Origin: Candidatus Brocadia sinica JPN1
Lineage (GTDB): Bacteria > Planctomycetota > Brocadiia > Brocadiales > Brocadiaceae
Direction of reading: 5' to 3'
Length of the DNA stretch: 64,000 nucleotides
NCBI RefSeq assembly: GCF_000949635.1
Contig: NZ_BAFN01000001.1
Location: 2,903,673 to 2,967,672 of the forward strand
This document shows positions 1-64,000 of this stretch, one piece after another (position 1 is the stretch's first letter; every line of letters begins with the position of its first letter). A program made the position numbers and the translations under genes. The notes beneath the pieces are model-generated. The model was not told where the DNA came from and ran no database searches. It worked only from the letters and a program-made list of their open reading frames with translations.

Positions 1-1
1 T

Positions 2-414
2 TCCGGAAAGAAGAAACGCCATACCAAAGGGAAAATTCTTATGGTAAGTAAAAGCTATCCTGGAAGAACCCACGACTATAACATCTTCAAACAGGAGAAT
101 ACTGCGAAAAAGTTGCCCACGAAAAATATCCATTATGGAGATAGCGGTACGATGGCGCTCCAAATGACTATCCTGAACACACGATTATACTGCCGGTAAA
201 GAGGAGACGCAATCATAGCAGCTTGAGTCTTTCTGAAAAGCGTTTTAACAGGAAACATTCTCGAATACGTATTCTTATTGAACATGTATTAAGTCGTATG
301 AAAAAATATCAAATCCTAGCCCAGGTGTATTGTCACAAAATGATAGATTATAATCGAAGATTTAGAAACATTGCCGCCCTTGTCAATTTCAGGCTGGCAT
401 CTCCTGCTATTTAG
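2..414 (+). pseudogene. Remnant of IS5-type DDE transposase
   Basis: Two reading frames join into the back half of a DDE-superfamily transposase. Frame 2 (2-199) reads a K-rich stretch followed by GRTHDYNIF and GDSG. The frame starting near 166 continues with DYPEHTIILPVKRRR and ends with a helical tail carrying RIRILIEHVLSRMKKYQIL and NIAALVNFR, typical of the C-terminus of this family. A single missing base around 148-165 explains the frame change. The 5' half lies outside the window. Function is lost. Confidence 0.7.
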
Positions 415-432
415 AATATGTCATAACCTTAA

Positions 433-852
433 GATTGTTTCAAACTGTACAATTACGCAATATATCTATTAATCAGAGATAAAGTTTACGAAGGTTTTAT
501 TTCTTTCCTGACCCTGGAGGAAATTCTGAAGGCTCCTCATGAAATACGCAAAATATTAAAGAACACAATTAATGAATCGGGACTTGAGGTTTTTGAAGAG
601 ACTGAGGAATGTGTTGAGTTAGCAGGTGCTTATTTAAATGATGAAATTATTCCCGTGAAGTATCGTAATGATGCTAGACATATTGCAATAGGTGTATACT
701 ACGAATGCGATTTCATTGTCTCGTGGAATTACAGACATATGGTAAATATAACCGTGAAAAGATTGATTAACAGTACAAATTTGAGGATGGGATATAAGTA
801 TATTGACATAGTTTCACCGGAGGTAATAGGATATGGAGAAGTGGGAACATAA
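433..852 (+). pseudogene. Truncated PIN-domain (VapC-like) toxin remnant
   Basis: An open frame without a plausible start encodes about 139 residues resembling the middle and end of PIN-domain nucleases: FISFLTLEEI near the start, then DARHIAIGVYYECDFIVSWN, where DA(R/H)H and SWNxxH are typical of small VapC-like toxins. The N-terminal strand with the first catalytic Asp is missing, and the frame begins just after the transposase remnant, so the front was probably lost by IS activity. Only an internal GTG at 655 could start translation. Family assignment is by motif recognition. Confidence 0.55.
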
Positions 853-925
853 ATCGCTGGAGTGGATCACAGGGTTAATAAATATTTGGGGAGTAAGTCT
901 CTATGGCCTCCTCACTCTCTCCTAA
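833..925 (+). pseudogene. Short partner ORF after PIN toxin, truncated
   Basis: An ATG inside the last codons of the PIN remnant opens a 30-codon frame beginning MEKWEHKSLEWI. Small proteins with such a start commonly follow PIN toxins of this type and presumably act as partners. Here the sequence diverges after about 15 residues and stops, so it is probably a fused stump. No function can be assigned from sequence alone. Confidence 0.3.
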
Positions 926-1961
926 TCTGTATGACGTGGCCGTTGTTGGAAGTGGTCTGGCGGATCATCTGCTGCACTTTGTTTAGCCAGACAAGGGGTG
1001 AGGGTGGTAGTTCTAGAAAAAGATTCGCTGCCACGTCATAAAACCTGTGATGGTGGGGTGACCTACAGGGCGATCCAACTGTTGCCTGTTGACATCCGAG
1101 AGGTTATTGAGTTAGAGTGCTACTCTGCCGAGTTGAATATGATCGATGCCAGCCTTCATTTCTCTACCAAAAGACAACAACCGATTATTTCCATGACCTC
1201 ACGGGAGAAGTTTGATTTCTTCCTGGTTTCTGCTGCCAAAGATGCCGGGGCTGATGTTTTGGCAGACTGCAAGGTAATTGGCATTATAAATAAGTCTGAC
1301 AAGGTTGAATTAATTACCAGCAAGGGAATATTGTCTGCCCGATTCGCGGTTGCGGCAGATGGTGCGAGGGGCGTTGTTGCCCAAAAAGCTGGCTGGCAGG
1401 AAACTCGTTACCTTATTCCTGCGCTGGAGTGTGAGGTTTTTGTATGTGAGAGCGTGCTGAGGAGATTCAGCCGTGCAGCCAGATTTGATTTTGGTATAGT
1501 TTCTTACGGATATGCATGGGTTTTCCCGAAGAAGGAACATTTGTCCATCGGTGTGTTGAGTATGTGACGTATCCCAATCAATCTGAATGAAATATTTGAG
1601 TGGCCAAATTGCTGCTCAAGCTTTACTTGATGGAAGGTTTGAAATGAGGCGCGTTGAACAAGTCTATAATTCGCAACTTGCGAAGGTAATATTACCAGAA
1701 CTGCGATTGGGCAGAATTTTGGAGAAATTGATTTACGATTATCCGAGGATACGCACGTGGCTATTCCGTTTGTATGGACGGAAATTGAGTGAGGTTGTTA
1801 CCGACGTATTCATAGGTGAAAAAACCTATTGTGGGATGCTACACAGTCCTTTGAATTATCTTAAATTAGGTTGGGTTTTAAAAGGCAAAACTCAACGACT
1901 TTTCACTTTTACCCACCCCTTAATCCCCTCTTGGGAGGGACTTCTAAAATTCCCCTCTTGA
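903..1961 (+). pseudogene. Broken geranylgeranyl reductase family FAD oxidoreductase
   Basis: The frame starting at 903 encodes the FAD-binding Rossmann start (YDVAVVGSGLA). It then frameshifts by one missing base near 962, inside the GxGxxG region, so the match resumes in the frame of 998-1567 (VRVVVLEKDSLPRHKTCDGG, then AVAADGARG and YGYAWVFPKKEHLSIGV). A TGA at 1565 ends it. The C-terminal part resumes near 1600 in another frame (SGQIAAQALLDGRFE, LGRILEKLIYD, YLKLGW). The middle is shorter than in intact homologues, indicating an internal deletion. Intact members reduce isoprenoid double bonds using FAD. The last ~20 codons read into a dispersed repeat. Confidence 0.75.
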
Positions 1962-1976
1962 GAGGGGTAGGGGTGT
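1914..1976. repeat. Dispersed CCCCTC/GAGGGG palindromic repeat
   Basis: Contains two copies of a C-rich/G-rich motif. The second is a perfect hairpin (CCCCTC, TTGA loop, GAGGGG, 1952-1967). Related elements lie at 3521-3615, 5108-5158, 7690-7706 and 30165-30250, all between genes. Confidence 0.6.
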
Positions 1977-2070
1977 GTTTATTCATTGCTTAACTAAAAA
2001 GTTTGAAATTCCTATACGTGAACTTAAACACGGACAAACTTCGTTTGTCGATGCTACCCTAAAAAATCGC

Positions 2071-3360
2071 ATGAATATTATGCAGGGTCCTATAGTAAGG
2101 ATTATTTTCAGTTGGCGGATGCTGGTTACCTTCTTCCTGGGAGTAAGCTCCGGCATCCCTCTTTTAGTTACGGGTTCCACGCTTCAGGCATGGATGACCG
2201 ATGAAAAGGTCAATCTTGCGGTGATTGGGATGTTTTCCTTGGTAGGGCTTCCTTACACGGTCAAGTTTCTTTGGGCACCTGTCATGGACCGATACGTCCC
2301 ACCATTCTTTGGCCGGAGGCGCGGGTGGATGCTGATTTCCCAGATGCTTCTTATGCTGGCCATCGGCGCCTTTTCTCTCGTAAGGCCTGCCGAATCTCCC
2401 TGGATTGTGGCCTTTCTCGCAGTGCTTGTGTCCTTTTTTAGCGCGAGCCAGGACATTGTCGTTGATGCCTATCGGCGTGAGCTTTTACAGGATGAGGAAT
2501 TGGGCTTAGGCTCCTCTCTGGCTGTTAATGGTTATCGCATTGGTATGCTCATTTCCGGGGCGTTTGCCCTGTTTTTGGCCGATCATATCCCCTGGAATTA
2601 CGTTTATCTGCTGCTGGCCGTCTCACTTCTTATTGGTATTATTACTACATGCTTGGCACCAAAAAAAGAAGGGCGGATGATTCCCCCGAAATCTCTCCGC
2701 GAAGCGGTTATAGAACCCTTTCTTGATTATTTTAAGAGGGTAGGGGCCTTTGAAATTTTGGCCTTTATCCTTCTTTATAAAATCGGTGACGTTATGGCTA
2801 GCAGCATGACAACACCTTTCATTTTAAAGATGGGATTCACCAAGACAGAATTGGCTGCAGTTGTAAAGATTTTTGGGATATTTGCCACGATTGCAGGTAG
2901 CCTTGCCGGGGGAATTCTCTTATTAAAATTAGGGCTTTGCAAGGGTCTTTGGATATTTGGAATTCTTCAGGCTGTATCGACCCTCTCTTTTTCAGCGCTT
3001 GTTTCTGTGGGTGCGTATTACTCCGTACTGGCGGCTATGGTTACCTTTGAGAATTTAACCAGTGGTATGGGAACCTCTGCATTTATAGCATTTATGGCAA
3101 GCCTCTGCAATAAGAGGTTTACCGCCACGCAATATGCGCTTTTGAGCAGTCTCATGGGCATCCCAAGGGTGATTGTTGCTTCACCTACCGGGTTTTTGGT
3201 TGAAAGATTAGGATGGGTTCGTTTTTTTGTCTTCTGCACGTTAGCCGCTATTCCGGGACTCGTTTTCCTCTTTCGTTTTAAGGCATGGCAAGGGGAATCA
3301 CATCGTGTTAATGAAACAACCGCCGTTCGTGAAGGTGAAGAACTTTTTACTGAGCCTTAA
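2071..3360 (+). CDS. AmpG-like MFS permease
   Basis: A 12-helix major facilitator of about 430 residues with the hallmarks of the AmpG/acetyl-CoA transporter-like group: SSGIPLLVTGSTLQAWM in helix 1, LPYTVKFLWAPVMDRY before loop 2-3, GRRRGWM, and SASQDIVVDAYRRELL in helix 4-5. AmpG proteins import anhydro-muropeptides for peptidoglycan recycling; the substrate here is inferred only from family. The open frame extends upstream to 1975, but those codons overlap the repeat and lack similarity, so the ATG at 2071 (or 2080) is preferred; no convincing Shine-Dalgarno precedes either. Confidence 0.8.
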   Translation: MNIMQGPIVRIIFSWRMLVTFFLGVSSGIPLLVTGSTLQAWMTDEKVNLAVIGMFSLVGLPYTVKFLWAPVMDRYVPPFFGRRRGWMLISQMLLMLAIGAFSLVRPAESPWIVAFLAVLVSFFSASQDIVVDAYRRELLQDEELGLGSSLAVNGYRIGMLISGAFALFLADHIPWNYVYLLLAVSLLIGIITTCLAPKKEGRMIPPKSLREAVIEPFLDYFKRVGAFEILAFILLYKIGDVMASSMTTPFILKMGFTKTELAAVVKIFGIFATIAGSLAGGILLLKLGLCKGLWIFGILQAVSTLSFSALVSVGAYYSVLAAMVTFENLTSGMGTSAFIAFMASLCNKRFTATQYALLSSLMGIPRVIVASPTGFLVERLGWVRFFVFCTLAAIPGLVFLFRFKAWQGESHRVNETTAVREGEELFTEP

Positions 3361-3684
3361 TTTTCAAAATAGTTGCGTGTTACGAGTTACGGGTTGCGAG
3401 TTTTTATTTAACCTGCAACACGGGACACGTAGGTCGATTGTATAAGAATTTTCATTTTATTTATGCAGGTCTTGGGGATATGTGTTAATCGATTATGTAT
3501 TTACTTAAATAATCGGCGGGAGACCTCCCCTTCATCCCTTGTGAAGGAGGAACAAGGAAGACGTTTATCTTTACCTCCCCTTATCTCCTTGCGAAGGGGG
3601 GAAAGAGGAGTAGTTATAAATTGAAGGAGTTTTTACTTTTGATTGCAGCGATGCCACGTTGCTTTAAATTCGGAGGGTTGTAGC
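3361..3684. other. Intergenic stretch with two C-rich hairpin repeats
   Basis: No gene seen. Two members of the dispersed C-rich repeat family occupy 3524-3551 (CCTTCA pairing with TGAAGG) and 3571-3602 (CCCCTT pairing with AAGGGG). A ribosome binding site GGAGG (3672-3676) at the end serves the next gene. Confidence 0.5.
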
Positions 3685-5043
3685 ATGAAAAAATATATTT
3701 TCGGTACTATCCTTTTCAGTCTGTTTATTACTTCTCATTCCATGGCACAAGGAAAACAAGTTTCTATTACCATTTATCAGAATAATCTTGGCCTCGTTCG
3801 TGATGTCCGGGAAATGGAATTACAAGCGGGAAATCAGGAGATTCGTTTTACGGATGTTGCATCTTTGATTGATCCTACTTCCGTTCATTTCAAATCACTT
3901 ACTGCGCCGGATCAGGTGACTATCCTTGAACAAAACTATGAATATGATTTGGTGAGCGCAGAAAAGATATTGCAAAAATATATCGATCAAGCCGTCCAGC
4001 TCTTCACCAAAGAGGGTAAAATTTTTGACGGAAAACTGCTGAGTGCAGGCGGAAATGTGATCCTGGAGAAAAAAGAGGGTGGAATTCAATCAATCGCAGT
4101 AGCAAATATTCAAAATATGGACTTTCCCAAACTACCTGCGGGCTTAATCACCAGACCGACACTGGTCTGGTATCTTTCGAGTGAAAAAGCCGGCAAACAC
4201 AATATGGAAACAAGCTACTTAACGGATGGGATCGGCTGGCATGCAGAATACGTCGCGTTGGTGAATAAAGACGAGACAACACTGGATTTGTCCGCCTGGG
4301 TTTCCGTTAATAATCAATCAGGTACTGATTATGAGAATGCAAAGCTCAAACTGGTAGCGGGTGACGTCCACCGGATAACACCTCCGCCACCGCGCTATCT
4401 CGGTTACGAGGAAAGGGCGATGGTGAAAGCCGCCCCGTCTCCTCAATTTGAAGAAAAGGCTTTCTTTGAATATCACCTTTATACGCTTCAGCGTGCCGCA
4501 ACTATCAAGAATAATCAAATCAAGCAACTTTCGCTTTTTCCAACGGCAACAACGCCCGTAAAAAAGATTTACGAATATGACGGATCCAAAAACGAAAAGA
4601 AAGTCAATGTAAAATTGGAATTTATAAATTCAGAGAAAAATGGATTGGGACTTCCTATTCCTGCCGGGAAAGTGCGGGTTTATAAGTCAGATGAAGATCA
4701 ATCCCAGATTTTTCTTGGAGAAGACCAGGTTGACCACACTCCCAAAGATGAAAAAATCCGGTTGTATGTGGGAGACGCCTTTGACGTGGTTGGTGAACGA
4801 AAGCAGATGAGTTATAAACAGTTAAGTGACCGGGCACGGGAAGAAACCTGGCAAATCAAGCTGCGCAATCACAAAAAAGAAGATGTCGAAATCCTGGTAA
4901 CAGAACATCTCTGGGGTGATTGGGAAGTTCGCGAATCTTCGCATACATATAATAAAAAAGATGCCAACACCCTTGAATTTTTAATTCCACTGAAAAAAGA
5001 TTCGGAAGTAACCGTAAAATATACGGTGTTATATCGCTGGTAA
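3685..5043 (+). CDS. Secreted DUF4139 domain protein
   Basis: About 452 residues with a cleavable signal peptide (hydrophobic core in residues 5-17, then SMAQG). The mature start (VSITIYQNNLGLVRD) and the end (EVTVKYTVLYRW) are characteristic of DUF4139 proteins, predicted beta-rich exported proteins of unknown function. The start is the ATG at 3685 preceded by GGAGG at good spacing; an in-frame ATG at 3643 would place 14 non-signal residues before it. It stands alone between repeats. Confidence 0.75.
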   Translation: MKKYIFGTILFSLFITSHSMAQGKQVSITIYQNNLGLVRDVREMELQAGNQEIRFTDVASLIDPTSVHFKSLTAPDQVTILEQNYEYDLVSAEKILQKYIDQAVQLFTKEGKIFDGKLLSAGGNVILEKKEGGIQSIAVANIQNMDFPKLPAGLITRPTLVWYLSSEKAGKHNMETSYLTDGIGWHAEYVALVNKDETTLDLSAWVSVNNQSGTDYENAKLKLVAGDVHRITPPPPRYLGYEERAMVKAAPSPQFEEKAFFEYHLYTLQRAATIKNNQIKQLSLFPTATTPVKKIYEYDGSKNEKKVNVKLEFINSEKNGLGLPIPAGKVRVYKSDEDQSQIFLGEDQVDHTPKDEKIRLYVGDAFDVVGERKQMSYKQLSDRAREETWQIKLRNHKKEDVEILVTEHLWGDWEVRESSHTYNKKDANTLEFLIPLKKDSEVTVKYTVLYRW

Positions 5044-5100
5044 TTAAATTGTATGGAAATTTTCATATATTTAGGATAACTGGCAATGTGCTTAAATAAC

Positions 5101-5160
5101 TGGTGGAAGCCCTCCCCCTTCATCCCCTCCTTGCGAAGGAGGGGAAAGAGGGGTGGTTCT
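5101..5160. repeat. Dispersed C-rich hairpin repeat
   Basis: Perfect 9-bp stem CCCCTCCTT (5124-5132), GCG loop, AAGGAGGGG (5136-5144), flanked by further C- and G-rich runs. Same family as the repeats at 1914, 3521 and 30165. It lies just upstream of corA and could affect its leader, but no T-run follows. Confidence 0.6.
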
Positions 5161-5168
5161 AACCTGAA

Positions 5169-6098
5169 ATGATTGAGATTTTTAAAAGCACGAATCATAG
5201 GCTTGAGAAAGTTAATGCGCCAACCGAAGGATGCTGGGTCAACGTAGTAAACCCCAGCGAGCGGGAGGTTGCACAGATCGAGGGATGGGGCATTCCTCCT
5301 GATTTTGTAACCCATTCCCTGGACATTGATGAGCGTGCCCGGACGGAAAGGAATAACGGCATCATCTTTATTGTGCTCCGCCTCCCCTATGTGCAGGGTA
5401 AAAAATCGCCTGTTCCCTATATTACCGTGCCGCTTGGGATTATCCTGGCGGATACTTTCATCGTAACAATTTGCAAAGAGGAGACGAGCGTCATTCATGA
5501 ATTTGCCGCTGGTCAGGTGCATGGCCTGTCTACCGTTAAAAAGAATCGGTTTGTCCTGCAGCTGCTCCTCCGTACTGCCGATCGATACCTGGCTTATCTT
5601 CGGGACATTGATAACTTTGTTGATGCGCTTGAAGAGAAGCTACATCGCTCATTGCAAAATAAGGAGGTTCGGGAGTTGTTGAAATATCAGAAGAGCCTGG
5701 TTTATTTCACCACTGCCCTGAAGTCCAATGAGCTGATGCTGGAGCGCTTGCAAAAAAGTCAATTGTTTCAGGTTCATCCTGAAGACGAAGACCTGCTTGA
5801 CGATGTGCTTATCGAGATACGCCAGGCAATCGAAGTAACCGCTATTTCGGAAAACATCCTGAGCCAGATGATGGATGCATTCGCATCTATTATCTCTAAT
5901 AATTTGAACGTGGTCATGAAGTTTCTAACCTCGATGACGATTGTAATCAGCCTGCCCACTTTGATCGCAAGTTTTTACGGCATGAATGTCCGCCTTCCCG
6001 GACAGGACCACCCCTATGTGTTCTCGCTGACGTTGCTCGTTTCCCTCATGACATCGTTAATCGTCGTGATCATTTTCTGGAAGAAGGAATGGCTGTGA
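5169..6098 (+). CDS. corA: CorA-family Mg2+/divalent cation channel
   Basis: 309 residues with the CorA layout: an N-terminal cytoplasmic alpha/beta domain, a long helical stalk (around residues 140-245), and two C-terminal membrane helices. The signature YGMNV closes the first membrane helix, followed by a short periplasmic loop and a final helix ending in basic residues (WKKEWL). CorA forms pentameric channels importing Mg2+ (some members Co2+ or Zn2+). It starts at an ATG shortly after a palindromic repeat and appears monocistronic. Confidence 0.88.
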   Translation: MIEIFKSTNHRLEKVNAPTEGCWVNVVNPSEREVAQIEGWGIPPDFVTHSLDIDERARTERNNGIIFIVLRLPYVQGKKSPVPYITVPLGIILADTFIVTICKEETSVIHEFAAGQVHGLSTVKKNRFVLQLLLRTADRYLAYLRDIDNFVDALEEKLHRSLQNKEVRELLKYQKSLVYFTTALKSNELMLERLQKSQLFQVHPEDEDLLDDVLIEIRQAIEVTAISENILSQMMDAFASIISNNLNVVMKFLTSMTIVISLPTLIASFYGMNVRLPGQDHPYVFSLTLLVSLMTSLIVVIIFWKKEWL

Positions 6099-6199
6099 GA
6101 AGAAAGTTTTCATTTTATATTTTCATCATGTTTGGTATATTCTCAAAATGAATCAGCATCACAGCACAGAGTACCCAATTTTTATAAGGAAGTGATAAA

Positions 6200-7474
6200 G
6201 TGATTGAAATAAAACCGATAACCGGAACGGTCGATGCAATCGTTACAGTTCCGGGCTCGAAGAGTTATACAAATCGTGCACTCATTACTGCGGCATTGGC
6301 CGATGGAGAATCCACAATCACGAATGCCCTTTTTAGTGACGATACCAAATATATGGCGTCCAGCTTGAATGTCCTGGGAATACCCATCGAAGAACAGCAA
6401 GATGTCAATAAGTTCATCGTACACGGAAAAGGTGGAACTATTCCCGCAAGACAGACGAATTTGTTTGTGGGGAATGCAGGGACTGCCATGAGATTTTTAA
6501 CGGCTATGCTAACTCTGGGCAACGGGGTCTATGAGATAGATGGTGTTACGCGTATGCGGCAAAGGCCCATACAGGATTTACTTGATGGCCTAAGACAGCT
6601 TGGGGCGGATGTTATATCGAAACATAACGACGGTTGTCCACCTGTAATAATCCGGGGGAAAGGATTAAATGGTGGATTGGCCGTTGTAAAGGGAGATTTG
6701 AGCAGTCAGTATTTTAGCGCCCTGTTGATGACTGCCCCTTGCGCAAAAAAGGATGTGATCATAGAAGTGAAGGGAAATCTGGTTTCAAAACGTTATGTGG
6801 ACATGACTGTGGCGTTGATGCGTGAGTTTGGGGTAAATGTTGAGAACAATGATTATAAAACGTTCTTCGTAAAATCCGGACAGCATTACAAGGCTACACA
6901 CTATGAAGTTGAGGGAGACGCATCGGCCGCTTCTTATTTTTTTGCTGCTGCTGCCATTACTGGTGGAAAGGTAAGGGTCGTTGGCATTGGGAGTGATTCC
7001 TTGCAAGGGGACATCCATTTTGTTGATGTCCTGAAGAGTATGGGTTGTAAGGTCGTCATAGGCAGCAATTGGGTTGAAGTGCTGGGGAATTCATTGCATG
7101 GTGTAGATGTGGATATGGGTGACATGCCGGATGTGGTGCAGACTTTGGCAGCTGTGGCGGTATTTGCCCACGGTAAGACGCGGGTAAGGAATGTAAAAAC
7201 TATGCGGATAAAGGAAACCGACCGTATTGCGGCGGTGGTAAATGAATTACGGAGAATGGGGATTTCAGCGGTGGAATATGAGGACGGCTTTGAGATTGAG
7301 CCGTCTCCGCCACGACCAGCTCAGATAGAAACGTACGATGACCATCGTATGGCCATGAGTTTTGCATTGATTGGGTTGCGCTCAACAGGAATATCGATAA
7401 AAAACCCTGAGTGCGTATCCAAAACATTTCCTGATTATTTTCAGAGATTAGAGGCCTTGAGGGGTGGGTTGTAA
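6200..7474 (+). CDS. aroA: 3-phosphoshikimate 1-carboxyvinyltransferase (EPSP synthase)
   Basis: 424 residues, full length. Transfers the enolpyruvyl group of PEP to shikimate-3-phosphate in the shikimate pathway. Visible landmarks are PGSKSYTNRALITAALADG near the N-terminus (substrate Lys/Ser/Arg), GNAGTAMRFLTA, RPIQDLLDGLRQLGA, and near the C-terminus RIKETDRI and DDHRMAMSFALIGLR. The start is a GTG at 6200 preceded by AAGGAAG. No shikimate-pathway neighbours are present. Confidence 0.95.
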   Translation: MIEIKPITGTVDAIVTVPGSKSYTNRALITAALADGESTITNALFSDDTKYMASSLNVLGIPIEEQQDVNKFIVHGKGGTIPARQTNLFVGNAGTAMRFLTAMLTLGNGVYEIDGVTRMRQRPIQDLLDGLRQLGADVISKHNDGCPPVIIRGKGLNGGLAVVKGDLSSQYFSALLMTAPCAKKDVIIEVKGNLVSKRYVDMTVALMREFGVNVENNDYKTFFVKSGQHYKATHYEVEGDASAASYFFAAAAITGGKVRVVGIGSDSLQGDIHFVDVLKSMGCKVVIGSNWVEVLGNSLHGVDVDMGDMPDVVQTLAAVAVFAHGKTRVRNVKTMRIKETDRIAAVVNELRRMGISAVEYEDGFEIEPSPPRPAQIETYDDHRMAMSFALIGLRSTGISIKNPECVSKTFPDYFQRLEALRGGL

Positions 7475-7939
7475 ACTGGGCTTGCTATTAGCCTCAATCC
7501 TAATCTCTTTAATAATTCCTGTAGCTAAACCATCCGCCAGGCGGGTGAGAATAGCAAAAGCTATACTGTAGTATCTACAAAAGAAGTCTCCTTAGTGGAC
7601 GTCCTCCGGTTTCAAAAGTCCGAATCTTACTTGTATAGAAATTTTCCATTTTATCCATGAATTTTTTAGGACGGTAGTGTCATAAAAATCCCCCCTTTGT
7701 TAAGGGGAATTAACTGGGTTTTCGCTTTGCTCAACCTGCTAACATAACTACACAGCCTTTTTAATATCTTATGACCGAGTAGTGATAATATATATACATA
7801 GCGACATAAGTTTACAACTGTCTGTCATTCCTGGCTTGATCCAGAATCCAGTATTTTTCTGGATTCCCGCTTCCGCGGGAATAACATATTCGTATCTGAT
7901 TAATGACGCTGGGTATAGCTGTTCTTTCCGGGCGTAATG
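7475..7939. other. Intergenic, repeat-rich, no intact gene
   Basis: Holds a small CCCC/GGGG hairpin (7690-7706) and a longer palindromic repeat (7810-7892). On the minus strand roughly 7480-7560 stays open and reads like coding sequence (LTRLADGL), but it is too short to identify. Otherwise nothing recognisable. Confidence 0.4.
7818..7887. repeat. Dispersed palindrome (GGATTCCCGCTTCCGCGGGAA type)
   Basis: CCAGAATCCAG and CTGGATTC form inverted arms, followed by CCCGCTTCCGCGGGAA, which contains the nested palindrome TTCCGCGGGAA. This layout is a common intergenic repeat in many bacterial genomes. It abuts the hsdM fragment. Confidence 0.5.
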
Positions 7940-8222
7940 GTTCTAATAATTGTTGCAGACTCGCTTGCAAGCCACCCAGGAGAATATTTTCATATCGTAC
8001 TGACAAATCCACCCTTCGGGAAAAAGAGCAGTACAACCATCGTCGGGGCCGATGGAAAAACCGTATAAAGAAAAAGAGACGATCGAAAGGGAAGACTTTT
8101 GGGCTACTACCTCAAACAAACAACTGAGCTCTGTCCAGCATGTAAAGACCATCCTTGCGCAACACGGACGCCCTGACATCGTTGTGCCTGATAATGTCTT
8201 GTTTGAAGGCGGCGATAGTTGA
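7940..8222 (+). pseudogene. Fragment of type I restriction DNA methylase (HsdM)
   Basis: The frame around 7955-8070 reads FHIVLTNPPFGKKSSTT; NPPF is motif IV of N6-adenine methylases. After a +1 shift near 8070 it continues with DFWATTSNKQL, HVKTILAQHGRPDIVV and PDNVLFEGG, the order found in HsdM. It then hits TGA at 8220, again from a small indel. About 90 of ~500 residues remain; no hsdS or hsdR partner is nearby. Confidence 0.75.
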
Positions 8223-8307
8223 TATTAAGTAATCTGTCGGACTTCCCGGACGTCAGTTTTCTTGCTTATAAAAATTTTCTATGATTGTCCGGCAGAAAAA
8301 TACTTCG

Positions 8308-8635
8308 GTACCTTAATCAAAATCTGCATAAATTTCTCCGAAATTTATCCCTGCAATACTCGTTTTCTCATACTGTTTTTTTAGTGATAATCTTGCTTCC
8401 TGAAGTTCCGGACTGGCGCTCCCGTTCCGTATTGCATCTGATGCCTCTATGAATCCGGCGAGATGATATCCCTGGTAAGCACCTCCGGCAGGTCGTGGAA
8501 TAAGCCTGTGAAATAATTGTTTACGCATCTGCGTGCACATGCTTTTATTTCTAAGGAAAACAGATAGGAAAGTATTGCGACAAATAACGAATGTCCCAAA
8601 ACGGAGGTCCTGGGTATTCTGTGGAGACGAGACCA
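8308..8635 (-). pseudogene. Decayed partial copy of HD-domain gene
   Basis: This stretch is nearly identical to 16670-17256, the C-terminal part of the intact HD-domain gene, but lacks 259 bp between two near-identical CCGG(C/A)GAGA sites (16822 and 17081 in the parent). The deletion is not a multiple of three, so the frame breaks: the C-terminus (AGFIEASDAIRNGSASPEL through FGEIYADFD) is fused out of frame to the HD-domain part. The copy ends at 8635, directly beside the hairpin at 8644. Confidence 0.8.
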
Positions 8636-8643
8636 TTTTATCC

Positions 8644-8703
8644 AAAAAGTGTGTCATGGCACACAAGTGTGACGTCGCAAAAGTGTGCCATGACGCACTT
8701 TTT
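8644..8703. repeat. 21-bp inverted repeat with 18-nt loop
   Basis: Left arm 8644-8664 and right arm 8683-8703 pair at 20 of 21 positions; the arms start and end with A5/T5 tracts, so the structure looks like an intrinsic terminator read from either strand. The loop holds GACGTC. It lies immediately next to the breakpoint of the duplicated HD fragment, so it may be a transposon end or a duplication junction rather than a terminator. Confidence 0.7.
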
Positions 8704-8857
8704 GCGGGTTTTCCATGAACCTGTTGTTCGGAATGTCTGTGCTATTTTTATCTATAACTAGTTTAAAATAAATGACTAATGAAATAATTAATCAACAATA
8801 TTTGTTTTTTCTGTGAAATGGCTTCTCTTTCGCCCTTGGTGTATATCAGAAAACATT

Positions 8858-8972
8858 TGATAAAGGTAAACCCTGAGTGATCAGGGGGCGCAAAGTAATA
8901 GGGTCTTTACAAGCCGTTTAAACTTTTTGAACCGCTTAAACGGCTTATGGGAAAAGACAGCCTTACTGCCGA
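8858..8972 (+). promoter_or_regulatory. Cyclic di-GMP-I (GEMM) riboswitch aptamer
   Basis: The conserved core is readable in order: GGTAAACC (8865-8872), a hairpin with a GTGA tetraloop (CCCTGA/TCAGGG), GCGCAAAG (8888-8895), GGGTCTT, a long variable P3 arm with its own hairpin (GCCGTTTAA against TTAAACGGC), and GACAGCC followed by TGCCGAAG. The tetraloop, GCAAAG and AGCC elements are those of the c-di-GMP-I family. The 3' edge is shared with an intrinsic terminator (8961-9008), giving a transcriptional switch. Ligand preference (c-di-GMP or cGAMP) cannot be read with certainty. Confidence 0.8.
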
Positions 8973-9008
8973 AGATGTTGGGAAATATCTTTGCAGTAAG
9001 GTTTTTTT
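8961..9008 (+). terminator. Intrinsic terminator, riboswitch expression platform
   Basis: CCTTACTGC (8961-8969) pairs perfectly with GCAGTAAGG (8993-9001), followed by T7 (9002-9008). The left arm is also the 3' strand of the riboswitch aptamer, so aptamer folding and terminator folding are mutually exclusive. Confidence 0.85.
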
Positions 9009-9101
9009 GTTTTAGGAGTTTCCCTGAAAATAATGCATATTTTCCTCGTTAATTGGTTATGCTGATCTACGTTAAGCAAGGTTGATAATAGGAGGAACGT
9101 T

Positions 9102-9636
9102 ATGGCTAATACGATAACCTGGTCGTGGAATGAAATTCGGCAAGAATTTTTTTCACTCAGCAAAGATTTTGTGTACATGAACAACTCAACGTTTGGTGTG
9201 CCTCTTAATTCGGTGAGAGAACGAATGAATGAAGTTCAACGTCTTTACTCCGAGGGTTGCAATCTGGACCTATACGTGGACGAAATCGTAAAAAAGATTC
9301 AACAAGTGTATAACATGATGGGGTGAAACGGTCAATTCGTATTCTTATCTGGGCAAACACGGTCTTTCTTATCACGTAGGTAACGTCAATTCTGTGGCCG
9401 AAGGAATGTCGCTTGTTGCAAACGGATTATCGTTTAATAAAGACGATATCGTATTAATAACCGATCACGAGCACGAGGGCGGTAACTTAATGTGGTACTT
9501 GCAGCGGGACCGATATAAGGACTTGAATATTTCTGTGATAGAGGTGTCGCTAATTGTGTGTATAGTTGGAGTTAACAGAAGTCTTTTGGCCTGCTTTCGC
9601 TGGCTAGGTGGAAAATATAATAAGAAGGATTTTTAA
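9102..9636 (+). pseudogene. Truncated class V aminotransferase-like gene
   Basis: Starts well (GGAGG at 9091-9095, ATG 9102) and reads as an N-terminal part of a PLP-dependent class V aminotransferase/cysteine desulfurase-like protein: FVYMNNSTFGVPL early, then after a one-base insertion near 9325 NSYSYLGKHGLSYHVGNVNS, GMSLVANGL and DIVLITDHEHEGG. Similarity ends around 9546, well before the PLP-lysine region, and the rest of the frame is unrelated. It is the only gene controlled by the riboswitch upstream. Confidence 0.7.
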
Positions 9637-9666
9637 AAGGATAATGGCTTAAATAGTGCTATTTGT

Positions 9667-9683
9667 AAGGCTTTTCAAGCCTT
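9667..9683. repeat. Small perfect hairpin
   Basis: AAGGCTT, loop TTC, AAGCCTT, in the leader just upstream of the Shine-Dalgarno of the next gene. No T-run follows, so a terminator role is unlikely. Confidence 0.4.
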
Positions 9684-9714
9684 GCATGACACTTAAAGAA
9701 AGGAGGGTAACAAT

Positions 9715-10161
9715 TTGTTGCAAGCCGATTTAAAACAACAGCGCAACAGGATAGTCAACGCATCGCGCACTGGATGGGCTACAATGAACAAAGAGATCGA
9801 GGCGGCAAGTAAGAACGATCTCGTCGACGTAATATGGGACGTCTATTATGACGAGCTTGGCCACGACATAATCATCCAAGCCAAAGTGAAGGTGAGGTCT
9901 GAAGGCGATGTATTGCTCCAAGTATGGCTGAATGATCAGCTTCCCAAACCTTGGATTCCGGAGTTCAGACCGTGGGTATCGAGTGTGAGCGAGTTCACTC
10001 CAATGCAACAGGTAAAGGAGGTATTGGTCGGGCTGATTGACTCCAAGTGGCGGAGTGAGGATGTAGGTGAGACGTATACAGCTGCGATCTGGGGCTACAT
10101 ACTGCATAGTGGTGTCATAGAATCATTTGCATTCAATAAGGAGTTCAAGTATCCGGGATAA
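9715..10161 (+). CDS. Hypothetical protein, 148 aa
   Basis: Not recognised. A mixed alpha/beta soluble protein without signal peptide or membrane segment, rich in Trp (GWATMNKEI, VIWDVYY, VQVWLND-like stretch, PKPWIPEFRPW). It starts at TTG (9715) with a strong AGGAGG 8 nt upstream; no ATG lies near. It stands alone between broken genes but has no frameshift itself. Confidence 0.5.
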   Translation: MLQADLKQQRNRIVNASRTGWATMNKEIEAASKNDLVDVIWDVYYDELGHDIIIQAKVKVRSEGDVLLQVWLNDQLPKPWIPEFRPWVSSVSEFTPMQQVKEVLVGLIDSKWRSEDVGETYTAAIWGYILHSGVIESFAFNKEFKYPG

Positions 10162-10236
10162 GAATGCCTAATCCTTGTAAGGATTACCACTATCAAAAAA
10201 AATTTCCCAGAAAGGAAAAAAACAAACACCAATCAT

Positions 10237-10249
10237 TACTTTGTTAAAA
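10237..10249 (+). repeat. Copy 1 of TACTTTGTTAAAA motif
   Basis: The 13-base motif TACTTTGTTAAAA occurs here, at 11228-11240 and at 12043-12055, always next to an accessory gene or IS remnant. It may mark an IS end or target; see findings. Confidence 0.35.
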
Positions 10250-10289
10250 TTTCTTTTCTCATGTATTCATTAAACAGGAGGTAGTAATT

Positions 10290-11090
10290 ATGATGCAGAA
10301 AGTTTCGTATTTCTTCTTTAGTTGTATATTAATACTTTGTGTTTCTGCGATAAACAATATTTACGGGCGTGAAGTACCTAATCCAAGTGAAGGAGGTGCT
10401 CCATTTCCGTTTAAAACAATACACAATATTAAAATCTTCAAATATGATGGCACTTTGCAATGCGGAATGGGTTCTGAGATACCTCTCTCAGATATGAAAA
10501 AAGAATTAGAAAAAGCCGGAGCTAAGGTAATTTCTTGTGAAAAGAAAATCGTGCCATTTTATATACCAACTGTCTGTGGTGCACCGACTGGCAAAGTAAA
10601 CGTTTACGAAATATCTGTATTAGATTTTGAAAAAGTGAGAACATTGAATTTTGACTTATGGGTTTTCGATACTTCTAGTGTCGAAGTATTTAAATATGAC
10701 GGTACTTTACAATGCGGAATGGGTTCGGAAATTACTTTGGAAATAATGGAAAAGGAATTAAAAGAAGTAGGCATAAAGGTCATATCCAAACGCAAGGATA
10801 ATGATGGACTTATACATATAGCGTTATGTGGCGCATCGACGGGGAGAATTAATGTATTTGAAATACCATCTACAGACTTTTATAAAGCATTGAGGATGGG
10901 GTTTCAGTTTCTATTTTCTGGTTCTAATAGAATTCTGAAAAAAACGATTTCAGACGAGTTGGTTCTTTCGGAAGGAACAAAAGACAAGACGCTGAAAGCA
11001 GGAGGAGACTGGCCATTTCCTGTTGTAGAATTGATTTTAGGCAATGAAATCAAAGTAAGTGGAGGAGGGCCAGGGCCGTTTCCTTGGTAG
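10290..11090 (+). CDS. Exported protein with two FKYDGTLQCGMG repeats
   Basis: 266 residues with a signal peptide (hydrophobic residues 6-22). The mature part contains two ~70-residue repeats, each opening with FKYDGTLQCGMGSEI, followed by an amphipathic helix (MKKELEKAG / MEKELKEVG), a strand VISxxxK, a CGA(P/S)TG(K/R)(V/I)NV(Y/F)EI motif and a closing D/F-rich helix. Each repeat keeps two Cys (QCGMG and CGA), suggesting one disulfide per repeat or metal binding. The C-terminus is Gly/Pro-rich (GGGPGPFPW). AGGAGG precedes the ATG. The fold is one I have seen only as hypothetical proteins; no function is assigned. Confidence 0.65.
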   Translation: MMQKVSYFFFSCILILCVSAINNIYGREVPNPSEGGAPFPFKTIHNIKIFKYDGTLQCGMGSEIPLSDMKKELEKAGAKVISCEKKIVPFYIPTVCGAPTGKVNVYEISVLDFEKVRTLNFDLWVFDTSSVEVFKYDGTLQCGMGSEITLEIMEKELKEVGIKVISKRKDNDGLIHIALCGASTGRINVFEIPSTDFYKALRMGFQFLFSGSNRILKKTISDELVLSEGTKDKTLKAGGDWPFPVVELILGNEIKVSGGGPGPFPW

Positions 11091-11242
11091 TTGCTTGGTA
11101 GAAAAGCAAAAAGTGTTAACCTGCTAGATTGGTTTATGTAAAGACTGACAGGCTGTCCGAGAATTCAATCGAATCACAAATGCACTGCTAAAATTGTTGT
11201 CGTATTGATATTTTGTCATATATATAGTACTTTGTTAAAAAT

Positions 11243-11473
11243 TTAAGCGACAAATTTTTTCTTCAGTCGTTTCGATTTAATTTTAAAATAGCCATCGGCA
11301 AGTTTTTCGTTCTTTAATAAGGCATTGGTAGAGATAAATTCGAGCATGGAATTGATAGCTTGTTTGATTTCGTTGAAAGTGGTAGGTTTCATTTCAAGGA
11401 TTTTCGCGAGATAGGCATTTCGTTTGATCCAGTAGACAAGAGTCCATAGATTCCGGTACCTCTCAATCTTTTC
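11243..11473 (-). pseudogene. C-terminal remnant of a transposase
   Basis: A minus-strand frame of 76 codons plus stop reads EKIERYRNLWTLVYWIKRNA, FNEIKQAINSMLEFI and ends KRLKKKFVA. The basic, helical composition resembles the tail of a DDE transposase. No start is available and the next gene overlaps the upstream side. The stop is followed within two bases by the TACTTTGTTAAAA motif, which would be the IS terminus. Confidence 0.4.
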
Positions 11474-11497
11474 ATTACAAAGGAAAGGAATGGAAAA

Positions 11498-11962
11498 ATG
11501 ATATCTTATAAAAGGAATTTTAAGAAAGATATTTTCATAGTGCTATTGTTTTTGGTTGGCTTAATCTGTTCTTCGCAAGCTATAGCTGATAGTTTATCTA
11601 AGCTTATGACGCAAAACGAGTCAAATATTTATTACATTGCTAGCGATGTAGCAATTGGGAAAATAGAAGGAGGTGATGGGAATGTTTCTGTTCAAGAAAA
11701 AGATATAAAGCTAGCAGAAATTAAAGCGAAATTATTTACAGGAGAATTTCCTAATAATACTGCCGAATATTTTTATTTTAAACATAAGATAGCAGATGTC
11801 TACAGTATTCTTGGTATGATTGGAGTGTGTACTTATGAGTGTGAGGTTGGTATTTGTACTTATTGTCTCGATTCGATAGCTATATTTGGTGATAAAATGA
11901 GGATTAGTGCTTATACAGGTTTTGGAAAAGCAGTTTATAAAGTGTTAGTATTTTATCAATAG
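11498..11962 (+). CDS. Small exported hypothetical protein
   Basis: 154 residues with a clear signal peptide (KK-rich start, hydrophobic IVLLFLVGLICSS, cleavage near SQAIADS). The mature protein has a Cys-rich patch around residues 107-124 (CTYECEVGICTYC), arranged as C-x3-C-x4-C-x2-C, that could bind a metal or form disulfides. AT-rich with simple codon use, unlike the surrounding housekeeping genes, so possibly acquired. No family recognised. Confidence 0.5.
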   Translation: MISYKRNFKKDIFIVLLFLVGLICSSQAIADSLSKLMTQNESNIYYIASDVAIGKIEGGDGNVSVQEKDIKLAEIKAKLFTGEFPNNTAEYFYFKHKIADVYSILGMIGVCTYECEVGICTYCLDSIAIFGDKMRISAYTGFGKAVYKVLVFYQ

Positions 11963-12046
11963 AGAAATAATCCTAACATTTGATAAATAGGGTGGTGGTG
12001 ATGGCAAGCCTGTTGCCTGCGTAGCAGATAAGTTTGATGTATTACT

Positions 12047-12610
12047 TTGTTAAAAATGTACGATAACGCTTTTGGGGTAAAAAGGATGAAGAACTATCGC
12101 TCTTCAGAAACTGAACGGACTACTAGATTATCCGATCTTGATTATGCTCCACCATCATTTACGAATGAAGCTGGAGAGAAAATTGTTTTCGTAGACTTTA
12201 CTGAAGCTGTTTACCGGCTTGAGTTTGACGCGCAAAGCCGTATAGCACGCGTGTTTTCAACTGTTGTATTCGAGTGCAATTCTCCAGGTTTTCCTGCATT
12301 CTCTCTCCGGCAGCCCGTAACGGCGATCACTCTCGATGGAGAGGCTGTAGAACTGCGTGAAGAGCAGACTCCAGGGTATCATGCCCGCTTTAAGAGCGTG
12401 TCGAAGTCAGTAACGGTGGGTACTCACATATTGTCTATTACAAGCGCCCTCACAGAATTGGGGACAAATTGGCATGAACCTGTTCGATGGTATTCCAATC
12501 CGAACCGAGGTCTGAGGGGTCAAATCTTTATAGTTGACAAATATGTCATAAATAAAGATTTGACACCTACCCTACCCACAATACGGCAGTGCATAGTGTG
12601 GGAAGAATAA
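12047..12610 (+). pseudogene. N-terminal stump, possibly M1-peptidase-like
   Basis: Residues roughly 18-150 form a beta-rich domain (FTEAVYRLEFDAQSR, FSTVVFECNSPGFPA, VTAITLDGEAVEL) resembling the N-terminal domain of M1-family aminopeptidase-like proteins. The frame then runs into the palindromic element at 12516-12566 and ends in sequence belonging to the next insertion. No HExxH catalytic domain follows, so the gene is cut off. The family call is tentative. Confidence 0.4.
12516..12566. repeat. REP-like palindrome (GTCAAATCTTTAT arms)
   Basis: Perfect 13-nt inverted arms at 12519-12531 and 12552-12564 with a 20-nt centre that contains TTGACA and a matching TGTCA. Elements with a GGGGTCA start, a central TTGACA and a mirrored end are typical of REP/RAYT (Y1 transposase) mobile palindromes. 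It sits exactly where the upstream gene is truncated. Confidence 0.6.
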
Positions 12611-13662
12611 CAGTAGAAGACCTACCGATGAGTGGTAGGAGGGTATATTTGCACGTACCGAAGAGGAAATCGATGTGCCTTGAAGATGGGAGTATTCGGG
12701 TAGAGGAGCACGAGTGGATAAGGGGGAGATTTACGAAGCGTTTTGTGGAACAGGTGTATCGACTGACCTCAATAACGACAAATAAGGAAGCAGGATGGTT
12801 TCTTGGAATAGACGATGAGACGGTGTACCGGATAGATAAGGAGATGTTAGAGGAGTTATCACTGGAGAGAATTGAGAAAGTGAAGGCGCCGCGTCATATG
12901 AGTGTGGATGAGGTTGCATGGCAGAAGTGGCACAAGTATGTTACCAATGTTGTTGATGTGGAAAAGCGCAAGGTGATTTGGAATCACGATGGGCGGGGCA
13001 AGACAACGCTGGATAAATTTTATCGTAAGATAGGCAAGGAAGGTTGTAAGAGGATAAAGGCAGTGGCAAGTGATGGAGCAAAGGGTTTTCTTACGTCTAC
13101 GAAAGAGCATTTGAAGAATGCCTTGATAGTATTGGATCATTTTCATGTAAAGAAGTATCTCAATGAGGCAGTAGATGCGGTAAGGAAGGAAGAACTCAGA
13201 AAAGCCAGGCAACAAAACCAGGAAGACTTGAGTCGAATTCTTCATTGCAACAAGAGGTTTATATTGATGCAAAATAAGGTTACAAATAAGCAGAAGGACA
13301 TTTTAGATAAACTCTCAACGCTCAATGAGAAGGTATATAAGGCAATGCTTTTAAAGGAGCAGTTTCTTTCTCTTTATGTAGCAAGTAATCGAAGGGTAGC
13401 ATATGCAAATCTGAGGGCATGGATAGGGACAGCAATAAGGTCTGGGATAGCATCATTTGTAGAGCTAGGATACAAATTTTTCCGGAAGAGGCATTATGTT
13501 CTGAACTATTTTGTTTGCAAAATAACGTCCGCTATATCAGAAGGAATCAATAACAAAATAAAGAGGTTAAAGCGCATGGCATACGGTTATCGAGACGTCA
13601 AATACTTCTTACTCAAGATTCATCAACATTGCGGACTTCTTGACCCTAAGCTTTCAACTTAA
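12589..13662 (+). CDS. ISL3-family transposase, N-terminally short
   Basis: 357 residues from a GTG start match the body of ISL3 (IS204/IS1001/IS1165) transposases: HSVGRITVEDLPMSGRRVYL, then ERIEKVKAPRHMSVDEVAW with the first catalytic Asp, VASDGAKGF with the second, VLDHFHVKKYLNEAVD, and the C-terminal SEGINNKIKRLKRMAYGYRD with the catalytic Glu. The usual N-terminal Cys4 zinc finger is missing: upstream of the GTG the frame enters the REP-like palindrome, so the left IS end has been lost and the element is probably immobile. The DDE core is otherwise undamaged. Confidence 0.75.
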   Translation: MHSVGRITVEDLPMSGRRVYLHVPKRKSMCLEDGSIRVEEHEWIRGRFTKRFVEQVYRLTSITTNKEAGWFLGIDDETVYRIDKEMLEELSLERIEKVKAPRHMSVDEVAWQKWHKYVTNVVDVEKRKVIWNHDGRGKTTLDKFYRKIGKEGCKRIKAVASDGAKGFLTSTKEHLKNALIVLDHFHVKKYLNEAVDAVRKEELRKARQQNQEDLSRILHCNKRFILMQNKVTNKQKDILDKLSTLNEKVYKAMLLKEQFLSLYVASNRRVAYANLRAWIGTAIRSGIASFVELGYKFFRKRHYVLNYFVCKITSAISEGINNKIKRLKRMAYGYRDVKYFLLKIHQHCGLLDPKLST

Positions 13663-13692
13663 ATACGAAAGACACAAAAAATCACTTAAAGG

Positions 13693-14037
13693 TTATATTA
13701 TTCCAATGGATATCATAATCGCTTTTTCTATTTCATTCATCTTTTTGTTGCTTACCCTGCCTGAAAAAGGACCCCTGACAAGTAAGGATTTATCTATGGT
13801 TGTTACTTGTTCACATTTAGCCATAGAGGCCTTTGATAAACCACCTTCTCCCTCTTGAAGTAAAACATGGGTAGGAGAGGGTCTTAGGTTTGTAGACAAA
13901 GGAATAACAATTATATCATTAGCAAACTTATTCCGAATATCTAAAGAAACCACCAGGGCAGGACGATTCTTAATATCCTTTGGCTTTGATGGCAAATTAA
14001 CTAAATATATCTCTCCTCTTTTAGGATAATCAGTCAT
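13693..14037 (-). CDS. MazF/PemK-family mRNA interferase toxin
   Basis: About 114 residues. Opens YPKRGEIYLVNLPS, then NRPALVVSLDIRN and DIIVIPLSTNLRP, the signature strands of the PemK/MazF ribonuclease fold (R in the PALVV strand, S/T after VIPLS). The start is the ATG at 14037, overlapping the antitoxin stop by translational coupling. MazF toxins cut mRNA at short motifs when the antitoxin is degraded. The gene's end lies only 30 bp from the ISL3 transposase stop. Confidence 0.85.
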   Translation of the reverse strand: MTDYPKRGEIYLVNLPSKPKDIKNRPALVVSLDIRNKFANDIIVIPLSTNLRPSPTHVLLQEGEGGLSKASMAKCEQVTTIDKSLLVRGPFSGRVSNKKMNEIEKAIMISIGII

Positions 14038-14305
14038 CCCATGTCCTTTTTGCACTTTCCGCCACTATCTCAGTCCATTCTTTGTCTTCTTTATTCTCTT
14101 TTTCTGTGAGAGAGAGATAATACGTTTCTATATCTTTTTCTATCATTTTCTTTTTGGATTGCAGCAGCCAATCACGTAACATTTCTTCCATAACCTGGCT
14201 CCTTGGGGTCCCTTTTTCCTTTGCAATTTCGTCTATTTCATTAACCACATCGCCACTGATTGTTACTGTCAGCTTTGCTTTACGTAAGAACCTCGCAGAT
14301 GGCAT
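14030..14305 (-). CDS. Ribbon-helix-helix antitoxin
   Basis: About 91 residues, starting at ATG 14305 with AAGGAGG seven bases upstream; the longer frame to 14359 has no supporting site. The N-terminal ~45 residues (KAKLTVTISGDVVNEIDEIA, then GTPRSQVMEEML) form a ribbon-helix-helix DNA-binding domain, and the acidic tail (EKENKEDKEW) would bind the toxin. It overlaps the MazF-type gene by 8 bases and presumably autoregulates the pair. Confidence 0.8.
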   Translation of the reverse strand: MPSARFLRKAKLTVTISGDVVNEIDEIAKEKGTPRSQVMEEMLRDWLLQSKKKMIEKDIETYYLSLTEKENKEDKEWTEIVAESAKRTWDD

Positions 14306-14846
14306 GTTTAACCTCCTTTCAATCTTATTATTTATAAGATAATAGGGGATTAATTGCAATAAAATATTTGTGCTTTTTGTGTTATTTGATCGTTGCCGTA
14401 ATCCTTGTTAGACAGGATTAACAGGATCGGCAGGATAAAATGGATAATATTAAAAGGGGAGGTACTTGGGGCCGCATCTTGATTCGTGGCGTGCCCAGCG
14501 AAGGGTAGTGTCTTCTTATGGGTGGAAGTCCCGTCATAGTAGAAGCCAGAGCCATGTAGCGTGGATGGCAGGGGGGTGGTGGAAACGTTGCCTTCTGAAG
14601 CCAGTCGGCAAAGCCTGTAATAAGGCAGGCGAGCAAATATCCGGGTTGTAACGAACGTGAACGTAGAAGTAGCCTCGTAAAAGTGTAATTTCACTGGCCG
14701 AGCCTTTCACAAATAGGCGAAGGCAGAATTCTCATACCATCCTGGTTAATAAGGTATAAGGACGGTGGCGGGGTATCAGCGGCGACACGGATAGAAAGAG
14801 ACGCAATCAACTGGGGAAGCCCTCCTCGTTCCTTTACCTCAACGAG

Positions 14847-15473
14847 GTGGATAAGATGATGGAGCGGGCAAGGGAAGTAACCCGCCGCAATGGTTACTAC
14901 AACTTTGATTTTATTCGGAGCGCAGATGACATGGTCATACTTATTCACGGACATCCGAAAGAAGACGGGCTAATACAGAAAGTTCAGAAGCGACTCAAAG
15001 AGGAACTGGACAAATTGCAGGTACAACTGAACAGAGAAAAGACGAAGGTAGTGAATCTGAAAGGAGGAGGATGTTTCAGCTTTCTGGGGTTTGAATTTAG
15101 ACTCACCAGAAACCGTGAAGGCAAGACCTATGTCAGCAAAACACCCCGTAAGAAGAAACGACAGGAAATCGGCAAGAAGATAAAGGCGGCGCTCAAGGCA
15201 AACTGGAACAAACCATTAAGAGAAGTGATACAAACAGTCAATGCAATAATCAGGGGCTGGGTGAATTACTTTGGGATAGGCAATAGCAACAGCACCTTCA
15301 ACAAAGTCAGGAATTACCTGGAGATGAAGGTGCGAAAGTTTATCATGCGCAGAAAGAAACTGAAAGGCTTTGGCTGGAAGAGGTGGAGTAGGGAAGAGAT
15401 ATATGGAAAATGGGGTTTGTTCAATGACTACCGTATACGATATGTTTACTCGAAAGCAAATCCAAGCCGATAG
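14847..15473 (+). pseudogene. Truncated group II intron reverse transcriptase/maturase
   Basis: The frame begins within RT domain 4 (FLYLNEVDKMME), continues through domain 5 with SADD where family members have YADD, then LQVQLNREKTKVVNL and FSFLGFEFR (domains 6-7). It ends with an intact maturase/X domain (NAIIRGWVNYFGIGNS) and WKRWSREEIYGKWGLFNDYR. RT domains 0-3 with half the active site are absent. It cannot reverse-transcribe; splicing help is doubtful. Confidence 0.75.
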
Positions 15474-15503
15474 GTGCATATGCCTTGTTGCGAAGGGCAC
15501 AGG

Positions 15504-15537
15504 AAAGCCGTATGAGGGAAAACCTCACGTACGGTTG
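15504..15537 (+). ncRNA. Group II intron domain V
   Basis: AAGCCGTATG, an inner stem of AGG and CCT around GGAAAACC, then ACGTACGGTT: the canonical catalytic hairpin with outer stem, two-base bulge and GNRA-like cap. It lies about 30 bp after the maturase stop, the usual spacing. Confidence 0.8.
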
Positions 15538-15718
15538 TGTGAGAAGATGCTGGAAATAGGGTATGGTTGAGATGGTGTGACACTCTCAGAGGAAACGGAG
15601 AGAAACGGGGAAGACAAACCTTGACCTGTAGTCACTACGCCTGTGTTTTACTCTACATTATTTAGAATAGGAACGTGAGGTAGGGTAGGGAACTGGTATA
15701 ATGTTTTAAATGTAATCT

Positions 15719-15865
15719 CTATTTACATGAGGATATATCCGTTTTTGTCCTTTCGTCTGACAGTGCCTCACGAGCCTCAGTATGTTCTATTTTCAACTGC
15801 TCCTCATCAAATATACGTTCAGTTTTTCCCGCATACGGCTTCCAATGAATGTCCACCTTATCAAG
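15719..15865 (-). pseudogene. Orphan C-terminal coding scrap
   Basis: A 48-codon open frame ending in a stop at 15719 and bounded upstream by a stop reads IHWKPYAGKTERIFDEEQL followed by an acidic/basic helix. The composition is protein-like, but no start and no recognisable family; probably the tail of a lost gene. The rest of 15660-16030 holds nothing recognisable. Confidence 0.3.
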
Positions 15866-16044
15866 TCATGTAACCTATTGATGCATGGGTCTGATGGGCG
15901 TTAATTCCTTTAGGGTATGAAATTCACGGACATTTTGTTGACTTAGTCTTTCCTTTCTATTACTTTTTGAAGGTATTAGGCGCATCTTTTCGAGGGGAAT
16001 CGAAGGAACAGAGATAATACTTTTTAATTGGAAAGGAAATGTTT

Positions 16045-16232
16045 ATGAAAAAAATGGTTTTTGAAAGCAAGTTATTACCGGATGGACATCTGTATTGCCC
16101 GGATGAATTCTCACACAAAAAAATGTACGTTTTAAGGTAATTGCGACTTTTGAAGAAACAGAACTTGAAGCAACAGAACATGAAATTGAATTATCAGCTA
16201 TACAGGACGCTTCCGATGATTTTCTTTACTGA
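16045..16232 (+). pseudogene. Frameshifted antitoxin of a MazEF-like pair
   Basis: ATG 16045 after AAAGGAAATG reads VFESKLLPDGHLYCPDEFS, then a missing or extra base in an A-run near 16118-16122 moves the match to the next frame (FKVIATFEETELEATEHEIE) and ends at 16232. Small size, an acidic C-terminus and position directly before a PemK-like gene identify it as the antitoxin; the family was not recognised from the sequence. Confidence 0.5.
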
Positions 16233-16268
16233 AGAAGAACTGAATTGTTATCTCAATTTGAAAGATTT

Positions 16269-16606
16269 ATGAATAACTTCAAGCGCGGACAGATTCGGTT
16301 AGTTAATTTTGATCCAAGTTTCAGACATGAGTATAAAAAAGTTCGGCCTGCCTTAATTATCCAAAACGATGAATATATAGCATCCAGCGATTTGTTAACG
16401 GTAATTCCAATTTCTTCAGAGATAACCAAGCAAACAGAACTCGATATTTTACTGAGAAAAGATGCTAAAAATAGGCTTATGACAGATTAATTAAAACGAA
16501 ACAAATAAGTTCTTTTGATAAGCGAAGATTCATAAAACTTGTTGGTTATGTTAGTGAAGAAATAATGGAAAAAATAAAGAAAAATATTAAAACTTTTCTC
16601 TATTAA
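16269..16606 (+). pseudogene. Frameshifted MazF/PemK-like toxin
   Basis: The first 73 codons are a good PemK/MazF N-terminus (FKRGQIRLVNFDPSF, VRPALIIQNDEY, LLTVIPISSEI). A frameshift near 16485 then gives an early stop; the shifted frame continues with KTKQISSFDKRRFIKLVGYV to TAA at 16604, the family's normal C-terminus. One indel separates it from an intact gene, so inactivation may be recent. Confidence 0.7.
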
Positions 16607-16674
16607 AGGTCAAAGAAATAGGCTTCACTTTGCAGTTCTCAAGCCATAATTTCGTGTCTTCAATGCTTTTTATC

Positions 16675-17862
16675 TTAATCGAAATCCGCATAAATTTCAC
16701 CAAAATTTATCCCTGCAATGCCCGTTTTCTCATACTGTTTTTTTAATGATAATCTCGCCTCCTGAAGTTCCGGACTGGCGCTCCCGTTCCGAATCGCAGC
16801 TGATGCCTCTATGAATCCGGCGAGACTATCAGATGCCTTAACGAGTTCTCCATCTCTCGGATTAAATTTGTCATCATTATACCTATCACTGATATCCTCG
16901 CTGGTTACTTTCTTCTTTTTCTGCTGTATGGTTACAATGCTGTCGAATTCATTTTCCGTAAACATGGTAATTTCTGAATGCCATTCCTTGGGAATCAGGC
17001 CATATACTTCTTTCTCCATCTGTTCCTTCTCGTATTCTTTTATGAGATCACTAAGCCCTTCAACAGATCTCTTTACCGGAGAGATGATATCCCTGGTAAG
17101 CACCTCTGGCAGGTCGTGGAATAAGCCTGTGAAATAATTGTTTACGCATCTGCGTGCACATGCTTTTATCTCTAAGGAAAACAGATAGGAAAGTATTGCG
17201 ACAAATAACGAATGTCCCAAAACGGATGTCCTGGGTATTCTGTGGAGATGAGACCACCGCAATTGGAATCTGAGTTGACCGCATAAGTTAATGAAATTTT
17301 CGTATTTCATATGTTTAGTCAGCTGTTCCATGCCTTTTAGGTCGTAATATTTCTCCTGTTTCTCCTGCAGGTCTTTCTTTATCCTGTCTATTTCGTAGCC
17401 ATTGGGATTTGCACGTTCTATAATGTCAAATTCCCATTTTGTAGCATAAAAATGAGCAGCGCTTAAAATCCTCTTATTTAAGGTATCATCGGTCTTGAGA
17501 AAATAACTGTTAAATCTTTTGCAAAGATCATCACCTAAAGGAGACAGAATCGACCTTAACTCGCCGTACACCCATTCATTTAATCGTTTATACTTTGCGG
17601 CATCTTTTTTTATTTCATAAAAAATGGGCGGTTTTAAATCGGTAAGGACGAGGCGTTGCAAAAGTTCAAAAATTCCCCCCTCAATGAGGTCTATCCAATG
17701 AAATTCACTTTTCCCCTCCTCGAATTTCCCTAAAAAATAGGCAATCACCATCTTATGGGCTTGTTTATCCAATTCTATCAACTCTATCGGGCGTATCTTA
17801 TCGTTCCATCTTTGCATGTAAGCTGCATCAAATATTTTTAGAAGTAATGCCTTCCTTATCAT
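16675..17862 (-). CDS. HD-domain phosphohydrolase-like protein
   Basis: 395 residues. The HD domain is in the middle: GHSLFVAILSYL supplies the first His and YFTGLFHDLPEVLTRDI the HD metal pair, resembling YfbR/HD_3-type nucleotide phosphohydrolases. The N-terminal ~180 residues are helical and not recognised (IELIELDKQAHKMVIAYFLG). The C-terminus (DSLAGFIEASAAIRNGSASP) carries the later Asp typical of HD hydrolases. Substrate unknown. A decayed copy of its 3' part lies at 8308-8635. Confidence 0.7.
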   Translation of the reverse strand: MIRKALLLKIFDAAYMQRWNDKIRPIELIELDKQAHKMVIAYFLGKFEEGKSEFHWIDLIEGGIFELLQRLVLTDLKPPIFYEIKKDAAKYKRLNEWVYGELRSILSPLGDDLCKRFNSYFLKTDDTLNKRILSAAHFYATKWEFDIIERANPNGYEIDRIKKDLQEKQEKYYDLKGMEQLTKHMKYENFINLCGQLRFQLRWSHLHRIPRTSVLGHSLFVAILSYLFSLEIKACARRCVNNYFTGLFHDLPEVLTRDIISPVKRSVEGLSDLIKEYEKEQMEKEVYGLIPKEWHSEITMFTENEFDSIVTIQQKKKKVTSEDISDRYNDDKFNPRDGELVKASDSLAGFIEASAAIRNGSASPELQEARLSLKKQYEKTGIAGINFGEIYADFD

Positions 17863-18108
17863 GGTATGAATACTCCCTTTTTCCGATCTGTAATAATAGA
17901 TAACGTGTTAGTAGTGTCAGCAGGGAAACCCCGCGCTTTTCTTTGGAATACCATCGGTGACCTGAAATGCCTCTGATGTACGAAATTATTGAAGAATTTC
18001 ATCCTTATTGTATCTCTTTAAAAATATTCTGGCAATAATTAATATAAGCAGGTTTAATGATGGCTTATTTTTGTTGTTTTCAGTTTAAAAATAAAAGGAG
18101 AATATGCA

Positions 18109-18903
18109 ATGAAAATGTTTTTGAAAATATTTATGTTGGGACTATTGTTCTGTTTCCAGAAACAGTGCCTCTGGGCAGGTATTCTTGAAAACGTCATGGA
18201 AGGCAAGGCTTCGGTTATTGATTTGACCTATCCCCTGAATGAAAACAATGCCTACTGGCCGGTAGGGAACTATACCCCTTTTAAATATGAGGTCATTGCC
18301 AACATTAAAAAGGACATGGTATTTTCCGGCAGGTACAGTACACCGGAACACCTGGGAACGCATATTGATGCGCCGAATCATTTTGAATTCAACCAGCCTT
18401 CGGTAGATCAAATTCCTTTTGAGCAACTGGTCGGTCCTGCCATTGTTATCGATGTTACAGACAAGGTGGAAAGGAATCCTGATTACGGCCTGTCACAATC
18501 GGACATCTTGTTATGGGAAAAGATGAACGGACAAATACCCGATGGGGCTATTGTATTGTTAAATACCGGATGGAGTAAGCGGTGGAATAATTTTGAGGAT
18601 TACAAAAACAAGGATAATAACGGGTGGATGCACTTTCCTGGCTATTCAAAAGAGGCAACCGGTTTTCTGGTAGAAAAGAGGCATATTAAAGGTGTAGGCA
18701 TTGATACCCTCAGTGGGGATTGTGGAAACTGCTCGGACTTTCCCGTTCATCATAGTATCAATGGCGCCGGTAAATTCATCCTTGAAAATGTCGCTAATCT
18801 CGATAAGTTGCCTCCGAAAGGGGCCACACTCATCATAGCGCCAATTAAGATTGAGGGTGGATCAGGCGGGCAGTGCCGTATCTGGGCTCTGATGCCAAGG
18901 TAA
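18109..18903 (+). CDS. Exported cyclase-family (kynurenine formamidase-like) hydrolase
   Basis: 264 residues. The N-terminus is a signal peptide (MKMFLKIFMLGLLFCF, then QCLWAG). The mature protein is a PF04199-type metal-dependent hydrolase: DLTYPLNENNAYWP at the start, HLGTHIDAPNHF (the HxGTHxDxPxH metal motif), VLLNTGWS, GIDTLSGDCG and the final GGSGGQCRIWAL. Family members hydrolyse N-formylkynurenine or act as other amidohydrolases; substrate unknown. AAAAGGAGAAT precedes the ATG. Convergent with the MobB-like gene. Confidence 0.8.
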   Translation: MKMFLKIFMLGLLFCFQKQCLWAGILENVMEGKASVIDLTYPLNENNAYWPVGNYTPFKYEVIANIKKDMVFSGRYSTPEHLGTHIDAPNHFEFNQPSVDQIPFEQLVGPAIVIDVTDKVERNPDYGLSQSDILLWEKMNGQIPDGAIVLLNTGWSKRWNNFEDYKNKDNNGWMHFPGYSKEATGFLVEKRHIKGVGIDTLSGDCGNCSDFPVHHSINGAGKFILENVANLDKLPPKGATLIIAPIKIEGGSGGQCRIWALMPR

Positions 18904-19000
18904 ATTGTGAATTATCCATCCTCTAAAAATCTGAAATTTACTTGGGGCTTGAGATTTGGGTTTGTATCATAAAAATCTCTTGAGCTACGGTTTTTCTGAA

Positions 19001-19639
19001 TTATGATTGTACGGACTGTCCAATCATCTCCTTGATGTGGTTCAGAAATGCCTCGTTCGGAGCGTAACTTTCCTGAAGTGGGTTTATGATATGGACAGGT
19101 GCATAGCAACCGATCTGGTGTAACCTTTCCTGGGTTTTCATGATATCGTCTGTACTGTCATCTGCATAGGTGTTAATTACTATCAGATCGATCCTGGAGA
19201 CAATTTGCCTTGTTGAACGCTTGATTTTCGTTTCCCTCGGTGTGGCGACAAGGATGCTGAGGTCGGCATCGTGTACATGCAAAAAACTATTTCCCTCCAC
19301 GATGACCGAGTCATTTTTATTGAAGTACGTTAATGCCTCAGCAATGCCCGTTTTCAGATATTCAGAGTGGGTTTGAAGCCAGACGACCTTCCGGGCGCCA
19401 GCATTTTTAAATAAGGCGGTATCTTTGCCGGATTGGTTGATCTGGAGGGGGTCACTGGTGATTATGTACGGACGCTTCATGGTCTCACACACATTACAGT
19501 CGGAATGTCTGGGGCAATTACCTTCGTGTTTTGTGGTGATTTTTAAGGCGCAAAAATCTTCCAGGTGTTGCAGTAAAAACCGTGCAACTGTCGTTTTCCC
19601 CACGCCGCTGGCTGTGCCGGTAATAGATACAATTCTCAT
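19001..19639 (-). CDS. MobB-like P-loop GTPase (molybdopterin guanine dinucleotide)
   Basis: About 212 residues. Walker A is at the N-terminus (GTASGVGKTTVARFL). A Cys cluster, CPRHSDCNVC, follows near residue 50-60. Then VIVEGNSFLHVHDADLSILV and IDLIVINTYADD correspond to the later nucleotide-binding motifs. Such proteins resemble MobB, which helps attach GMP to molybdopterin. The location downstream of formate dehydrogenase genes, whose active site needs bis-MGD, supports that role. The ATG at 19639 is used; an in-frame TTG lies 9 bases upstream. It follows the response regulator stop by 14 bases. Confidence 0.6.
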   Translation of the reverse strand: MRIVSITGTASGVGKTTVARFLLQHLEDFCALKITTKHEGNCPRHSDCNVCETMKRPYIITSDPLQINQSGKDTALFKNAGARKVVWLQTHSEYLKTGIAEALTYFNKNDSVIVEGNSFLHVHDADLSILVATPRETKIKRSTRQIVSRIDLIVINTYADDSTDDIMKTQERLHQIGCYAPVHIINPLQESYAPNEAFLNHIKEMIGQSVQS

Positions 19640-19653
19640 ATTTATCAAGTATA

Positions 19654-20844
19654 CTATTTTCTCCCGATTCCCACAACACCTTTTGCCACTTTTTCTTTAT
19701 CGAGGATAGGAGCGCCAGACCAGACGATCTTTATCTTATTCCCTTTATTTGTGATGCAGGTTAGGGGATAATTGTAAACAGCGCCTTCTTTTAACAGCTT
19801 CTCAAAATCCACTCCCTTAAAAAAGTTTTTCTTTTCTTCAAAGATACTATCAACAGGTTTTCCCAGGAGTTCTTCCTTTTTATAGCCAAGAAGTTTTACG
19901 GTGGCGTTGTTCATGGTATGTATATTGGCGTGTTCGTCCGTGGTAACGATGACATCCGGAACGACATCTATCAGGTTATTTACGAAGTCTTTTTCCTTTA
20001 TAAGCGAGGCATTTTCTTCCATCATTTGTTGACGCAAGTCCTGAAGGCGTTTCAGTAACTTATCCGTATTGATCTCGAGTTGGTGTTTTTCAAACCCCCG
20101 TTGGATGGTGTTAATGATAGTATCGGGATCGATAGGTTTTGTAATGTAGTCATAGGCGCCGTGCCGGAATGCCTGGATGGCCGATTCTATGCTGGGGCGC
20201 GCCGTCATGATGATGACCAGTGTCTTGATGTCCAGCTTTTTGATGTTGTTCAGGAGTTCAATGCCGTCCATGCCTGGCATGTGGAGGTCGGCGATCACAA
20301 TATCAAAGTGTTTTTGTTTGAACCTTTCGATGGCTTCTTGTCCGTTTTGAGCTATCTCTGCGTGATAACCCTCATCTTCTAATACGCCTTCGGCCAAAAA
20401 CAATGCCGATTGCATGTCGTCTACCACGAGTATCTTCGGTGGCTTTTCGGGGATTTTTAATTCTCTGGATAATTTTCGTGCTTCCAGAGAACGTTTAATG
20501 CAATCATTTACCTCGTCAGGATCGAGAGGTTTTGTAATATAATCAAAGGCGTTGTATTCACTTGCCTCCCGGATGGTTTCGATACTCGGATACCCGGTTA
20601 TGATGATAACGATCATGTCCGGCATGCGACTTTTTGCTTCTTTGAGTATCTGCATTCCGTCTTTTTTGGGCATCCGGATGTCTGTGATAAGTATATCAAA
20701 TGGTTCTCCCCTGAGAATCTTCTCAATGCCTTCTTTACTGTCGGTTACTGTTTCCACCTGATACCCTTCATCAGTCAGAGTGTCTTTCAGTAAGTTGCAG
20801 ATAATTTCTTCGTCGTCAATGACTAAGATTCTTTCACCTGGCAT
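19654..20844 (-). CDS. Response regulator with two receiver domains and PAS
   Basis: 396 residues: receiver 1 (residues ~4-118, phospho-Asp in FDILITDIRMP, Lys in DYITKPLD), receiver 2 (~138-255, FDIVIADLHMPG, DYITKPID), a coiled-coil helix, and a PAS domain (~275-395, VVPDVIVTTDEHANIH, LLGKPVDSIF, ending GVVGIGRK). There is no DNA-binding or catalytic output domain, so it likely relays phosphate or signals by protein contact. It lies 188 bp downstream of the kinase gene and is probably co-expressed. Confidence 0.85.
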   Translation of the reverse strand: MPGERILVIDDEEIICNLLKDTLTDEGYQVETVTDSKEGIEKILRGEPFDILITDIRMPKKDGMQILKEAKSRMPDMIVIIITGYPSIETIREASEYNAFDYITKPLDPDEVNDCIKRSLEARKLSRELKIPEKPPKILVVDDMQSALFLAEGVLEDEGYHAEIAQNGQEAIERFKQKHFDIVIADLHMPGMDGIELLNNIKKLDIKTLVIIMTARPSIESAIQAFRHGAYDYITKPIDPDTIINTIQRGFEKHQLEINTDKLLKRLQDLRQQMMEENASLIKEKDFVNNLIDVVPDVIVTTDEHANIHTMNNATVKLLGYKKEELLGKPVDSIFEEKKNFFKGVDFEKLLKEGAVYNYPLTCITNKGNKIKIVWSGAPILDKEKVAKGVVGIGRK

Positions 20845-21031
20845 GGCAAATCCTCCCTATTAATTGTGTATATCGTTAGTTATAAAAAAACTCTTATTTT
20901 CTCATTCCTGGTATTTTCACCTGCTGCTTCAGTTGGCAGTAAGCATAATTCACAATGGAAATTTGCTGTCTGCCGCCCCTGCATCTTTTTCGTTGTTGTT
21001 ACGTTGCTTTTGGATTTTCTCCTGTGTCTGT

Positions 21032-22969
21032 TTAATGGCTACAGGGTAAGGTTATCGTAAAAGTAGTCCCTTTCCCGACCACGCTTTTTACATCGATGCG
21101 TCCGCGATGGTTTTGTAAAATCCTGTAAATCATGTAGAGTCCCAATCCGGTTCCTTTACCTGGTTCACGCGTAGTAAAGAATGGTTCGAATATCTTTGTT
21201 AAATTTTCTTTGGGGATGCCTTCCCCTGTGTCAGTAAATTCAATTTCAACAGCGAAAGAATGTATTGGCCTTGTAACGATCGTCAGCTTGCCTCCCTGCG
21301 GCATGGCCTGTAGTGCATTGATAATTATATCAGTAAAAACTTGTTGTATCTGAGTATGATTTGCACGGATAGTGGGAATGTCTGGGTTTAAAACCTTGTT
21401 TAGTTCAACGTTGTGGGATGATAGCTGATTCCCGAACAGTACCAGAGATTCATCAATGACTTCATTCACATTTACGTTCATACTTTCTGTTTCCGATGTG
21501 CGGGAGAATTTCAGGAGACCCTCGATGATTTTCTTACAACGCAGGGCGGAATCAGCGATCAGTTTCATTTCTCTGGGGAAGGTCTCGAAGGCCGGGACTT
21601 TCCTGAGTTCTTCGTCCTCTGCCTTTTTCATAAGCCTTTTGGCATATCCTAATACACCACTCAGCGGATTGTTGATTTCATGGGCAATGCCGGCAGCCAA
21701 TTGACCTATACCGGCAAGTTTTCCAGCCTGGATGAGTTGTGCCTGGGTTCTCTTAAATTCCGTGATATCTTTGCTGATTCCAACGGTTCCGATCATATTC
21801 CCCGCAGTGTCCTTGAGCTGAGACAGGGTAAGGCTGATATCAACGATCTTCATTTCCCGTGTGATGAACTGGGTTTCCTGATTGGAGACTTTCCCTTCTC
21901 TTTTAATCTTTTCTAATAACATTCTGCATTGATCTTGGTTAGTAAATAATCCGGCGAGCAGCTTTCCTGCAATCTCATTTTGTGAGTATCCCAGGATTTC
22001 TTCTGCACATTTATTAAATTCTACCACATTATTTTCTATATCTGTGGTAATAATCATGTCAGCAGAATTGTCCAGGATATTTTGCAGGTAGTCCATGGTA
22101 TGCTTGAGTTTCTGATTTTTCAATTCAAGCTGTTCTTGTATTTTTGCCTTTTCGATAGCAATGGTTGCTTGTGTTGCCAGGAGTCCCAGAATAGAAATAT
22201 CTCTTTTGGTAAAGATACGTGGTTTGTAATCGTCTACATAAAGGATACCCACAATCCTGTTTTCCGTGGTGAGAGGGGTGGCTACCAGGGAGCGAATGCC
22301 TTCAGCCATAATAACTTTTGTGTCGATTGAAGACTCCCCGCTGATGTCGGGTACCACAAATGGCTGTTTTTGTGAGAGGATTTTGCTGGTAAGGCCGCCG
22401 GGTCTTACCTTCCAGCGCGTTGTTTTTAACGAAAACTCCGGGCTAAAACCATGTACTGCAGTGAGTTCCAATTCGTTTTTTTCTGCGTTATACAAAGCAA
22501 GACTCCCTGCCGGGGTGTTTGTTATTTCCAGGCCACTTCTCACGATGGTTTGAAACACTTCATTCATTTCCCTTGCGGAGGAAAGCATAATCCCAATGCG
22601 GTAAAGGGCCTTCTGTTCAGAAAGGCTTTTTTGGATTTCCTCCTCTTTCTTCTTCCTTTCCTCTACCAGGCTCCATATAAGCTTGGCGCTTAAACCACCC
22701 AGGATCTCAGTGTTTGCAGGTTTGTTTTTTTCTATATCGATGAGCACTTGTGGATTTCTTGTGACATCGATAATAACGTCCAGATCTTCCCTTTTTATCA
22801 ATGTTTCATAATGGGAGTAGGCGGGGATGTTGTATTGTCTGGCGATCTTTAGACCTTCGGCATTTTGATTGTGATCAACAACTCCAACAATTTCGATTTC
22901 CTTATCTTCGTACAGGATGGATAAAAGGGCAGAACCGCCCTTTCCTGCCCCGATGAGGAGTACCTTCAT
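21032..22969 (-). CDS. Hybrid-architecture histidine kinase: Rossmann-GAF-PAS-HisKA-HATPase
   Basis: 645 residues, no membrane segment. Residues 1-115 form a Rossmann domain ([36 protein letters not shown]) like NAD(P)-binding dehydrogenase domains. A GAF domain follows (~130-280, [28 protein letters not shown]), then PAS (~295-415, [15 protein letters not shown]), HisKA ([17 protein letters not shown]) and HATPase ([40 protein letters not shown]). ATG 22969 is 8 bases after the NuoF stop with an overlapping AAGGTG site, so it is translationally linked to the NADH-module subunit. NAD(H) sensing is an inference. Confidence 0.88.
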
Positions 22970-22977
22970 ATTTCACC

Positions 22978-24699
22978 TTAAGGTTGTGCTGCCGGACTCT
23001 GTTGTGGTGAAGGTTGAGAACCTTTTTTGTTGATTAAGTCTTCGTATTCATTGAGATAATAACGGATGGTAGAGAGCACGGGGTTCGCCGCTGTTTGTCC
23101 CAGACCACACAAGGACGCTGTTTTGGTAACTTCGGCCAGCTCCTTTAGTAAACCGATATCCTCGTTCCTGCCCTGTCCCTTAGTGATCCGTGTGAGGATG
23201 TCGAGCATTCTCTTTGTTCCAATTCTGCATGGCACACACTTTCCACAGGATTCATCCTGGCAAAATTCCATAAAATACCGTGCAATATCGACCATGGAGG
23301 CTGAGTCATCCATTACAATAAGACCACCGGAACCCATAATGGCCCCCACCTCTTTTACGGTTTCATAATCGATGGGGAGGTCAAGGTGTTGGGCGGGTAC
23401 GCATCCGCCGGAAGGGCCTCCCATCTGTGCGGCCTTGAATTTTTTCCGGCCTGGTATACCGCCTCCAATGTCAAAGACGATCTCACGGAGTGTGGTACCC
23501 ATCGGTACTTCAACAAGACCGGTATTTTTCACGTTGCCTGCCAGGGCGAATATTTTCGTGCCTTTACTGCTTTCTGTGCCAATGGCCTTGTACCATTCAG
23601 AACCTTTCAGAAAGATAACGGGTACATTCGCAAAGGTCTCCACATTATTAATGTTTGTCGGTTTTCCCCAAAGACCGCTGGTTGCCGGGAAGGGAGGACG
23701 AGGGCGTGGCATGCCTCTCTTTCCTTCTATGGAAGCTATGAGGGCGGTTTCTTCTCCACACACGAAGGCGCCGGCGCCCATTTTAATATCGAGGTCAAAG
23801 CTGAAATTTGTTCCAAGGATGTTATTCCCTAAAAGGCCAAGTGACTTGGCTTGTTCTATGGCAATTTTCAGATGATCCACAGCGATGGGGTATTCTGCGC
23901 GTACATAGATAATTCCTTTTTGTGATCCGATGGCATAGGCGCCAATGAGCATCCCCTCGATAACCGAATGAGGGTCGCCTTCGAGGACTGCCCGGTCCAT
24001 AAAGGCGCCCGGGTCTCCTTCGTCGCCATTGCAGATCAGGTATTTTATATCTCCCTGTGCCTTTTTGACGAATTCCCATTTGTTTCCTGTAGGAAACCCG
24101 GCTCCACCCCTACCCCGCAGACCTGAGTTTTTCATCTCAGTGATGACCTGGTCAGGCGTCATGCCGGCAAGTACCTTTGCAAAAGCCGAATAGCCGTCTC
24201 TCAGGATGTATTCGGTTATATTTTTTGGATCGATATAGCCACAATTTTTCAGGACAATCCTTTTCTGTTTGCTGTAGAAAGGGATATCCCTGATATAAGG
24301 GATGCGTTTGCCCGCCTCCACATAACAGAGGCGTTCGATAATTTCCCCTTTCAGGATGGTTCGGGAAATAATTTCCGGGACATCGGTTTCTGTTACCCGT
24401 CCGTAGAAAACCCCCATGGGTTCTATCGTTAACACAGGCGCCCTGGCACACAAGCCCTGACAACCCGTGTCTACAATTTCTATCTTCTCGGTGAGTGATT
24501 GTTTTTCAATCTCGGCCTTGAATGCCCTGCATACTTCTTCTGCCCCGAGTGCCCTGCAACCTGTGGTGCAGATAAATATGCGTACCATGTCGGGGCGATG
24601 TTTCGATTCAATGGACTTCCTGAACTTCTGGAGATCATCAGCGTTTTTTAATTTTTCCACGTTAAATTCTCCTTTTTTTAATTGCAAAAACTCCTTCAT
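22978..24699 (-). CDS. NuoF/HoxF-like NADH-binding subunit
   Basis: 573 residues. Residues ~40-125 are a thioredoxin-like [2Fe-2S] domain (CTTGCRALGAEEVC and DTGCQGLCARAPV give the four Cys). Then the NuoF core: RGRGGAGFPTGNKWEFV (NADH), GDEGDPGAFMDR (FMN), FVCGEETALIASIEG, and the [4Fe-4S] motif ESCGKCVPCRIGTKRM. There is no C-terminal ferredoxin; the tail is Pro/Gln-rich (QPSPQQSPAAQP). In this setting it would pass formate electrons from FdhA to NAD+. AAGGAAAAT precedes the ATG. Confidence 0.9.
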   Translation of the reverse strand: MKEFLQLKKGEFNVEKLKNADDLQKFRKSIESKHRPDMVRIFICTTGCRALGAEEVCRAFKAEIEKQSLTEKIEIVDTGCQGLCARAPVLTIEPMGVFYGRVTETDVPEIISRTILKGEIIERLCYVEAGKRIPYIRDIPFYSKQKRIVLKNCGYIDPKNITEYILRDGYSAFAKVLAGMTPDQVITEMKNSGLRGRGGAGFPTGNKWEFVKKAQGDIKYLICNGDEGDPGAFMDRAVLEGDPHSVIEGMLIGAYAIGSQKGIIYVRAEYPIAVDHLKIAIEQAKSLGLLGNNILGTNFSFDLDIKMGAGAFVCGEETALIASIEGKRGMPRPRPPFPATSGLWGKPTNINNVETFANVPVIFLKGSEWYKAIGTESSKGTKIFALAGNVKNTGLVEVPMGTTLREIVFDIGGGIPGRKKFKAAQMGGPSGGCVPAQHLDLPIDYETVKEVGAIMGSGGLIVMDDSASMVDIARYFMEFCQDESCGKCVPCRIGTKRMLDILTRITKGQGRNEDIGLLKELAEVTKTASLCGLGQTAANPVLSTIRYYLNEYEDLINKKGSQPSPQQSPAAQP

Positions 24700-24789
24700 A
24701 TTTTCCTTCGGTCTTTTTATAAAGCATTTAAATAAAGAAATAAAGTCGTTTTTAATTTCTCCATATATCCCAGTATATTATTTGATTTT

Positions 24790-25092
24790 CTAATTTTCAG
24801 TTTTTGCCTTTCTAACGATATCAATACTTCCATGGCATAATGAAATAATAAATATGCAATCTTTTTCTGTCTTATAAACAATCCGGTAATTATGAAATAT
24901 TATTTCTCTGATATTTTCTTTTTTAAATTCTGGTACTATTCTCCCGATTTTTGGGAAATTGCCAAGCTTTTCAATATCTTGCAAAACCCTTTCAATAAAA
25001 TTTATTGCATAGAAAGGAGAGTCGTGTGCAATATAGTCAGCTATTTCTTCAAGATTTCGTTGTGCCGTTTTTGACCAATGGATTTTACCCAT
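24790..25092 (-). CDS. RelE/ParE-family toxin
   Basis: 100 residues with the ParE/RelE fold signature: IHWSKTAQRNLEEIADYIA, FIERVLQDIEKLGNFPKIGR, REIIFHNYRIVYKTE, and a final HGSID. ParE members poison gyrase, RelE members cut mRNA; the NYRIVYK strand is shared, so the target is undecided. The start (ATG 25092) lies 52 bp inside the antitoxin frame. Confidence 0.82.
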   Translation of the reverse strand: MGKIHWSKTAQRNLEEIADYIAHDSPFYAINFIERVLQDIEKLGNFPKIGRIVPEFKKENIREIIFHNYRIVYKTEKDCIFIISLCHGSIDIVRKAKTEN

Positions 25093-25265
25093 TTAGTCAT
25101 CCTTTTCCTGACTTCTGCATGAGTCATGGTTCTTCCTTCCTCAATGTCTTTTAAACCCTGCTCTACCTTCTGTTTGAAATAGAGTTCAGCCATAATGTCA
25201 GTAATCGTACATTCATCTGGTAATTTCTGAATGAGTTTAATAGCTTCCTCTTTTGCCTTTGTCAT
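25041..25265 (-). CDS. Antitoxin partner of ParE/RelE-like toxin
   Basis: 74 residues: EAIKLIQKLPDECTITDIMAE followed by LYFKQKVEQGLKDIEEGRT and MTHAEVRKRM, the common pattern of small ParD/RelB-like antitoxins placed before ParE-type toxins. The normal C-terminus would be near MTKWVKS; the frame then runs 12 more codons into the toxin gene. It separates the NuoE and NuoF genes on the same strand. Confidence 0.7.
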   Translation of the reverse strand: MTKAKEEAIKLIQKLPDECTITDIMAELYFKQKVEQGLKDIEEGRTMTHAEVRKRMTKWVKSIGQKRHNEILKK

Positions 25266-25597
25266 AAAAAAACCCTATTTAAATATTTTTAGTCTCGTTC
25301 TTGTTAAATTTCGCCCGTTGATTTCTGAATATCGTTTTTCAACATCTCAAGTGGTTGGTTCCAATCCGAATCTATCTTGTAAGTTACATTTGGGGAATTT
25401 ATTAAATTTGATAATTCTGATAATTTTATTTTATTCCATAGCAAGAAGAGTTAGTAACGCTAAGTAGGTTGGTGGTCCAATTTTTTCTAAAAACAAGACA
25501 GTTGTAAAAAGTTAAATACCTATTATTGCCAACACTGCTGAGATTGCAACTTCGATATTTATTTTCTTGAAAATTATCTAGCATATTTAAAAATATT
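25266..25597. other. AT-rich intergenic stretch
   Basis: No gene with a start or recognisable motif; short minus-strand open segments near 25300-25390 look like scraps. It probably carries the promoter of the toxin-antitoxin pair. Confidence 0.35.
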
Positions 25598-26092
25598 TTA
25601 ATAACTTTTTAGTATAGTCTCTGTTTTTTCTACGGTCAGTTTTCCGTAATATCTATCGTCAATCATCATGACCGGCGCCAGAAAGCATGTTCCCAGACAG
25701 GCTACCGGTTCATACGTGAATTTGTAATCTTCTGTCGTCTCTCCCTCATTGATATGAAGAACTTCCGTGATTTTTTTCTTTATATCAGATGCGCCTTTGA
25801 TATGGCATGCTGTACCGGTACAAACCTTAATCGTATGTTTGCCCCTGGGTTCCAAAGAGAATTGTGAGTAAAAGGTAATGACGCCATAAATCTTACTCAG
25901 GGGGATGCGTGTCCCGGCTGTTATTTCTTCCAGAGTGTTTCTGGGTAAATATCCATACGCATCCTGCATTTGCTGTAAGATAGGGATGAGGTCTGCAGGG
26001 GTTGCGTTGTTATATTTTGAAAGTATGGCCCGACATTTGGCTAAATCAACAGCAGACGTATTTTCTTTATTTACGGTAACAATTTTCTGCAT
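25598..26092 (-). CDS. NuoE-like [2Fe-2S] subunit
   Basis: 164 residues from ATG 26092 (AAAGGAGAT upstream; the frame's longer extension overlaps purQ and is not used). Helical N-terminus (DLIPILQQMQDAYGYLP) and IPLSKIYGVITFYSQF, then the thioredoxin-like fold with the [2Fe-2S] Cys pairs in CTGTACHIKGA and ACLGTCFLAPVMMID. NuoE-type proteins pair with NuoF to form the NADH-reactive head. The gene follows purQ by 20 bp. Confidence 0.9.
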   Translation of the reverse strand: MQKIVTVNKENTSAVDLAKCRAILSKYNNATPADLIPILQQMQDAYGYLPRNTLEEITAGTRIPLSKIYGVITFYSQFSLEPRGKHTIKVCTGTACHIKGASDIKKKITEVLHINEGETTEDYKFTYEPVACLGTCFLAPVMMIDDRYYGKLTVEKTETILKSY

Positions 26093-26112
26093 AATGTCAT
26101 ATCTCCTTTTAT

Positions 26113-26898
26113 TCAAAAACTCGTTTTCACGTATTGAACTGCATTTTTGAAAATGAAAAAACCGTCTCCCCATTCCTTGGGTCCGTTGCGTGTCCAACGC
26201 GGATGTTGCGCTGGTTCTACGTGTCTCTCCGGGTGGGGCATCATGCCCAGGATTTGACCGGTTGGGTCACAGATACCGGCTATATTCTGAATCGCCCCGG
26301 CAGGATTCCATGGGTAACCGGCTTCTTCACCTCGTTCGTTCACGTACTTAAAGACTACCTGGTGATTCGTTGTAATTTCATTCAGAACTGTTTTGTCCTT
26401 TGTAATAAATTTTCCTTCCCCGTGTGCTATGGGCAGATATAGTGTCGGAATATCGGTATCCTTAATAAAAACTGATTTGTTCGAGCAGACTTTTAAATAT
26501 ACCCACCGATCTTCGAATTTATTCGAGTCATTAAAGGTCAAGGTGGCCTCCTGGTGGTTCTTATTAACCGATGGCAGCAACCCTGCCTTTGTCAGTGTCT
26601 GAAATCCATTACAGATACCCAGGATGAGTTTTTTTTCATTGATGAAGGTCGTAATATCTTCTTCCAAATTATACTTGATCTGATTTGCCAGTATTTTACC
26701 CGCTGACACATCATCGCCATAGGTAAACCCGCCCGGCAGGGTTAAAATTTGATAATCTTTCAGAAGTTTTTTGCTGGCAAGGAGGATATTGATATGAACA
26801 ACATCCACCTTTGCCCCTGCCTTTTCAAAGGCGTATCGGGTTTCATAATCGCAATTTGTTCCAGCAGTTCTGAGTATTAAAACTTTTGGTGTCAACAT
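26113..26898 (-). CDS. purQ: Phosphoribosylformylglycinamidine synthase glutaminase subunit
   Basis: 261 residues, a class I glutamine amidotransferase. KVLILRTAGTNCDYETRYAF starts the fold; LPGGFTYGDDVSAGKI is the oxyanion region; LILGICNGFQTLTKAGLLP holds the nucleophile Cys; MMPHPERHVEP holds the catalytic His and Glu. It supplies ammonia to PurL in purine synthesis. Length and LPGGFTYGDD favour the archaeal/Gram-positive style PurQ that works with a separate small PurL. It is an outsider between the fdhA and nuoE genes. Confidence 0.92.
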   Translation of the reverse strand: MLTPKVLILRTAGTNCDYETRYAFEKAGAKVDVVHINILLASKKLLKDYQILTLPGGFTYGDDVSAGKILANQIKYNLEEDITTFINEKKLILGICNGFQTLTKAGLLPSVNKNHQEATLTFNDSNKFEDRWVYLKVCSNKSVFIKDTDIPTLYLPIAHGEGKFITKDKTVLNEITTNHQVVFKYVNERGEEAGYPWNPAGAIQNIAGICDPTGQILGMMPHPERHVEPAQHPRWTRNGPKEWGDGFFIFKNAVQYVKTSF

Positions 26899-27087
26899 GT
26901 TGCTTTATTAGCCATTTAAACATTATCCACGTAGTAATGTATACGGAAATATACTGTGGATATAAGACTCTACAAGATACCTTTTTTTGGCAAAAAGACA
27001 ACAAGAAATTCCTCATTTTTTATAACAAATGAGTCTTTTAAAAGATTTCGATAAAAATGAGATTGTACCTCTGTCAATCTGTATAAA

Positions 27088-27118
27088 GGGCTAAGCATTT
27101 TGAGCAAACGCTTAGCCC
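27088..27118 (-). terminator. Hairpin downstream of fdhA
   Basis: GGGCTAAGC and GCTTAGCCC pair over 9 bp. Read on the minus strand it lies 10 bases after the fdhA stop and is followed by a weak TTTATA. It probably ends the fdhA transcript before purQ. Confidence 0.6.
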
Positions 27119-27128
27119 CTATTTTAGG

Positions 27129-29816
27129 CTAAATCTTTTCCACTTTTATGGCACACACCTTATACTCCGGGGTGAGCGCCAATAAGTCTTCTCCGGGACC
27201 AGTCAGGATATTCGTTGGGGTTTCCGGGAAGTGGAAGGACAGGAATATACTTCCGGGTCTGGATTTTGTCGTGACATGTGCCTTCACTTCCAATGAACCG
27301 CGCCTTGATTTCACCCTCACGGTATCCCCTGTTTTTATACCCAATATTTCAGCCTCACCGGGATGGATTTCTGCGAATTCCTCTGAACTGATCGCATAAA
27401 TTTCCGGGTTTCGTAATGACATGGATCCGTTGTTATAATGGTAAAGACGGCGGCCTGTGGTTAAATATAAAGGATAGTCACTATCGGGCAATTCCTCAGA
27501 AGGGGTATAGAGAAGATCATTTAATCTCCCTTTTCCCCTCGTGAATGTATCTTTGTGTAAAATGGGCGTGCCGGGATGTTTCTTATCCCATACAGGCCAT
27601 ACCAGGCCATCTCCCTCAAGTCGCTTAAAATCGATCCCTGCAAACTCCGGGGTAAGGCTGGCAAGTTCATCCATAATTTCATTTGGATGATTATAATGCA
27701 TGGGATATCCCATAGCACTGGCAATCAGGCATATAATCTCCCAATCGTGTTTTGTTCCCTTAGGCAAAGGAATGGCCTGATTGAGCCGTCTGACCCTTCT
27801 TTCTGCGTTGGTAAAGGTACCGTCCTTCTCAAAGAAACAGCCGGCGGGGAGTACTACATGGGCAAGTTTTGCCGTCTCCGTCATAAAAAGCTCCTGTACT
27901 ACAAGAAGATCAAGTTTTTTCATGGCTGACCGCACATGATGGATATTGGCCTGCGTTGCAGCCGGGTCATACCCAATGATATACATCGCTTTTAGTTTTC
28001 CTGCCAGGGCTTCCCGGTACATTTGTGGTTCCTTTAGGCCAGGTTTTGCGGGAAGCTGGCAACCCCATGCTTCAGAGAATTTTTTATTGGCGATTGGATC
28101 ATCGACCTTTTGATAACAGGTGTAGACGTCTGGTAATGCCCCCATGTCACATGAACCCTGGACGTTATTCTGTCCGCGAAGCGGATTGATCCCGGTATTT
28201 GGCCGGCCCACGTTGCCCGTAATCAAAGCCAGATTTGCCAGGGACATGACGCCATGAGAGCCGGCCTTATGTTCGGTCATTCCCAATCCGTAGACAATCA
28301 TACCCTTCCGCGTACCGGCGTAAATTCTGGCAGCCTTGATGATTTCCTCTTGTGGTACCCCGGTAATCTCCTCTGTCTTTTCAGGTGTGTACTGGGCTAC
28401 TACCTGCCGTAACATGTCTATGTTTTCTGTCCGTTGCCGGATAAATTCCCTGTTTTCCAGACCTTCTTTTAAAATGACATGCAGCAGGCCATTGATAAGG
28501 GCTACGTTGGTGCCCGGTTTTAAACGTAACCACACGGTTGCGTACTGGACGAGTTCTATCTCGCGCGGGTCGATTACGATGAGTTTTGCCCCATTTTGCC
28601 GTACCGCTTTTTTAATTTTTAAGGCAGCTACCGGATGGGCCTCGGTGGTGTTGGAACCGCTGACGATAAGGACTTCCGCTCCCTCAATATCAGCCAGGGA
28701 ATTCGTGGCTGCACCACTTCCCAGGGCAGCTCTGAGTCCCGTTACTGAAGGGGCGTGGCATACACGTGCACAGTTATCCATATTATTGGTTCCCATTACG
28801 GCACGAGTGAATTTTTGAGCCAGATAGTTTTCTTCGTTTGTACCCCTTGAAGAACTGAGACACCCAAATGAGTCAGGACCATATTTCTGCTTGATCTCCA
28901 TCAGTTTTCTGGCTACCAGGCTGATTGTCTCATCCCAGCTTGCCTTCCGAAAGGGCTGATCAATACGATCACGAATCAGCGGGGACTTTAAACGGTCCGG
29001 GCTTTTATAAAACTCGAATCCATATCGTCCCTTGACACACAAACTGCCATAATTTGGGGCATCATGGGTATCGGACGTTACCTTAAGAATTTCACCCTCC
29101 TTCACATGAAGCACAAGGCTGCACCCTACCCCGCAGTAACTGCAAACCGTGCGCACCTTCCTGGTTTCCCAGGGGCGGCCCTTTTTTGCAGCGGGTTTAT
29201 CCATGAGGGCGCCTACCGGACATACAGAAACGCAGTGTCCGCAAAATACACAACCTGAATCTTTTAAGGGTTTTTCGAAGGCTGTTGCGATTAAGGTTTG
29301 CATCCCCCGGTTTGAAAATGCCCAGATATGCTGGTTTTGAACCTCATCACAGATCCTGACGCATTTTCCGCAGAGGATGCATTTGTTCATATCCCTATAG
29401 ATGCCGGGATTTGAATCATCTGGCGTTGAAGGTGGATTCTGTTCTCCAAACCGTGAGGCTTTTACATCATATTCGTACATAAATTTTTGAAGCTGGCATT
29501 CCCCTGTCTTGTCGCATGTAAGACAATCATTGGGATGGTTAGACCAGATAAGTTCCAGGTTGAGTTTTCGTGCCCGTGTTACAGATTCACTCCGGGTAGA
29601 GACCTTCATGCCTTCTGAGACAGGGGTTGCACAGGAGGCCACCAGGGACTGAGCGCCTTCTACCTCTACTACACACATCCGGCAGGCTCCGGAAGGGGCC
29701 AGGCGCGGGTCGTGACACAAGGTAGGGATGTGAATCCCCACTTTTTGTGCTGCCTGCAAAATCGTTTGAGTTGATTCAGCCTCCACTTTTTTCCCATCTA
29801 TTAATAAAGATACCAT
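27129..29816 (-). CDS. fdhA: NAD-linked formate dehydrogenase catalytic subunit
   Basis: About 895 residues from ATG 29816 (GGAGG eight bases upstream). The NuoG-like front: a [2Fe-2S] ferredoxin (PTLCHDPRLAPSGACRMCVV), a His-ligated [4Fe-4S] (NHPNDCLTCDKTGECQLQ) and two [4Fe-4S] motifs (CILCGKCVRICDE, CVFCGHCVSVCPVGAL). The molybdopterin oxidoreductase follows: CSYCGVGCSLVL with GSLCVKGR for the [4Fe-4S], and DNCARVCHAPSVTGL, where the Cys of RVCH is the expected Mo/W ligand (no selenocysteine). The C-terminal MGD-binding barrel ends near SIFLSFHFPETPTN. It oxidises formate to CO2; with the NuoE and NuoF subunits it would reduce NAD+. Confidence 0.92.
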   Translation of the reverse strand: MVSLLIDGKKVEAESTQTILQAAQKVGIHIPTLCHDPRLAPSGACRMCVVEVEGAQSLVASCATPVSEGMKVSTRSESVTRARKLNLELIWSNHPNDCLTCDKTGECQLQKFMYEYDVKASRFGEQNPPSTPDDSNPGIYRDMNKCILCGKCVRICDEVQNQHIWAFSNRGMQTLIATAFEKPLKDSGCVFCGHCVSVCPVGALMDKPAAKKGRPWETRKVRTVCSYCGVGCSLVLHVKEGEILKVTSDTHDAPNYGSLCVKGRYGFEFYKSPDRLKSPLIRDRIDQPFRKASWDETISLVARKLMEIKQKYGPDSFGCLSSSRGTNEENYLAQKFTRAVMGTNNMDNCARVCHAPSVTGLRAALGSGAATNSLADIEGAEVLIVSGSNTTEAHPVAALKIKKAVRQNGAKLIVIDPREIELVQYATVWLRLKPGTNVALINGLLHVILKEGLENREFIRQRTENIDMLRQVVAQYTPEKTEEITGVPQEEIIKAARIYAGTRKGMIVYGLGMTEHKAGSHGVMSLANLALITGNVGRPNTGINPLRGQNNVQGSCDMGALPDVYTCYQKVDDPIANKKFSEAWGCQLPAKPGLKEPQMYREALAGKLKAMYIIGYDPAATQANIHHVRSAMKKLDLLVVQELFMTETAKLAHVVLPAGCFFEKDGTFTNAERRVRRLNQAIPLPKGTKHDWEIICLIASAMGYPMHYNHPNEIMDELASLTPEFAGIDFKRLEGDGLVWPVWDKKHPGTPILHKDTFTRGKGRLNDLLYTPSEELPDSDYPLYLTTGRRLYHYNNGSMSLRNPEIYAISSEEFAEIHPGEAEILGIKTGDTVRVKSRRGSLEVKAHVTTKSRPGSIFLSFHFPETPTNILTGPGEDLLALTPEYKVCAIKVEKI

Positions 29817-30438
29817 GATTGCATCCTCCATTAAAAAACCGTAAATAAACAGATTATCCAATTAACTATTGGACGAAGTGACGGTATCTTTTCCTGGTAA
29901 GACGAAGCTGAAATGGGTAGAGGATAAGAATTCTTGCTGGATGATATAAGTACAGAGCAAGGGAGGAATGCCCCTTGCATTTTTCGGGAATGTACTACAG
30001 GTAATCCTTTAAGAGTCTATACCCTGTCCACTTAACTTGGAAATGGCGCCGCCACTTCAGTAAGTGCACTCACCCGTATGTATATGACGTGCAGTTTTTC
30101 CAGATCATAGGTTAGACTCCAAAAAAATGATAATATTAGTTAGGCTGCCTTTGGCGGCAACTTTTAGGCTCCCCTCTATCAAGAGGGGCTGGGGGGTGAG
30201 TTATGGCAGATTTACACACCCCTTCATCCCCTCTTTCTAAAGGGGAAATAACCAGCTCTAAATTCCTTTACTTTAAAGTAAACCTTAGGTAACTTATTTT
30301 TACCACAAAACACTAAATATTTTCAATAGCAAATGATCATAGATTATACCGGTGAGCCGGTATTTTGCAATATCAAAAAGTTATGGTATCCTGCAACTTC
30401 GCGACTTCACGGTAAGTTTGAATTTCTTCAGCGGGGAC
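29817..30438. other. Intergenic region upstream of fdhA
   Basis: Divergent spacer. No gene recognised from 29817 to 30438. It contains the C-rich repeat pair at 30165-30250 and presumably the fdhA promoter. Confidence 0.4.
30165..30250. repeat. Dispersed C-rich palindromic repeat, two units
   Basis: Unit 1: CCCCTCT (30171-30177), ATCA, AGAGGGG (30182-30188). Unit 2 near 30230-30246: CCCCT and AGGGG arms. Same family as 1914-1976. Confidence 0.6.
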
Positions 30439-30579
30439 TTATCTCACCTGCCACACGGAACCTGTCTGCAAGAAAGCAGCGGTAGGTTGACTCCACAATA
30501 TAAGAGCAGATGTTGGAGCATTGCTATAATCGTGTATAGCCAGATGTTTTCCAGGAAACAGACGGGAAAGTTTCTTCAT
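30439..30579 (-). CDS. Possible 46-aa small protein
   Basis: A minus-strand ATG (30579) preceded by GAAGGAGAAAACA, an excellent ribosome binding site, opens 46 codons (MKKLSRLFPGKHLAIHDYSN through QTGSVWQVR). The start looks genuine; the body is not recognised and could be the front end of a lost gene. Confidence 0.3.
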   Translation of the reverse strand: MKKLSRLFPGKHLAIHDYSNAPTSALILWSQPTAAFLQTGSVWQVR

Positions 30580-30619
30580 TGTTTTCTCCTTCATAAATAA
30601 AGAATTTATAACATTTTCA

Positions 30620-30681
30620 TTGACATTAAATTTTATTTTGATAAATATATACTGAATTGATTTTGAGTCTCAGTATCATTA
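30620..30681 (+). promoter_or_regulatory. Promoter with Fur-like box before the cytochrome b module
   Basis: TTGACA (30620-30625), a 16-nt spacer and an AT-rich TAAATA (30642-30647), followed by TTGAGTCTCAGTATC (30663-30677). The box shares TGAGTCTCAGT with the stronger site at 51120-51140 and sits at the same place relative to the -10. The leader to the first gene is long (about 200 nt). Confidence 0.4.
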
Positions 30682-30886
30682 TAGTTTTGTTTAACAGCAG
30701 ACCGGCTCATATGTACAACTGTTAGACAAAGGGGACGATTCCAGGGAAAAACGGAGTTCTCTTTTGCCGGGCTTTTTTTGTTTTTCAGGAGCATTTTCAA
30801 GCAAGGCAACATTTTAGCTTTTTGAAATTCGCTGTCAGATCGGGAGAGGAACCGGACAAAACTCTGGAATAAAGCGGAGAGCAAAT

Positions 30887-31465
30887 ATGGATGATACAAA
30901 AAATGAATTCAACAAATCTATGAGCGAAGGAAGCAGTTTCTTAAAAGAGATTGTCGAAAAAAATATCACACAGAAGCTGATTCCTAAAGGGATGAGCTGG
31001 TTTGGATGCATGGGCGGGATATCACTGGTTGCGTTTCTCGTACAGACAATTACGGGTATATTTCTTATGTTCTATTTTATTCCTGGCACAAAAGAAGCAA
31101 TGGCCAGCATTCAGAATATAACACACCATGTTCCCTTCGGATGGTTTGTCCAGCGCATTCACGCTGTAGGTCCCCATATTATGATCGCCATGGTAATTAG
31201 TCATATGGTACGTATTTTCTTTAAAGGTATTTACCGTCATCCGCGGGAGTTACACTGGGTATCAGGATCGTGCCTGTTTATCCTCACCCTGCTCATGTAT
31301 TTTACGGGAAATTTACTGTCTGTCGGCAATATGAGTGAACTTTTTACCATCCGCTTGTCTTTTCTGTATGCTGTCCATGTGGCAGTCATTCCGGCCATCA
31401 TGGGTTTGTTTATGGGTATGCACTTTTTTATGATTAGAAAAACAGGAATTTACGAATCATTGTAA
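30887..31465 (+). CDS. Cytochrome b6-like quinone-interacting subunit
   Basis: 192 residues, four membrane helices. Both haem b ligand pairs are in place: RIHAVGPHIMIAMVISH with 13 residues between the His, and AVHVAVIPAIM...GMH with 14 residues between, followed by FFMIRKTGI, as in b6. WFGCMGGISL places a Cys where b6 has the Cys that binds haem c(n), so a third covalent haem is plausible. KGIYRHPRELHWVSG is the conserved loop after helix B. It forms the quinone-side core with the next gene. Confidence 0.88.
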   Translation: MDDTKNEFNKSMSEGSSFLKEIVEKNITQKLIPKGMSWFGCMGGISLVAFLVQTITGIFLMFYFIPGTKEAMASIQNITHHVPFGWFVQRIHAVGPHIMIAMVISHMVRIFFKGIYRHPRELHWVSGSCLFILTLLMYFTGNLLSVGNMSELFTIRLSFLYAVHVAVIPAIMGLFMGMHFFMIRKTGIYESL

Positions 31466-31520
31466 TAATTGTACGTATCATTTTTTTTGACAATACGATT
31501 TTACCGATAAGGAGGTTTAC

Positions 31521-31862
31521 GTGAAAGATTATACGCAAGGAAGGACTCCGGAGATGCTTGAGCCGTTTTTCCCGAATGAAATGTTCCGGTATATCATCGT
31601 GTCCTGCTTTTTACTCGTTGTTGAATGTATTGCCGTAGTTTTCCTGCCGTTGCCGTTTTCCCTCATCGAGAAACCGGATTATGTTCCCTGGTTTGGATTA
31701 CCTTTTTATGAGTTGCATAAGTATTTGCAAAATGACATTTTGCTGATTTTTCTTATGGTTTTCTGCGCATTGTTTCTTGTTTCATGGCCATTTCTTGAAA
31801 ACGCACTCAGATACAACCCGAAAAACAAGCTGTCGTTGAAAAGGATTCCGGCCAATGAATGA
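31521..31862 (+). CDS. Cytochrome b6f subunit IV-like protein, PEWY lost
   Basis: 113 residues from GTG 31521 (AAGGAGG upstream). Two membrane helices flank VPWFGLPFYELHKY, which aligns with the PEWYxLPxYxxLR region of subunit IV, and WPFLENALRYNP corresponds to the conserved PFLEN segment. The catalytic Glu of PEWY is replaced by Pro and the first Pro by Val. The protein is shorter than typical subunit IV (~160 aa). This suggests altered or absent quinol oxidation at the Qo site. Confidence 0.75.
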   Translation: MKDYTQGRTPEMLEPFFPNEMFRYIIVSCFLLVVECIAVVFLPLPFSLIEKPDYVPWFGLPFYELHKYLQNDILLIFLMVFCALFLVSWPFLENALRYNPKNKLSLKRIPANE

Positions 31863-32028
31863 AAAATGAGCGGGGGCAGACAGTAAGCGTTACCGCGTAA
31901 AATCCTTTTTCCTTTCGTAGATTTCCCCCCCTTCTCCGCCCCCGATAGGGGTAATTTGGTTGCGGTGTTGCTGCGTTAGGGTATGTCTAAAAATCAGGAA
32001 AATTTTACAACAATCTCAGGAGATTTCT

Positions 32029-33894
32029 ATGGTTACCCCGAAATATGTAAGAACAGTCAACATTTTTTGTGCAATCTTTCCCTTTGTAATACTTTGCTGT
32101 TGTCCATTTATGGCATTCATTTCGGATGCACAAGGGTCACGGGCTTCTGCGACTGAATTAAGGGAAACGCAAGTGCAGGCACAGTCTTCCTCAGAGAAGG
32201 GAGAAATCGTAGGAAAAGTGCGCGACACCTCCGGGAAACCCCTTGCAGATATAACGATTAGCATTCAGGCCCTTACCAGAGGAACACCCTATGGGTACGC
32301 ATTTGAAGAGGTAACCACCACCGACAAAAAAGGCAAATTCAGAATAACAAACATAAGTCTCGGCACCTATGTTGTCAGGGCTACCCCGTCTTCGGATGAG
32401 TCTTATTTGCCCAATGACGAGGTTATAGCAATTAACTCAACAAGAAAGTCCCATCGTATCAGGTTGAAACTTTCTTCGTCAATTCCTTCCGGCGCATTGT
32501 ACGTGGGGAGCGAGGTGTGCCTGGGGTGCCATGGTGAATATAAGGAATGGAAGCAAACGGCACACGCTAATTATATACGCACCAACATTACGTCAGACAC
32601 CGTTGTTGCCCCATTCAATGGAGAAATTGTCTCCACAAGCGATGGCAAGGTTAAATTTAAACCGTTCATACAGGATAATGTCTATAAGGTTACCCTTTAT
32701 GATTTGAACGATGAGTCCGTTTCGGCAACGTATACGGTAGTCCGCACCCATGGAGGTTCGGCGGTGGCAGGAAAGCAGAGATACCACGTGAAAATCGCCG
32801 GAAGTCATTATATCCTTCCTATTCAATACAACTTCCGGAATGTCGATGAAAATAATCCCCATGGTGCATGGGTCTCGTATCGCCCGCAGGACTGGTATAA
32901 CAGCGACCAGTCTCTGATAACTACCGACGTGAATGAACCTGGTTCACACCATTCCTCAGAACAATACTGCGAGGGGTGCCATGTAACGGGACTAAATATT
33001 ACACAAACAAATGACGGAAGGTTTATCTCCGGTTCCCAGGAATTTAATGTGTCCTGCGAAAGCTGTCACGGACCGGGGGGAGATCATGTGCCACAAAAGC
33101 TCCAGGGCAATCCAAAGGCGTACATCATCAATCCAAGATACCTGGCTGCAGACAGGGCCAACGAAGTGTGCGGCCAATGCCATTCACGGGTAAAAAACAA
33201 AACGGGTGAAAACGGTTCCGCGTTTGAGACAGAATATCCGTGTATTATTGACGGCAACAGGACCGTTCCCTTTGTGCCCGGCAAGGCGCTGGGAGACTAC
33301 ATCGAGATAACTGATTCCACAGGCAAGACAACTGCCGGCTACTGGGGTGACAATGATAGCGCAAAGCTGGGCGCAAATGCTTCACGGAACAATCATTCGA
33401 AGCAACATCATCAGCAATCGGATGATTTTCTAAAAGACACTCATTTTTCCCTTTCCGGGATGAGATGCATTGTCTGCCACGAGTCTCACGGTAGCGGTAA
33501 AAAAGGGACTGCACAACTCCTTGAAAAAAGCGAAAACAATAAACTTTGCATTGCATGCCATAGCAGCTACGCAGCCACGGAAAAAAAACACGGGAAGGAA
33601 CGGAACCTGCATGCAAAGCATTACTTCAGCCGGAGCGATGCGGGGGGAAGCCGTTGTACGGGTTGTCATATGCCCAAAACAGCCAAGTCCGGCGTGGACA
33701 ATGACATCTCCTCTCATATCTTTGACATTATAAAGCCATCTACGAGCAGGGCTATGGCCGACAATAATACGGCAGAAGGCAAAACAAACAGCCTCGGCAC
33801 GGTTATCACGAATTCCTGCTACGGTTGCCATCCTGAGGAGACGGATTACGGCGTTGCACTGTGGAATAGCTGGTCAATACTTTTTATCCCATGA
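32029..33894 (+). CDS. Octahaem c-type cytochrome with carboxypeptidase-regulatory-like domain
   Basis: About 621 residues from ATG 32029 (AGGAG upstream; the frame is open back to 31960). A signal/anchor helix (IFCAIFPFVILCCC) leads to a beta-sandwich domain (GEIVGKVRDTSGKPLADITI through YVVRATPSSD), then eight CxxCH motifs: CLGCH, CEGCH, CESCH, CGQCH, CIVCH, CIACH, CTGCH, CYGCH. The pattern CHEYKEWKQTAHAN-like after haem 1 and CESCHGPGGDH resembles cytochrome c554/hydroxylamine-oxidoreductase-related multihaem proteins. Periplasmic or anammoxosome-side electron transfer is expected. Confidence 0.85.
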   Translation: MVTPKYVRTVNIFCAIFPFVILCCCPFMAFISDAQGSRASATELRETQVQAQSSSEKGEIVGKVRDTSGKPLADITISIQALTRGTPYGYAFEEVTTTDKKGKFRITNISLGTYVVRATPSSDESYLPNDEVIAINSTRKSHRIRLKLSSSIPSGALYVGSEVCLGCHGEYKEWKQTAHANYIRTNITSDTVVAPFNGEIVSTSDGKVKFKPFIQDNVYKVTLYDLNDESVSATYTVVRTHGGSAVAGKQRYHVKIAGSHYILPIQYNFRNVDENNPHGAWVSYRPQDWYNSDQSLITTDVNEPGSHHSSEQYCEGCHVTGLNITQTNDGRFISGSQEFNVSCESCHGPGGDHVPQKLQGNPKAYIINPRYLAADRANEVCGQCHSRVKNKTGENGSAFETEYPCIIDGNRTVPFVPGKALGDYIEITDSTGKTTAGYWGDNDSAKLGANASRNNHSKQHHQQSDDFLKDTHFSLSGMRCIVCHESHGSGKKGTAQLLEKSENNKLCIACHSSYAATEKKHGKERNLHAKHYFSRSDAGGSRCTGCHMPKTAKSGVDNDISSHIFDIIKPSTSRAMADNNTAEGKTNSLGTVITNSCYGCHPEETDYGVALWNSWSILFIP

Positions 33895-34013
33895 CCTTTT
33901 CACGAGCAGGAAACAGCATTTCCTTGTACAGAAATTTTTGAGTTATTTCAGCGGGTTTTGAGGTGGCACAGACAAACTTCGTTTATCCGTGTTTCCCGTA
34001 AAACACAACGACC

Positions 34014-35315
34014 ATGTTTCTTGAAGTAAAAAGATTAAATAAAAGACTTACCATCAAACTGGGAATTTTCTCCCTGGTTGCCATAGGAGTTGTCGTTGTT
34101 GTCATGCTTGCTACGGTATCATCGCCAAAACAATCAAGGTTTTGTACCAGCTGCCATGGGGATGTTGTCTTTACGAACGCGTGTAAAAAATTGCCATCGG
34201 AAGATATTGCATGTCAGGATTGCCATAGTCATGAAAACTCCGGCGCGGTTACCACAGATCTCATGAATACGGTGAATGCTTTTGCTACTATGGACGTAAA
34301 AATAAAAAACCGGTATTGCACACAAGGGTCATGCCATCCATTGAATACGTTAACCTCTGCTGAGGTCCGATACAAAAAGATCACGCCATTTCAGCATAGA
34401 ACGCATACGGTCAACTTTCGTGAAAATCTGAGTATGAGATGCACTTCCTGCCATGCAAATCTTGGCGGAGAAAAGCATTTTCAGACGGATACGAGGACAT
34501 GCAATACCTGCCATTTCATTTATACCCAGAAACCTCTTTACACTTATGAGGAGAAACCCGTTTCGGATTGCACGGTGTGTCATAATAACATTGAAATAAC
34601 CAGGGACATATACGGAAAGACGTTTACGCATCTCAAATATGAAAGAGAAAAAAAGGTGCGTTGTTCTGACTGCCACTTTACCATCGTTCGGGGAACGGGA
34701 AGGGTGGATGAGGCAAGCTGCAGTCAATGTCATTCAGAAAAAACCGATCACGCAAAAGATGCGGCGCGAATGCATTACTATCATATCGTGAAGAACAAGA
34801 CGCCATGTACTCCATGCCATACCTCTATTAAGCATGGTTGGGTGAAGGAAAATGATGATGATTTTAAAAACAGCCATAGTTTGCGACCTACAGAATCAGG
34901 ATATGAGATTCAGAATTTGATTATGATGGGGGCCGGTGGCAAGGGCATAAAAGGGTTGCCAGATCCTATGTATCTTGCAACATTGAATTGCTCTGCATGC
35001 CACAAAGATGAATTTTACGCAAAGGTAAATCCAGAGGTATGTATTGCCTGTCATGAGCGCGGGTTTGACAAAATACTGTTCGAGCAGAAACTTTTTGTGT
35101 CGTCCATGATGAAGCGGCTGAAGTCTTTAATAAAAGCGGCAGAAAACCAACAAACGCCCGATACCTTATCCATCATCCGGGAGGCGGCGTTCAATTATGA
35201 ATTTGTCACAAAGGACGGGAGCTTTGGTAGCCATAATATTAAATACGTAAAAAACCTCCTGAATCATAGCATCGGGCAATTAAGGCAAATAATACGAAAT
35301 AAACCAAAGACTTAA
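34014..35315 (+). CDS. Membrane-anchored undecahaem cytochrome c
   Basis: 433 residues. An N-terminal uncleaved helix (IFSLVAIGVVVVVMLATV) is followed by 11 haem motifs: CTSCH, CQDCH, CTQGSCH (a CX4CH), CTSCH, CNTCH, CTVCH, CSDCH, CSQCH, CTPCH, CSACH, CIACH. The layout of one anchor and a haem string recalls NapC/NirT-like and extended multihaem quinol-linked cytochromes. The C-terminal ~100 residues are helical with no haems. No clear Shine-Dalgarno is visible. Confidence 0.85.
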   Translation: MFLEVKRLNKRLTIKLGIFSLVAIGVVVVVMLATVSSPKQSRFCTSCHGDVVFTNACKKLPSEDIACQDCHSHENSGAVTTDLMNTVNAFATMDVKIKNRYCTQGSCHPLNTLTSAEVRYKKITPFQHRTHTVNFRENLSMRCTSCHANLGGEKHFQTDTRTCNTCHFIYTQKPLYTYEEKPVSDCTVCHNNIEITRDIYGKTFTHLKYEREKKVRCSDCHFTIVRGTGRVDEASCSQCHSEKTDHAKDAARMHYYHIVKNKTPCTPCHTSIKHGWVKENDDDFKNSHSLRPTESGYEIQNLIMMGAGGKGIKGLPDPMYLATLNCSACHKDEFYAKVNPEVCIACHERGFDKILFEQKLFVSSMMKRLKSLIKAAENQQTPDTLSIIREAAFNYEFVTKDGSFGSHNIKYVKNLLNHSIGQLRQIIRNKPKT

Positions 35316-35344
35316 GAACAAACATTCCTGGAGATTGAATTGAT

Positions 35345-36325
35345 ATGTTTTTACGGCTTATCTCTTCCGTATGCCTCCTGTTCGCTTTGGCGCAGCGCCT
35401 TGCAATGGGCGATAGCAGTAACTACAAAACGCAAAAAATGCCTCTATGGTCATCATCAGACGCTGTGCAAATTACCCGGAATGAAAACGGAGTAAAAAAA
35501 TGCACGGGGGAAAACCATTGGAATGAGCTAAAGCAATCTGACTACCAGGGTGTTACTCATTCTTGTATTGACAGATGTCATGTGAATTATCTTGCTTATG
35601 AAAATCCTTATCAGAAAAGGGTCTTCCGCCATAAAATCCATTCTCCCGGTAAGGGGTTTGAATGTGGTCTCTGTCATACAAACGATGCTGTTGGGTCAAA
35701 AACACATGGCAAACTCATTGTGCAAAACAAGGATTGTCTGACCTGCCATCATAGGGATAAGGCTGCCGAAGATTGCTGGCACTGCCATGAGGGAATAAAG
35801 GAATATATGGAAGGGAATATCGAGAGATTTAATACAAAAGTGCCGGATCTTATGGCCAGAGATGTTTCCTGTACAGGATGCCATGAACTGGCGCCAGACG
35901 GGGCATCATTTAAGCCTGTGCGAGAGTGTTGTATAGAATGTCACGACTCCAGCGACAGTTATGGAAAGATTTATGATATCTGGAAAAAAATACTTCATGA
36001 TGAGTGCAAGCAATGCGAGGAAAAGGAGATGGATATTACTCTGGCAAATCAGCATGCGATTTATTACCCGGACTCTTTTTTTGTCTCGCGGTTGATGAAG
36101 GCAACTTCTCACATCCTGGCCCGCGACATACCGAAGTTGCATGATGCAGGGGAGAAAAGTGAGGTGAAATCGTTGCAGAAAAAGACATATTCGCCGGTTG
36201 ATTTTCATAACCGGCAAGAGCTCTTGCAATTTATCCGGGCGAACGGTATGCATAATATCATATTATCACAACTCCTTTTACAACACATCAAAACGGAACA
36301 ACAACGGTTGCGTAACGATAGATGA
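35345..36325 (+). CDS. Exported hexahaem cytochrome c
   Basis: 326 residues. Signal peptide at 1-21 (LISSVCLLFALAQRLAMG). Six haem motifs: CIDRCH (CX3CH), CGLCH, CLTCH, CWHCH, CTGCH, CIECH, all in the first ~210 residues; a further CKQCE is not a haem site. The C-terminal helical part (DSFFVSRLMKATSHIL, RQELLQFIRANGMHN) resembles the tail of the undecahaem protein, suggesting shared ancestry. Its ATG is 30 bp after the previous stop. Confidence 0.82.
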   Translation: MFLRLISSVCLLFALAQRLAMGDSSNYKTQKMPLWSSSDAVQITRNENGVKKCTGENHWNELKQSDYQGVTHSCIDRCHVNYLAYENPYQKRVFRHKIHSPGKGFECGLCHTNDAVGSKTHGKLIVQNKDCLTCHHRDKAAEDCWHCHEGIKEYMEGNIERFNTKVPDLMARDVSCTGCHELAPDGASFKPVRECCIECHDSSDSYGKIYDIWKKILHDECKQCEEKEMDITLANQHAIYYPDSFFVSRLMKATSHILARDIPKLHDAGEKSEVKSLQKKTYSPVDFHNRQELLQFIRANGMHNIILSQLLLQHIKTEQQRLRNDR

Positions 36326-36402
36326 ACGCTATGCTGCAAAAGTATCTGCAGGTTGTGGATGAGATACCTGAGGGTAAAGAAGGCTTCGAAAATCCGGAGT
36401 GA
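36322..36402 (+). CDS. Possible 26-aa ORF coupled to the hexahaem gene
   Basis: ATG 36322 overlaps the previous stop as ATGA and opens 26 codons (MNAMLQKYLQVVDEIPEGKE then GFENPE). The overlap is typical of translational coupling, but the product is tiny and unrecognised; it may be a remnant. Confidence 0.3.
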   Translation: MNAMLQKYLQVVDEIPEGKEGFENPE

Positions 36403-36417
36403 ACGTCCGTTGCACTA

Positions 36418-38240
36418 TCAAATACTTGTGGTAGTGTGTAATTTCTCCAAAGTCTCCCATCGGTGATAGGCTTCTGCCAGTTCGTGTTCCAGGGATGATG
36501 CCCTGGCCCTGATATTGGCGATCTCGTCTCTTCCCTTTTGAAAGAACAGGGGGTCACTCATGGTTTGATACAGTTGCCGTTGTTCTGCTTCCAGGGCTTC
36601 AATACCTTGTGGTAGGGCTTCCAGTTCTCGCTGTTCCTTAAAGGTAAGCCTGCGGGGCCGCTCACGCTGCCTGCGTACCGGTTCTGTCTTCGCCTGAGTT
36701 TTCTCCGTGACGTCTTTCTTTTTTCTTCACTCTGTCGTTGCCAGTCGTCATACCCGCCGATATACTCGCTCACCTTCCCTTCCCCTTCAAACACAAAGAT
36801 GCTGGTTACCACATTATTAAGAAAGGTTCGATCATGGCTAACAAGGAGGAGTGTGCCCTGATAATCTAAAAGCAGTTCTTCCAAAAGCTCCAGCGTCTCT
36901 AAGTCCAGATCGTTCGTGGGTTCATCCATTACAAGGACATTGGACGGTCTTGCAAATAGCCGTGCCAGGAGGAGCCGGTTGCGTTCTCCGCCGGAAAGGG
37001 CATTCACCGGAACCCGCACCCGATCGGGGGAAAACAGAAAATCCTGCAAATAGCTGATAATATGCCGTGGTTTGCCGTTGAAGACAATGACGTCGTTCCC
37101 ATCCCCTACGTTGTCAAAAACCGATTTGTCCTCTTTCAATTGAGCGCGAAGCTGGTCGAAATACGTAATATTGAGACGGGTGCCATGACGTATGCTGCCC
37201 TGTTGGGGAGACAACGCTCCCAGCAGAAGCCGCAGCAGCGTGGTCTTGCCCGCGCCATTAGGACCGATAATCCCGATCTTATCGCCCCTCATAATCGCTG
37301 CGGAAAAACCGCTGACAACCGGTTTAGTATCATAGCTATAGGTGACGTTCTCAGCCTTTATCACGAGTGCACCGGAACGTTCAGCTTCCTGGATCTGTAT
37401 GCGCACCGTGCCCATGACCTGACGCCGTTCCCGCCGGGCCTTACGCATATCTTCCAGCGCCCGCACACGCCCTTCATTCCTGGTACGCCTGGCCTTGATG
37501 CCCTGGCGGATCCATATCTCTTCCTGTGCCAGTTTCTTGTCAAAAACAGCCTGCTGACTCTCTTCTGCCTCAAGGACGGCCTGCTTGCGCACGAGAAAGG
37601 TTTCATAATCACACGCCCAGCTCGAAAGCCTTCCCCGGTCAATCTCAAGAATGCTGGTTGCCAGTCTTTTCAGAAACGTACGGTCGTGGGTGACAAAGAG
37701 TATCGTGCCCCCATAACGCAGGAGAAATTCTTCTAACCAACTGATCGAATCGGCATCTAAATGATTGGTTGGCTCGTCGAGTAACAGGATATCGGGATCA
37801 CACACCAGCCCTCTGGCAAGTAATACCCGGCGTTTGAGTCCGGAGGAAAGTGTATTGAATTCGGCATCCGCATCTAATTCCATCTGCGAAATTATCTTTT
37901 CGACCTGATGCCGCCTTTTCCATTCCTGATCGATATCTCGTGTGGATTGACAACCATCTGATGACCCAAGCCCATCTGATACGATATCGAACACGGTGCC
38001 ATGCAATTCCCCTGGAATCTCCTGGGAAAGATAGGCGGTATGCAGCCCTTTTTGCCGGACAATCTCACCTGAATCGGGTATCAGGTCTCCATTGATCAGC
38101 TTGAGCAAAGTAGACTTGCCGGTGCCATTGCGGCCAAGGAGGCACACCCTTTCACCCCGTTCTATCTGCAAATTTGCGTGTTCGATCAGCAATGGCCTTC
38201 CAAAGCCCGTAGTTACGTTCTGCAAGCTTATCAATGCCAT
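36418..38240 (-). CDS. ABC-F ATPase (Uup-like) with frameshift before C-terminal coil
   Basis: Two ABC domains in one chain. Domain 1: LLGRNGTGKSTLLKLI, LSSGLKRRVLLARGLV, LLLDEPTNHLD. Domain 2: IGPNGAGKTTLLRLLLG, LSGGERNRLLLARLF, LVMDEPTNDLD. The uninterrupted frame stops at 36558 in nonsense residues. A one-base shift in an A6 run near 36720 restores the usual Uup C-terminus (LTFKEQRELEALPQGIEALE to LEKLHTTTSI, stop 36418). Either a mutation, a sequencing error or slippage. ABC-F proteins act on ribosomes or DNA, not in transport. Confidence 0.85.
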
Positions 38241-38620
38241 GAATATCCTCCCCCACCAATTTAAAATTCCTCAGAGTCAGGTGTAACAGCAATGTAATGT
38301 AATTGTCTCTAACCGTTTTCTAAAAATGCCATGATAATTTTACCCGGAATGTCTGAAAATACAAGATAGGGAAAATATATCCAGCCCATTTGCAATAAAT
38401 TGGATGTACATCTCCCAAAAATTTCTCTTGACCTGTTGCAGAAAATACCGTATTTTCCAATCACCAATAGGAATGCAATCCATGTTTTCAACCCCACTGA
38501 GAATCGTCCGGGTAATCGCCCGATAGCGTTGCATGCGTTGAAATATTGGCATTTTCTGAGGTGTACAGAGTGTGTAAGTTACGAACCGTTTCATAAATAA
38601 GGATATTTTGTCATAGCATC
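38241..38620. other. Intergenic stretch without a clear gene
   Basis: A minus-strand open frame of 84 codons (38340-38594) exists but lacks a good ribosome binding site and recognisable motif. It should contain divergent promoters for the ABC-F gene and the next plus-strand gene. Confidence 0.35.
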
Positions 38621-39124
38621 ATGAAAGACCTTACCCCCGACAGCACCGGTATTCAGACGCTTTTGCAGGAATTGTATCATGAGAATGCCGGGAAGGTGAG
38701 GGAGACCCTTGAAGAGATTGGCAGGATTGGAAAGGGGAATGGGGAAGTCATGAAGGCGCTTCAGGAATTTTTGAGAAGAGAACAGCGCATGCCTCTTCGT
38801 ATTTTGGCTACCCAAACCATTTCAAAAATAAAGGAGTTTTCTCCGCCTTCTGCAGAGAAATTTAAAAAGCCCGGCTTCTTTCAATGCCCCGGTGCTGAGA
38901 AGATAAAAAGGGTAGAGATTATCGATGTAACATGTCCGCATTGTCATAAGAAGGGTACGGCATCGGTGGCTGGCTTCGAGCATGAGTTTGCCTGTGAGAG
39001 TTGCGGGGAAACGGTGCAGAGAGAAGTGCCGGAAAGCTGTATTGAAAAATGTCCCGTGGGAAGTGAATGTGTTGGTGAAGAGCGTTATCAAAAATATTTA
39101 AAAGGCAGAAAACATCTTAAATAA
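38621..39124 (+). CDS. Zinc-ribbon protein of unknown function
   Basis: 167 residues. Residues 1-70 are helical, HEAT-like in feel (LLQELYHENAGKVRETLEEI, EVMKALQEFLRREQ). Residues ~106-135 carry VTCPHCHKKGTASV and FACESCGETVQ, a Cys4 zinc ribbon, and further Cys follow (CIEKCPVGSEC), enough for a second metal site. No partner or family recognised. Probably co-transcribed with the pentapeptide protein 20 bp downstream. Confidence 0.6.
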   Translation: MKDLTPDSTGIQTLLQELYHENAGKVRETLEEIGRIGKGNGEVMKALQEFLRREQRMPLRILATQTISKIKEFSPPSAEKFKKPGFFQCPGAEKIKRVEIIDVTCPHCHKKGTASVAGFEHEFACESCGETVQREVPESCIEKCPVGSECVGEERYQKYLKGRKHLK

Positions 39125-39144
39125 AAATGTGATCGTGTGTCATA

Positions 39145-39789
39145 ATGGAAGCGAGCCTAAATCAGGATAGAACGATATTTATTCAGGAAACCATTTCAGG
39201 GACAAACCTGATGCAGGGGGATTTCTCGAACAGACGTCTGATTGGTAGTACGGTTCAATCCTTTAAGATGCAGGATGGGCGTTGCCGCTATCTCCGGGCG
39301 CAGGGTACCCGCTTTCAGAATTTTTCCATTGACCATGTCTTGTGTGATCAGGGGAATTATCAGGACTGCGCATGGTCAGGTTTAGAAGTCAGGAATTCTT
39401 TTCTTACCGGGAGCCATTTCTCCGGATGCACATTTGAGGCAACGATGGGAGAACTCAGTTCATTTGGTTTATCCTTTTTTTCCGATTGCAAACTCCAGGG
39501 TTCCCGGCTTAGCGAGGTCTCCTTTAGCGGCACCTGGTGGAAAAACTGCTGGTTTGAACAGGAAGATTATTTTTTTGTCCGCTTTCCCTCTTCGGTCTTT
39601 CTTGAAACAAGGTTCGTGGGATGCCGTTTGCAAAAGGTCATTTTTCGGGAGGCAACCTTTATTCGTTGCTCTTTTGAGAAATGCACGCTCAACGAATCGG
39701 TATTCCATAAGGCCAGATTTATCGATACGCAGTGGATTGATACCGATATGCAACAGGCTGCAAACCTGAAAGAGATTCGATATGATTAG
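39145..39789 (+). CDS. Pentapeptide-repeat protein
   Basis: 214 residues in an A(D/N)LxX-like quadrilateral helix pattern: NLMQGDFSNRRLIGS, GTRFQNFSIDHVLC, FSGCTFEATMGELS, SRLSEVSFSGTWWKN, VIFREATFIRCSFEKCTLNE. Repeats are irregular and rich in Cys, Phe and Ser. Members of this fold can mimic DNA (Qnr/MfpA) or act as scaffolds; no specific role is indicated. Confidence 0.7.
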   Translation: MEASLNQDRTIFIQETISGTNLMQGDFSNRRLIGSTVQSFKMQDGRCRYLRAQGTRFQNFSIDHVLCDQGNYQDCAWSGLEVRNSFLTGSHFSGCTFEATMGELSSFGLSFFSDCKLQGSRLSEVSFSGTWWKNCWFEQEDYFFVRFPSSVFLETRFVGCRLQKVIFREATFIRCSFEKCTLNESVFHKARFIDTQWIDTDMQQAANLKEIRYD

Positions 39790-39845
39790 CCCGAACATTT
39801 CACCAAATTCATGTCACACACGCATCGTACGCTGGTTATCGTATC

Positions 39846-40415
39846 ATGATGAATGATCTGATATTGAGACGCTTTACGGTAGGAAGCTATCCAATTAACG
39901 GTTATTTGGTGGCCGATCCCGGCACCCGGATCGGGGTATTTATCGATCCGGGGGGTTTTAGTGCTGAGATTGAGGACTTTGTAAAAGAACGGCAAATCGT
40001 GCTGCGGTATCTCTTTATTACACATGGCCATTGGGACCATACCGAAGGTCTGGCTAAATTCAACAACCGCTATCAGGTACAGAGCTATGCCGGAGAGGGA
40101 GAAGTCAATGCCGTTAACCATTTGTTACGGGGTGGTGAGACCATCGAGGTCGGATATTTACGATTTCATGCCTTGTCTATACCGGGACATACGCCGTATG
40201 GCATCTCGTACTACGTGCCAGGTTGTGTTTTTACCGGTGATGCACTTTTTTGCGGGACGGTTGGCGGGACAGGTTCGCTAAAAGACGCCCGGCGTCAAAT
40301 CGAGCATATCAGCAAGCGTATCTTTTCCTTGCCGGACGAGACCCTGATCTTTCCAGCCCACGGACCCATGACCACCGTAGGTGTTGAAAAATATACCAAT
40401 CCCTTTTTCAGATAA
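39846..40415 (+). CDS. Metallo-beta-lactamase fold hydrolase (glyoxalase II-like)
   Basis: 189 residues. THGHWDHTEG is the HxHxDH metal motif, SIPGHTPYG supplies the next His, FTGDALF the bridging Asp, and FPAHGPMTT the final His. The short length without the C-terminal substrate domain fits the YcbL-like hydroxyacylglutathione hydrolase subgroup. Start at ATG 39846 or the next ATG. Confidence 0.85.
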   Translation: MMNDLILRRFTVGSYPINGYLVADPGTRIGVFIDPGGFSAEIEDFVKERQIVLRYLFITHGHWDHTEGLAKFNNRYQVQSYAGEGEVNAVNHLLRGGETIEVGYLRFHALSIPGHTPYGISYYVPGCVFTGDALFCGTVGGTGSLKDARRQIEHISKRIFSLPDETLIFPAHGPMTTVGVEKYTNPFFR

Positions 40416-40463
40416 GTGCGGGCTGCATATTCATACAAAAAAAAGGATAAATATTCGATGTAA

Positions 40464-40790
40464 TTACTGAAGGGTTTCGGTCTCCTTTGTTACCCAATCC
40501 AGGTAACCCTTCGAACCTTGGGTGATTGGTACGGCAATAATCTCCGGTACCTGGTAACTGTGTAGTTGTTTGATGCGTTTTTCCACCGTATCAAACAGGT
40601 CTTCTCTCGTTTTACATATCATTAACACTTCGCGTTCAACCTGTAATTTACCTTCCCATTTGAAAATAGATTCGACAGGCTGGACAATGTTACAACAAGC
40701 GACTCGGCCCTCTTCTACCAAAGTTTGACCTATTTTTCTTGCTTCATCAGTTGAACTTGCTGTCACAAAAATTACAATTGCTTTTGCCAT
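40464..40790 (-). CDS. cutA: CutA divalent-cation tolerance protein
   Basis: 108 residues from ATG 40790. Compact trimeric CutA fold: IVIFVTASSTDEARKIGQTL, EGRVACCNIVQPVESIFKW, LMICKTREDLFDTVEKRIK, HSYQVPEIIAVPI and the Trp near the C-terminus (YLDWV). CutA proteins are linked to copper/divalent-metal tolerance, mechanism unsettled. Its start touches the stop of the upstream gene (40792). Confidence 0.92.
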   Translation of the reverse strand: MAKAIVIFVTASSTDEARKIGQTLVEEGRVACCNIVQPVESIFKWEGKLQVEREVLMICKTREDLFDTVEKRIKQLHSYQVPEIIAVPITQGSKGYLDWVTKETETLQ

Positions 40791-40791
40791 G

Positions 40792-41205
40792 TTATCTGCC
40801 CATACGTTCTTTATCAAGGGTGTTCCTGTCGCACATGCCGCCACACCTTTTTAAAAGAGATTCTATTTCCCTGCTACCTTCTTCGTCCCGTGTTACATAT
40901 ACAAGGGTGCAGCGACATCCTTGAGTACTTTTGCAGTCTGAATGGGGGGGTTTTATACGGTGGAGCATTTTGTGATCAGGGAGGATATGCATCCCATCTA
41001 AAGACATACACACATCACAGGTATTGCCATCTTTTGCCGCTGAATAAAAAACGTAGGCAATTTCTTTCAGGCGTGTAGCAGCTACATCTGTTTTTTTATC
41101 CGGAGGATGTTGGGTCGTGTTCCCTGGCGCCTTGCTTTTTAAACTATTTTTAAAGAGATAATAAATGACATAGGCAGCTATCAAAAATACAAGAAAGCGT
41201 GTCAT
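40792..41205 (-). CDS. Single-span protein with Cys-rich CxxC...CRC motif
   Basis: 137 residues. One N-terminal membrane helix (FLVFLIAAYVIYYLF), then a soluble domain with CDVCMSLDGM, RIKPPHSDC and GCRCTLVYV. The order CxxC-xxxDG...PPHxxC...CRCTL is that of the C-terminal zinc-like motif of phage head morphogenesis (SPP1 gp7/Mu F) proteins, here without a phage context. Function unknown. Confidence 0.5.
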   Translation of the reverse strand: MTRFLVFLIAAYVIYYLFKNSLKSKAPGNTTQHPPDKKTDVAATRLKEIAYVFYSAAKDGNTCDVCMSLDGMHILPDHKMLHRIKPPHSDCKSTQGCRCTLVYVTRDEEGSREIESLLKRCGGMCDRNTLDKERMGR

Positions 41206-41208
41206 TAA

Positions 41209-41439
41209 TTATACGGTACCTTTAGGTTTTCTCAGCATAAACAAAAATAATCCGCCCAGGACCAAAACCGTTTGCGTTAATATGATGCTCTTGATCCATA
41301 TCGCGAAACATTTCCACAATAATTCAGCCCCGCGTACCTGTTCAATTGTAGTGGAAACACGCTTAAAGGCGTAGATAGCAATCAATGAGATAAGCGCTGC
41401 CATTGCTAGTATTATGATCGTCTTTAGTTTTTGCTTCAT
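41209..41439 (-). CDS. Small two-helix membrane protein
   Basis: 76 residues: helix 1 near the N-terminus (IIILAMAALISLIAIYAF) and helix 2 near the C-terminus (LTQTVLVLGGLFLFML) with a Lys/Pro end. Not recognised. It lies 3 bp upstream of the previous gene on the same strand and 20 bp downstream of the TPR gene. Confidence 0.5.
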   Translation of the reverse strand: MKQKLKTIIILAMAALISLIAIYAFKRVSTTIEQVRGAELLWKCFAIWIKSIILTQTVLVLGGLFLFMLRKPKGTV

Positions 41440-41458
41440 AGTTGTTGTCTTTCAAATA

Positions 41459-42748
41459 TCATGGGTCATGTTTATCAAATGTAACAATCACCTTCTCAGA
41501 TTCTTCTTGTGTATTCGCGGTTTTTCCGTTATTTTTCCCCGGTTCACTTGAATGTATATCCAGCGCCTTTTTATATTCTGCAACCGCTTCGTCTATCATC
41601 CCCTTTTCCTCATAAGCGTATGCTAAATTATAACGGGCGTTTGCATTCTCGGGATTGGCATTTATCGTCTTCTTATATTCGACCATAGCATCTTCTACCA
41701 TGTTTTTTCCCGCATAAGCCATTCCCAGATTAAAGTGGGCTTTTGCCGAAGCAGGATTTAATTCCAATAATTTTTTCCATGAAGAAATTGCTTCGTCATA
41801 TAAACCTTCCTGAAGATAAACTGCCCCCAGCTTATCATATACTTCTAAGAAATTTGGATTAGATACAATTGCCTTATTATAAACGGCAGCAGCCTTGTCC
41901 AATAACCCTTTCTCCGTATAAGCCTCACCAAGTTTATACAGGGCTCGGGTGTTATTGGGATTGGTCTTTAGTATGGTTTCATATTCCAGAATTGCCTCAT
42001 CACAAAGTCCTTTTCCAAGGTATGCCTCGCCAAGACTCAATCGTATGAGAACGTTCGAGGCATCTCTGGTAAGAATTTCTTTATACAAACGAATGGCATC
42101 GTCCAGCATCCCCTTCATAGCATAAGTATGACCCAGATAGCAAGATGCCATCAAATCAGTGGGGTCTTCATCCAAGACCTTTTTAAATGACATGATAGCT
42201 TCGTCAAAAAATCCTCTTGAATACTGATTGTATCCGGTGATGCTTCCGGGGGCTATTTCCTTGTTTGCTGTTTGATATGCCCTGGTTTTTTCATATACCT
42301 TTTTTTCTTCTTTGGCTAAGTCTAAATTCTTCTTTGCTTCTGAATCCTGAGGGTTTATTTTCAGCGCCAGATTATGTTCTGCAATTGCCTCATTAAACAA
42401 GTTTTTGTTTCTGTATGCGAACCCCAGGTTATCATGCGCCTTTGAATAATCCGGATTAATCTTAATTGCCAGTTTAAATTCGGCTATTGCATCATCAAAC
42501 ATCTTTTGCTTGCAATAAGCAACGCCAAGGTTGTTATGCGCTTCTGCAAAATCAGGTTTCATTAAGAGCGCCCTCTTAAATTGCACAATCGCCTCATCGG
42601 TCATATCTTTGTTTACGTATTTTGCGCCGAGATTATTATACTGCATTGCTAATTGATATTGATCGGCCTCGCTATTATATCTTTTATTTGAAGAGGCACA
42701 GCCAAACATACTTAGAATGAGACAAATACCTATCAGCGTTTTTTTCAT
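41459..42748 (-). CDS. TPR lipoprotein
   Basis: 429 residues. A lipobox (SMFGC at 15-19) after a hydrophobic stretch marks a lipid-anchored exported protein. About eleven tetratricopeptide repeats follow, each with the A/L/G-Y-F pattern (AEAHNNLGVAYCKQKMFDDA, ARYNLAYAYEEKGMIDEAVA). The acidic/polar tail is short. TPR lipoproteins scaffold envelope complexes; partner unknown. Confidence 0.8.
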   Translation of the reverse strand: MKKTLIGICLILSMFGCASSNKRYNSEADQYQLAMQYNNLGAKYVNKDMTDEAIVQFKRALLMKPDFAEAHNNLGVAYCKQKMFDDAIAEFKLAIKINPDYSKAHDNLGFAYRNKNLFNEAIAEHNLALKINPQDSEAKKNLDLAKEEKKVYEKTRAYQTANKEIAPGSITGYNQYSRGFFDEAIMSFKKVLDEDPTDLMASCYLGHTYAMKGMLDDAIRLYKEILTRDASNVLIRLSLGEAYLGKGLCDEAILEYETILKTNPNNTRALYKLGEAYTEKGLLDKAAAVYNKAIVSNPNFLEVYDKLGAVYLQEGLYDEAISSWKKLLELNPASAKAHFNLGMAYAGKNMVEDAMVEYKKTINANPENANARYNLAYAYEEKGMIDEAVAEYKKALDIHSSEPGKNNGKTANTQEESEKVIVTFDKHDP

Positions 42749-42918
42749 TATAGTACCTCTTTAACGATGAGACGTTATAAATCTATCGATATATTCTTAA
42801 GTCCTTGTATAAATGTATATTGAATCAATATCAAAGTCAATAATAAAAAACCTTAGCCCAGGGAAATTCCAGGTTTCTCAGAGCATTATAGTAAAAATCG
42901 GAGCATGTTTTGTTAAAA

Positions 42919-43410
42919 TTATACAATGATATTGAAGAGCAGGCTATCGCGAGGCAAAAACTTGCAACCTGCTTCATATATTCCCATTAATTCTTTTGCA
43001 CGAATTACTTCCACAAAAATCTTGTTCCCAATATGATCATAATCAGGTGAAAACGTCAGAATACCTGTCTCTTCTTTTTTCTCAGGAAAAATGACCAGAA
43101 TATTACCTACGGCTATTTTTTTCTTTGTTTTTAACCGCAATCCACCCTGAGAAATGTCAACAACCATCCCTAAAAAGGCTGGTTTTCTCAATTCATGTAT
43201 CTTTTTAACCTTACAGGGAAAGATATCGTATGATCGTTCTTTCCTCAGCAGGCCTGGTAATTTTTCTTCTGTCTTGTTTGTTTCTTTTTGCGGTTTTGTG
43301 GCAACTTCCTCCCGTTTTGTAATCAAGTGGTCAATACATGTCCTGGCCTCATGAAGTTCGGGCAGAGATAAATCTTCTAATATTTTCATTATCTTTTTTT
43401 TAGAAGACAT
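42919..43410 (-). CDS. PilZ-like domain protein
   Basis: 163 residues. After a Lys-rich linker, the C-terminal ~100 residues have the PilZ pattern: GMVVDISQGGLRLKTKKKI (the D/NxSxxG motif), VGNILVIFPE, VEVIRAKELMGIYEAGCKFL. The basic RxxxR motif could be in LLRKERSYDIFPCKVKK. PilZ domains bind c-di-GMP; this makes it a possible second c-di-GMP element in the window besides the riboswitch at 8858. Confidence 0.65.
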   Translation of the reverse strand: MSSKKKIMKILEDLSLPELHEARTCIDHLITKREEVATKPQKETNKTEEKLPGLLRKERSYDIFPCKVKKIHELRKPAFLGMVVDISQGGLRLKTKKKIAVGNILVIFPEKKEETGILTFSPDYDHIGNKIFVEVIRAKELMGIYEAGCKFLPRDSLLFNIIV

Positions 43411-43507
43411 GTCCGCTAATTTCTTGTTTCCTTTGGGTAATTTTATTCACACTTCTGCTTCGATTTTATACATTATTATACATCAAATTGAAAAAAACAA
43501 CTCTTTT

Positions 43508-44248
43508 TTATTGTTTATAACCCATCAACTCCGACACCTCTTGCTGTAATTTGTTTATTACATAAATCGTGTATTCCCGATCTGTCCTTGAGCTGTCAAA
43601 AGAAAGAGGTTTGCCGAAGGATATTCTCACAGATCTCTTTTCCGGGTGGGATAACCACCCGCGTTTTGGCATGAATTGATTACTGCCGCAAATGGCCATT
43701 GGCACGACCCTTCTTCCTGATTTCAAAACAATCAGTGAAATACCCCTTTTGAAGATACCCAGTTTACCATCTTCACTTCTTGTTCCTTCGGGAAATACCA
43801 CAAGCGACTTTTTTTCCGTTAGTTTATTAACAGCCGTTAAAAGGGTAGCATATGCCTTTCTGTCTTCCGTCCTTTGGATGGGGATATGTCCCGATGCAGT
43901 CATATATGCCCCCAGAACAGGGACATAGAAGACCGTATCCTTTGAGATAAAGCTAAAGTTTACGGGGATAAAGGCGAGAGAGAGTTTAATGTCCATCATG
44001 CTCTGGTGGTTTGAGATGAAAATAACCGGCTCATTTCTGGGTATATTCTCTAAACCTTGAATTTCTACCTTCATACCAAGAAGTTTAAATGCAATTCGGC
44101 TAAAAAACCTCTCTATCGCATTGAACACATTTTCTTTCTCTTTCGTGTCCATACTTAAAATTACAGCGGTTAACGTAGAAAGCATCCAGAGTGAGACAAA
44201 TAATACCCATGAATAAATGGTAAACATCATTTGATACAATTTGCGCAT
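43508..44248 (-). CDS. plsC: 1-acyl-sn-glycerol-3-phosphate acyltransferase
   Basis: 246 residues. N-terminal membrane helix (IYSWVLFVSLWMLSTLTAVI), acyltransferase block I NHQSMMDI (HX4D), block III FPEGTRSEDGKLGIFKRG, and VPMAICGS. PlsC acylates lysophosphatidate to phosphatidate at the inner membrane face. Confidence 0.9.
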   Translation of the reverse strand: MRKLYQMMFTIYSWVLFVSLWMLSTLTAVILSMDTKEKENVFNAIERFFSRIAFKLLGMKVEIQGLENIPRNEPVIFISNHQSMMDIKLSLAFIPVNFSFISKDTVFYVPVLGAYMTASGHIPIQRTEDRKAYATLLTAVNKLTEKKSLVVFPEGTRSEDGKLGIFKRGISLIVLKSGRRVVPMAICGSNQFMPKRGWLSHPEKRSVRISFGKPLSFDSSRTDREYTIYVINKLQQEVSELMGYKQ

Positions 44249-44457
44249 AATGCCAGGTTTTGTCCCTCACCGCTTTTAAAAACTCACGAATCTTAAACAG
44301 GTATTTTTCGATTAACCATTACAAATCATTTTAGCTTTAAATTTGCGTTTTTCAATAAATAAGATTTTGTTTGACAAATGGGCACCCAAGACATAACCTT
44401 AATTTTGTCATGAAAGGGGATTACATTATAGCGATATCTTTACGTGGAATCAAATTC

Positions 44458-47400
44458 ATGAAGGGACTCTTTCGAAAATCAATTCGAACCGTGAAGGATT
44501 TAGTTGATTTTCTTATCCTTCTCAATTTCAGAGATACAAAGTCGCAAAACAGCCGGGACATGATAAAGTTGTCCTTACGGGCGGTTTGTAAGAGCGCCAT
44601 AGTAAACCGGGTATATGGAGGAATGGCGCTCTTGTTATCCGTAACGCTGCTTCTCTTACTAGTGGGTGCGGCAAGTATTTATGGCCTTGCACGTTTTCCG
44701 TTCGGCCTTGGTATCTTTTCTGTCGGCAGTCTTATTGTACTATGTATTGTCTTTTTCAAGGTATTGCTGGTTCCTTTGTTGTCTTCATTGAACAGGGAGA
44801 AAGTTGCACTATTAATTGAGCAAAAATATCCTTCCTTAAATAACTCCCTTATCAGTTCAATACAACTGACTGCTGCCATACCAGGCAAAAAAACCGTGGG
44901 GTATTCAGAGCAATTGATTTCGATGCTGGTAGATGATACGGCCAATCGACTACGACAGTTAGACATTCATCAGGTAGTGAGTAAAAGATTCCTGCGATTA
45001 AGCTCTGCAATCCTGATCGCTTCCGTGCTCATCTTCGGTATTGTTTGCGGAACCAAACCTGCATACTTTCACAAAAATATACCAGCCCTTTTTAGCTACT
45101 TAATGACTGGAAAAGCTGTTGGTGGAAAGGAACTGGTTGCTTCCTCCGGTCCTGTCATCGGAGATATTACGATAAGTTATCGGTATCCTTTATACGCAGG
45201 ATTACAGCCAAAGACCCTGTACAATACCAGCGGTGATATCAGGGCATTAAAGGGTAGTGAAATACAGATAAGTGCAATCAGCGATAGAACCCTGATATCC
45301 GCAGAGATCGTTTTTAACAATTCAATGAAAATACCGTTTGTTGTAGAAAACGGTAACACGATAAAGGGCGTTTTTTCGTTGCTCGAAAGTGGGACGTATA
45401 TTTTTGAAACCGCAGACTCAGAGGGCAGGATTTTTCAGGATGCGACATCCCATACAATTCAGCTGGAGGCTGACCAATTTCCCGAAATCTTTATCAATGC
45501 GCCGGCAAAAGATACTACGGTGAATGAAAAGGATTCAGTCGGCCTTAGATACACAGCGAAAGACGATTTTGGTATCGGTGAAATTTTCCTTGTGTTTGAA
45601 CAAGAGGACGAAAGAAAGACCAGAATACTGAACACCTTCAGCAAAAAACAGCTTCAGTACACCGGGGAGTACTTATGGTCATTGAGCGAATTGGGTTTAC
45701 GGCCCGATGATAAAATTGCATATCACATAGAAGTAAAAGACAATGATACGATATCCGGTCCCAAGATCAGTAGCTCAAAAACGTATTATCTGGAGATATA
45801 CAGTTCTAAAAAAAAGCACCGGGAATTGGTTCAATTGCAAGAAGCGCTCTTGCAGGAAACGATCCATATGTTGTCTGACGACCTCACAAAGAGGATTGAC
45901 GATGAAAAGTGTGCATCGAAAGACTATTTGGTGATGACACAGGATGGTATCCAGGAGCGTGTGGAAAGAATTATCAATCTTTTTACTGATATTTTGGTGG
46001 GCATGCAAGATGATACCATGGCAAATTATAGCGTGTATTATTCCCTCGAAAATCTGAAAAACAAATTCCGCGATGTAACGGATAAAAAACGGATGGCCAT
46101 TCGGCAGTCTGTGCTGACCATACCGGCGGATACGATTTCCATTCCCTTGTTGAACGAATTACAAAAAGTCCAGGATGAAGAGGTGGTTGAGGTGGAAAAT
46201 GTTATCCTCTTCCTGAACGACTTAATAAAGAAACAAAAGCTCGAAGAAGTTCTGGATACGGGAAAAAACCTGATTCAATCCCAAAACAATATTGAAAAAC
46301 TGCTTGATAAATTACGGGAAGGAGAAGATGCTAAACTCAATGAAAAGGTGCTCTCTGAACTCAAGCACATCGAGGAAACTATCCGGCAGATGATGGAAAA
46401 ACTTATGCAGATGGCACAAGGGGAACATATGGATGAATTTTTAAATGCAGATGCCCTGAAAAAGCTCGAGCAGGATGATATTATGAAGGAACTGGATGCC
46501 ATGAAAGAGGCATTCAGCAAAGGGGATTTGAATGCAGCCCTGCAGGCCGCCCAGAAACTGCTTGCTGCCCTCCAGGAAATGATGAATCAGATGCAATCCT
46601 CTGGGCAAAATCTTGCAGATTCATCCTATTCAGACATGTTTGAGGATACGAACCAATTACTGGACAAAATATCAGAACTGGAAAATAAAGAGAGAGAATT
46701 GACGGAAAATACTGACAAACTGAAGAGAGATATTCAAAAGCGCACCTCAGAATCAACAAAAGAAACCCTCAAATCATTTTTTGAAAAGCAGGGGGAACGA
46801 TTAGCGGCAATCAAAAAAGATATCACTGACACGAAAGAAATCCTGGCGAAAAACGAATTGTTACAGGAATATTTGCAGATAAATCGTGAATTAAAACGTA
46901 TGTCGGAAGAAAGAGAGACGATGGCAAGCCGGTTTAGCGAATTTTTTGGCGATGAGGAAGGCATGATTCCGCCTCAGGAAGAATTTGATAAGGTGGCGGA
47001 AACAGCAAGGAAAAATGCCGCATTGAACAGGGAAATCAACAAAGACCCCCTCCAAAGGGATTTTCTGAATATGTTCCGGGAGCTGCCGCAGGCGGAAGAA
47101 ACGCTATCCCATCTGGAAGAGATGCTGAACGGGTGGGATGTAAAAGAGTCATTGAACCTGGCGAAAGAATTGTCAAATAACTTAAACCAGTGGAATGGCC
47201 GTATGCAACACACCCTGGAGCAAAAAAGGCTCGCCAAAAAAGAGGAGGTATCCAGGAAAGACCGCGAAGTGCCGGAAAAGGTCGGGGACGCCGCCCGTCA
47301 AAACCAGCAGATTATTAAGGACCTCGAGTCTATGATGCAGGCCCTTGAAGAACAGCAGCTTGCCAGTCTGACACAGGAAGATCAGGATGCTTTACAACAA

Positions 47401-47877
47401 TATGCGAAAAAGCAGAAAGAACTGCAAAAAGAGGCGGATGATCTCAAAGAGATGGCAGGCCAGCTTTCTCAGCAAAATCCGTTTATGGATGAAAACGCAG
47501 ATAACCAGCTTGATATGGCATCAAAATCCATGGAAGGAGCCGGGGAGAAACTGGAAAAACGCGATGCACAGGGCGCTGTTATTGATGAGAGGGAATCGTT
47601 GTACCGTCTCGCTGAAGCCAAAAAAGGCATGGAAATGGCAAAGGAACGTATCGCGAAAGGGATGATGGGCCAGGGCATGCCCATGCCAAGACCTTTCCGT
47701 GGCCGAATGGACGAAGGCCAGTTTGGCGCTTCTACAGAAAAAGTTGAAATACCTTCTGAAGAGGCATATAAGGTACCGAAGGAATTCAGGCAGGATATCC
47801 TGGATGCACTGAAAGAAGGATTGCCTGAAAAATACAAAGACCTGAACAAAGACTACTATCAGAGATTGGTGGATTAA
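44458..47877 (+). CDS. Large DUF4175-like membrane protein with long coiled coil
   Basis: About 1139 residues from the preferred ATG 44458 (open to 44371). Two N-terminal membrane helices (ALLLSVTLLLLLVGAASI, FSVGSLIVLCIVFFKVLL) and one near residue 215 lead to a beta domain (ISYRYPLYAGLQPKTLY, GLRYTAKDDFGIGEIFLVF, DKIAYHIEVKDNDTISGP), then more than 500 residues of Gln/Glu/Lys-rich coiled coil. The C-terminus (PKEFRQDILDALKEGLPEKY) is the usual end of DUF4175 proteins. Its stop is immediately followed by the ATG of the peptidase-MA gene, so the two are coupled. Function unknown. Confidence 0.7.
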   Translation: MKGLFRKSIRTVKDLVDFLILLNFRDTKSQNSRDMIKLSLRAVCKSAIVNRVYGGMALLLSVTLLLLLVGAASIYGLARFPFGLGIFSVGSLIVLCIVFFKVLLVPLLSSLNREKVALLIEQKYPSLNNSLISSIQLTAAIPGKKTVGYSEQLISMLVDDTANRLRQLDIHQVVSKRFLRLSSAILIASVLIFGIVCGTKPAYFHKNIPALFSYLMTGKAVGGKELVASSGPVIGDITISYRYPLYAGLQPKTLYNTSGDIRALKGSEIQISAISDRTLISAEIVFNNSMKIPFVVENGNTIKGVFSLLESGTYIFETADSEGRIFQDATSHTIQLEADQFPEIFINAPAKDTTVNEKDSVGLRYTAKDDFGIGEIFLVFEQEDERKTRILNTFSKKQLQYTGEYLWSLSELGLRPDDKIAYHIEVKDNDTISGPKISSSKTYYLEIYSSKKKHRELVQLQEALLQETIHMLSDDLTKRIDDEKCASKDYLVMTQDGIQERVERIINLFTDILVGMQDDTMANYSVYYSLENLKNKFRDVTDKKRMAIRQSVLTIPADTISIPLLNELQKVQDEEVVEVENVILFLNDLIKKQKLEEVLDTGKNLIQSQNNIEKLLDKLREGEDAKLNEKVLSELKHIEETIRQMMEKLMQMAQGEHMDEFLNADALKKLEQDDIMKELDAMKEAFSKGDLNAALQAAQKLLAALQEMMNQMQSSGQNLADSSYSDMFEDTNQLLDKISELENKERELTENTDKLKRDIQKRTSESTKETLKSFFEKQGERLAAIKKDITDTKEILAKNELLQEYLQINRELKRMSEERETMASRFSEFFGDEEGMIPPQEEFDKVAETARKNAALNREINKDPLQRDFLNMFRELPQAEETLSHLEEMLNGWDVKESLNLAKELSNNLNQWNGRMQHTLEQKRLAKKEEVSRKDREVPEKVGDAARQNQQIIKDLESMMQALEEQQLASLTQEDQDALQQYAKKQKELQKEADDLKEMAGQLSQQNPFMDENADNQLDMASKSMEGAGEKLEKRDAQGAVIDERESLYRLAEAKKGMEMAKERIAKGMMGQGMPMPRPFRGRMDEGQFGASTEKVEIPSEEAYKVPKEFRQDILDALKEGLPEKYKDLNKDYYQRLVD

Positions 47878-49467
47878 ATGAAAAGAATTTTTATTACCTC
47901 GGTATTTATCGTAACGGTTATTACCTCATTCGTATATAAGGTCATTGCCCAGGAAGAAAAATTCTTCGATGCGATCGGTGAAATAACCTACGGAGAGGAA
48001 TGTTTGCAGTCATGGCAAGTTGAGGAGGCATCAGCCGTTGCCGACAAACTGCTTTTAACTGCCCCGGAAAATCCCTATGTATGCTTTTTTGCAGGGGAAG
48101 TACGTTTCTACGAGGGAAATTATGAAGAATCCTTATCCTTTTTAAAAGAGGCGCTAAAAGAACCGGACATCGTGCAAGAAGGTCAAAAATTCTATGACTT
48201 TGTGGAAAAGATTTATCAAACGACGGGCAAGTTCAAAGAGGTCAAAACCGAACACTTCCTGTTCCGCTATGTGGAAGAGAAGGATGCGATACTGGTCGAT
48301 TATGCCTTAGATACCCTTGAAAAGGCTTATGACGCTATCGGGAACGACCTCAACTATTTCCCCGCAAAACCTGTCCTTGTCGAAGTATTCCCCGATGCAG
48401 AAAGCTTTTGTACCATCTCTACACTCACCAAAGATGAGATTGAAACCTCCGGTACCGTAGCGATCTGTTTATTTAACCGCGTAATCATTACAAGTCCCCG
48501 CCTCCTACCGAGGGGGTACCAATGGCTTGATACCCTGACTCACGAGTATGTGCACTACGTAATCATGAAAAAGACTTACAATCGTGTACCTATTTGGCTT
48601 CACGAAGGCATTGCCAAATTTGAAGAAAGGCGCTGGCTTGAAGGTGTAACTCCCACACTTCCGGTCTCTCTGGAAAGTCTGATGGCCGAGGCAATAGAAA
48701 AGGATTATTTTATTACATTCGGGCAGATGCATCCCTCCCTGGCAAAATTAAAAAAGAAAGAGGACACAGCCCTTGCCTTTGCTGAAGTCTTTACGGTAAT
48801 CGATTACCTGTTTAACCAGGGCGGTTATCCTTTGCTCGTATCCATTCTGGACGGTATAAAAAACGGGAAATCGACAGAAGATGCGGTATCTTCTGCAATA
48901 GAAATTCCATTCGTTGATTTTGAAAAGAATTGGTTGCAAGATTTGAAACAGAAAAAATTCCGGAGGATTCACGGCATTCAGATACTTCCCACAAAGCTCA
49001 AAGAATCATCAACAATCGTAGATGATATGGAAAGTGTTGCCGAAATAGAGGTAAAGGATGCAAAAAAATATGCCATTCTTGGCGACCTCCTGCGCCACGA
49101 AGGACTGCATAATGCGGCTATCATAGAGTATGAAAAGGCATTCAGGAAGGCAGGCCACATTTCTCCGCAAATCCAGAATAAATTAGCAATGTCCTATATC
49201 ATGGATACGCAATATGCAAAGGCAGAGGAAATCCTGAAGGTGGCTCTGGAATATTATCCGGAATATACTACCACCTATATTTCCCTGGGTGAACTCTACC
49301 AGCGAAAGGGCGAGTACGCCGCCGCCCTAGAAATTTTATCACAAGCCAACCGCATCAATCCCTTCAATCCCATTATCCACAAAAACCTTGCACTCTTGTA
49401 TGATAAACTAGGCAGGAAAGAGGATGCCGCTGGGGAACTCAGGAGACTTATGCTGCTGAGCAAATGA
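47878..49467 (+). CDS. Exported peptidase-MA/TPR protein
   Basis: 529 residues with a signal peptide (IFITSVFIVTVITSFVYKVIA). N-terminal TPRs, then a gluzincin-like domain: DTLTHEYVHYVIMKK (HExxH) and WLHEGIAKFEERRW (WLxEGxA with the third ligand Glu), as in peptidase MA-like proteins, then C-terminal TPRs (EYTTTYISLGELYQRKGEYA). Directly abuts the DUF4175-like gene. Confidence 0.8.
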   Translation: MKRIFITSVFIVTVITSFVYKVIAQEEKFFDAIGEITYGEECLQSWQVEEASAVADKLLLTAPENPYVCFFAGEVRFYEGNYEESLSFLKEALKEPDIVQEGQKFYDFVEKIYQTTGKFKEVKTEHFLFRYVEEKDAILVDYALDTLEKAYDAIGNDLNYFPAKPVLVEVFPDAESFCTISTLTKDEIETSGTVAICLFNRVIITSPRLLPRGYQWLDTLTHEYVHYVIMKKTYNRVPIWLHEGIAKFEERRWLEGVTPTLPVSLESLMAEAIEKDYFITFGQMHPSLAKLKKKEDTALAFAEVFTVIDYLFNQGGYPLLVSILDGIKNGKSTEDAVSSAIEIPFVDFEKNWLQDLKQKKFRRIHGIQILPTKLKESSTIVDDMESVAEIEVKDAKKYAILGDLLRHEGLHNAAIIEYEKAFRKAGHISPQIQNKLAMSYIMDTQYAKAEEILKVALEYYPEYTTTYISLGELYQRKGEYAAALEILSQANRINPFNPIIHKNLALLYDKLGRKEDAAGELRRLMLLSK

Positions 49468-49618
49468 TGGTTGCGTAACGGAATAAGGAATACCTTACAT
49501 CGACATCGATCCCGGATAAAGGGGGGCAGCGTCTCTGGTTTTATGAAGGCTGGAAGTGGACGTGAATTGCGGGTGTCTCTATTCAGAAACGGCAGTGCGG
49601 ATATGTTTGTGAAAAATG

Positions 49619-49648
49619 GGAAGGGGTGCGTTTGTAATCACCCCTTCC
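49619..49648 (-). terminator. Intrinsic terminator after clpX
   Basis: GGAAGGGGTG and CACCCCTTCC form a perfect 10-bp stem with a 10-nt loop. Read on the minus strand, T5 follows the hairpin. It lies about 40 bp after the clpX stop. Confidence 0.75.
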
Positions 49649-49688
49649 TGTTAAGAACTGCTGAAGAAATCAAATCTTGTTTATCGTA

Positions 49689-50930
49689 TTACGCAGTTTT
49701 CCTGTATTTTTGTGCCAATAACGGCATTTCTCCGCTTACAACGGCGGGTGTAACGAGAAACGTTGCGTCACCTTTGTTGGAAGGCAAATGATACATGGCA
49801 TCTAACATAAAAGTCTCAAAAATCGACCTTAATGCCCTTGCGCCCGTTTTCCTTTCAAATGCCTTTTTGCTGATTGCTACCAATGCGTCGGGAGAGAATT
49901 CTAACCCGGTCTCTTCCATCTCAAAGAATTTTTGATATTGCTTGACCAGCGCGTTTTTTGGTTCCGTCATGACCTTGATCAGGTCTTCCTGCGTTAGAGG
50001 CATTAACGGAGCAAGTATAGGAAGTCGCCCTACAAACTCCACAATCATTCCAAAATCAATAATGTCTTCCACCTCTATTTTATTCAGGATTTCACCGAAA
50101 GATTCATCAGGCTTGTTTTCCTTTTGTGTATCAAACCCGATATTGGTTTTTCCAATTCTTCTCCGGATAATTTCCTCTATTCCCGTAAAGGTACCGCCAC
50201 AAATGAAAAGGATATCCTTCGTGTCCATTTGAATATACTGTTGTTCGGGATGTTTCCTGCCGCCCTGAGGAGGTATATTGGATATCGTACCTTCCAGCAT
50301 CTTCAGCAATGCTTGCTGGACGCCTTCACCGGAAACATCTCTTGTGATGGATGGATTAGGATTTTTTCTGGCGATCTTATCAATTTCATCAATGTAAATA
50401 ATTCCCTGCTGAGCCTTCTGGAGGTTAAAATCTGCATTTCTTAACAAGCCCAGGAGCACATTTTCCACATCTTCTCCCACATAGCCCGCCTCAGTGAGGG
50501 TAGTTGCATCCGCAATGGTAAAGGGAACATCAAGGATCCTGGCAAGGGTACGCGCCAGGAGGGTCTTTCCGGAACCGGTAGGCCCTATCAGTAATATATT
50601 ACTTTTTTCTATCTCAACCCCATCAGTACTGGATCTGGTAATCAAACGCTTATAATGATTGTAAACTGCAACTGCAAGGGTTTTCTTTGCCTTTTCCTGG
50701 CCTATGATATATTCATCTAACTGGCCTTTAATCTGTGCCGGAGTGGGTATCTTCCCCATGGGTTTAGCCTGGACGTGCTTTTGGTCCTTTTTCAGAAGCA
50801 TGTGGCAAGCCTCCACGCATTCATTGCAGATGAAAACATCTGCATCCCCTTGAATCAACCGGCTTACGGCACCGTAGTTTCTTCCGCAAAAGGAACAACT
50901 CTTTTTACCTTCCGTGGCCTTTTTAGCCAT
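49689..50930 (-). CDS. clpX: ATP-dependent Clp protease ATPase subunit ClpX
   Basis: 413 residues. N-terminal zinc domain CSFCGRN with [11 protein letters not shown]+ core with [15 protein letters not shown] (Walker A), [13 protein letters not shown] (Walker B), [18 protein letters not shown] (sensor/pore region) and [13 protein letters not shown] (sensor 2). ClpX unfolds substrates for ClpP. No clpP or tig lies next to it; it is transcribed alone. Confidence 0.96.
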
Positions 50931-51078
50931 ATGATCCGCACCTCAAAAATATCAAGAAATTCGTGATAAAAATATATTCTAAAACACCAAAAATGATAAC
51001 AGACAGTTTCATATTATGCAAATGTTTTTAAAACATTTCACTACAATACAACATTGCCTTAATTATTTCAAAAATACC

Positions 51079-51140
51079 TTGACAAATTTTTGCTAATTTA
51101 TATAATTTTCTTCATAATGTTGAGAATGAGTCTCAGTTAA
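51079..51140 (+). promoter_or_regulatory. Consensus sigma-70 promoter overlain by Fur-like box
   Basis: TTGACA (51079-51084), 16-nt spacer, TATAAT (51101-51106): both hexamers are perfect. Directly downstream at 51120-51140 lies a palindromic box with core TGAGAATGAGTCTCA, matching the inverted-repeat style of Fur operators. Binding there would cover the start site and repress the porin gene at 51163 when iron is replete. Confidence 0.75.
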
Positions 51141-51162
51141 CCTTTGTTGGGGTGATATAATT

Positions 51163-52638
51163 ATGCGTTATTTAGGTCTTCTTATTGTAGTGACTTTGTT
51201 CCTGTTTGTTTTTATTGCCAATGGTTTTGCACAATCTTCCGAAACTGAGGCTTTGAAAAGCAAAGTTGAAATGCTCGAACAAGAATTGAAAGAGATAAAG
51301 GATCTGCTCAAGCAACAAATTGAAAGGGACGCCCAAAAAGAGAAGGAAATTGCATCCTTAAAGGAAGAAGTGCAGAAAAAGGAGGTAAAAATTGCCGTAG
51401 AAGAAGCTCCTGCTCCTCCATCTGTCAGAGGGCCTGTTGTTGCAGAGGAAGAAAATCGCCACACTGCCGAGGAATCGTATTTAGCCAAGAAGTCGGCCGA
51501 ATTATCTGAAAAAAATCTTGCCCCGACCTTTGGAGGTGTCTATACAAAACCATTTCTGAGGAGATACGGCAGAAATACCTATCTGGGCGGTTACATGGAC
51601 TTCGAGTACAGGACAACCGAAAACGAAGCCGATCCGCAGGGTTTTACGCAAAAGAGATTTATTCCCTTTATTTACTCAGATATTTCAGACCGGGTGAAAC
51701 TTGCGGCAGAAATAGAATTTGAATTTGGTGGCGTAGGAGGCGGCAGAAACGGAGAGGTGATCCTGGAATTTGCAACCATGGATTTCTTGCTGACCGACTG
51801 GATCAATTGGAGGGGCGGGTATATCCTTACGCCCCTGGGAAAGTTTAATTTAGTGCACGATTCTCCTTTGCAAGACTTTACAGACCGGCCTCTGGTAAAC
51901 CAGTTAATTATTCCGACCACCCTTACCGATTTAGGAATGGGGTTCTTTGGTACCCTTTATCCGTCAGAGCTCAGCAAACTTGATTACGAGATTTATGTTA
52001 CCAATGGTGTGTTTCGTGGTTTAGATGAAGACGGTGAGGTGCGTTTCGGAGAGGTAAATGGATTGAGGAGCTCTAAAAGTGGATATGTCAACGATAACTA
52101 TAATGAAAGCCCTGGTATTGTGGGTCGTGTGGCCTTTAGTCCTTTTATAGGTTTGGAGTTCGGTGGGTCTGCTTACACAAGCCGGTATGATGAAAAAAAT
52201 GATAATCAGTTAACCATTCCAGCCTTGGATTTTATCTATCAAAGAGGGCCCTTTGAGCTCGTCGGTGAAGGGGCTTATGCCTTTATGGAAACAAATAGCT
52301 TTGCAGAGGATGCCGGTATAACCGATGATATGTGGGGATACTATCTGGAAGCCCGGTATCACTTTATGCCGTCTGTGTTAAGAACCCTGGCCCCTCATAT
52401 TTTTACAGAAAATTCAACCTTTACATCCGTTCTGCGCTGGGATCAGGTACAAACGGCAGGCAGGGATGACGATTTTAAAAGGGTTCATTGGTTAAGAAAC
52501 CGGCTCACGCCCGGCCTGAACTATCGCTATACCGAAGACACGGTCTTCAAGTTGGACTATCAGATAAATATGGAAGAAAAAGACATGCCTGATACATCGA
52601 ACAACGCCTTTTTGTTTTCTGTCGCAACCTATTTTTAA
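51163..52638 (+). CDS. Outer-membrane porin with N-terminal coiled coil
   Basis: 491 residues. Signal peptide to ANGFAQ (residue ~23), a coiled coil (residues ~27-75, alternating ALKSKVEMLEQELKEIKDLL), a Pro/Glu linker, then a beta-barrel rich in aromatic-alternating strands (LGGYMDFEYRTTENEAD, IYSDISDRVKLAAEIEFEF) ending in Phe (LFSVATYF), the usual OMP C-terminus. The coiled coil may tether it to the cell wall, as in SlpA/S-layer-type porins. Controlled by the promoter/Fur-like site upstream. Confidence 0.8.
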   Translation: MRYLGLLIVVTLFLFVFIANGFAQSSETEALKSKVEMLEQELKEIKDLLKQQIERDAQKEKEIASLKEEVQKKEVKIAVEEAPAPPSVRGPVVAEEENRHTAEESYLAKKSAELSEKNLAPTFGGVYTKPFLRRYGRNTYLGGYMDFEYRTTENEADPQGFTQKRFIPFIYSDISDRVKLAAEIEFEFGGVGGGRNGEVILEFATMDFLLTDWINWRGGYILTPLGKFNLVHDSPLQDFTDRPLVNQLIIPTTLTDLGMGFFGTLYPSELSKLDYEIYVTNGVFRGLDEDGEVRFGEVNGLRSSKSGYVNDNYNESPGIVGRVAFSPFIGLEFGGSAYTSRYDEKNDNQLTIPALDFIYQRGPFELVGEGAYAFMETNSFAEDAGITDDMWGYYLEARYHFMPSVLRTLAPHIFTENSTFTSVLRWDQVQTAGRDDDFKRVHWLRNRLTPGLNYRYTEDTVFKLDYQINMEEKDMPDTSNNAFLFSVATYF

Positions 52639-52761
52639 TTTAATTGTATAGGAATTTTTTGGGATACGGATAAACACGGATTATCAGGATTTTGAAACAA
52701 ATAAAATGAGTTGTTGTATCTGAGTAAATCTGTGTCCTGGCAATGTAAAGGAGTGCGGAAA

Positions 52762-54189
52762 ATGAAGAAAAAGATACTCGTGCTTGGCGGTGGACCTTGT
52801 GGTCTGTCTGCCGCCTGGGAATTATCCCGGTACGGACATGATGTTACCGTCATTGAAAAGGAATCCAGGGTAGGAGGATTATGCATCACGAATGAATATA
52901 AGGGGTACCGATTCGACCTCGGCGGACACCGTTTTATCTCAAAAAACAAGGAACTTGTTGAAAATGTTTGTAACATGATGGGAAATGAACTCTTAACCGC
53001 TCAGAGAAAGAGCGTCATTTTGTTGCAAGGAAAGACGTTTGAGTATCCTCTGTCCGCCAAGGACATCTTTCTGAAGATGGACCTCTGGACAAATTTGAAG
53101 GCATTTACATCGTATGTAATCGCTGCTATCTCCAGGGTTATTTTCCGGAAAAAAGACATTTCTTTCGAGGATTGGATTGTTAACCGCTTTGGAAGAACAC
53201 TCTACAACTTCTTCTTTGGTCCTTATACCGAAAAACTCTGGGGTATATCCCCCAAACTCATCTCAACCGATTGGGCATCTCAGAGGATTTCCTTGCTGAA
53301 TCTTAAAGACGTCATTTTCCGGCTCTTTAAATTGAAGAAAGGTACTCCGAGAACCTACGCCAAGGGTTATTTCTACCCCAAAAAGGGTATAGGCCAGATG
53401 TTTGATATCATGAGTGAGGAAATCTCCAAAATGGGCGGGAGAATCATCCTGAATGCAACTGTTTCAGGCATACAGATAAGCAAGAACGGAGTTGAGAGTA
53501 TATGTTACACTCAGTATGGCGCTGCAAAAACAATTGACTGCGATGCTGTCATTTCCACGATTCCCCTGCCAGATCTTATAAAGGTCTTTCCGGGATATCA
53601 AGTGCAGGATGTTATACATCATACAGCCTCGCTAAAATTCCGGTCGGTTAGATTTTTAAATATTCTGGTCGACCTCCCTGATATTAGTGATAACACGTGG
53701 ATGTATGTCTCAGAAGGGAAATATATCACGACACGTATTCAGGAACCAAAGAGACGGAGCCCCTTTAGCGCTCCGGAAGGAAAGACATCCGTTATGCTGG
53801 AAATACCTTGTAACGAAAATGACGAAATCTGGAACTGCTCCGGGGAAAGTTTATTGAAACGTTGTCTTGCGGATTTAAAGGAACTGGGGATTGACATTCA
53901 GGACAAGGTTATAGATTATTTTACAACAAGCGTAATCCATGGCTATCCTGTCTACAGTCTAGATTATGCAATGCACAGGCAGAAACTTTTTGATTTTCTG
54001 GATCAGTATGAAAACTTGATTACGTGCGGCAGACAGGGTACATTCCGGTACATCTTTATGGACACGGCTATGGAGATGGGAATAACAGCCGCACAGAATC
54101 TCATGCTGGATAATGCGTGCAAGAAGACAGACGTGCAATTGATGCGTTCTGAAAAGGAATTGATTGAGGTAACCTCTGTAACTGCTTAA
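52762..54189 (+). CDS. FAD-dependent oxidoreductase, PgoX/UGM-like
   Basis: About 475 residues from ATG 52762 (AAAGGAG upstream). N-terminal dinucleotide fold: [20 protein letters not shown] and [12 protein letters not shown], with [15 protein letters not shown]. Later [14 protein letters not shown] and a C-terminal FAD motif [20 protein letters not shown]. This set is shared by protoporphyrinogen-oxidase-like and UDP-galactopyranose-mutase-like amine oxidases. It is followed by a membrane glycosyltransferase, so an envelope sugar role is possible. Confidence 0.75.
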
Positions 54190-54350
54190 AAGGCAACTCT
54201 CGGAAAGGTACGGGAATATCACAGAAAAGAATAAGATATTCGAAATTGGAATTCAAATACCGGAGTGTAGGATTGTACCTTCTGGCTTCTTATGGCCATT
54301 CCGTGTAACTCCGCGAATATCTGTGGTGAATTGTTTCCGTAATTTTATTT

Positions 54351-55904
54351 ATGCTAGCAACTATCAATGATACAGTGAATATGCCCTGTCAGACGAGAAA
54401 GGTTTCCTTACAAGGTTACCTGATTCCAATAGGTGCAGTGGTGGTTTGTTTCCTCTCCCGATTATGGTACTTTGGTAAGTACATTGACGAGTGGGATAGC
54501 GTAAATTTCGCTTTTGGTTTATCAAAAGGGTATGACATCCTGCATGATCAACCACACTTTCCTGGTTATCCGGTTTACATGTTTGTAAGCTGGATTTGGT
54601 ACAAGATTCTTGGGTCGGATATGCAATCGTTGATCTTTTCTGGTATCTTGTTTAGCAGTCTTGCCGTATTTCCGCTGTACGAACTCTCAAGACGTACGTT
54701 TTCCCGGGAGGTCGCTATTCTTGCAGCTGCCTTATATATTGTTAATCCACAGCTTTGGTTGCAGGCGGAAAAACCACTCTCGGATGCCTTTGGTTTATTT
54801 TTTGTTATTACGGCTATCCTGTTTTTTTACATGGCATTGGAACGTATCCTTGAAAATACTCAATCTCCGCCTTCACTGAAATACCTCGCGTGGGGTGGCG
54901 TACTCTTAGGGTTGGGACTGGGTGTCAGGGTTACCTATCTTGCTTTACTACCCATAATGGCATATACGGCATATCAACTGAGCCAAAAGGTATTCGGCAG
55001 GAGGGTAATAGTATGGGGATTGTCTGGTCTGGTTCTTGGTGTAGCCGCATGGTTGGGTTATCTCATTATTCATTTTACTCCATACAGGTTTTACAAGAAA
55101 TTCCTGAGTCACGCCGATTATCATTTTTACCGGGAAGGAAACTCCATCATTACCACCGACGATTATGGCGAACGCTTTTTCGACATTTTTCACAATCTCA
55201 GCGCACACAGTTTGGGTACCTGGTGGACAGATACACCCCTTATCAGGATCGTTCCAACGATAATTCTTGTGGTTTCCCTGGTGTATTTTTTTATCCATGA
55301 AAAATGGAATCTCAGGAATAAGTTTTTTATGGCGTTTTTTATCCCCTACTTTTTATGGATTGCCCTCGTGCAAGACGCCATTCGGCAGATCATGGTGCTA
55401 ATACCCTTCCTGGTTATTATCGTGAGTGCGGGTTTATGGCATCTATTTACTACTCACTTGAAAAACAGGAAATTTGGCATGGTATCTTTTTTTGCGATAG
55501 CGCTTGCCTTTGTTTTTTCTCAAGCGATTGATTCAGTAAGGATCGTTTCAATGAACAGGAATGAAGAACCGCCCTCTGTTTCTACGATAAACTATATAAC
55601 AAATAACTATGATAAGAATGACACGAAATTTTATTGTTTAAACGACTGGCGTTTGTTTCAATATTATGCCCCGGAATGGTGTGACAAGAAGAATAGTCAC
55701 GTCTATTTCGTGTCACGGATGAGTGGGGCTATCAAGGATCTGGAACGTTTAAAGAAGAAACCCGGACACATCCTTATCTCATCCAAGCTCTTTGAGCGGG
55801 ATAAGTACAAGGAAAGACTGAAAAAGCTGGAAGAATTTCAAAGAAATAGATATTGTGTAGCAGATTATAATTGGCTGGCTTTGTATCGTTTTGAGTGGAG
55901 GTGA
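54351..55904 (+). CDS. GT-C fold membrane glycosyltransferase (family 39-like)
   Basis: 517 residues, about ten to twelve membrane helices. The first extracytoplasmic loop has DEWDSVNFAFGLSKGYDIL and HDQPHFPGYPVYM, the DxD-type acidic site and following substrate loop of dolichyl/undecaprenyl-phosphate-sugar transferases (PMT/ArnT family). The C-terminal ~100 residues are a soluble domain. Acceptor unknown. Confidence 0.75.
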   Translation: MLATINDTVNMPCQTRKVSLQGYLIPIGAVVVCFLSRLWYFGKYIDEWDSVNFAFGLSKGYDILHDQPHFPGYPVYMFVSWIWYKILGSDMQSLIFSGILFSSLAVFPLYELSRRTFSREVAILAAALYIVNPQLWLQAEKPLSDAFGLFFVITAILFFYMALERILENTQSPPSLKYLAWGGVLLGLGLGVRVTYLALLPIMAYTAYQLSQKVFGRRVIVWGLSGLVLGVAAWLGYLIIHFTPYRFYKKFLSHADYHFYREGNSIITTDDYGERFFDIFHNLSAHSLGTWWTDTPLIRIVPTIILVVSLVYFFIHEKWNLRNKFFMAFFIPYFLWIALVQDAIRQIMVLIPFLVIIVSAGLWHLFTTHLKNRKFGMVSFFAIALAFVFSQAIDSVRIVSMNRNEEPPSVSTINYITNNYDKNDTKFYCLNDWRLFQYYAPEWCDKKNSHVYFVSRMSGAIKDLERLKKKPGHILISSKLFERDKYKERLKKLEEFQRNRYCVADYNWLALYRFEWR

Positions 55905-56069
55905 TTTTAAACTACAGAAAGGCAAACTACAGAGAAAGAGAATTATGTAAGAGCGAATGTCCGTTTTGCCCTTACCAAAACTGAACAAAAAAGATTTTTT
56001 ACGTTTTTCTTCCGTGACGACTGTGGTTAATTTTTTAACAAGATGCAAACTTTTTCCAGGAGGCCAAAA

Positions 56070-56513
56070 ATGTTTAAAAACATGTTTTTGTCGTTATGTC
56101 TTATGGTGACCGTTGGTTCTTTCTTTTTGTATACCTGTGCAGATGCACAAACTACAGGAAGTATATCCGGTGTAGTAACGGATGAATCAGGAGATCCGGT
56201 GAGTGGCGCCGAAGTAACGTTGAAAAGTAAGAAACTGCAATTCAAGGATAGTGGTACGACGGGAACAAATGGTGAATATGAATTTTCGGGTTTAAATGCC
56301 GGCAAATATACCCTGAAAGTAATAAAGTCTGGCTATAAAAAAAAGAAAAAGCAGGTGAAACTCAAAGAAGGGCAGGATAAGGTGTTTGATATACAATTAA
56401 AAACTCAAGGTTCGGGTGGCGGCAGTGGCTCTGGCTCTGGCAGTGGCTCCGGAAGCGGCAGTGGAGGTGGCTCTGGAAGTGGGAGTGGTTCTGGAAGCGG
56501 TAGCGGTTCATAA
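56070..56513 (+). CDS. Exported carboxypeptidase-regulatory-like domain protein with Gly-Ser tail
   Basis: 147 residues from ATG 56070 (GGAGG upstream). Signal peptide to ADAQTTG, a single beta-sandwich domain (SISGVVTDESGDPVSGAEVT through YTLKVIKSGYKKKKKQVKL) and a C-terminal run of about 35 residues consisting only of Gly and Ser. The domain also occurs in the genes at 56803 and 32029. The tail resembles the one on the haem protein at 58328. Confidence 0.7.
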   Translation: MFKNMFLSLCLMVTVGSFFLYTCADAQTTGSISGVVTDESGDPVSGAEVTLKSKKLQFKDSGTTGTNGEYEFSGLNAGKYTLKVIKSGYKKKKKQVKLKEGQDKVFDIQLKTQGSGGGSGSGSGSGSGSGSGGGSGSGSGSGSGSGS

Positions 56514-56612
56514 ACTGGGAAAAGATAACTCGTAAGCACTTATGTAATGTAAGGACAGTTGCCGGTGCGAAAGGATTTATTTTTTTTCATATTCTGGGAT
56601 TTAAAAGCAATC

Positions 56613-56644
56613 ATGTAGTGACAAGGTATACCTTGTCACTACAT
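56613..56644. repeat. 32-bp perfect palindrome
   Basis: The two 16-nt halves (GTAGTGACAAGGTA core and its complement) are exact, with no loop. It could fold as a cruciform or hairpin. It lies between the Gly-Ser protein and the Fur-like site, and similar GTGACAAGG palindromes occur as dispersed repeats in other genomes. Confidence 0.7.
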
Positions 56645-56762
56645 AAGTCCATTTTTGCAAAAAACAGAAGCATTATGATTAGAGAGAATAATACTGTAGA
56701 ATGTCTCGTTTGTGAAAATAGAAAGCCCGTGGTGATTGTTGTATTTTTTTTATTCTTAATTG

Positions 56763-56783
56763 TTGAGATTGAGTCTCTGTTAA
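56763..56783 (+). promoter_or_regulatory. Fur-like box before acidic secreted protein
   Basis: The core TGAGATTGAGTCTC shares 12 of 14 positions with the box at 51120 (TGAGAATGAGTCTC). It ends 20 bases before the ATG at 56803, a repressing position. Regulator inferred from motif only. Confidence 0.55.
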
Positions 56784-56802
56784 ACGAAAGGGGTGTGAAA
56801 TC

Positions 56803-58255
56803 AATGTTTTCGTTAAACAAGTTGTTTATGCCATTAGGGATTGTTGTTGGTTTGTTTAGTGGCGCCTATTTGCCGGATATGGGTATATCTGCTCTTCAGG
56901 CGGCTTCAATCGTTGGCGTAATTTCAGATGAAAATGGTGATCCCATAGAAGACGCACTTATCATGATCAAATCGAAAAAGAATACCAGTGGAAAGAAGTC
57001 GAAAAAAACGGTTTCAACAGATTCTGAAGGTGTCTATGAAATCGATAATGTAAAAAAGGGGAAATACAAACTTACGGTTAAATCCAAGGGTTATGAAACG
57101 GTAACCGAAGTTTTGACGACAACCAACAACAGTGAAGAGGTAGAAAGGGATTTCGTCTTAACATTTTCAACCTACACAAAAACCAGCGATACCAAAACGA
57201 TGGATGCGGCGGTCGCTTCCTACAACGAAATTGGTGTGCTGAGAAAACAGGTTCCGATTGATGGCGATGCCATAGCTTCAGCCTATGAAGGGGAATTGCA
57301 GGATTTAACAAAAGAGGTGGATGCAGAAAACACGTTAACCCTGGATAGTGATATTTTGGCTGCCATTGAGGACATCAAAAATAATAATGAGCCCGATTTG
57401 GCCGTACAAGTTATTGATAAGACGCTGCAACGGCTGTTTTACTTAGCGATTCTTGAGCGTATTACCGATGTCCGTGATGATTTTCATGATGGAAAAAAGT
57501 CAGATCTTAAATTCTTATGGGATGAGGCATACGCAGCTTATCAGGCCATTGCAGGCACGGCTGACAGGGAAAATAAGGTGATTACCGAGGACCGCACATC
57601 TATCGAAACAGGAAGTAATCCCAATCTGGAAGACAGGATAACGATTGCCTTTGTCCGGGGACAAGATGCCCTGGATAGAAAAGACCATGACGAAGATGAA
57701 ATTACCGTCGGTGTACAGCGGCAGGTAATCAGACTTTCCCTTGTCAGGGCATTCTATATAGCTGTTCTCAGGGAAGTAGAAGGTGTCTTAAATAACAAAG
57801 ACAGCGACCAAGAGAAAGCCCTTGTGTACCAGAAAGAGGGTGAGGTTTATTACAGGATCATTGAGGAATTCGTCTCACGTGATAACCCCGAAGGTAACGA
57901 AATCATAAAATCCCAGCTTACCGGTGATTTGGCTGATGTGAACGCCGATACGCTTGTAAGTGAACTGAGCAAAGGTTTTATTGGCAGGGTAAGGGGAGAA
58001 TTGGAATCGAACGAATCTGCTCTCAATGCAAACGACCGCGGTGATGCTATGGTGACTGCTGAAGAGGCGCTCCTCTATTCAGAGGTATTTTTGGAGGATT
58101 TGGAGTTGCGCCTTGGTGCCGATGACAGCGAGGAGATAGAAGATGTCCTGTATGAATTGAAGGATGCCAGTGACGAGGTTAATAAAGAAAATGCAGATAC
58201 CGCCAGTCAAACAATTTCAACCATTCTTGATAGCTATGAAAATGTATTGCTTTAG
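56803..58255 (+). CDS. Exported acidic helical protein with regulatory-like domain
   Basis: About 483 residues from ATG 56803 (a longer frame to 56618 spans the palindrome and the Fur-like box, so is not used). Signal peptide, then a carboxypeptidase-regulatory-like domain (ASIVGVISDENGDPIEDALI), then ~370 residues of strongly acidic helices (YEGELQDLTKEVDAENT, LFYLAILERITDVRDDFHDG, IRLSLVRAFYIAVLREVEGV) with an internal repeat feel. Abundant Glu/Asp/His in helices would suit metal binding, but no known family was recognised. Fur-like site upstream. Confidence 0.6.
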
Positions 58256-58327
58256 AAGCTGAAAACAACCACGGAAGTTCTTATAAGATCTTTATCTCAC
58301 GAATTACTGATAAAAAAGAGGGGCAAC

Positions 58328-59314
58328 ATGTCTAAAAACAAAATGAAGTATTTTCTTATCTCTCTCGGAATCATTGCGCCTGTTTTTTCCATAGCAATCC
58401 ATCTCCGGTCAGGGAATGCAAGCAGTCAGCTTACGGTGGAAGAGAAAAACACGGAAATGAAATTAGCTCAAAAAAGGAAGAAATCCATTAGTTTTACGGA
58501 TGATGTCTTACCGCTTTTCGTAAGGTCTAAAAAGAAAGGCAAATCGGAATCAATTCCTTGCATCAAATGCCACTTTTCCAGCCTTACCATAGAAAGCAAC
58601 GGCATTCCTGAAAACGCCCTGACCGAATTAAGCCTGGGCTCATATAAGGATATCATGGCTGGCGCCGATGCGGGTACAGAGCCGATCATTGATACTGATA
58701 ATCCCGAGAAGAGTCTTCTCCTGCAGAGGCTGGAAGGGGAAGGAGAGGATCTCGGCATGTATGATGGCCGCATGCCGTATGGAGGCCCTTTCTTTACAAA
58801 AAAAGAAATTGCCATCATCCGTAAATGGATCGAAGAGGGGGCAAAAGACGATACCCCGTCCCCCGATTTTAACCGGGACGTGCTCCCCTTACTTACGGAA
58901 TCGGTAAATGGCAGTACTCCATGTAGTCTTTGTCACTATAACAACAACAGTGCAACATCCAGGGAACGTTCCCAATCTCAGGCATGTCTGGACCTGTCCA
59001 GCTGGGAAGGCATAATCTCCGGCGCTGATGGAATTCTGCACGAAGCCCTTATCGATTTGGAAAATCCGGCAAACAGTATGCTCTTAAAGCGTCTGCGTGG
59101 TCAGCAAACGGAAGAAGAAATTGAAAGTGATCATCGCATGCCCTTTGGCGGGCCGTATTTTACGGAGTATGAGATCCAGAAGATCGAACGCTGGATAGCA
59201 AATGGCGCAAAAGGTCCCAATGGAGAAGACCCCAGCGAGGCCGATATTAGTGGTGCGGGTGAATGTATGGGTGGAAGCGGAAGCGGCTCCGGCAGTGGTA
59301 GTGGCAGCGAGTAA
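58328..59314 (+). CDS. Planctomycete-type cytochrome c with two CxxCH and Gly-Ser tail
   Basis: 328 residues. Signal/anchor helix at the N-terminus, then two homologous modules, each with FxDDVLPLF or FNRDVLPLL, CIKCH or CSLCH, DIDNPEKSLLLQRLEG-like / DLENPANSMLLKRLRG, RMPYGGPFFT / RMPFGGPYFT and IxKWIxxGAK. This is the planctomycete cytochrome c (PSCyt1-like) pattern, expected to hold two haems. It ends in a GSGSGSGSGS-type tail. RBS GAGGGG before the ATG. Confidence 0.8.
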   Translation: MSKNKMKYFLISLGIIAPVFSIAIHLRSGNASSQLTVEEKNTEMKLAQKRKKSISFTDDVLPLFVRSKKKGKSESIPCIKCHFSSLTIESNGIPENALTELSLGSYKDIMAGADAGTEPIIDTDNPEKSLLLQRLEGEGEDLGMYDGRMPYGGPFFTKKEIAIIRKWIEEGAKDDTPSPDFNRDVLPLLTESVNGSTPCSLCHYNNNSATSRERSQSQACLDLSSWEGIISGADGILHEALIDLENPANSMLLKRLRGQQTEEEIESDHRMPFGGPYFTEYEIQKIERWIANGAKGPNGEDPSEADISGAGECMGGSGSGSGSGSGSE

Positions 59315-59367
59315 TAGGACTATTTGGTAATGAAATTCACAGAGAAAGAGGCGAAAGGAGACAAACT

Positions 59368-59637
59368 ATGTCAGCGATGGTAATCAGCAGTCTTGATAGA
59401 TTCATTAGTATGGCACGAAAACTGGAAGCTTATGGGGTGACAAACATCCATCTCTGCTATGCAAAAAGTACTGATGATTTAGACATATCAGTAATAGCGC
59501 TCGTGCCGTTTGTTGACTATGTGATACTGGGCCAGGATGCCCATTACTTGCCGTATCTTAACCAAATAGTAAAGGAGGCACAGCTACGGCATATCCCTGT
59601 TTTGCCGGAAGAACGTATTGTGGCAGTAAAAAATTAA
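59368..59637 (+). CDS. Hypothetical protein, 89 aa
   Basis: Soluble alpha/beta protein without signal: VISSLDRFISMARKLEAYG, then VALVPFVDYVILGQDAHYL-like strand/helix and HIPVLPEERIVAV. Looks like a single small Rossmann-like unit. GGAGACAA precedes the ATG. Not recognised; it lies between the haem protein and the ferrosome-like operon. Confidence 0.5.
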   Translation: MSAMVISSLDRFISMARKLEAYGVTNIHLCYAKSTDDLDISVIALVPFVDYVILGQDAHYLPYLNQIVKEAQLRHIPVLPEERIVAVKN

Positions 59638-59791
59638 TAGTGAAAAAAACGCGGTGCGGCGCTGCCGCAACCAGAAGCCCTTCTTTCTTCCTCCCTCAAA
59701 GGGGGACACGGGATGCTTTCCAGAGAAAAGTTTTTACTGGATAAACATCTCCGTGGGCCATAATAGCTCACAAAGGAACATAACAATATCA

Positions 59792-59818
59792 CCCTCCCCT
59801 GATGGAATCAGGGGAGGG
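59792..59818. repeat. 12-bp hairpin CCCTCCCCTGAT/ATCAGGGGAGGG
   Basis: Perfect arms with a GGA loop. C-rich and G-rich like the dispersed repeat family at 1914 and 5101 but with a different core. No T-run. Confidence 0.6.
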
Positions 59819-59999
59819 AAATCTTCCGCAGGTCCTTGTGGTGGAATCTCCGGCTGTGGGTTATTTTCGTGCCAAACGCTATCGTTGTAAAGCAAACAAA
59901 TAGTCGGAAACAATGACGGATTAGTGCTTTCCATTCCGGAACACAAACAGACGACGGTGGAAGAGAAATTTACCAACATTTATAAAATTTTTTCATAAA

Positions 60000-60025
60000 T
60001 TAATGAGAACAAGACTCAATTGCAA
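60000..60025 (+). promoter_or_regulatory. Fur-like box before ferrosome-like operon
   Basis: ATGAGAACAAGACTCAATTG contains TGAGA and a mirrored ACTCA around a short spacer, the same half-sites as at 51120 and 56763 but with weaker symmetry. It lies downstream of a TATAAA and about 90 bp before the first ATG of the operon. Confidence 0.45.
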
Positions 60026-60113
60026 TCTATGTTCTTTTAGAAAGACGCCTCATTGTATGAGGCGACCATTTCAGTGTTTTGATAGAAAGAACTTTAGCAA
60101 GGAGAGAATAATC

Positions 60114-60512
60114 ATGGCTCCGTTAAGTATTTTGCCGGGTAGAATAAGGTTTGAAAGCCAATATCTTATTGGAAAACCACATATTTGCAGGTATTTAAAG
60201 GAAAGCATCGTGAATTATTTAGGAGGATTGAAGGAGGTAACTGCAAATCACAAAACAGGGAGGATCCTGGTTAGGTTTGATGAGCGCCAGATTGACAGGC
60301 AGACCTTAACACAACATATCAATCAGATCGTGAAAGAAGGTATGGAGAAGGCGGCCAATAGCTGGCGGTTTTCGGCAGAGGAAAAGAATTCAAAACCACC
60401 CGTTTCAAGGCATGCCTTGCATGCCTTGACGGATGTGGTTGCCCATGCGATATTGCCGATGCCATTGAATGCCCTGATCCCAATGGCAATAAAAGCAGCG
60501 ATGGGAAGGTAA
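60114..60512 (+). CDS. HMA-like GRxR-motif protein (FezC-like)
   Basis: 132 residues from ATG 60114 (AAGGAGAG upstream; the frame back to 60003 overlaps the Fur-like box). SILPGRIRFES matches the (H/R)xxGRxR motif that opens N-terminal domains in ferrosome-type ATPases, followed by a ferredoxin-like HMA fold (YLKESIVNYLGGLKEVTANH, GRILVRFDE) without the CxxC metal site. The C-terminal ~40 residues are hydrophobic (HALTDVVAHAILPMPLNALI). First gene of a tight cluster ending in a P1B ATPase; FezC-like by position and motif. Confidence 0.6.
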   Translation: MAPLSILPGRIRFESQYLIGKPHICRYLKESIVNYLGGLKEVTANHKTGRILVRFDERQIDRQTLTQHINQIVKEGMEKAANSWRFSAEEKNSKPPVSRHALHALTDVVAHAILPMPLNALIPMAIKAAMGR

Positions 60513-60559
60513 TGCTTGGTGTATCATGAGATTAATTTTAGATACAAAAGGAGGTCTTT

Positions 60560-60961
60560 ATGGAAGAAAAGGTTGAGGGGAAAGGAGAAAGCAAAAACAA
60601 TGAAAATGAAAGGGGGAAGCATATGAGTGGTTTTTTTATAAGCAAACGCAGTCTCTGGCTGGTGGCAGGTGGTGCATTGGGTGTCCTTGCTGCCATTGGA
60701 ATTGGTAAGCTGTCAAAGAAGATGAGACCCGCTGCGGTTGGGGTTACAAAGGAAGGTCTTGCATTTAAGGAATGGTTAATTGCAAATTACGAAAAAGTGA
60801 AAGAGGATATAGAAGATATTGTGGCTGAGGCAAAACATGTACATCAGAAAGACCTTGAGACGACGACAGAAACAGAAAAAAAGGAGGAGGATATACTCAG
60901 GAAGGTGGAACAGATGGTAGAAGAGGCTTTACGGCAGAGGTCAAAAAAGGAGGAAACATAA
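60560..60961 (+). CDS. Single-span protein with DUF5132-like helix
   Basis: 133 residues, AGGAGG upstream. A Lys/Glu-rich cytoplasmic start, one Gly/Ala-rich membrane helix (LWLVAGGALGVLAAIGIG), then RPAAVGVTKEGLAFKEWL and a long charged helix (YEKVKEDIEDIVAEA). The RPxxVGxxKxGL plus acidic helix recalls DUF5132-like proteins found beside P-type ATPases. Two bases separate its stop from the next ATG. Confidence 0.6.
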   Translation: MEEKVEGKGESKNNENERGKHMSGFFISKRSLWLVAGGALGVLAAIGIGKLSKKMRPAAVGVTKEGLAFKEWLIANYEKVKEDIEDIVAEAKHVHQKDLETTTETEKKEEDILRKVEQMVEEALRQRSKKEET

Positions 60962-60963
60962 CC

Positions 60964-61152
60964 ATGGGTATTATCAATAGGACAAGAACGTATCTCGGTT
61001 CACTAGTAACCATAGCTGGTGGTGTTGGTGCAGTCCTGGTTGGGGCGTATATATTTTCCAGAATTAAGGAAAGACAAGAGAAGGAAACCCGTCTTGAGAG
61101 AATAGAGCAAATACTCCAGAAACTGGCAGAGGAACAGAAAAAGAAGGAATGA
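60964..61152 (+). CDS. Small membrane-anchored coiled-coil protein
   Basis: 62 residues: a Gly-rich membrane helix (LGSLVTIAGGVGAVLVGAYI) and a charged helix (RIKERQEKETRLERIEQIL). Its stop overlaps the ATPase start as ATGA, so it is translated coupled to it. Comparable in size and layout to small hydrophobic Fez-cluster proteins, but not recognised by sequence. Confidence 0.6.
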   Translation: MGIINRTRTYLGSLVTIAGGVGAVLVGAYIFSRIKERQEKETRLERIEQILQKLAEEQKKKE

Positions 61153-63251
61153 ATTATAGAATTATTCACAATCTTCCCCAAAGGATGAGGATCAGTCTCA
61201 CCTTACCCAAAAGGCATACCCCGGAAAATTCCCAGATAGAGAGATTATTTTTGGCTATTGATGGGGTTCAGAAGGTATCCTTCAATTGCCGAACCAGGAA
61301 TCTCCTGGTTAGTTATAACGGCGATCGCACTGTGAGAGTTGTCTTGTTAAAGATAATAAAGGAGACGTCCTTGATTTTTGTAAAAAAAGAAAATTTTAAA
61401 CAAGATAAACTTGAACAGAAAAAGAAGGCTGCAGTGTTGTCGGGAGCTCTCTTGATTGCGCGACCAATTATACCATTCATACTAGCGCCATTATTTGCGC
61501 TGTATGGCGCCATGCCTGTTTTGAGAAGAGGTTTCAGGGCAACCCTGAACAGACGTCTGAATGTTGATACCCTTGACTCTGCAGCGATAGGTATTTCATT
61601 GCTGAGGGGTGATTACCTGACAGCAAGTTTAATAACATTCTTTCTGAAGGTTGGCGATTATCTCGAGGAGCGGATACGTCAAAAATCGAGGAAAAGCCTT
61701 TCAAAGATGTTCCAGAGTCAGGATGGGTGGGCATGGATAAAGAGAAATGGCTGGGAAATGAAGGTTAATATAAAAGATATAGCTGCAGGCGATCTTGTGG
61801 TTGTAAGGACGGGTAGCAGTATTCCTGTGGATGGTATTGTGGCAGAGGGTGTGGCACTGGTCAATCAGTCGTCAATGACGGGCGAGCCCGTGTCTGTTCC
61901 TAAAATGGCAGGATTAATGGTTTATGCAGGTACAGTACTGGAAGAAGGTCTTCTAACAATAAAATCAATAAGAGTGGGTGATGAAACAAGGGTCTCCAAA
62001 ATAATCAAGGTGATTGAGGAATCGGAAGGTTTGAAGGCAGATGTGCAAAACTATGCAGAAATGCTTGCAAACAAGATTGTTCCCTATAGCTTTTTGTTGA
62101 GCGGGCTGATATACCTCTTTGCAAGCAACCCATTAAAGGCTGCCTCAGTGCTGCTGGTAGATTACTCATGCTCCATCAAATTATCAACCCCTTTGACAAT
62201 TATGTCGGCAATGATCGCAGCATCAAAGCGAGGTGTCCTCATAAAAGGTGGCAGATTTATAGAAAAATTGGCGCAGGCAAATATCTTTGTTTTTGATAAG
62301 ACAGGAACCCTTACAGAGGCAAAGCCAAAAGTTTTCGATCTCCTCCCCTTCAACGGTTTTAACCGGGAATACCTGTTAAAAAATGTGGCATGTGTGGAAG
62401 AGCATTTTCCACATCCGGTGGCAACTGCCGTGGTGAAAAGAGCAGAAGACGAAGGACTTGTCCATGAGGAGAACCATGCAGAGGTTGAATATGTCCTTGC
62501 CCATGGCATTGCATCAAGGATTGAAGGCAAAAGGATACTGGTGGGGAGTAAACACTTCATATGTGAAGATAATAAGATTAATGTAGAACGTGAAGAGCCT
62601 GTAATAAAAGATTTTATGGACAGGGGATATTCAATACTTTATGTGGCTGTGGAAGATAAGCTTGCAGGTGTTGTAGCTATTGAAGACCATGTAAGAGAAG
62701 ATTCGCAAAAATTTCTCAAGATGCTTAAGAATTTGGGTGTGGAGCGAACCATCATGCTTACCGGTGACAATGATGCTACTGCACGTAATGTGGCAAAAAG
62801 ACTTGGGATAGAGGAATACTACGCCCAGGTCCTTCCGGAAAGAAAGACAGGAATAATTAAAGATTTAAAAGGGCGGGGTTATGTGGTTGTAATGGTTGGA
62901 GATGGGATAAATGACTCCCCTGCTATTTCTTATGCGGATGTTGGTATATCTCTGAAACATGGTGCAGATATCGCGAGAGAGGCTTGTGATATTTTACTTT
63001 TAGATGTAGCGTTCGAGGGGATTATCGAGGCAAGGGAGATTGCACAGGATGCCATGTCCCGCATCAAAAAGAATTTCGGATATATAATTGGAATTAACAG
63101 CGCCTTGATAGGTCTCGGTATCTTGGGGGTAATAGCTCCGGTGACTTCAGCCTTTATACATAATGCAACAACAATTCTCGTAGCCGCAAATTCACTGAAG
63201 CCCTATCGTATCTCTCCTTGCAGGGGAAGAGAGGATAATGGTCTGAAATAG
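61149..63251 (+). CDS. P1B-type metal ATPase (FezB-like)
   Basis: 700 residues. N-terminal HMA-like domain with HNLPQRMRISL (GRxR-like, Gly replaced by Gln) and no CxxC; membrane helices; A-domain SSMTGEPVSVPK; in the metal-site helix DYSCSIKLSTP (residues 338-348) in place of the copper-type CPC; P-domain FDKTGTLTEAKPK (Asp383); N-domain HPVATAVVKRA; hinge MVGDGINDSPAISYADVGI. The DYSC-type helix and lack of CPC point to the iron-linked P1B-6/FezB group rather than Cu+ or Zn2+ pumps. In ferrosomes such pumps load iron into membrane vesicles. Confidence 0.85.
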   Translation: MNYRIIHNLPQRMRISLTLPKRHTPENSQIERLFLAIDGVQKVSFNCRTRNLLVSYNGDRTVRVVLLKIIKETSLIFVKKENFKQDKLEQKKKAAVLSGALLIARPIIPFILAPLFALYGAMPVLRRGFRATLNRRLNVDTLDSAAIGISLLRGDYLTASLITFFLKVGDYLEERIRQKSRKSLSKMFQSQDGWAWIKRNGWEMKVNIKDIAAGDLVVVRTGSSIPVDGIVAEGVALVNQSSMTGEPVSVPKMAGLMVYAGTVLEEGLLTIKSIRVGDETRVSKIIKVIEESEGLKADVQNYAEMLANKIVPYSFLLSGLIYLFASNPLKAASVLLVDYSCSIKLSTPLTIMSAMIAASKRGVLIKGGRFIEKLAQANIFVFDKTGTLTEAKPKVFDLLPFNGFNREYLLKNVACVEEHFPHPVATAVVKRAEDEGLVHEENHAEVEYVLAHGIASRIEGKRILVGSKHFICEDNKINVEREEPVIKDFMDRGYSILYVAVEDKLAGVVAIEDHVREDSQKFLKMLKNLGVERTIMLTGDNDATARNVAKRLGIEEYYAQVLPERKTGIIKDLKGRGYVVVMVGDGINDSPAISYADVGISLKHGADIAREACDILLLDVAFEGIIEAREIAQDAMSRIKKNFGYIIGINSALIGLGILGVIAPVTSAFIHNATTILVAANSLKPYRISPCRGREDNGLK

Positions 63252-63330
63252 AGACAGAAAAATCCGTAGCATTCCAACTGACGACATTCTATCCCTTATA
63301 AAATCTGCGGAGTTTTTAAAAACTGTGACT

Positions 63331-64000
63331 ATGAAAAGGTATTTCTTTTTACTACTTTTGCCGTGGAATTTTATTCTTTTTTCGAGTATATCTTCGGGGC
63401 AGTCCTTACTTGAAGAAGGGGAGCCTCCGGAAAACTACCAGTTTCAGGTCTTCCTGGAAGAAGAGGGGGCCATTGCAAAAGTTTTTGCTGGTTGCGATCA
63501 GGTCGAATCTGAGATTCTTGCCCTTACTCCTGAAGGACTCGAGTATTTCAAGGGAATATTGAAAAGACCGGATCTTGAAGCAACCTTTGAGGTCTTTATA
63601 GGTAAAAAGGGTCCGGTGATAGACCGGTATGCTATTATTACCGAAGAAATGGGCTGCTTTCACCCAATTACGTGGATTCTCAGTACAAATGCAGAGGGAA
63701 AGATTCTTGACATTGCTGTGATGATCTATAGAGAAAGCCGTGGGCAAGAGGTAAGCCGGAGGAGGTTTTTGAAGCAATTTGAAGGCAAATCCTTAAAAGA
63801 CCCCCTTTCGACGAATAAGGACATTATTAAGATTACTGGCGCTACTACGTCTGTACAGGCAGTTTGTCGGGGCGTGAAAAAGATGCTTGCCTTTATTCAG
63901 GAATTTTACATCAAAAAAAATCACCTCTCCGGAACCCTGGCCCAGCGCCTGACTCCTGAGGAAGTTCACGCCACGAGGGCAACTCACCGGCAACTCTTTA
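63331..64000 (+). CDS. FMN-binding-domain protein, runs off window
   Basis: ATG 63331 opens a frame still open at the end (223 codons visible). N-terminal hydrophobic export signal (YFFLLLLPWNFILFSSI), then an FMN-bind-like domain (FEVFIGKKGPVIDRYAIITE, ITWILSTNAEGKILDIAVM, YRESRGQEVSRRRFLKQFEG) with the flavinylation-type motif KITGATTSVQAV, where the Thr would carry FMN attached by ApbE. Such proteins move electrons across membranes. No flavin-transferase or partner is visible before the edge. Confidence 0.75.
   Translation, partial: MKRYFFLLLLPWNFILFSSISSGQSLLEEGEPPENYQFQVFLEEEGAIAKVFAGCDQVESEILALTPEGLEYFKGILKRPDLEATFEVFIGKKGPVIDRYAIITEEMGCFHPITWILSTNAEGKILDIAVMIYRESRGQEVSRRRFLKQFEGKSLKDPLSTNKDIIKITGATTSVQAVCRGVKKMLAFIQEFYIKKNHLSGTLAQRLTPEEVHATRATHRQLF

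Follow-up and report, generated by a model that had tools for sequence, protein, structure and literature searches.

Ferrosome (fez) gene clusters are known from Desulfovibrio, Shewanella and Rhodopseudomonas, where they form six-gene operons whose pump, FezB, we take (in part from citing papers) to be a P1B-6 ATPase. Iron-rich particles have been reported in the anammoxosome for years, and the mechanism by which they are loaded is not known; we also know of no settled function for the encapsulin of anammox bacteria. In C. difficile, ferrosomes require FezA and FezB, both of which are repressed by Fur (PMC12574912). In zinc resistance, PacL1 acts as a scaffold for the pump CtpC (PMC9374683); the term PacL-like has been applied to DUF6110 proteins (PMC13043812).

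Organisation and conservation of the operon

Within the window, the whole 64,000-nucleotide stretch that was analysed, four genes follow one another on the forward strand: HMA2 (60114–60512, 132 aa), ORF2 (60560–60961, 133 aa, with an alternative start at 60623), ORF3 (60964–61152, 62 aa) and a P1B ATPase (61149–63251, 700 aa). The tight packing described in the original prediction was reproduced, with 47 bp between HMA2 and ORF2 (60512 to 60560), 2 bp between ORF2 and ORF3 (60961 to 60964) and a 4-nt ATGA overlap between ORF3 and the ATPase (61149–61152). The genome that bears the operon (G000; relatives carry G or L labels, such as G001 or L018) was rightly called anammox-type, as its hydrazine synthase alpha and gamma subunits score above the NCBIfam cut-offs. 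Orthologues of the ATPase are present in nine relatives at 70–86% identity, and the order HMA2–ORF2–ORF3 is kept upstream of the ATPase in all eight relatives whose contigs reach that far, so the four reading frames are not a chance assembly. ORF2 is frameshifted in two of these eight operons.

Pump family and partner proteins

The ATPase matches TIGR01525 at 515 bits and carries the DKTGT motif. Transmembrane helix TM4 holds DYSCSIKL (62160–62183) and TM6 holds HNATT, with HN at 63159–63164; DYSC and HN are kept in 10 of 10 anammox copies. Such a D(Y/F)SC motif in place of CPC in TM4, together with HN in TM6, is the P1B-6 signature, which bears out the earlier description of a P1B ATPase with DYSCSIKL and no CPC. 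Its N-terminus forms an HMA2-like domain with R12 and R14, reading PQRMR rather than GRxR.

The phylogeny proposed as a check was computed with rows that do not include the named FezB proteins of D. magneticus, R. palustris, S. putrefaciens and C. difficile, and it placed the ATPase with FezB-type P1B-6 pumps, apart from CopA and CtpC. The core P1B-6 group (54 rows) has a support of 100/99. Anammox pumps group with three Desulfobacterota sisters (100/99), and this group is nested within a clade of DUF6110-partnered pumps (100/99), whose sister is the clade of FezC-bearing loci. Neither CtpC nor CopA belongs to the P1B-6 clade, and tree and motifs together rule out either identity. Judging from its motifs and placement, the ATPase is a P1B-6 (FezB-type) pump.

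The start of HMA2 is most likely the ATG at 60114, preceded by a Shine–Dalgarno sequence (AGGAGA) and shared with the relatives, and not the one at 60003. Apart from this shift, the claim of an HMA-like protein with a GRxR motif held: the N-terminal half matches HMA_2 (PF19991, E = 9.9e-12), contains PGRIR, lacks CxxC, and was confidently predicted by AlphaFold as an HMA-like ferredoxin fold (pLDDT about 83–94 for residues 1–80), with MerP and CopZ as the top Foldseek matches. The C-terminal tail is hydrophobic and lacks the FezC-like two-histidine hairpin. Structure prediction, which had been suggested for the small proteins, was informative for HMA2; for ORF2, AlphaFold gave no confident model.

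ORF2 consists of a glycine-rich single span followed by a helix reading KEDIEDIVAEA. Starting from ORF2, phmmer and iterated HMM searches matched genes immediately upstream of P1B-6 pumps in several phyla, among them the DUF6110 gene that precedes the pump in a genome of the Clostridioides family, and a FezA-type partner sits directly upstream of most P1B-6 pumps examined. Alignment of ORF2 with DUF6110 proteins by hhalign reached 98.1%, and an HMM built from DUF6110 proteins matches ORF2 at 4.8e-13. The Pfam DUF6110 model itself gave only 14.3 bits, below its cut-off; a search with this model (PF19605) across 39 relatives returned no matches, as did the controls, and is uninformative. By homology, ORF2 is thus best described as a DUF6110/PacL-like, FezA-type pump partner, not as the new membrane-shaping part that it had been proposed to be. 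The statement that neither coiled-coil protein is known from Fez systems therefore fails for ORF2 and stands for ORF3, a single span with a short coiled coil, found near the pump in relatives and confined to anammox bacteria and three Desulfobacterota operons. We suggest that the DUF6110, PacL and YtxH-like small proteins constitute one family of pump partners.

The remote relationship of ORF2 to the DUF1490 (PacL) proteins would also fit an efflux platform of the PacL/CtpC type, in which the pump exports a toxic metal such as Zn, Cd or Mn, ORF2 and ORF3 act as scaffolds, and iron plays no part. ORF2 scores 14.9 bits against DUF1490, below the cut-off of 28.4, and lacks the C-terminal Asp/His metal-binding motif; CtpC-type pumps retain CPC and lie on a separate branch outside the P1B-6 clade, whereas the pump here carries DYSC. 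Iron is indicated both by the Feo genes near members of the family and by a dyad that also precedes a TonB receptor gene (see below), and we consider such an efflux role improbable.

The Feo linkage was counted at 60 non-anammox P1B-6 loci, 16 of which have Feo genes no further than about 6 kb away, against one of the 66 other P1B loci; as the genomes counted are related to one another, the p-value of this difference is too optimistic. This ties homologous operons to iron, a link whose absence had been named as an argument against the ferrosome comparison. Genes for Feo, ferritin or siderophores were not observed beside the anammox operon.

With a FezB-type pump and a FezA-type partner in one operon, and with these two proteins being the ones required in C. 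difficile (PMC12574912), the locus could be a classical ferrosome operon. Its four proteins would then form separate cytoplasmic vesicles, membrane-bounded and filled with iron, like those of Desulfovibrio, Shewanella, Rhodopseudomonas and C. difficile. However, a model of the FezC-like two-histidine hairpin found no match at the locus, the anammox HMA2 included, or in 1.26 Mb of G000; in related loci this cytochrome hairpin occurs alone or fused to HMA2. DUF4405 matches elsewhere in G000 were not accepted as FezC, since the only such match within the window belongs to a cytochrome b gene. With no FezC-like heme hairpin detected, the operon falls short of a complete Desulfovibrio-type fez cluster, and the predicted match to the logic of fez clusters holds for the pump and its partner, not for FezC. 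Furthermore, anammox cells already possess an internal membrane organelle, so that a separate vesicle is not required, and the operon's neighbour in relatives is a secreted encapsulin system. Taken together, we regard the classical ferrosome reading as rather unlikely.

Encapsulin neighbourhood and operator-like dyad

In four relatives (G001, G002, G015 and G022), genes for thioredoxin, a cytochrome-encapsulin (cEnc) and NiR/HAO lie downstream of the operon in the same orientation and no more than about 10 kb away, with the cEnc and NiR/HAO genes adjacent. In G008 the encapsulin locus is present without the pump module, and G021 and G010 carry the pump with no encapsulin in the DNA examined; pump and encapsulin are therefore separable, and within the anammox encapsulin locus the pump operon is an optional module. 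In G000 itself, of which about a third was examined, no encapsulin gene turned up in the 61 kb upstream or in about 40 kb downstream, and a transposase-like gene lies between the FMN_bind-ApbE and thioredoxin genes. We found no link between pump and encapsulin in the cited literature (PMC6934571, PMC8346489).

The gene that follows the pump encodes a secreted FMN_bind-ApbE fusion (63325–64000, forward strand, start only) and belongs to the neighbouring encapsulin locus; in L018 it runs for 425 aa and is then frameshifted. It was rejected as a core operon member: it is present in G005 and G008, two genomes that yielded no such pump, absent beside the pump of G010, and frameshifted in G000. Upstream, also on the forward strand, are genes for a secreted carboxypeptidase-regulatory-like protein with weak FEA1-related similarity (56804–58255), a protein with two CxxCH motifs and a CTI/PSCyt1-like region (58328–59314) and an 89-aa protein of unknown family (59368–59637) that is close to the locus in most relatives.

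A degenerate, Fur-box-like 7-1-7 dyad, TGAGAACAAGACTCA (60004–60018), lies upstream of HMA2, followed in the presumed 5' leader by a hairpin, CGCCTCAT-TGT-ATGAGGCG (60046–60064). The corresponding hairpin of L020, CGTCTTAT-TGT-ATAAGACG, differs by two compensatory pairs. The dyad also stands upstream of HMA2 in three relatives, G001, G015 and G022, where it is strong, and the copies before HMA2 in L022, L024 and L026 are perfect or have one mismatch; the G000 site is weak. Further copies precede the FEA1-like gene (56764–56778), a gene for a secreted 491-aa protein (51163–52638; dyad TGAGAATGAGTCTCA at 51121–51135, 27 bp upstream), DUF2325 and NirK genes, and a TonB-dependent receptor gene in G021. 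A matrix trained on sites from the same loci in which it was counted gave 32 matches, representing about 24 distinct sites, in the 414 kb surrounding these loci, none in the reversed sequence and two in 1.2 Mb of other G000 DNA. In its strict form the dyad is not a common genome-wide Fur box, as 1.26 Mb of G000 contain just four sites with no more than one mismatch, and one of these lies within the ATPase gene. The classic E. coli Fur box was likewise rejected (only 9–13 matching letters, at scattered places). The form of the dyad suggests Fur as the putative regulator of the operon.

In several relatives the operon is surrounded by CbiX-type, NirK-like and NiR/HAO genes, some of which also carry the dyad. 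The pump might accordingly serve metal supply instead of storage, by moving Fe(II) or copper into the anammoxosome lumen for use by secreted metalloenzymes such as the CbiX-type chelatase, NirK and NiR/HAO. We consider this quite improbable: the literature links the P1B-6 pumps characterised to date (FezB) with iron storage, and several pump-bearing genomes have no CbiX or NirK gene nearby.

The preferred reading, which we hold to be evenly balanced between true and false, is that a Fe(II) pump loads the anammoxosome/encapsulin system, rather than or besides building ferrosomes. It starts from the observed gene content, family placement, partner homology, encapsulin co-location in relatives and shared operator-like dyad. 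ORF2 would probably stabilise and cluster the pump in the membrane, HMA2 would probably deliver or gate the metal, and ORF3 may serve as a further scaffold. Driven by ATP, the pump would most likely export Fe(II) from the cytoplasm to a compartment that is topologically extracytoplasmic. The most likely candidate is the anammoxosome lumen, to which products of the adjoining locus in relatives would also go: the secreted cytochrome-encapsulin cage, the NiR/HAO fusion and thioredoxin, and in some species the CbiX-type chelatase encoded there. Iron would be the substrate, the anammoxosome membrane the target and encapsulin the presumed sink, so that the pump could feed an iron store or metal-demanding enzymes in the lumen, and a Fur-like repressor might switch the operon. 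A more specific hybrid store, in which a Fez-type pump with FezA-like and ORF3 scaffolds in the anammoxosome membrane passes Fe(II) to encapsulin cages in the lumen under Fur control, is put forward tentatively and seems to us doubtful. The encapsulin system is at least as good a candidate as ferrosomes for the iron-rich anammoxosome particles.

Comparison with known systems

If true, the hybrid would join membrane-pump and protein-cage iron storage in one anammox system. A FezB-type pump beside an encapsulin offers one testable answer to both iron particle loading and encapsulin function, and adds a nitrogen-cycle group of global importance to the known range of ferrosome-type pumps.

The anammox cytochrome-encapsulin system (cEnc and NiR/HAO; PMC6934571, PMC8346489) is the neighbouring locus in at least four relatives; its encapsulin is a protein cage, whereas the operon encodes a membrane pump. 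PacL1–CtpC of Mycobacterium likewise combines a P1B pump with a small single-span partner encoded just upstream, and the partners are remotely homologous; it differs in the CPC of TM4, in the metal-binding tail of PacL1 that ORF2 lacks, and in its separate tree branch. With the FezC-bearing fez clusters (by literature, those of D. magneticus, Shewanella and Rhodopseudomonas), which combine a P1B-6 pump with a FezC-like cytochrome, HMA proteins and several small proteins, the operon shares the pump, GRxR HMA2 proteins and a small partner directly upstream of the pump; in contrast, the anammox pump belongs to the sister clade and the operon has four genes instead of six or more, with no FezC-like hairpin.

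Operons of DUF6110 and P1B-6 genes occur in genomes of 4.2–4.8 Mb (locus GC 28–30%) from the family of Clostridioides mangenotii, and their equation with C. difficile at the species level is presumed; a genus-level search around C. mangenotii yielded no P1B-6 pump, whereas the family-level search found some. These FezAB-type operons share with the anammox locus the DUF6110-type single-span partner immediately upstream of the pump and a major clade of the pump tree. The anammox operon differs in its added HMA2 and ORF3 genes, its Planctomycetota host and the encapsulin neighbourhood of its relatives.

The operon and its pump family

All four genes of the proposed operon are real and spaced as predicted (sequence check), running on the forward strand as HMA2 (60114–60512), ORF2 (60560–60961), ORF3 (60964–61152) and a P1B-6 (FezB-class) ATPase (61149–63251); the first start, originally placed at 60003, is most likely 60114. 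In Pfam, the first protein is HMA_2 and the ATPase has E1-E2_ATPase and Hydrolase domains plus a weak HMA_2; NCBIfam classes the latter as a heavy-metal P-type ATPase (515 bits). The 700-aa ATPase does contain DYSCSIKL, and also HNATT. That the genome is anammox is confirmed by hydrazine synthase, of which it encodes both alpha (1599 bits) and gamma. A hairpin in the presumed leader (60046–60064) shows two compensatory base pairs in a related locus, L020.

A search of 39 relatives found the ATPase above the limit in 10 genomes including the host, representing 4 of 20 genera, with the gene order kept wherever the contig allows. ORF2 is frameshifted in two loci (L021 and L025), and genome G002 carries a partial tandem duplication (L019 3813–6001) of HMA2, ORF2, ORF3 and the first 25 ATPase codons, followed by ORF2, ORF3 and ATPase. 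Among 294 sampled Planctomycetota genomes, such a pump occurs only in anammox and two others.

Trees were built from plasmid sequences, named genome contigs, and Desulfobacterota, Enterobacterales-order, Alphaproteobacteria and Clostridioides-family genomes. In them, the P1B-6 pumps cluster together and split into two major branches; CtpC-type pumps, which have CPC with HN where the anammox pump has DYSCSIKL and HNATT, fall outside this cluster, as does CopA, so the grouping with Mn or Cu exporters that would have refuted the original prediction is not seen. Branch one (100/100) contains proteobacterial and some Desulfobacterota loci, several with a short FezC-like two-histidine protein and many accessory genes. 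Branch two (100/99) holds pumps partnered by a DUF6110-type protein, from Firmicutes, Methanobrevibacter, Desulfobacterota, two other Planctomycetota and anammox; here three Desulfobacterota loci, which also carry ORF3, form the sister group of the anammox pumps (100/99). Two Desulfobacterota loci (L180, L181) have tandem P1B-6 genes downstream of ORF2, ORF3 and HMA2 genes, and in others (L199–L203) a second P1B ATPase of CPC type (MACPCAT) is found alongside FezC-like and FeoA-domain proteins and the P1B-6 pump.

The expected link of homologous operons to iron was borne out: Feo genes lie within about 6 kb of 16/60 non-anammox P1B-6 loci vs 1/66 other P1B loci (Fisher p=2.8e-5, too optimistic given the related loci), across at least five separate tree lineages. 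No Feo gene was seen near the anammox operons.

Neighbouring encapsulin locus and operator-like dyad

In genome G022, the pump is followed by 89-aa, CbiX-type, thioredoxin-like (Trx), diheme-cytochrome encapsulin (cEnc; PF04454 1.7e-62; NCBIfam family 1 encapsulin, 242 bits), NiR/HAO (a Cu-oxidase/multiheme fusion) and DUF2325 genes. This set of genes is the anammox encapsulin locus already described: DUF2325 and Trx appear there as listed candidates for secondary cargo (PMC6934571), and an iron-storage role in the anammoxosome has been proposed for it (PMC8346489). The encapsulin neighbourhood of G015 is similar, and in G001 and G002 FMN-ApbE, Trx, cEnc and NiR/HAO lie downstream of the pump. 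G008 has FEA1-like, 89-aa, FMN-ApbE, Trx, cEnc and NiR/HAO genes, and the place of the pump operon is taken there by no more than a few hundred bases; the operon thus acts like a detachable module of the encapsulin locus. The host retains Trx and FMN-ApbE, separated by a transposase-like gene (by eye, of IS66 type); its FMN_bind-ApbE gene (L018 8177–9824), a single intact frame in relatives, is frameshifted or contains a sequencing error. No cEnc was found in the examined DNA surrounding the host operon. Secreted CbiX-type chelatase genes adjoin the pump in several anammox genomes (L024 6887–7945, L025 4354–5373, L027 8165–9229).

Upstream of HMA2, a 7-1-7 dyad, TGAGA(A/C)TNA(G/T)TCTCA, is present in G001 (perfect), G022 and G015, with a weak host copy at 60004; it resembles a Fur box and is a putative operator. 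A matrix built from 13 sites found further sites, none among the training set, before the 491-aa protein orthologues (G001, G002, G008, G010, G015, G022), the FEA1-like gene (G001, G008), NirK (G015) and a TonB-dependent receptor (G021) whose best model, a siderophore receptor, is below cut-off. Reversed sequence gave 0 sites and 1.2 Mb of other host DNA two. The NirK genes make a nitrite or NO regulator of the dyad possible as well. Another dyad-like site (30658–30684; score 19.2, outside the training set) lies ~200 bp upstream of a cytochrome b gene; this gene precedes multiheme cytochrome genes carrying 8, 10 and 5 CxxCH motifs (all within 30887–36325).

Proposed iron route and partner proteins

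In the proposed mechanism, Fe(II) would leave the cytoplasm through the pump and enter a lumen of outside topology, with ORF2 as the probable scaffold. Signal-like N-termini (by eye) on the encapsulin, Trx, FMN-ApbE and CbiX-type proteins suggest that these reside in the anammoxosome lumen or periplasm, and we infer a chain from pump to encapsulin cage. Iron nanoparticles are reported in anammox cells (PMC12445922, PMC6934571); none of the papers searched names both ferrosome and anammox.

In related loci, the C-terminal part of HMA2 proteins is a hairpin of two helices that carries two histidines, similar to the ferrosome cytochrome FezC (PMC11334425). Such hairpins occur in HMA2 or nearby proteins of L184–L190, L191–L198, L180–L182 and L038; from size, position and histidines we infer that these proteins are FezC, and their occurrence points to homology between FezC and the HMA2 tail. 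Anammox HMA2 lacks this hairpin, and searching 1.26 Mb of the host genome revealed none.

As a lone query, ORF2 matches the small gene immediately 5′ of P1B-6 pumps, and iterated searching adds DUF1490 PacL and YtxH-like partners. Matches lie ≤250 bp upstream of a pump in 59/80 cases; most others are one gene further up or belong to loci in which no pump was recognised. Such placement would not be expected from low-complexity similarity alone. The original prediction took neither small protein for a known Fez protein and suggested that both may be new membrane-shaping parts: only ORF3 is special to this subgroup, being restricted to anammox and the three sister Desulfobacterota loci, and the suggestion is not supported for ORF2, which matches DUF6110 proteins at 98.1% (profile comparison). 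Scaffolding is its likeliest role, since it shares the build of PacL proteins, which cluster and stabilise their pump (PMC9374683, PMC13043812). In a Clostridioides-family genome, DUF6110 (1.5e-23) precedes the pump, an order matching both the FezA-FezB pair described in C. difficile (PMC12574912) and the reported DUF6110-P1B6 pairing (PMC9374683).
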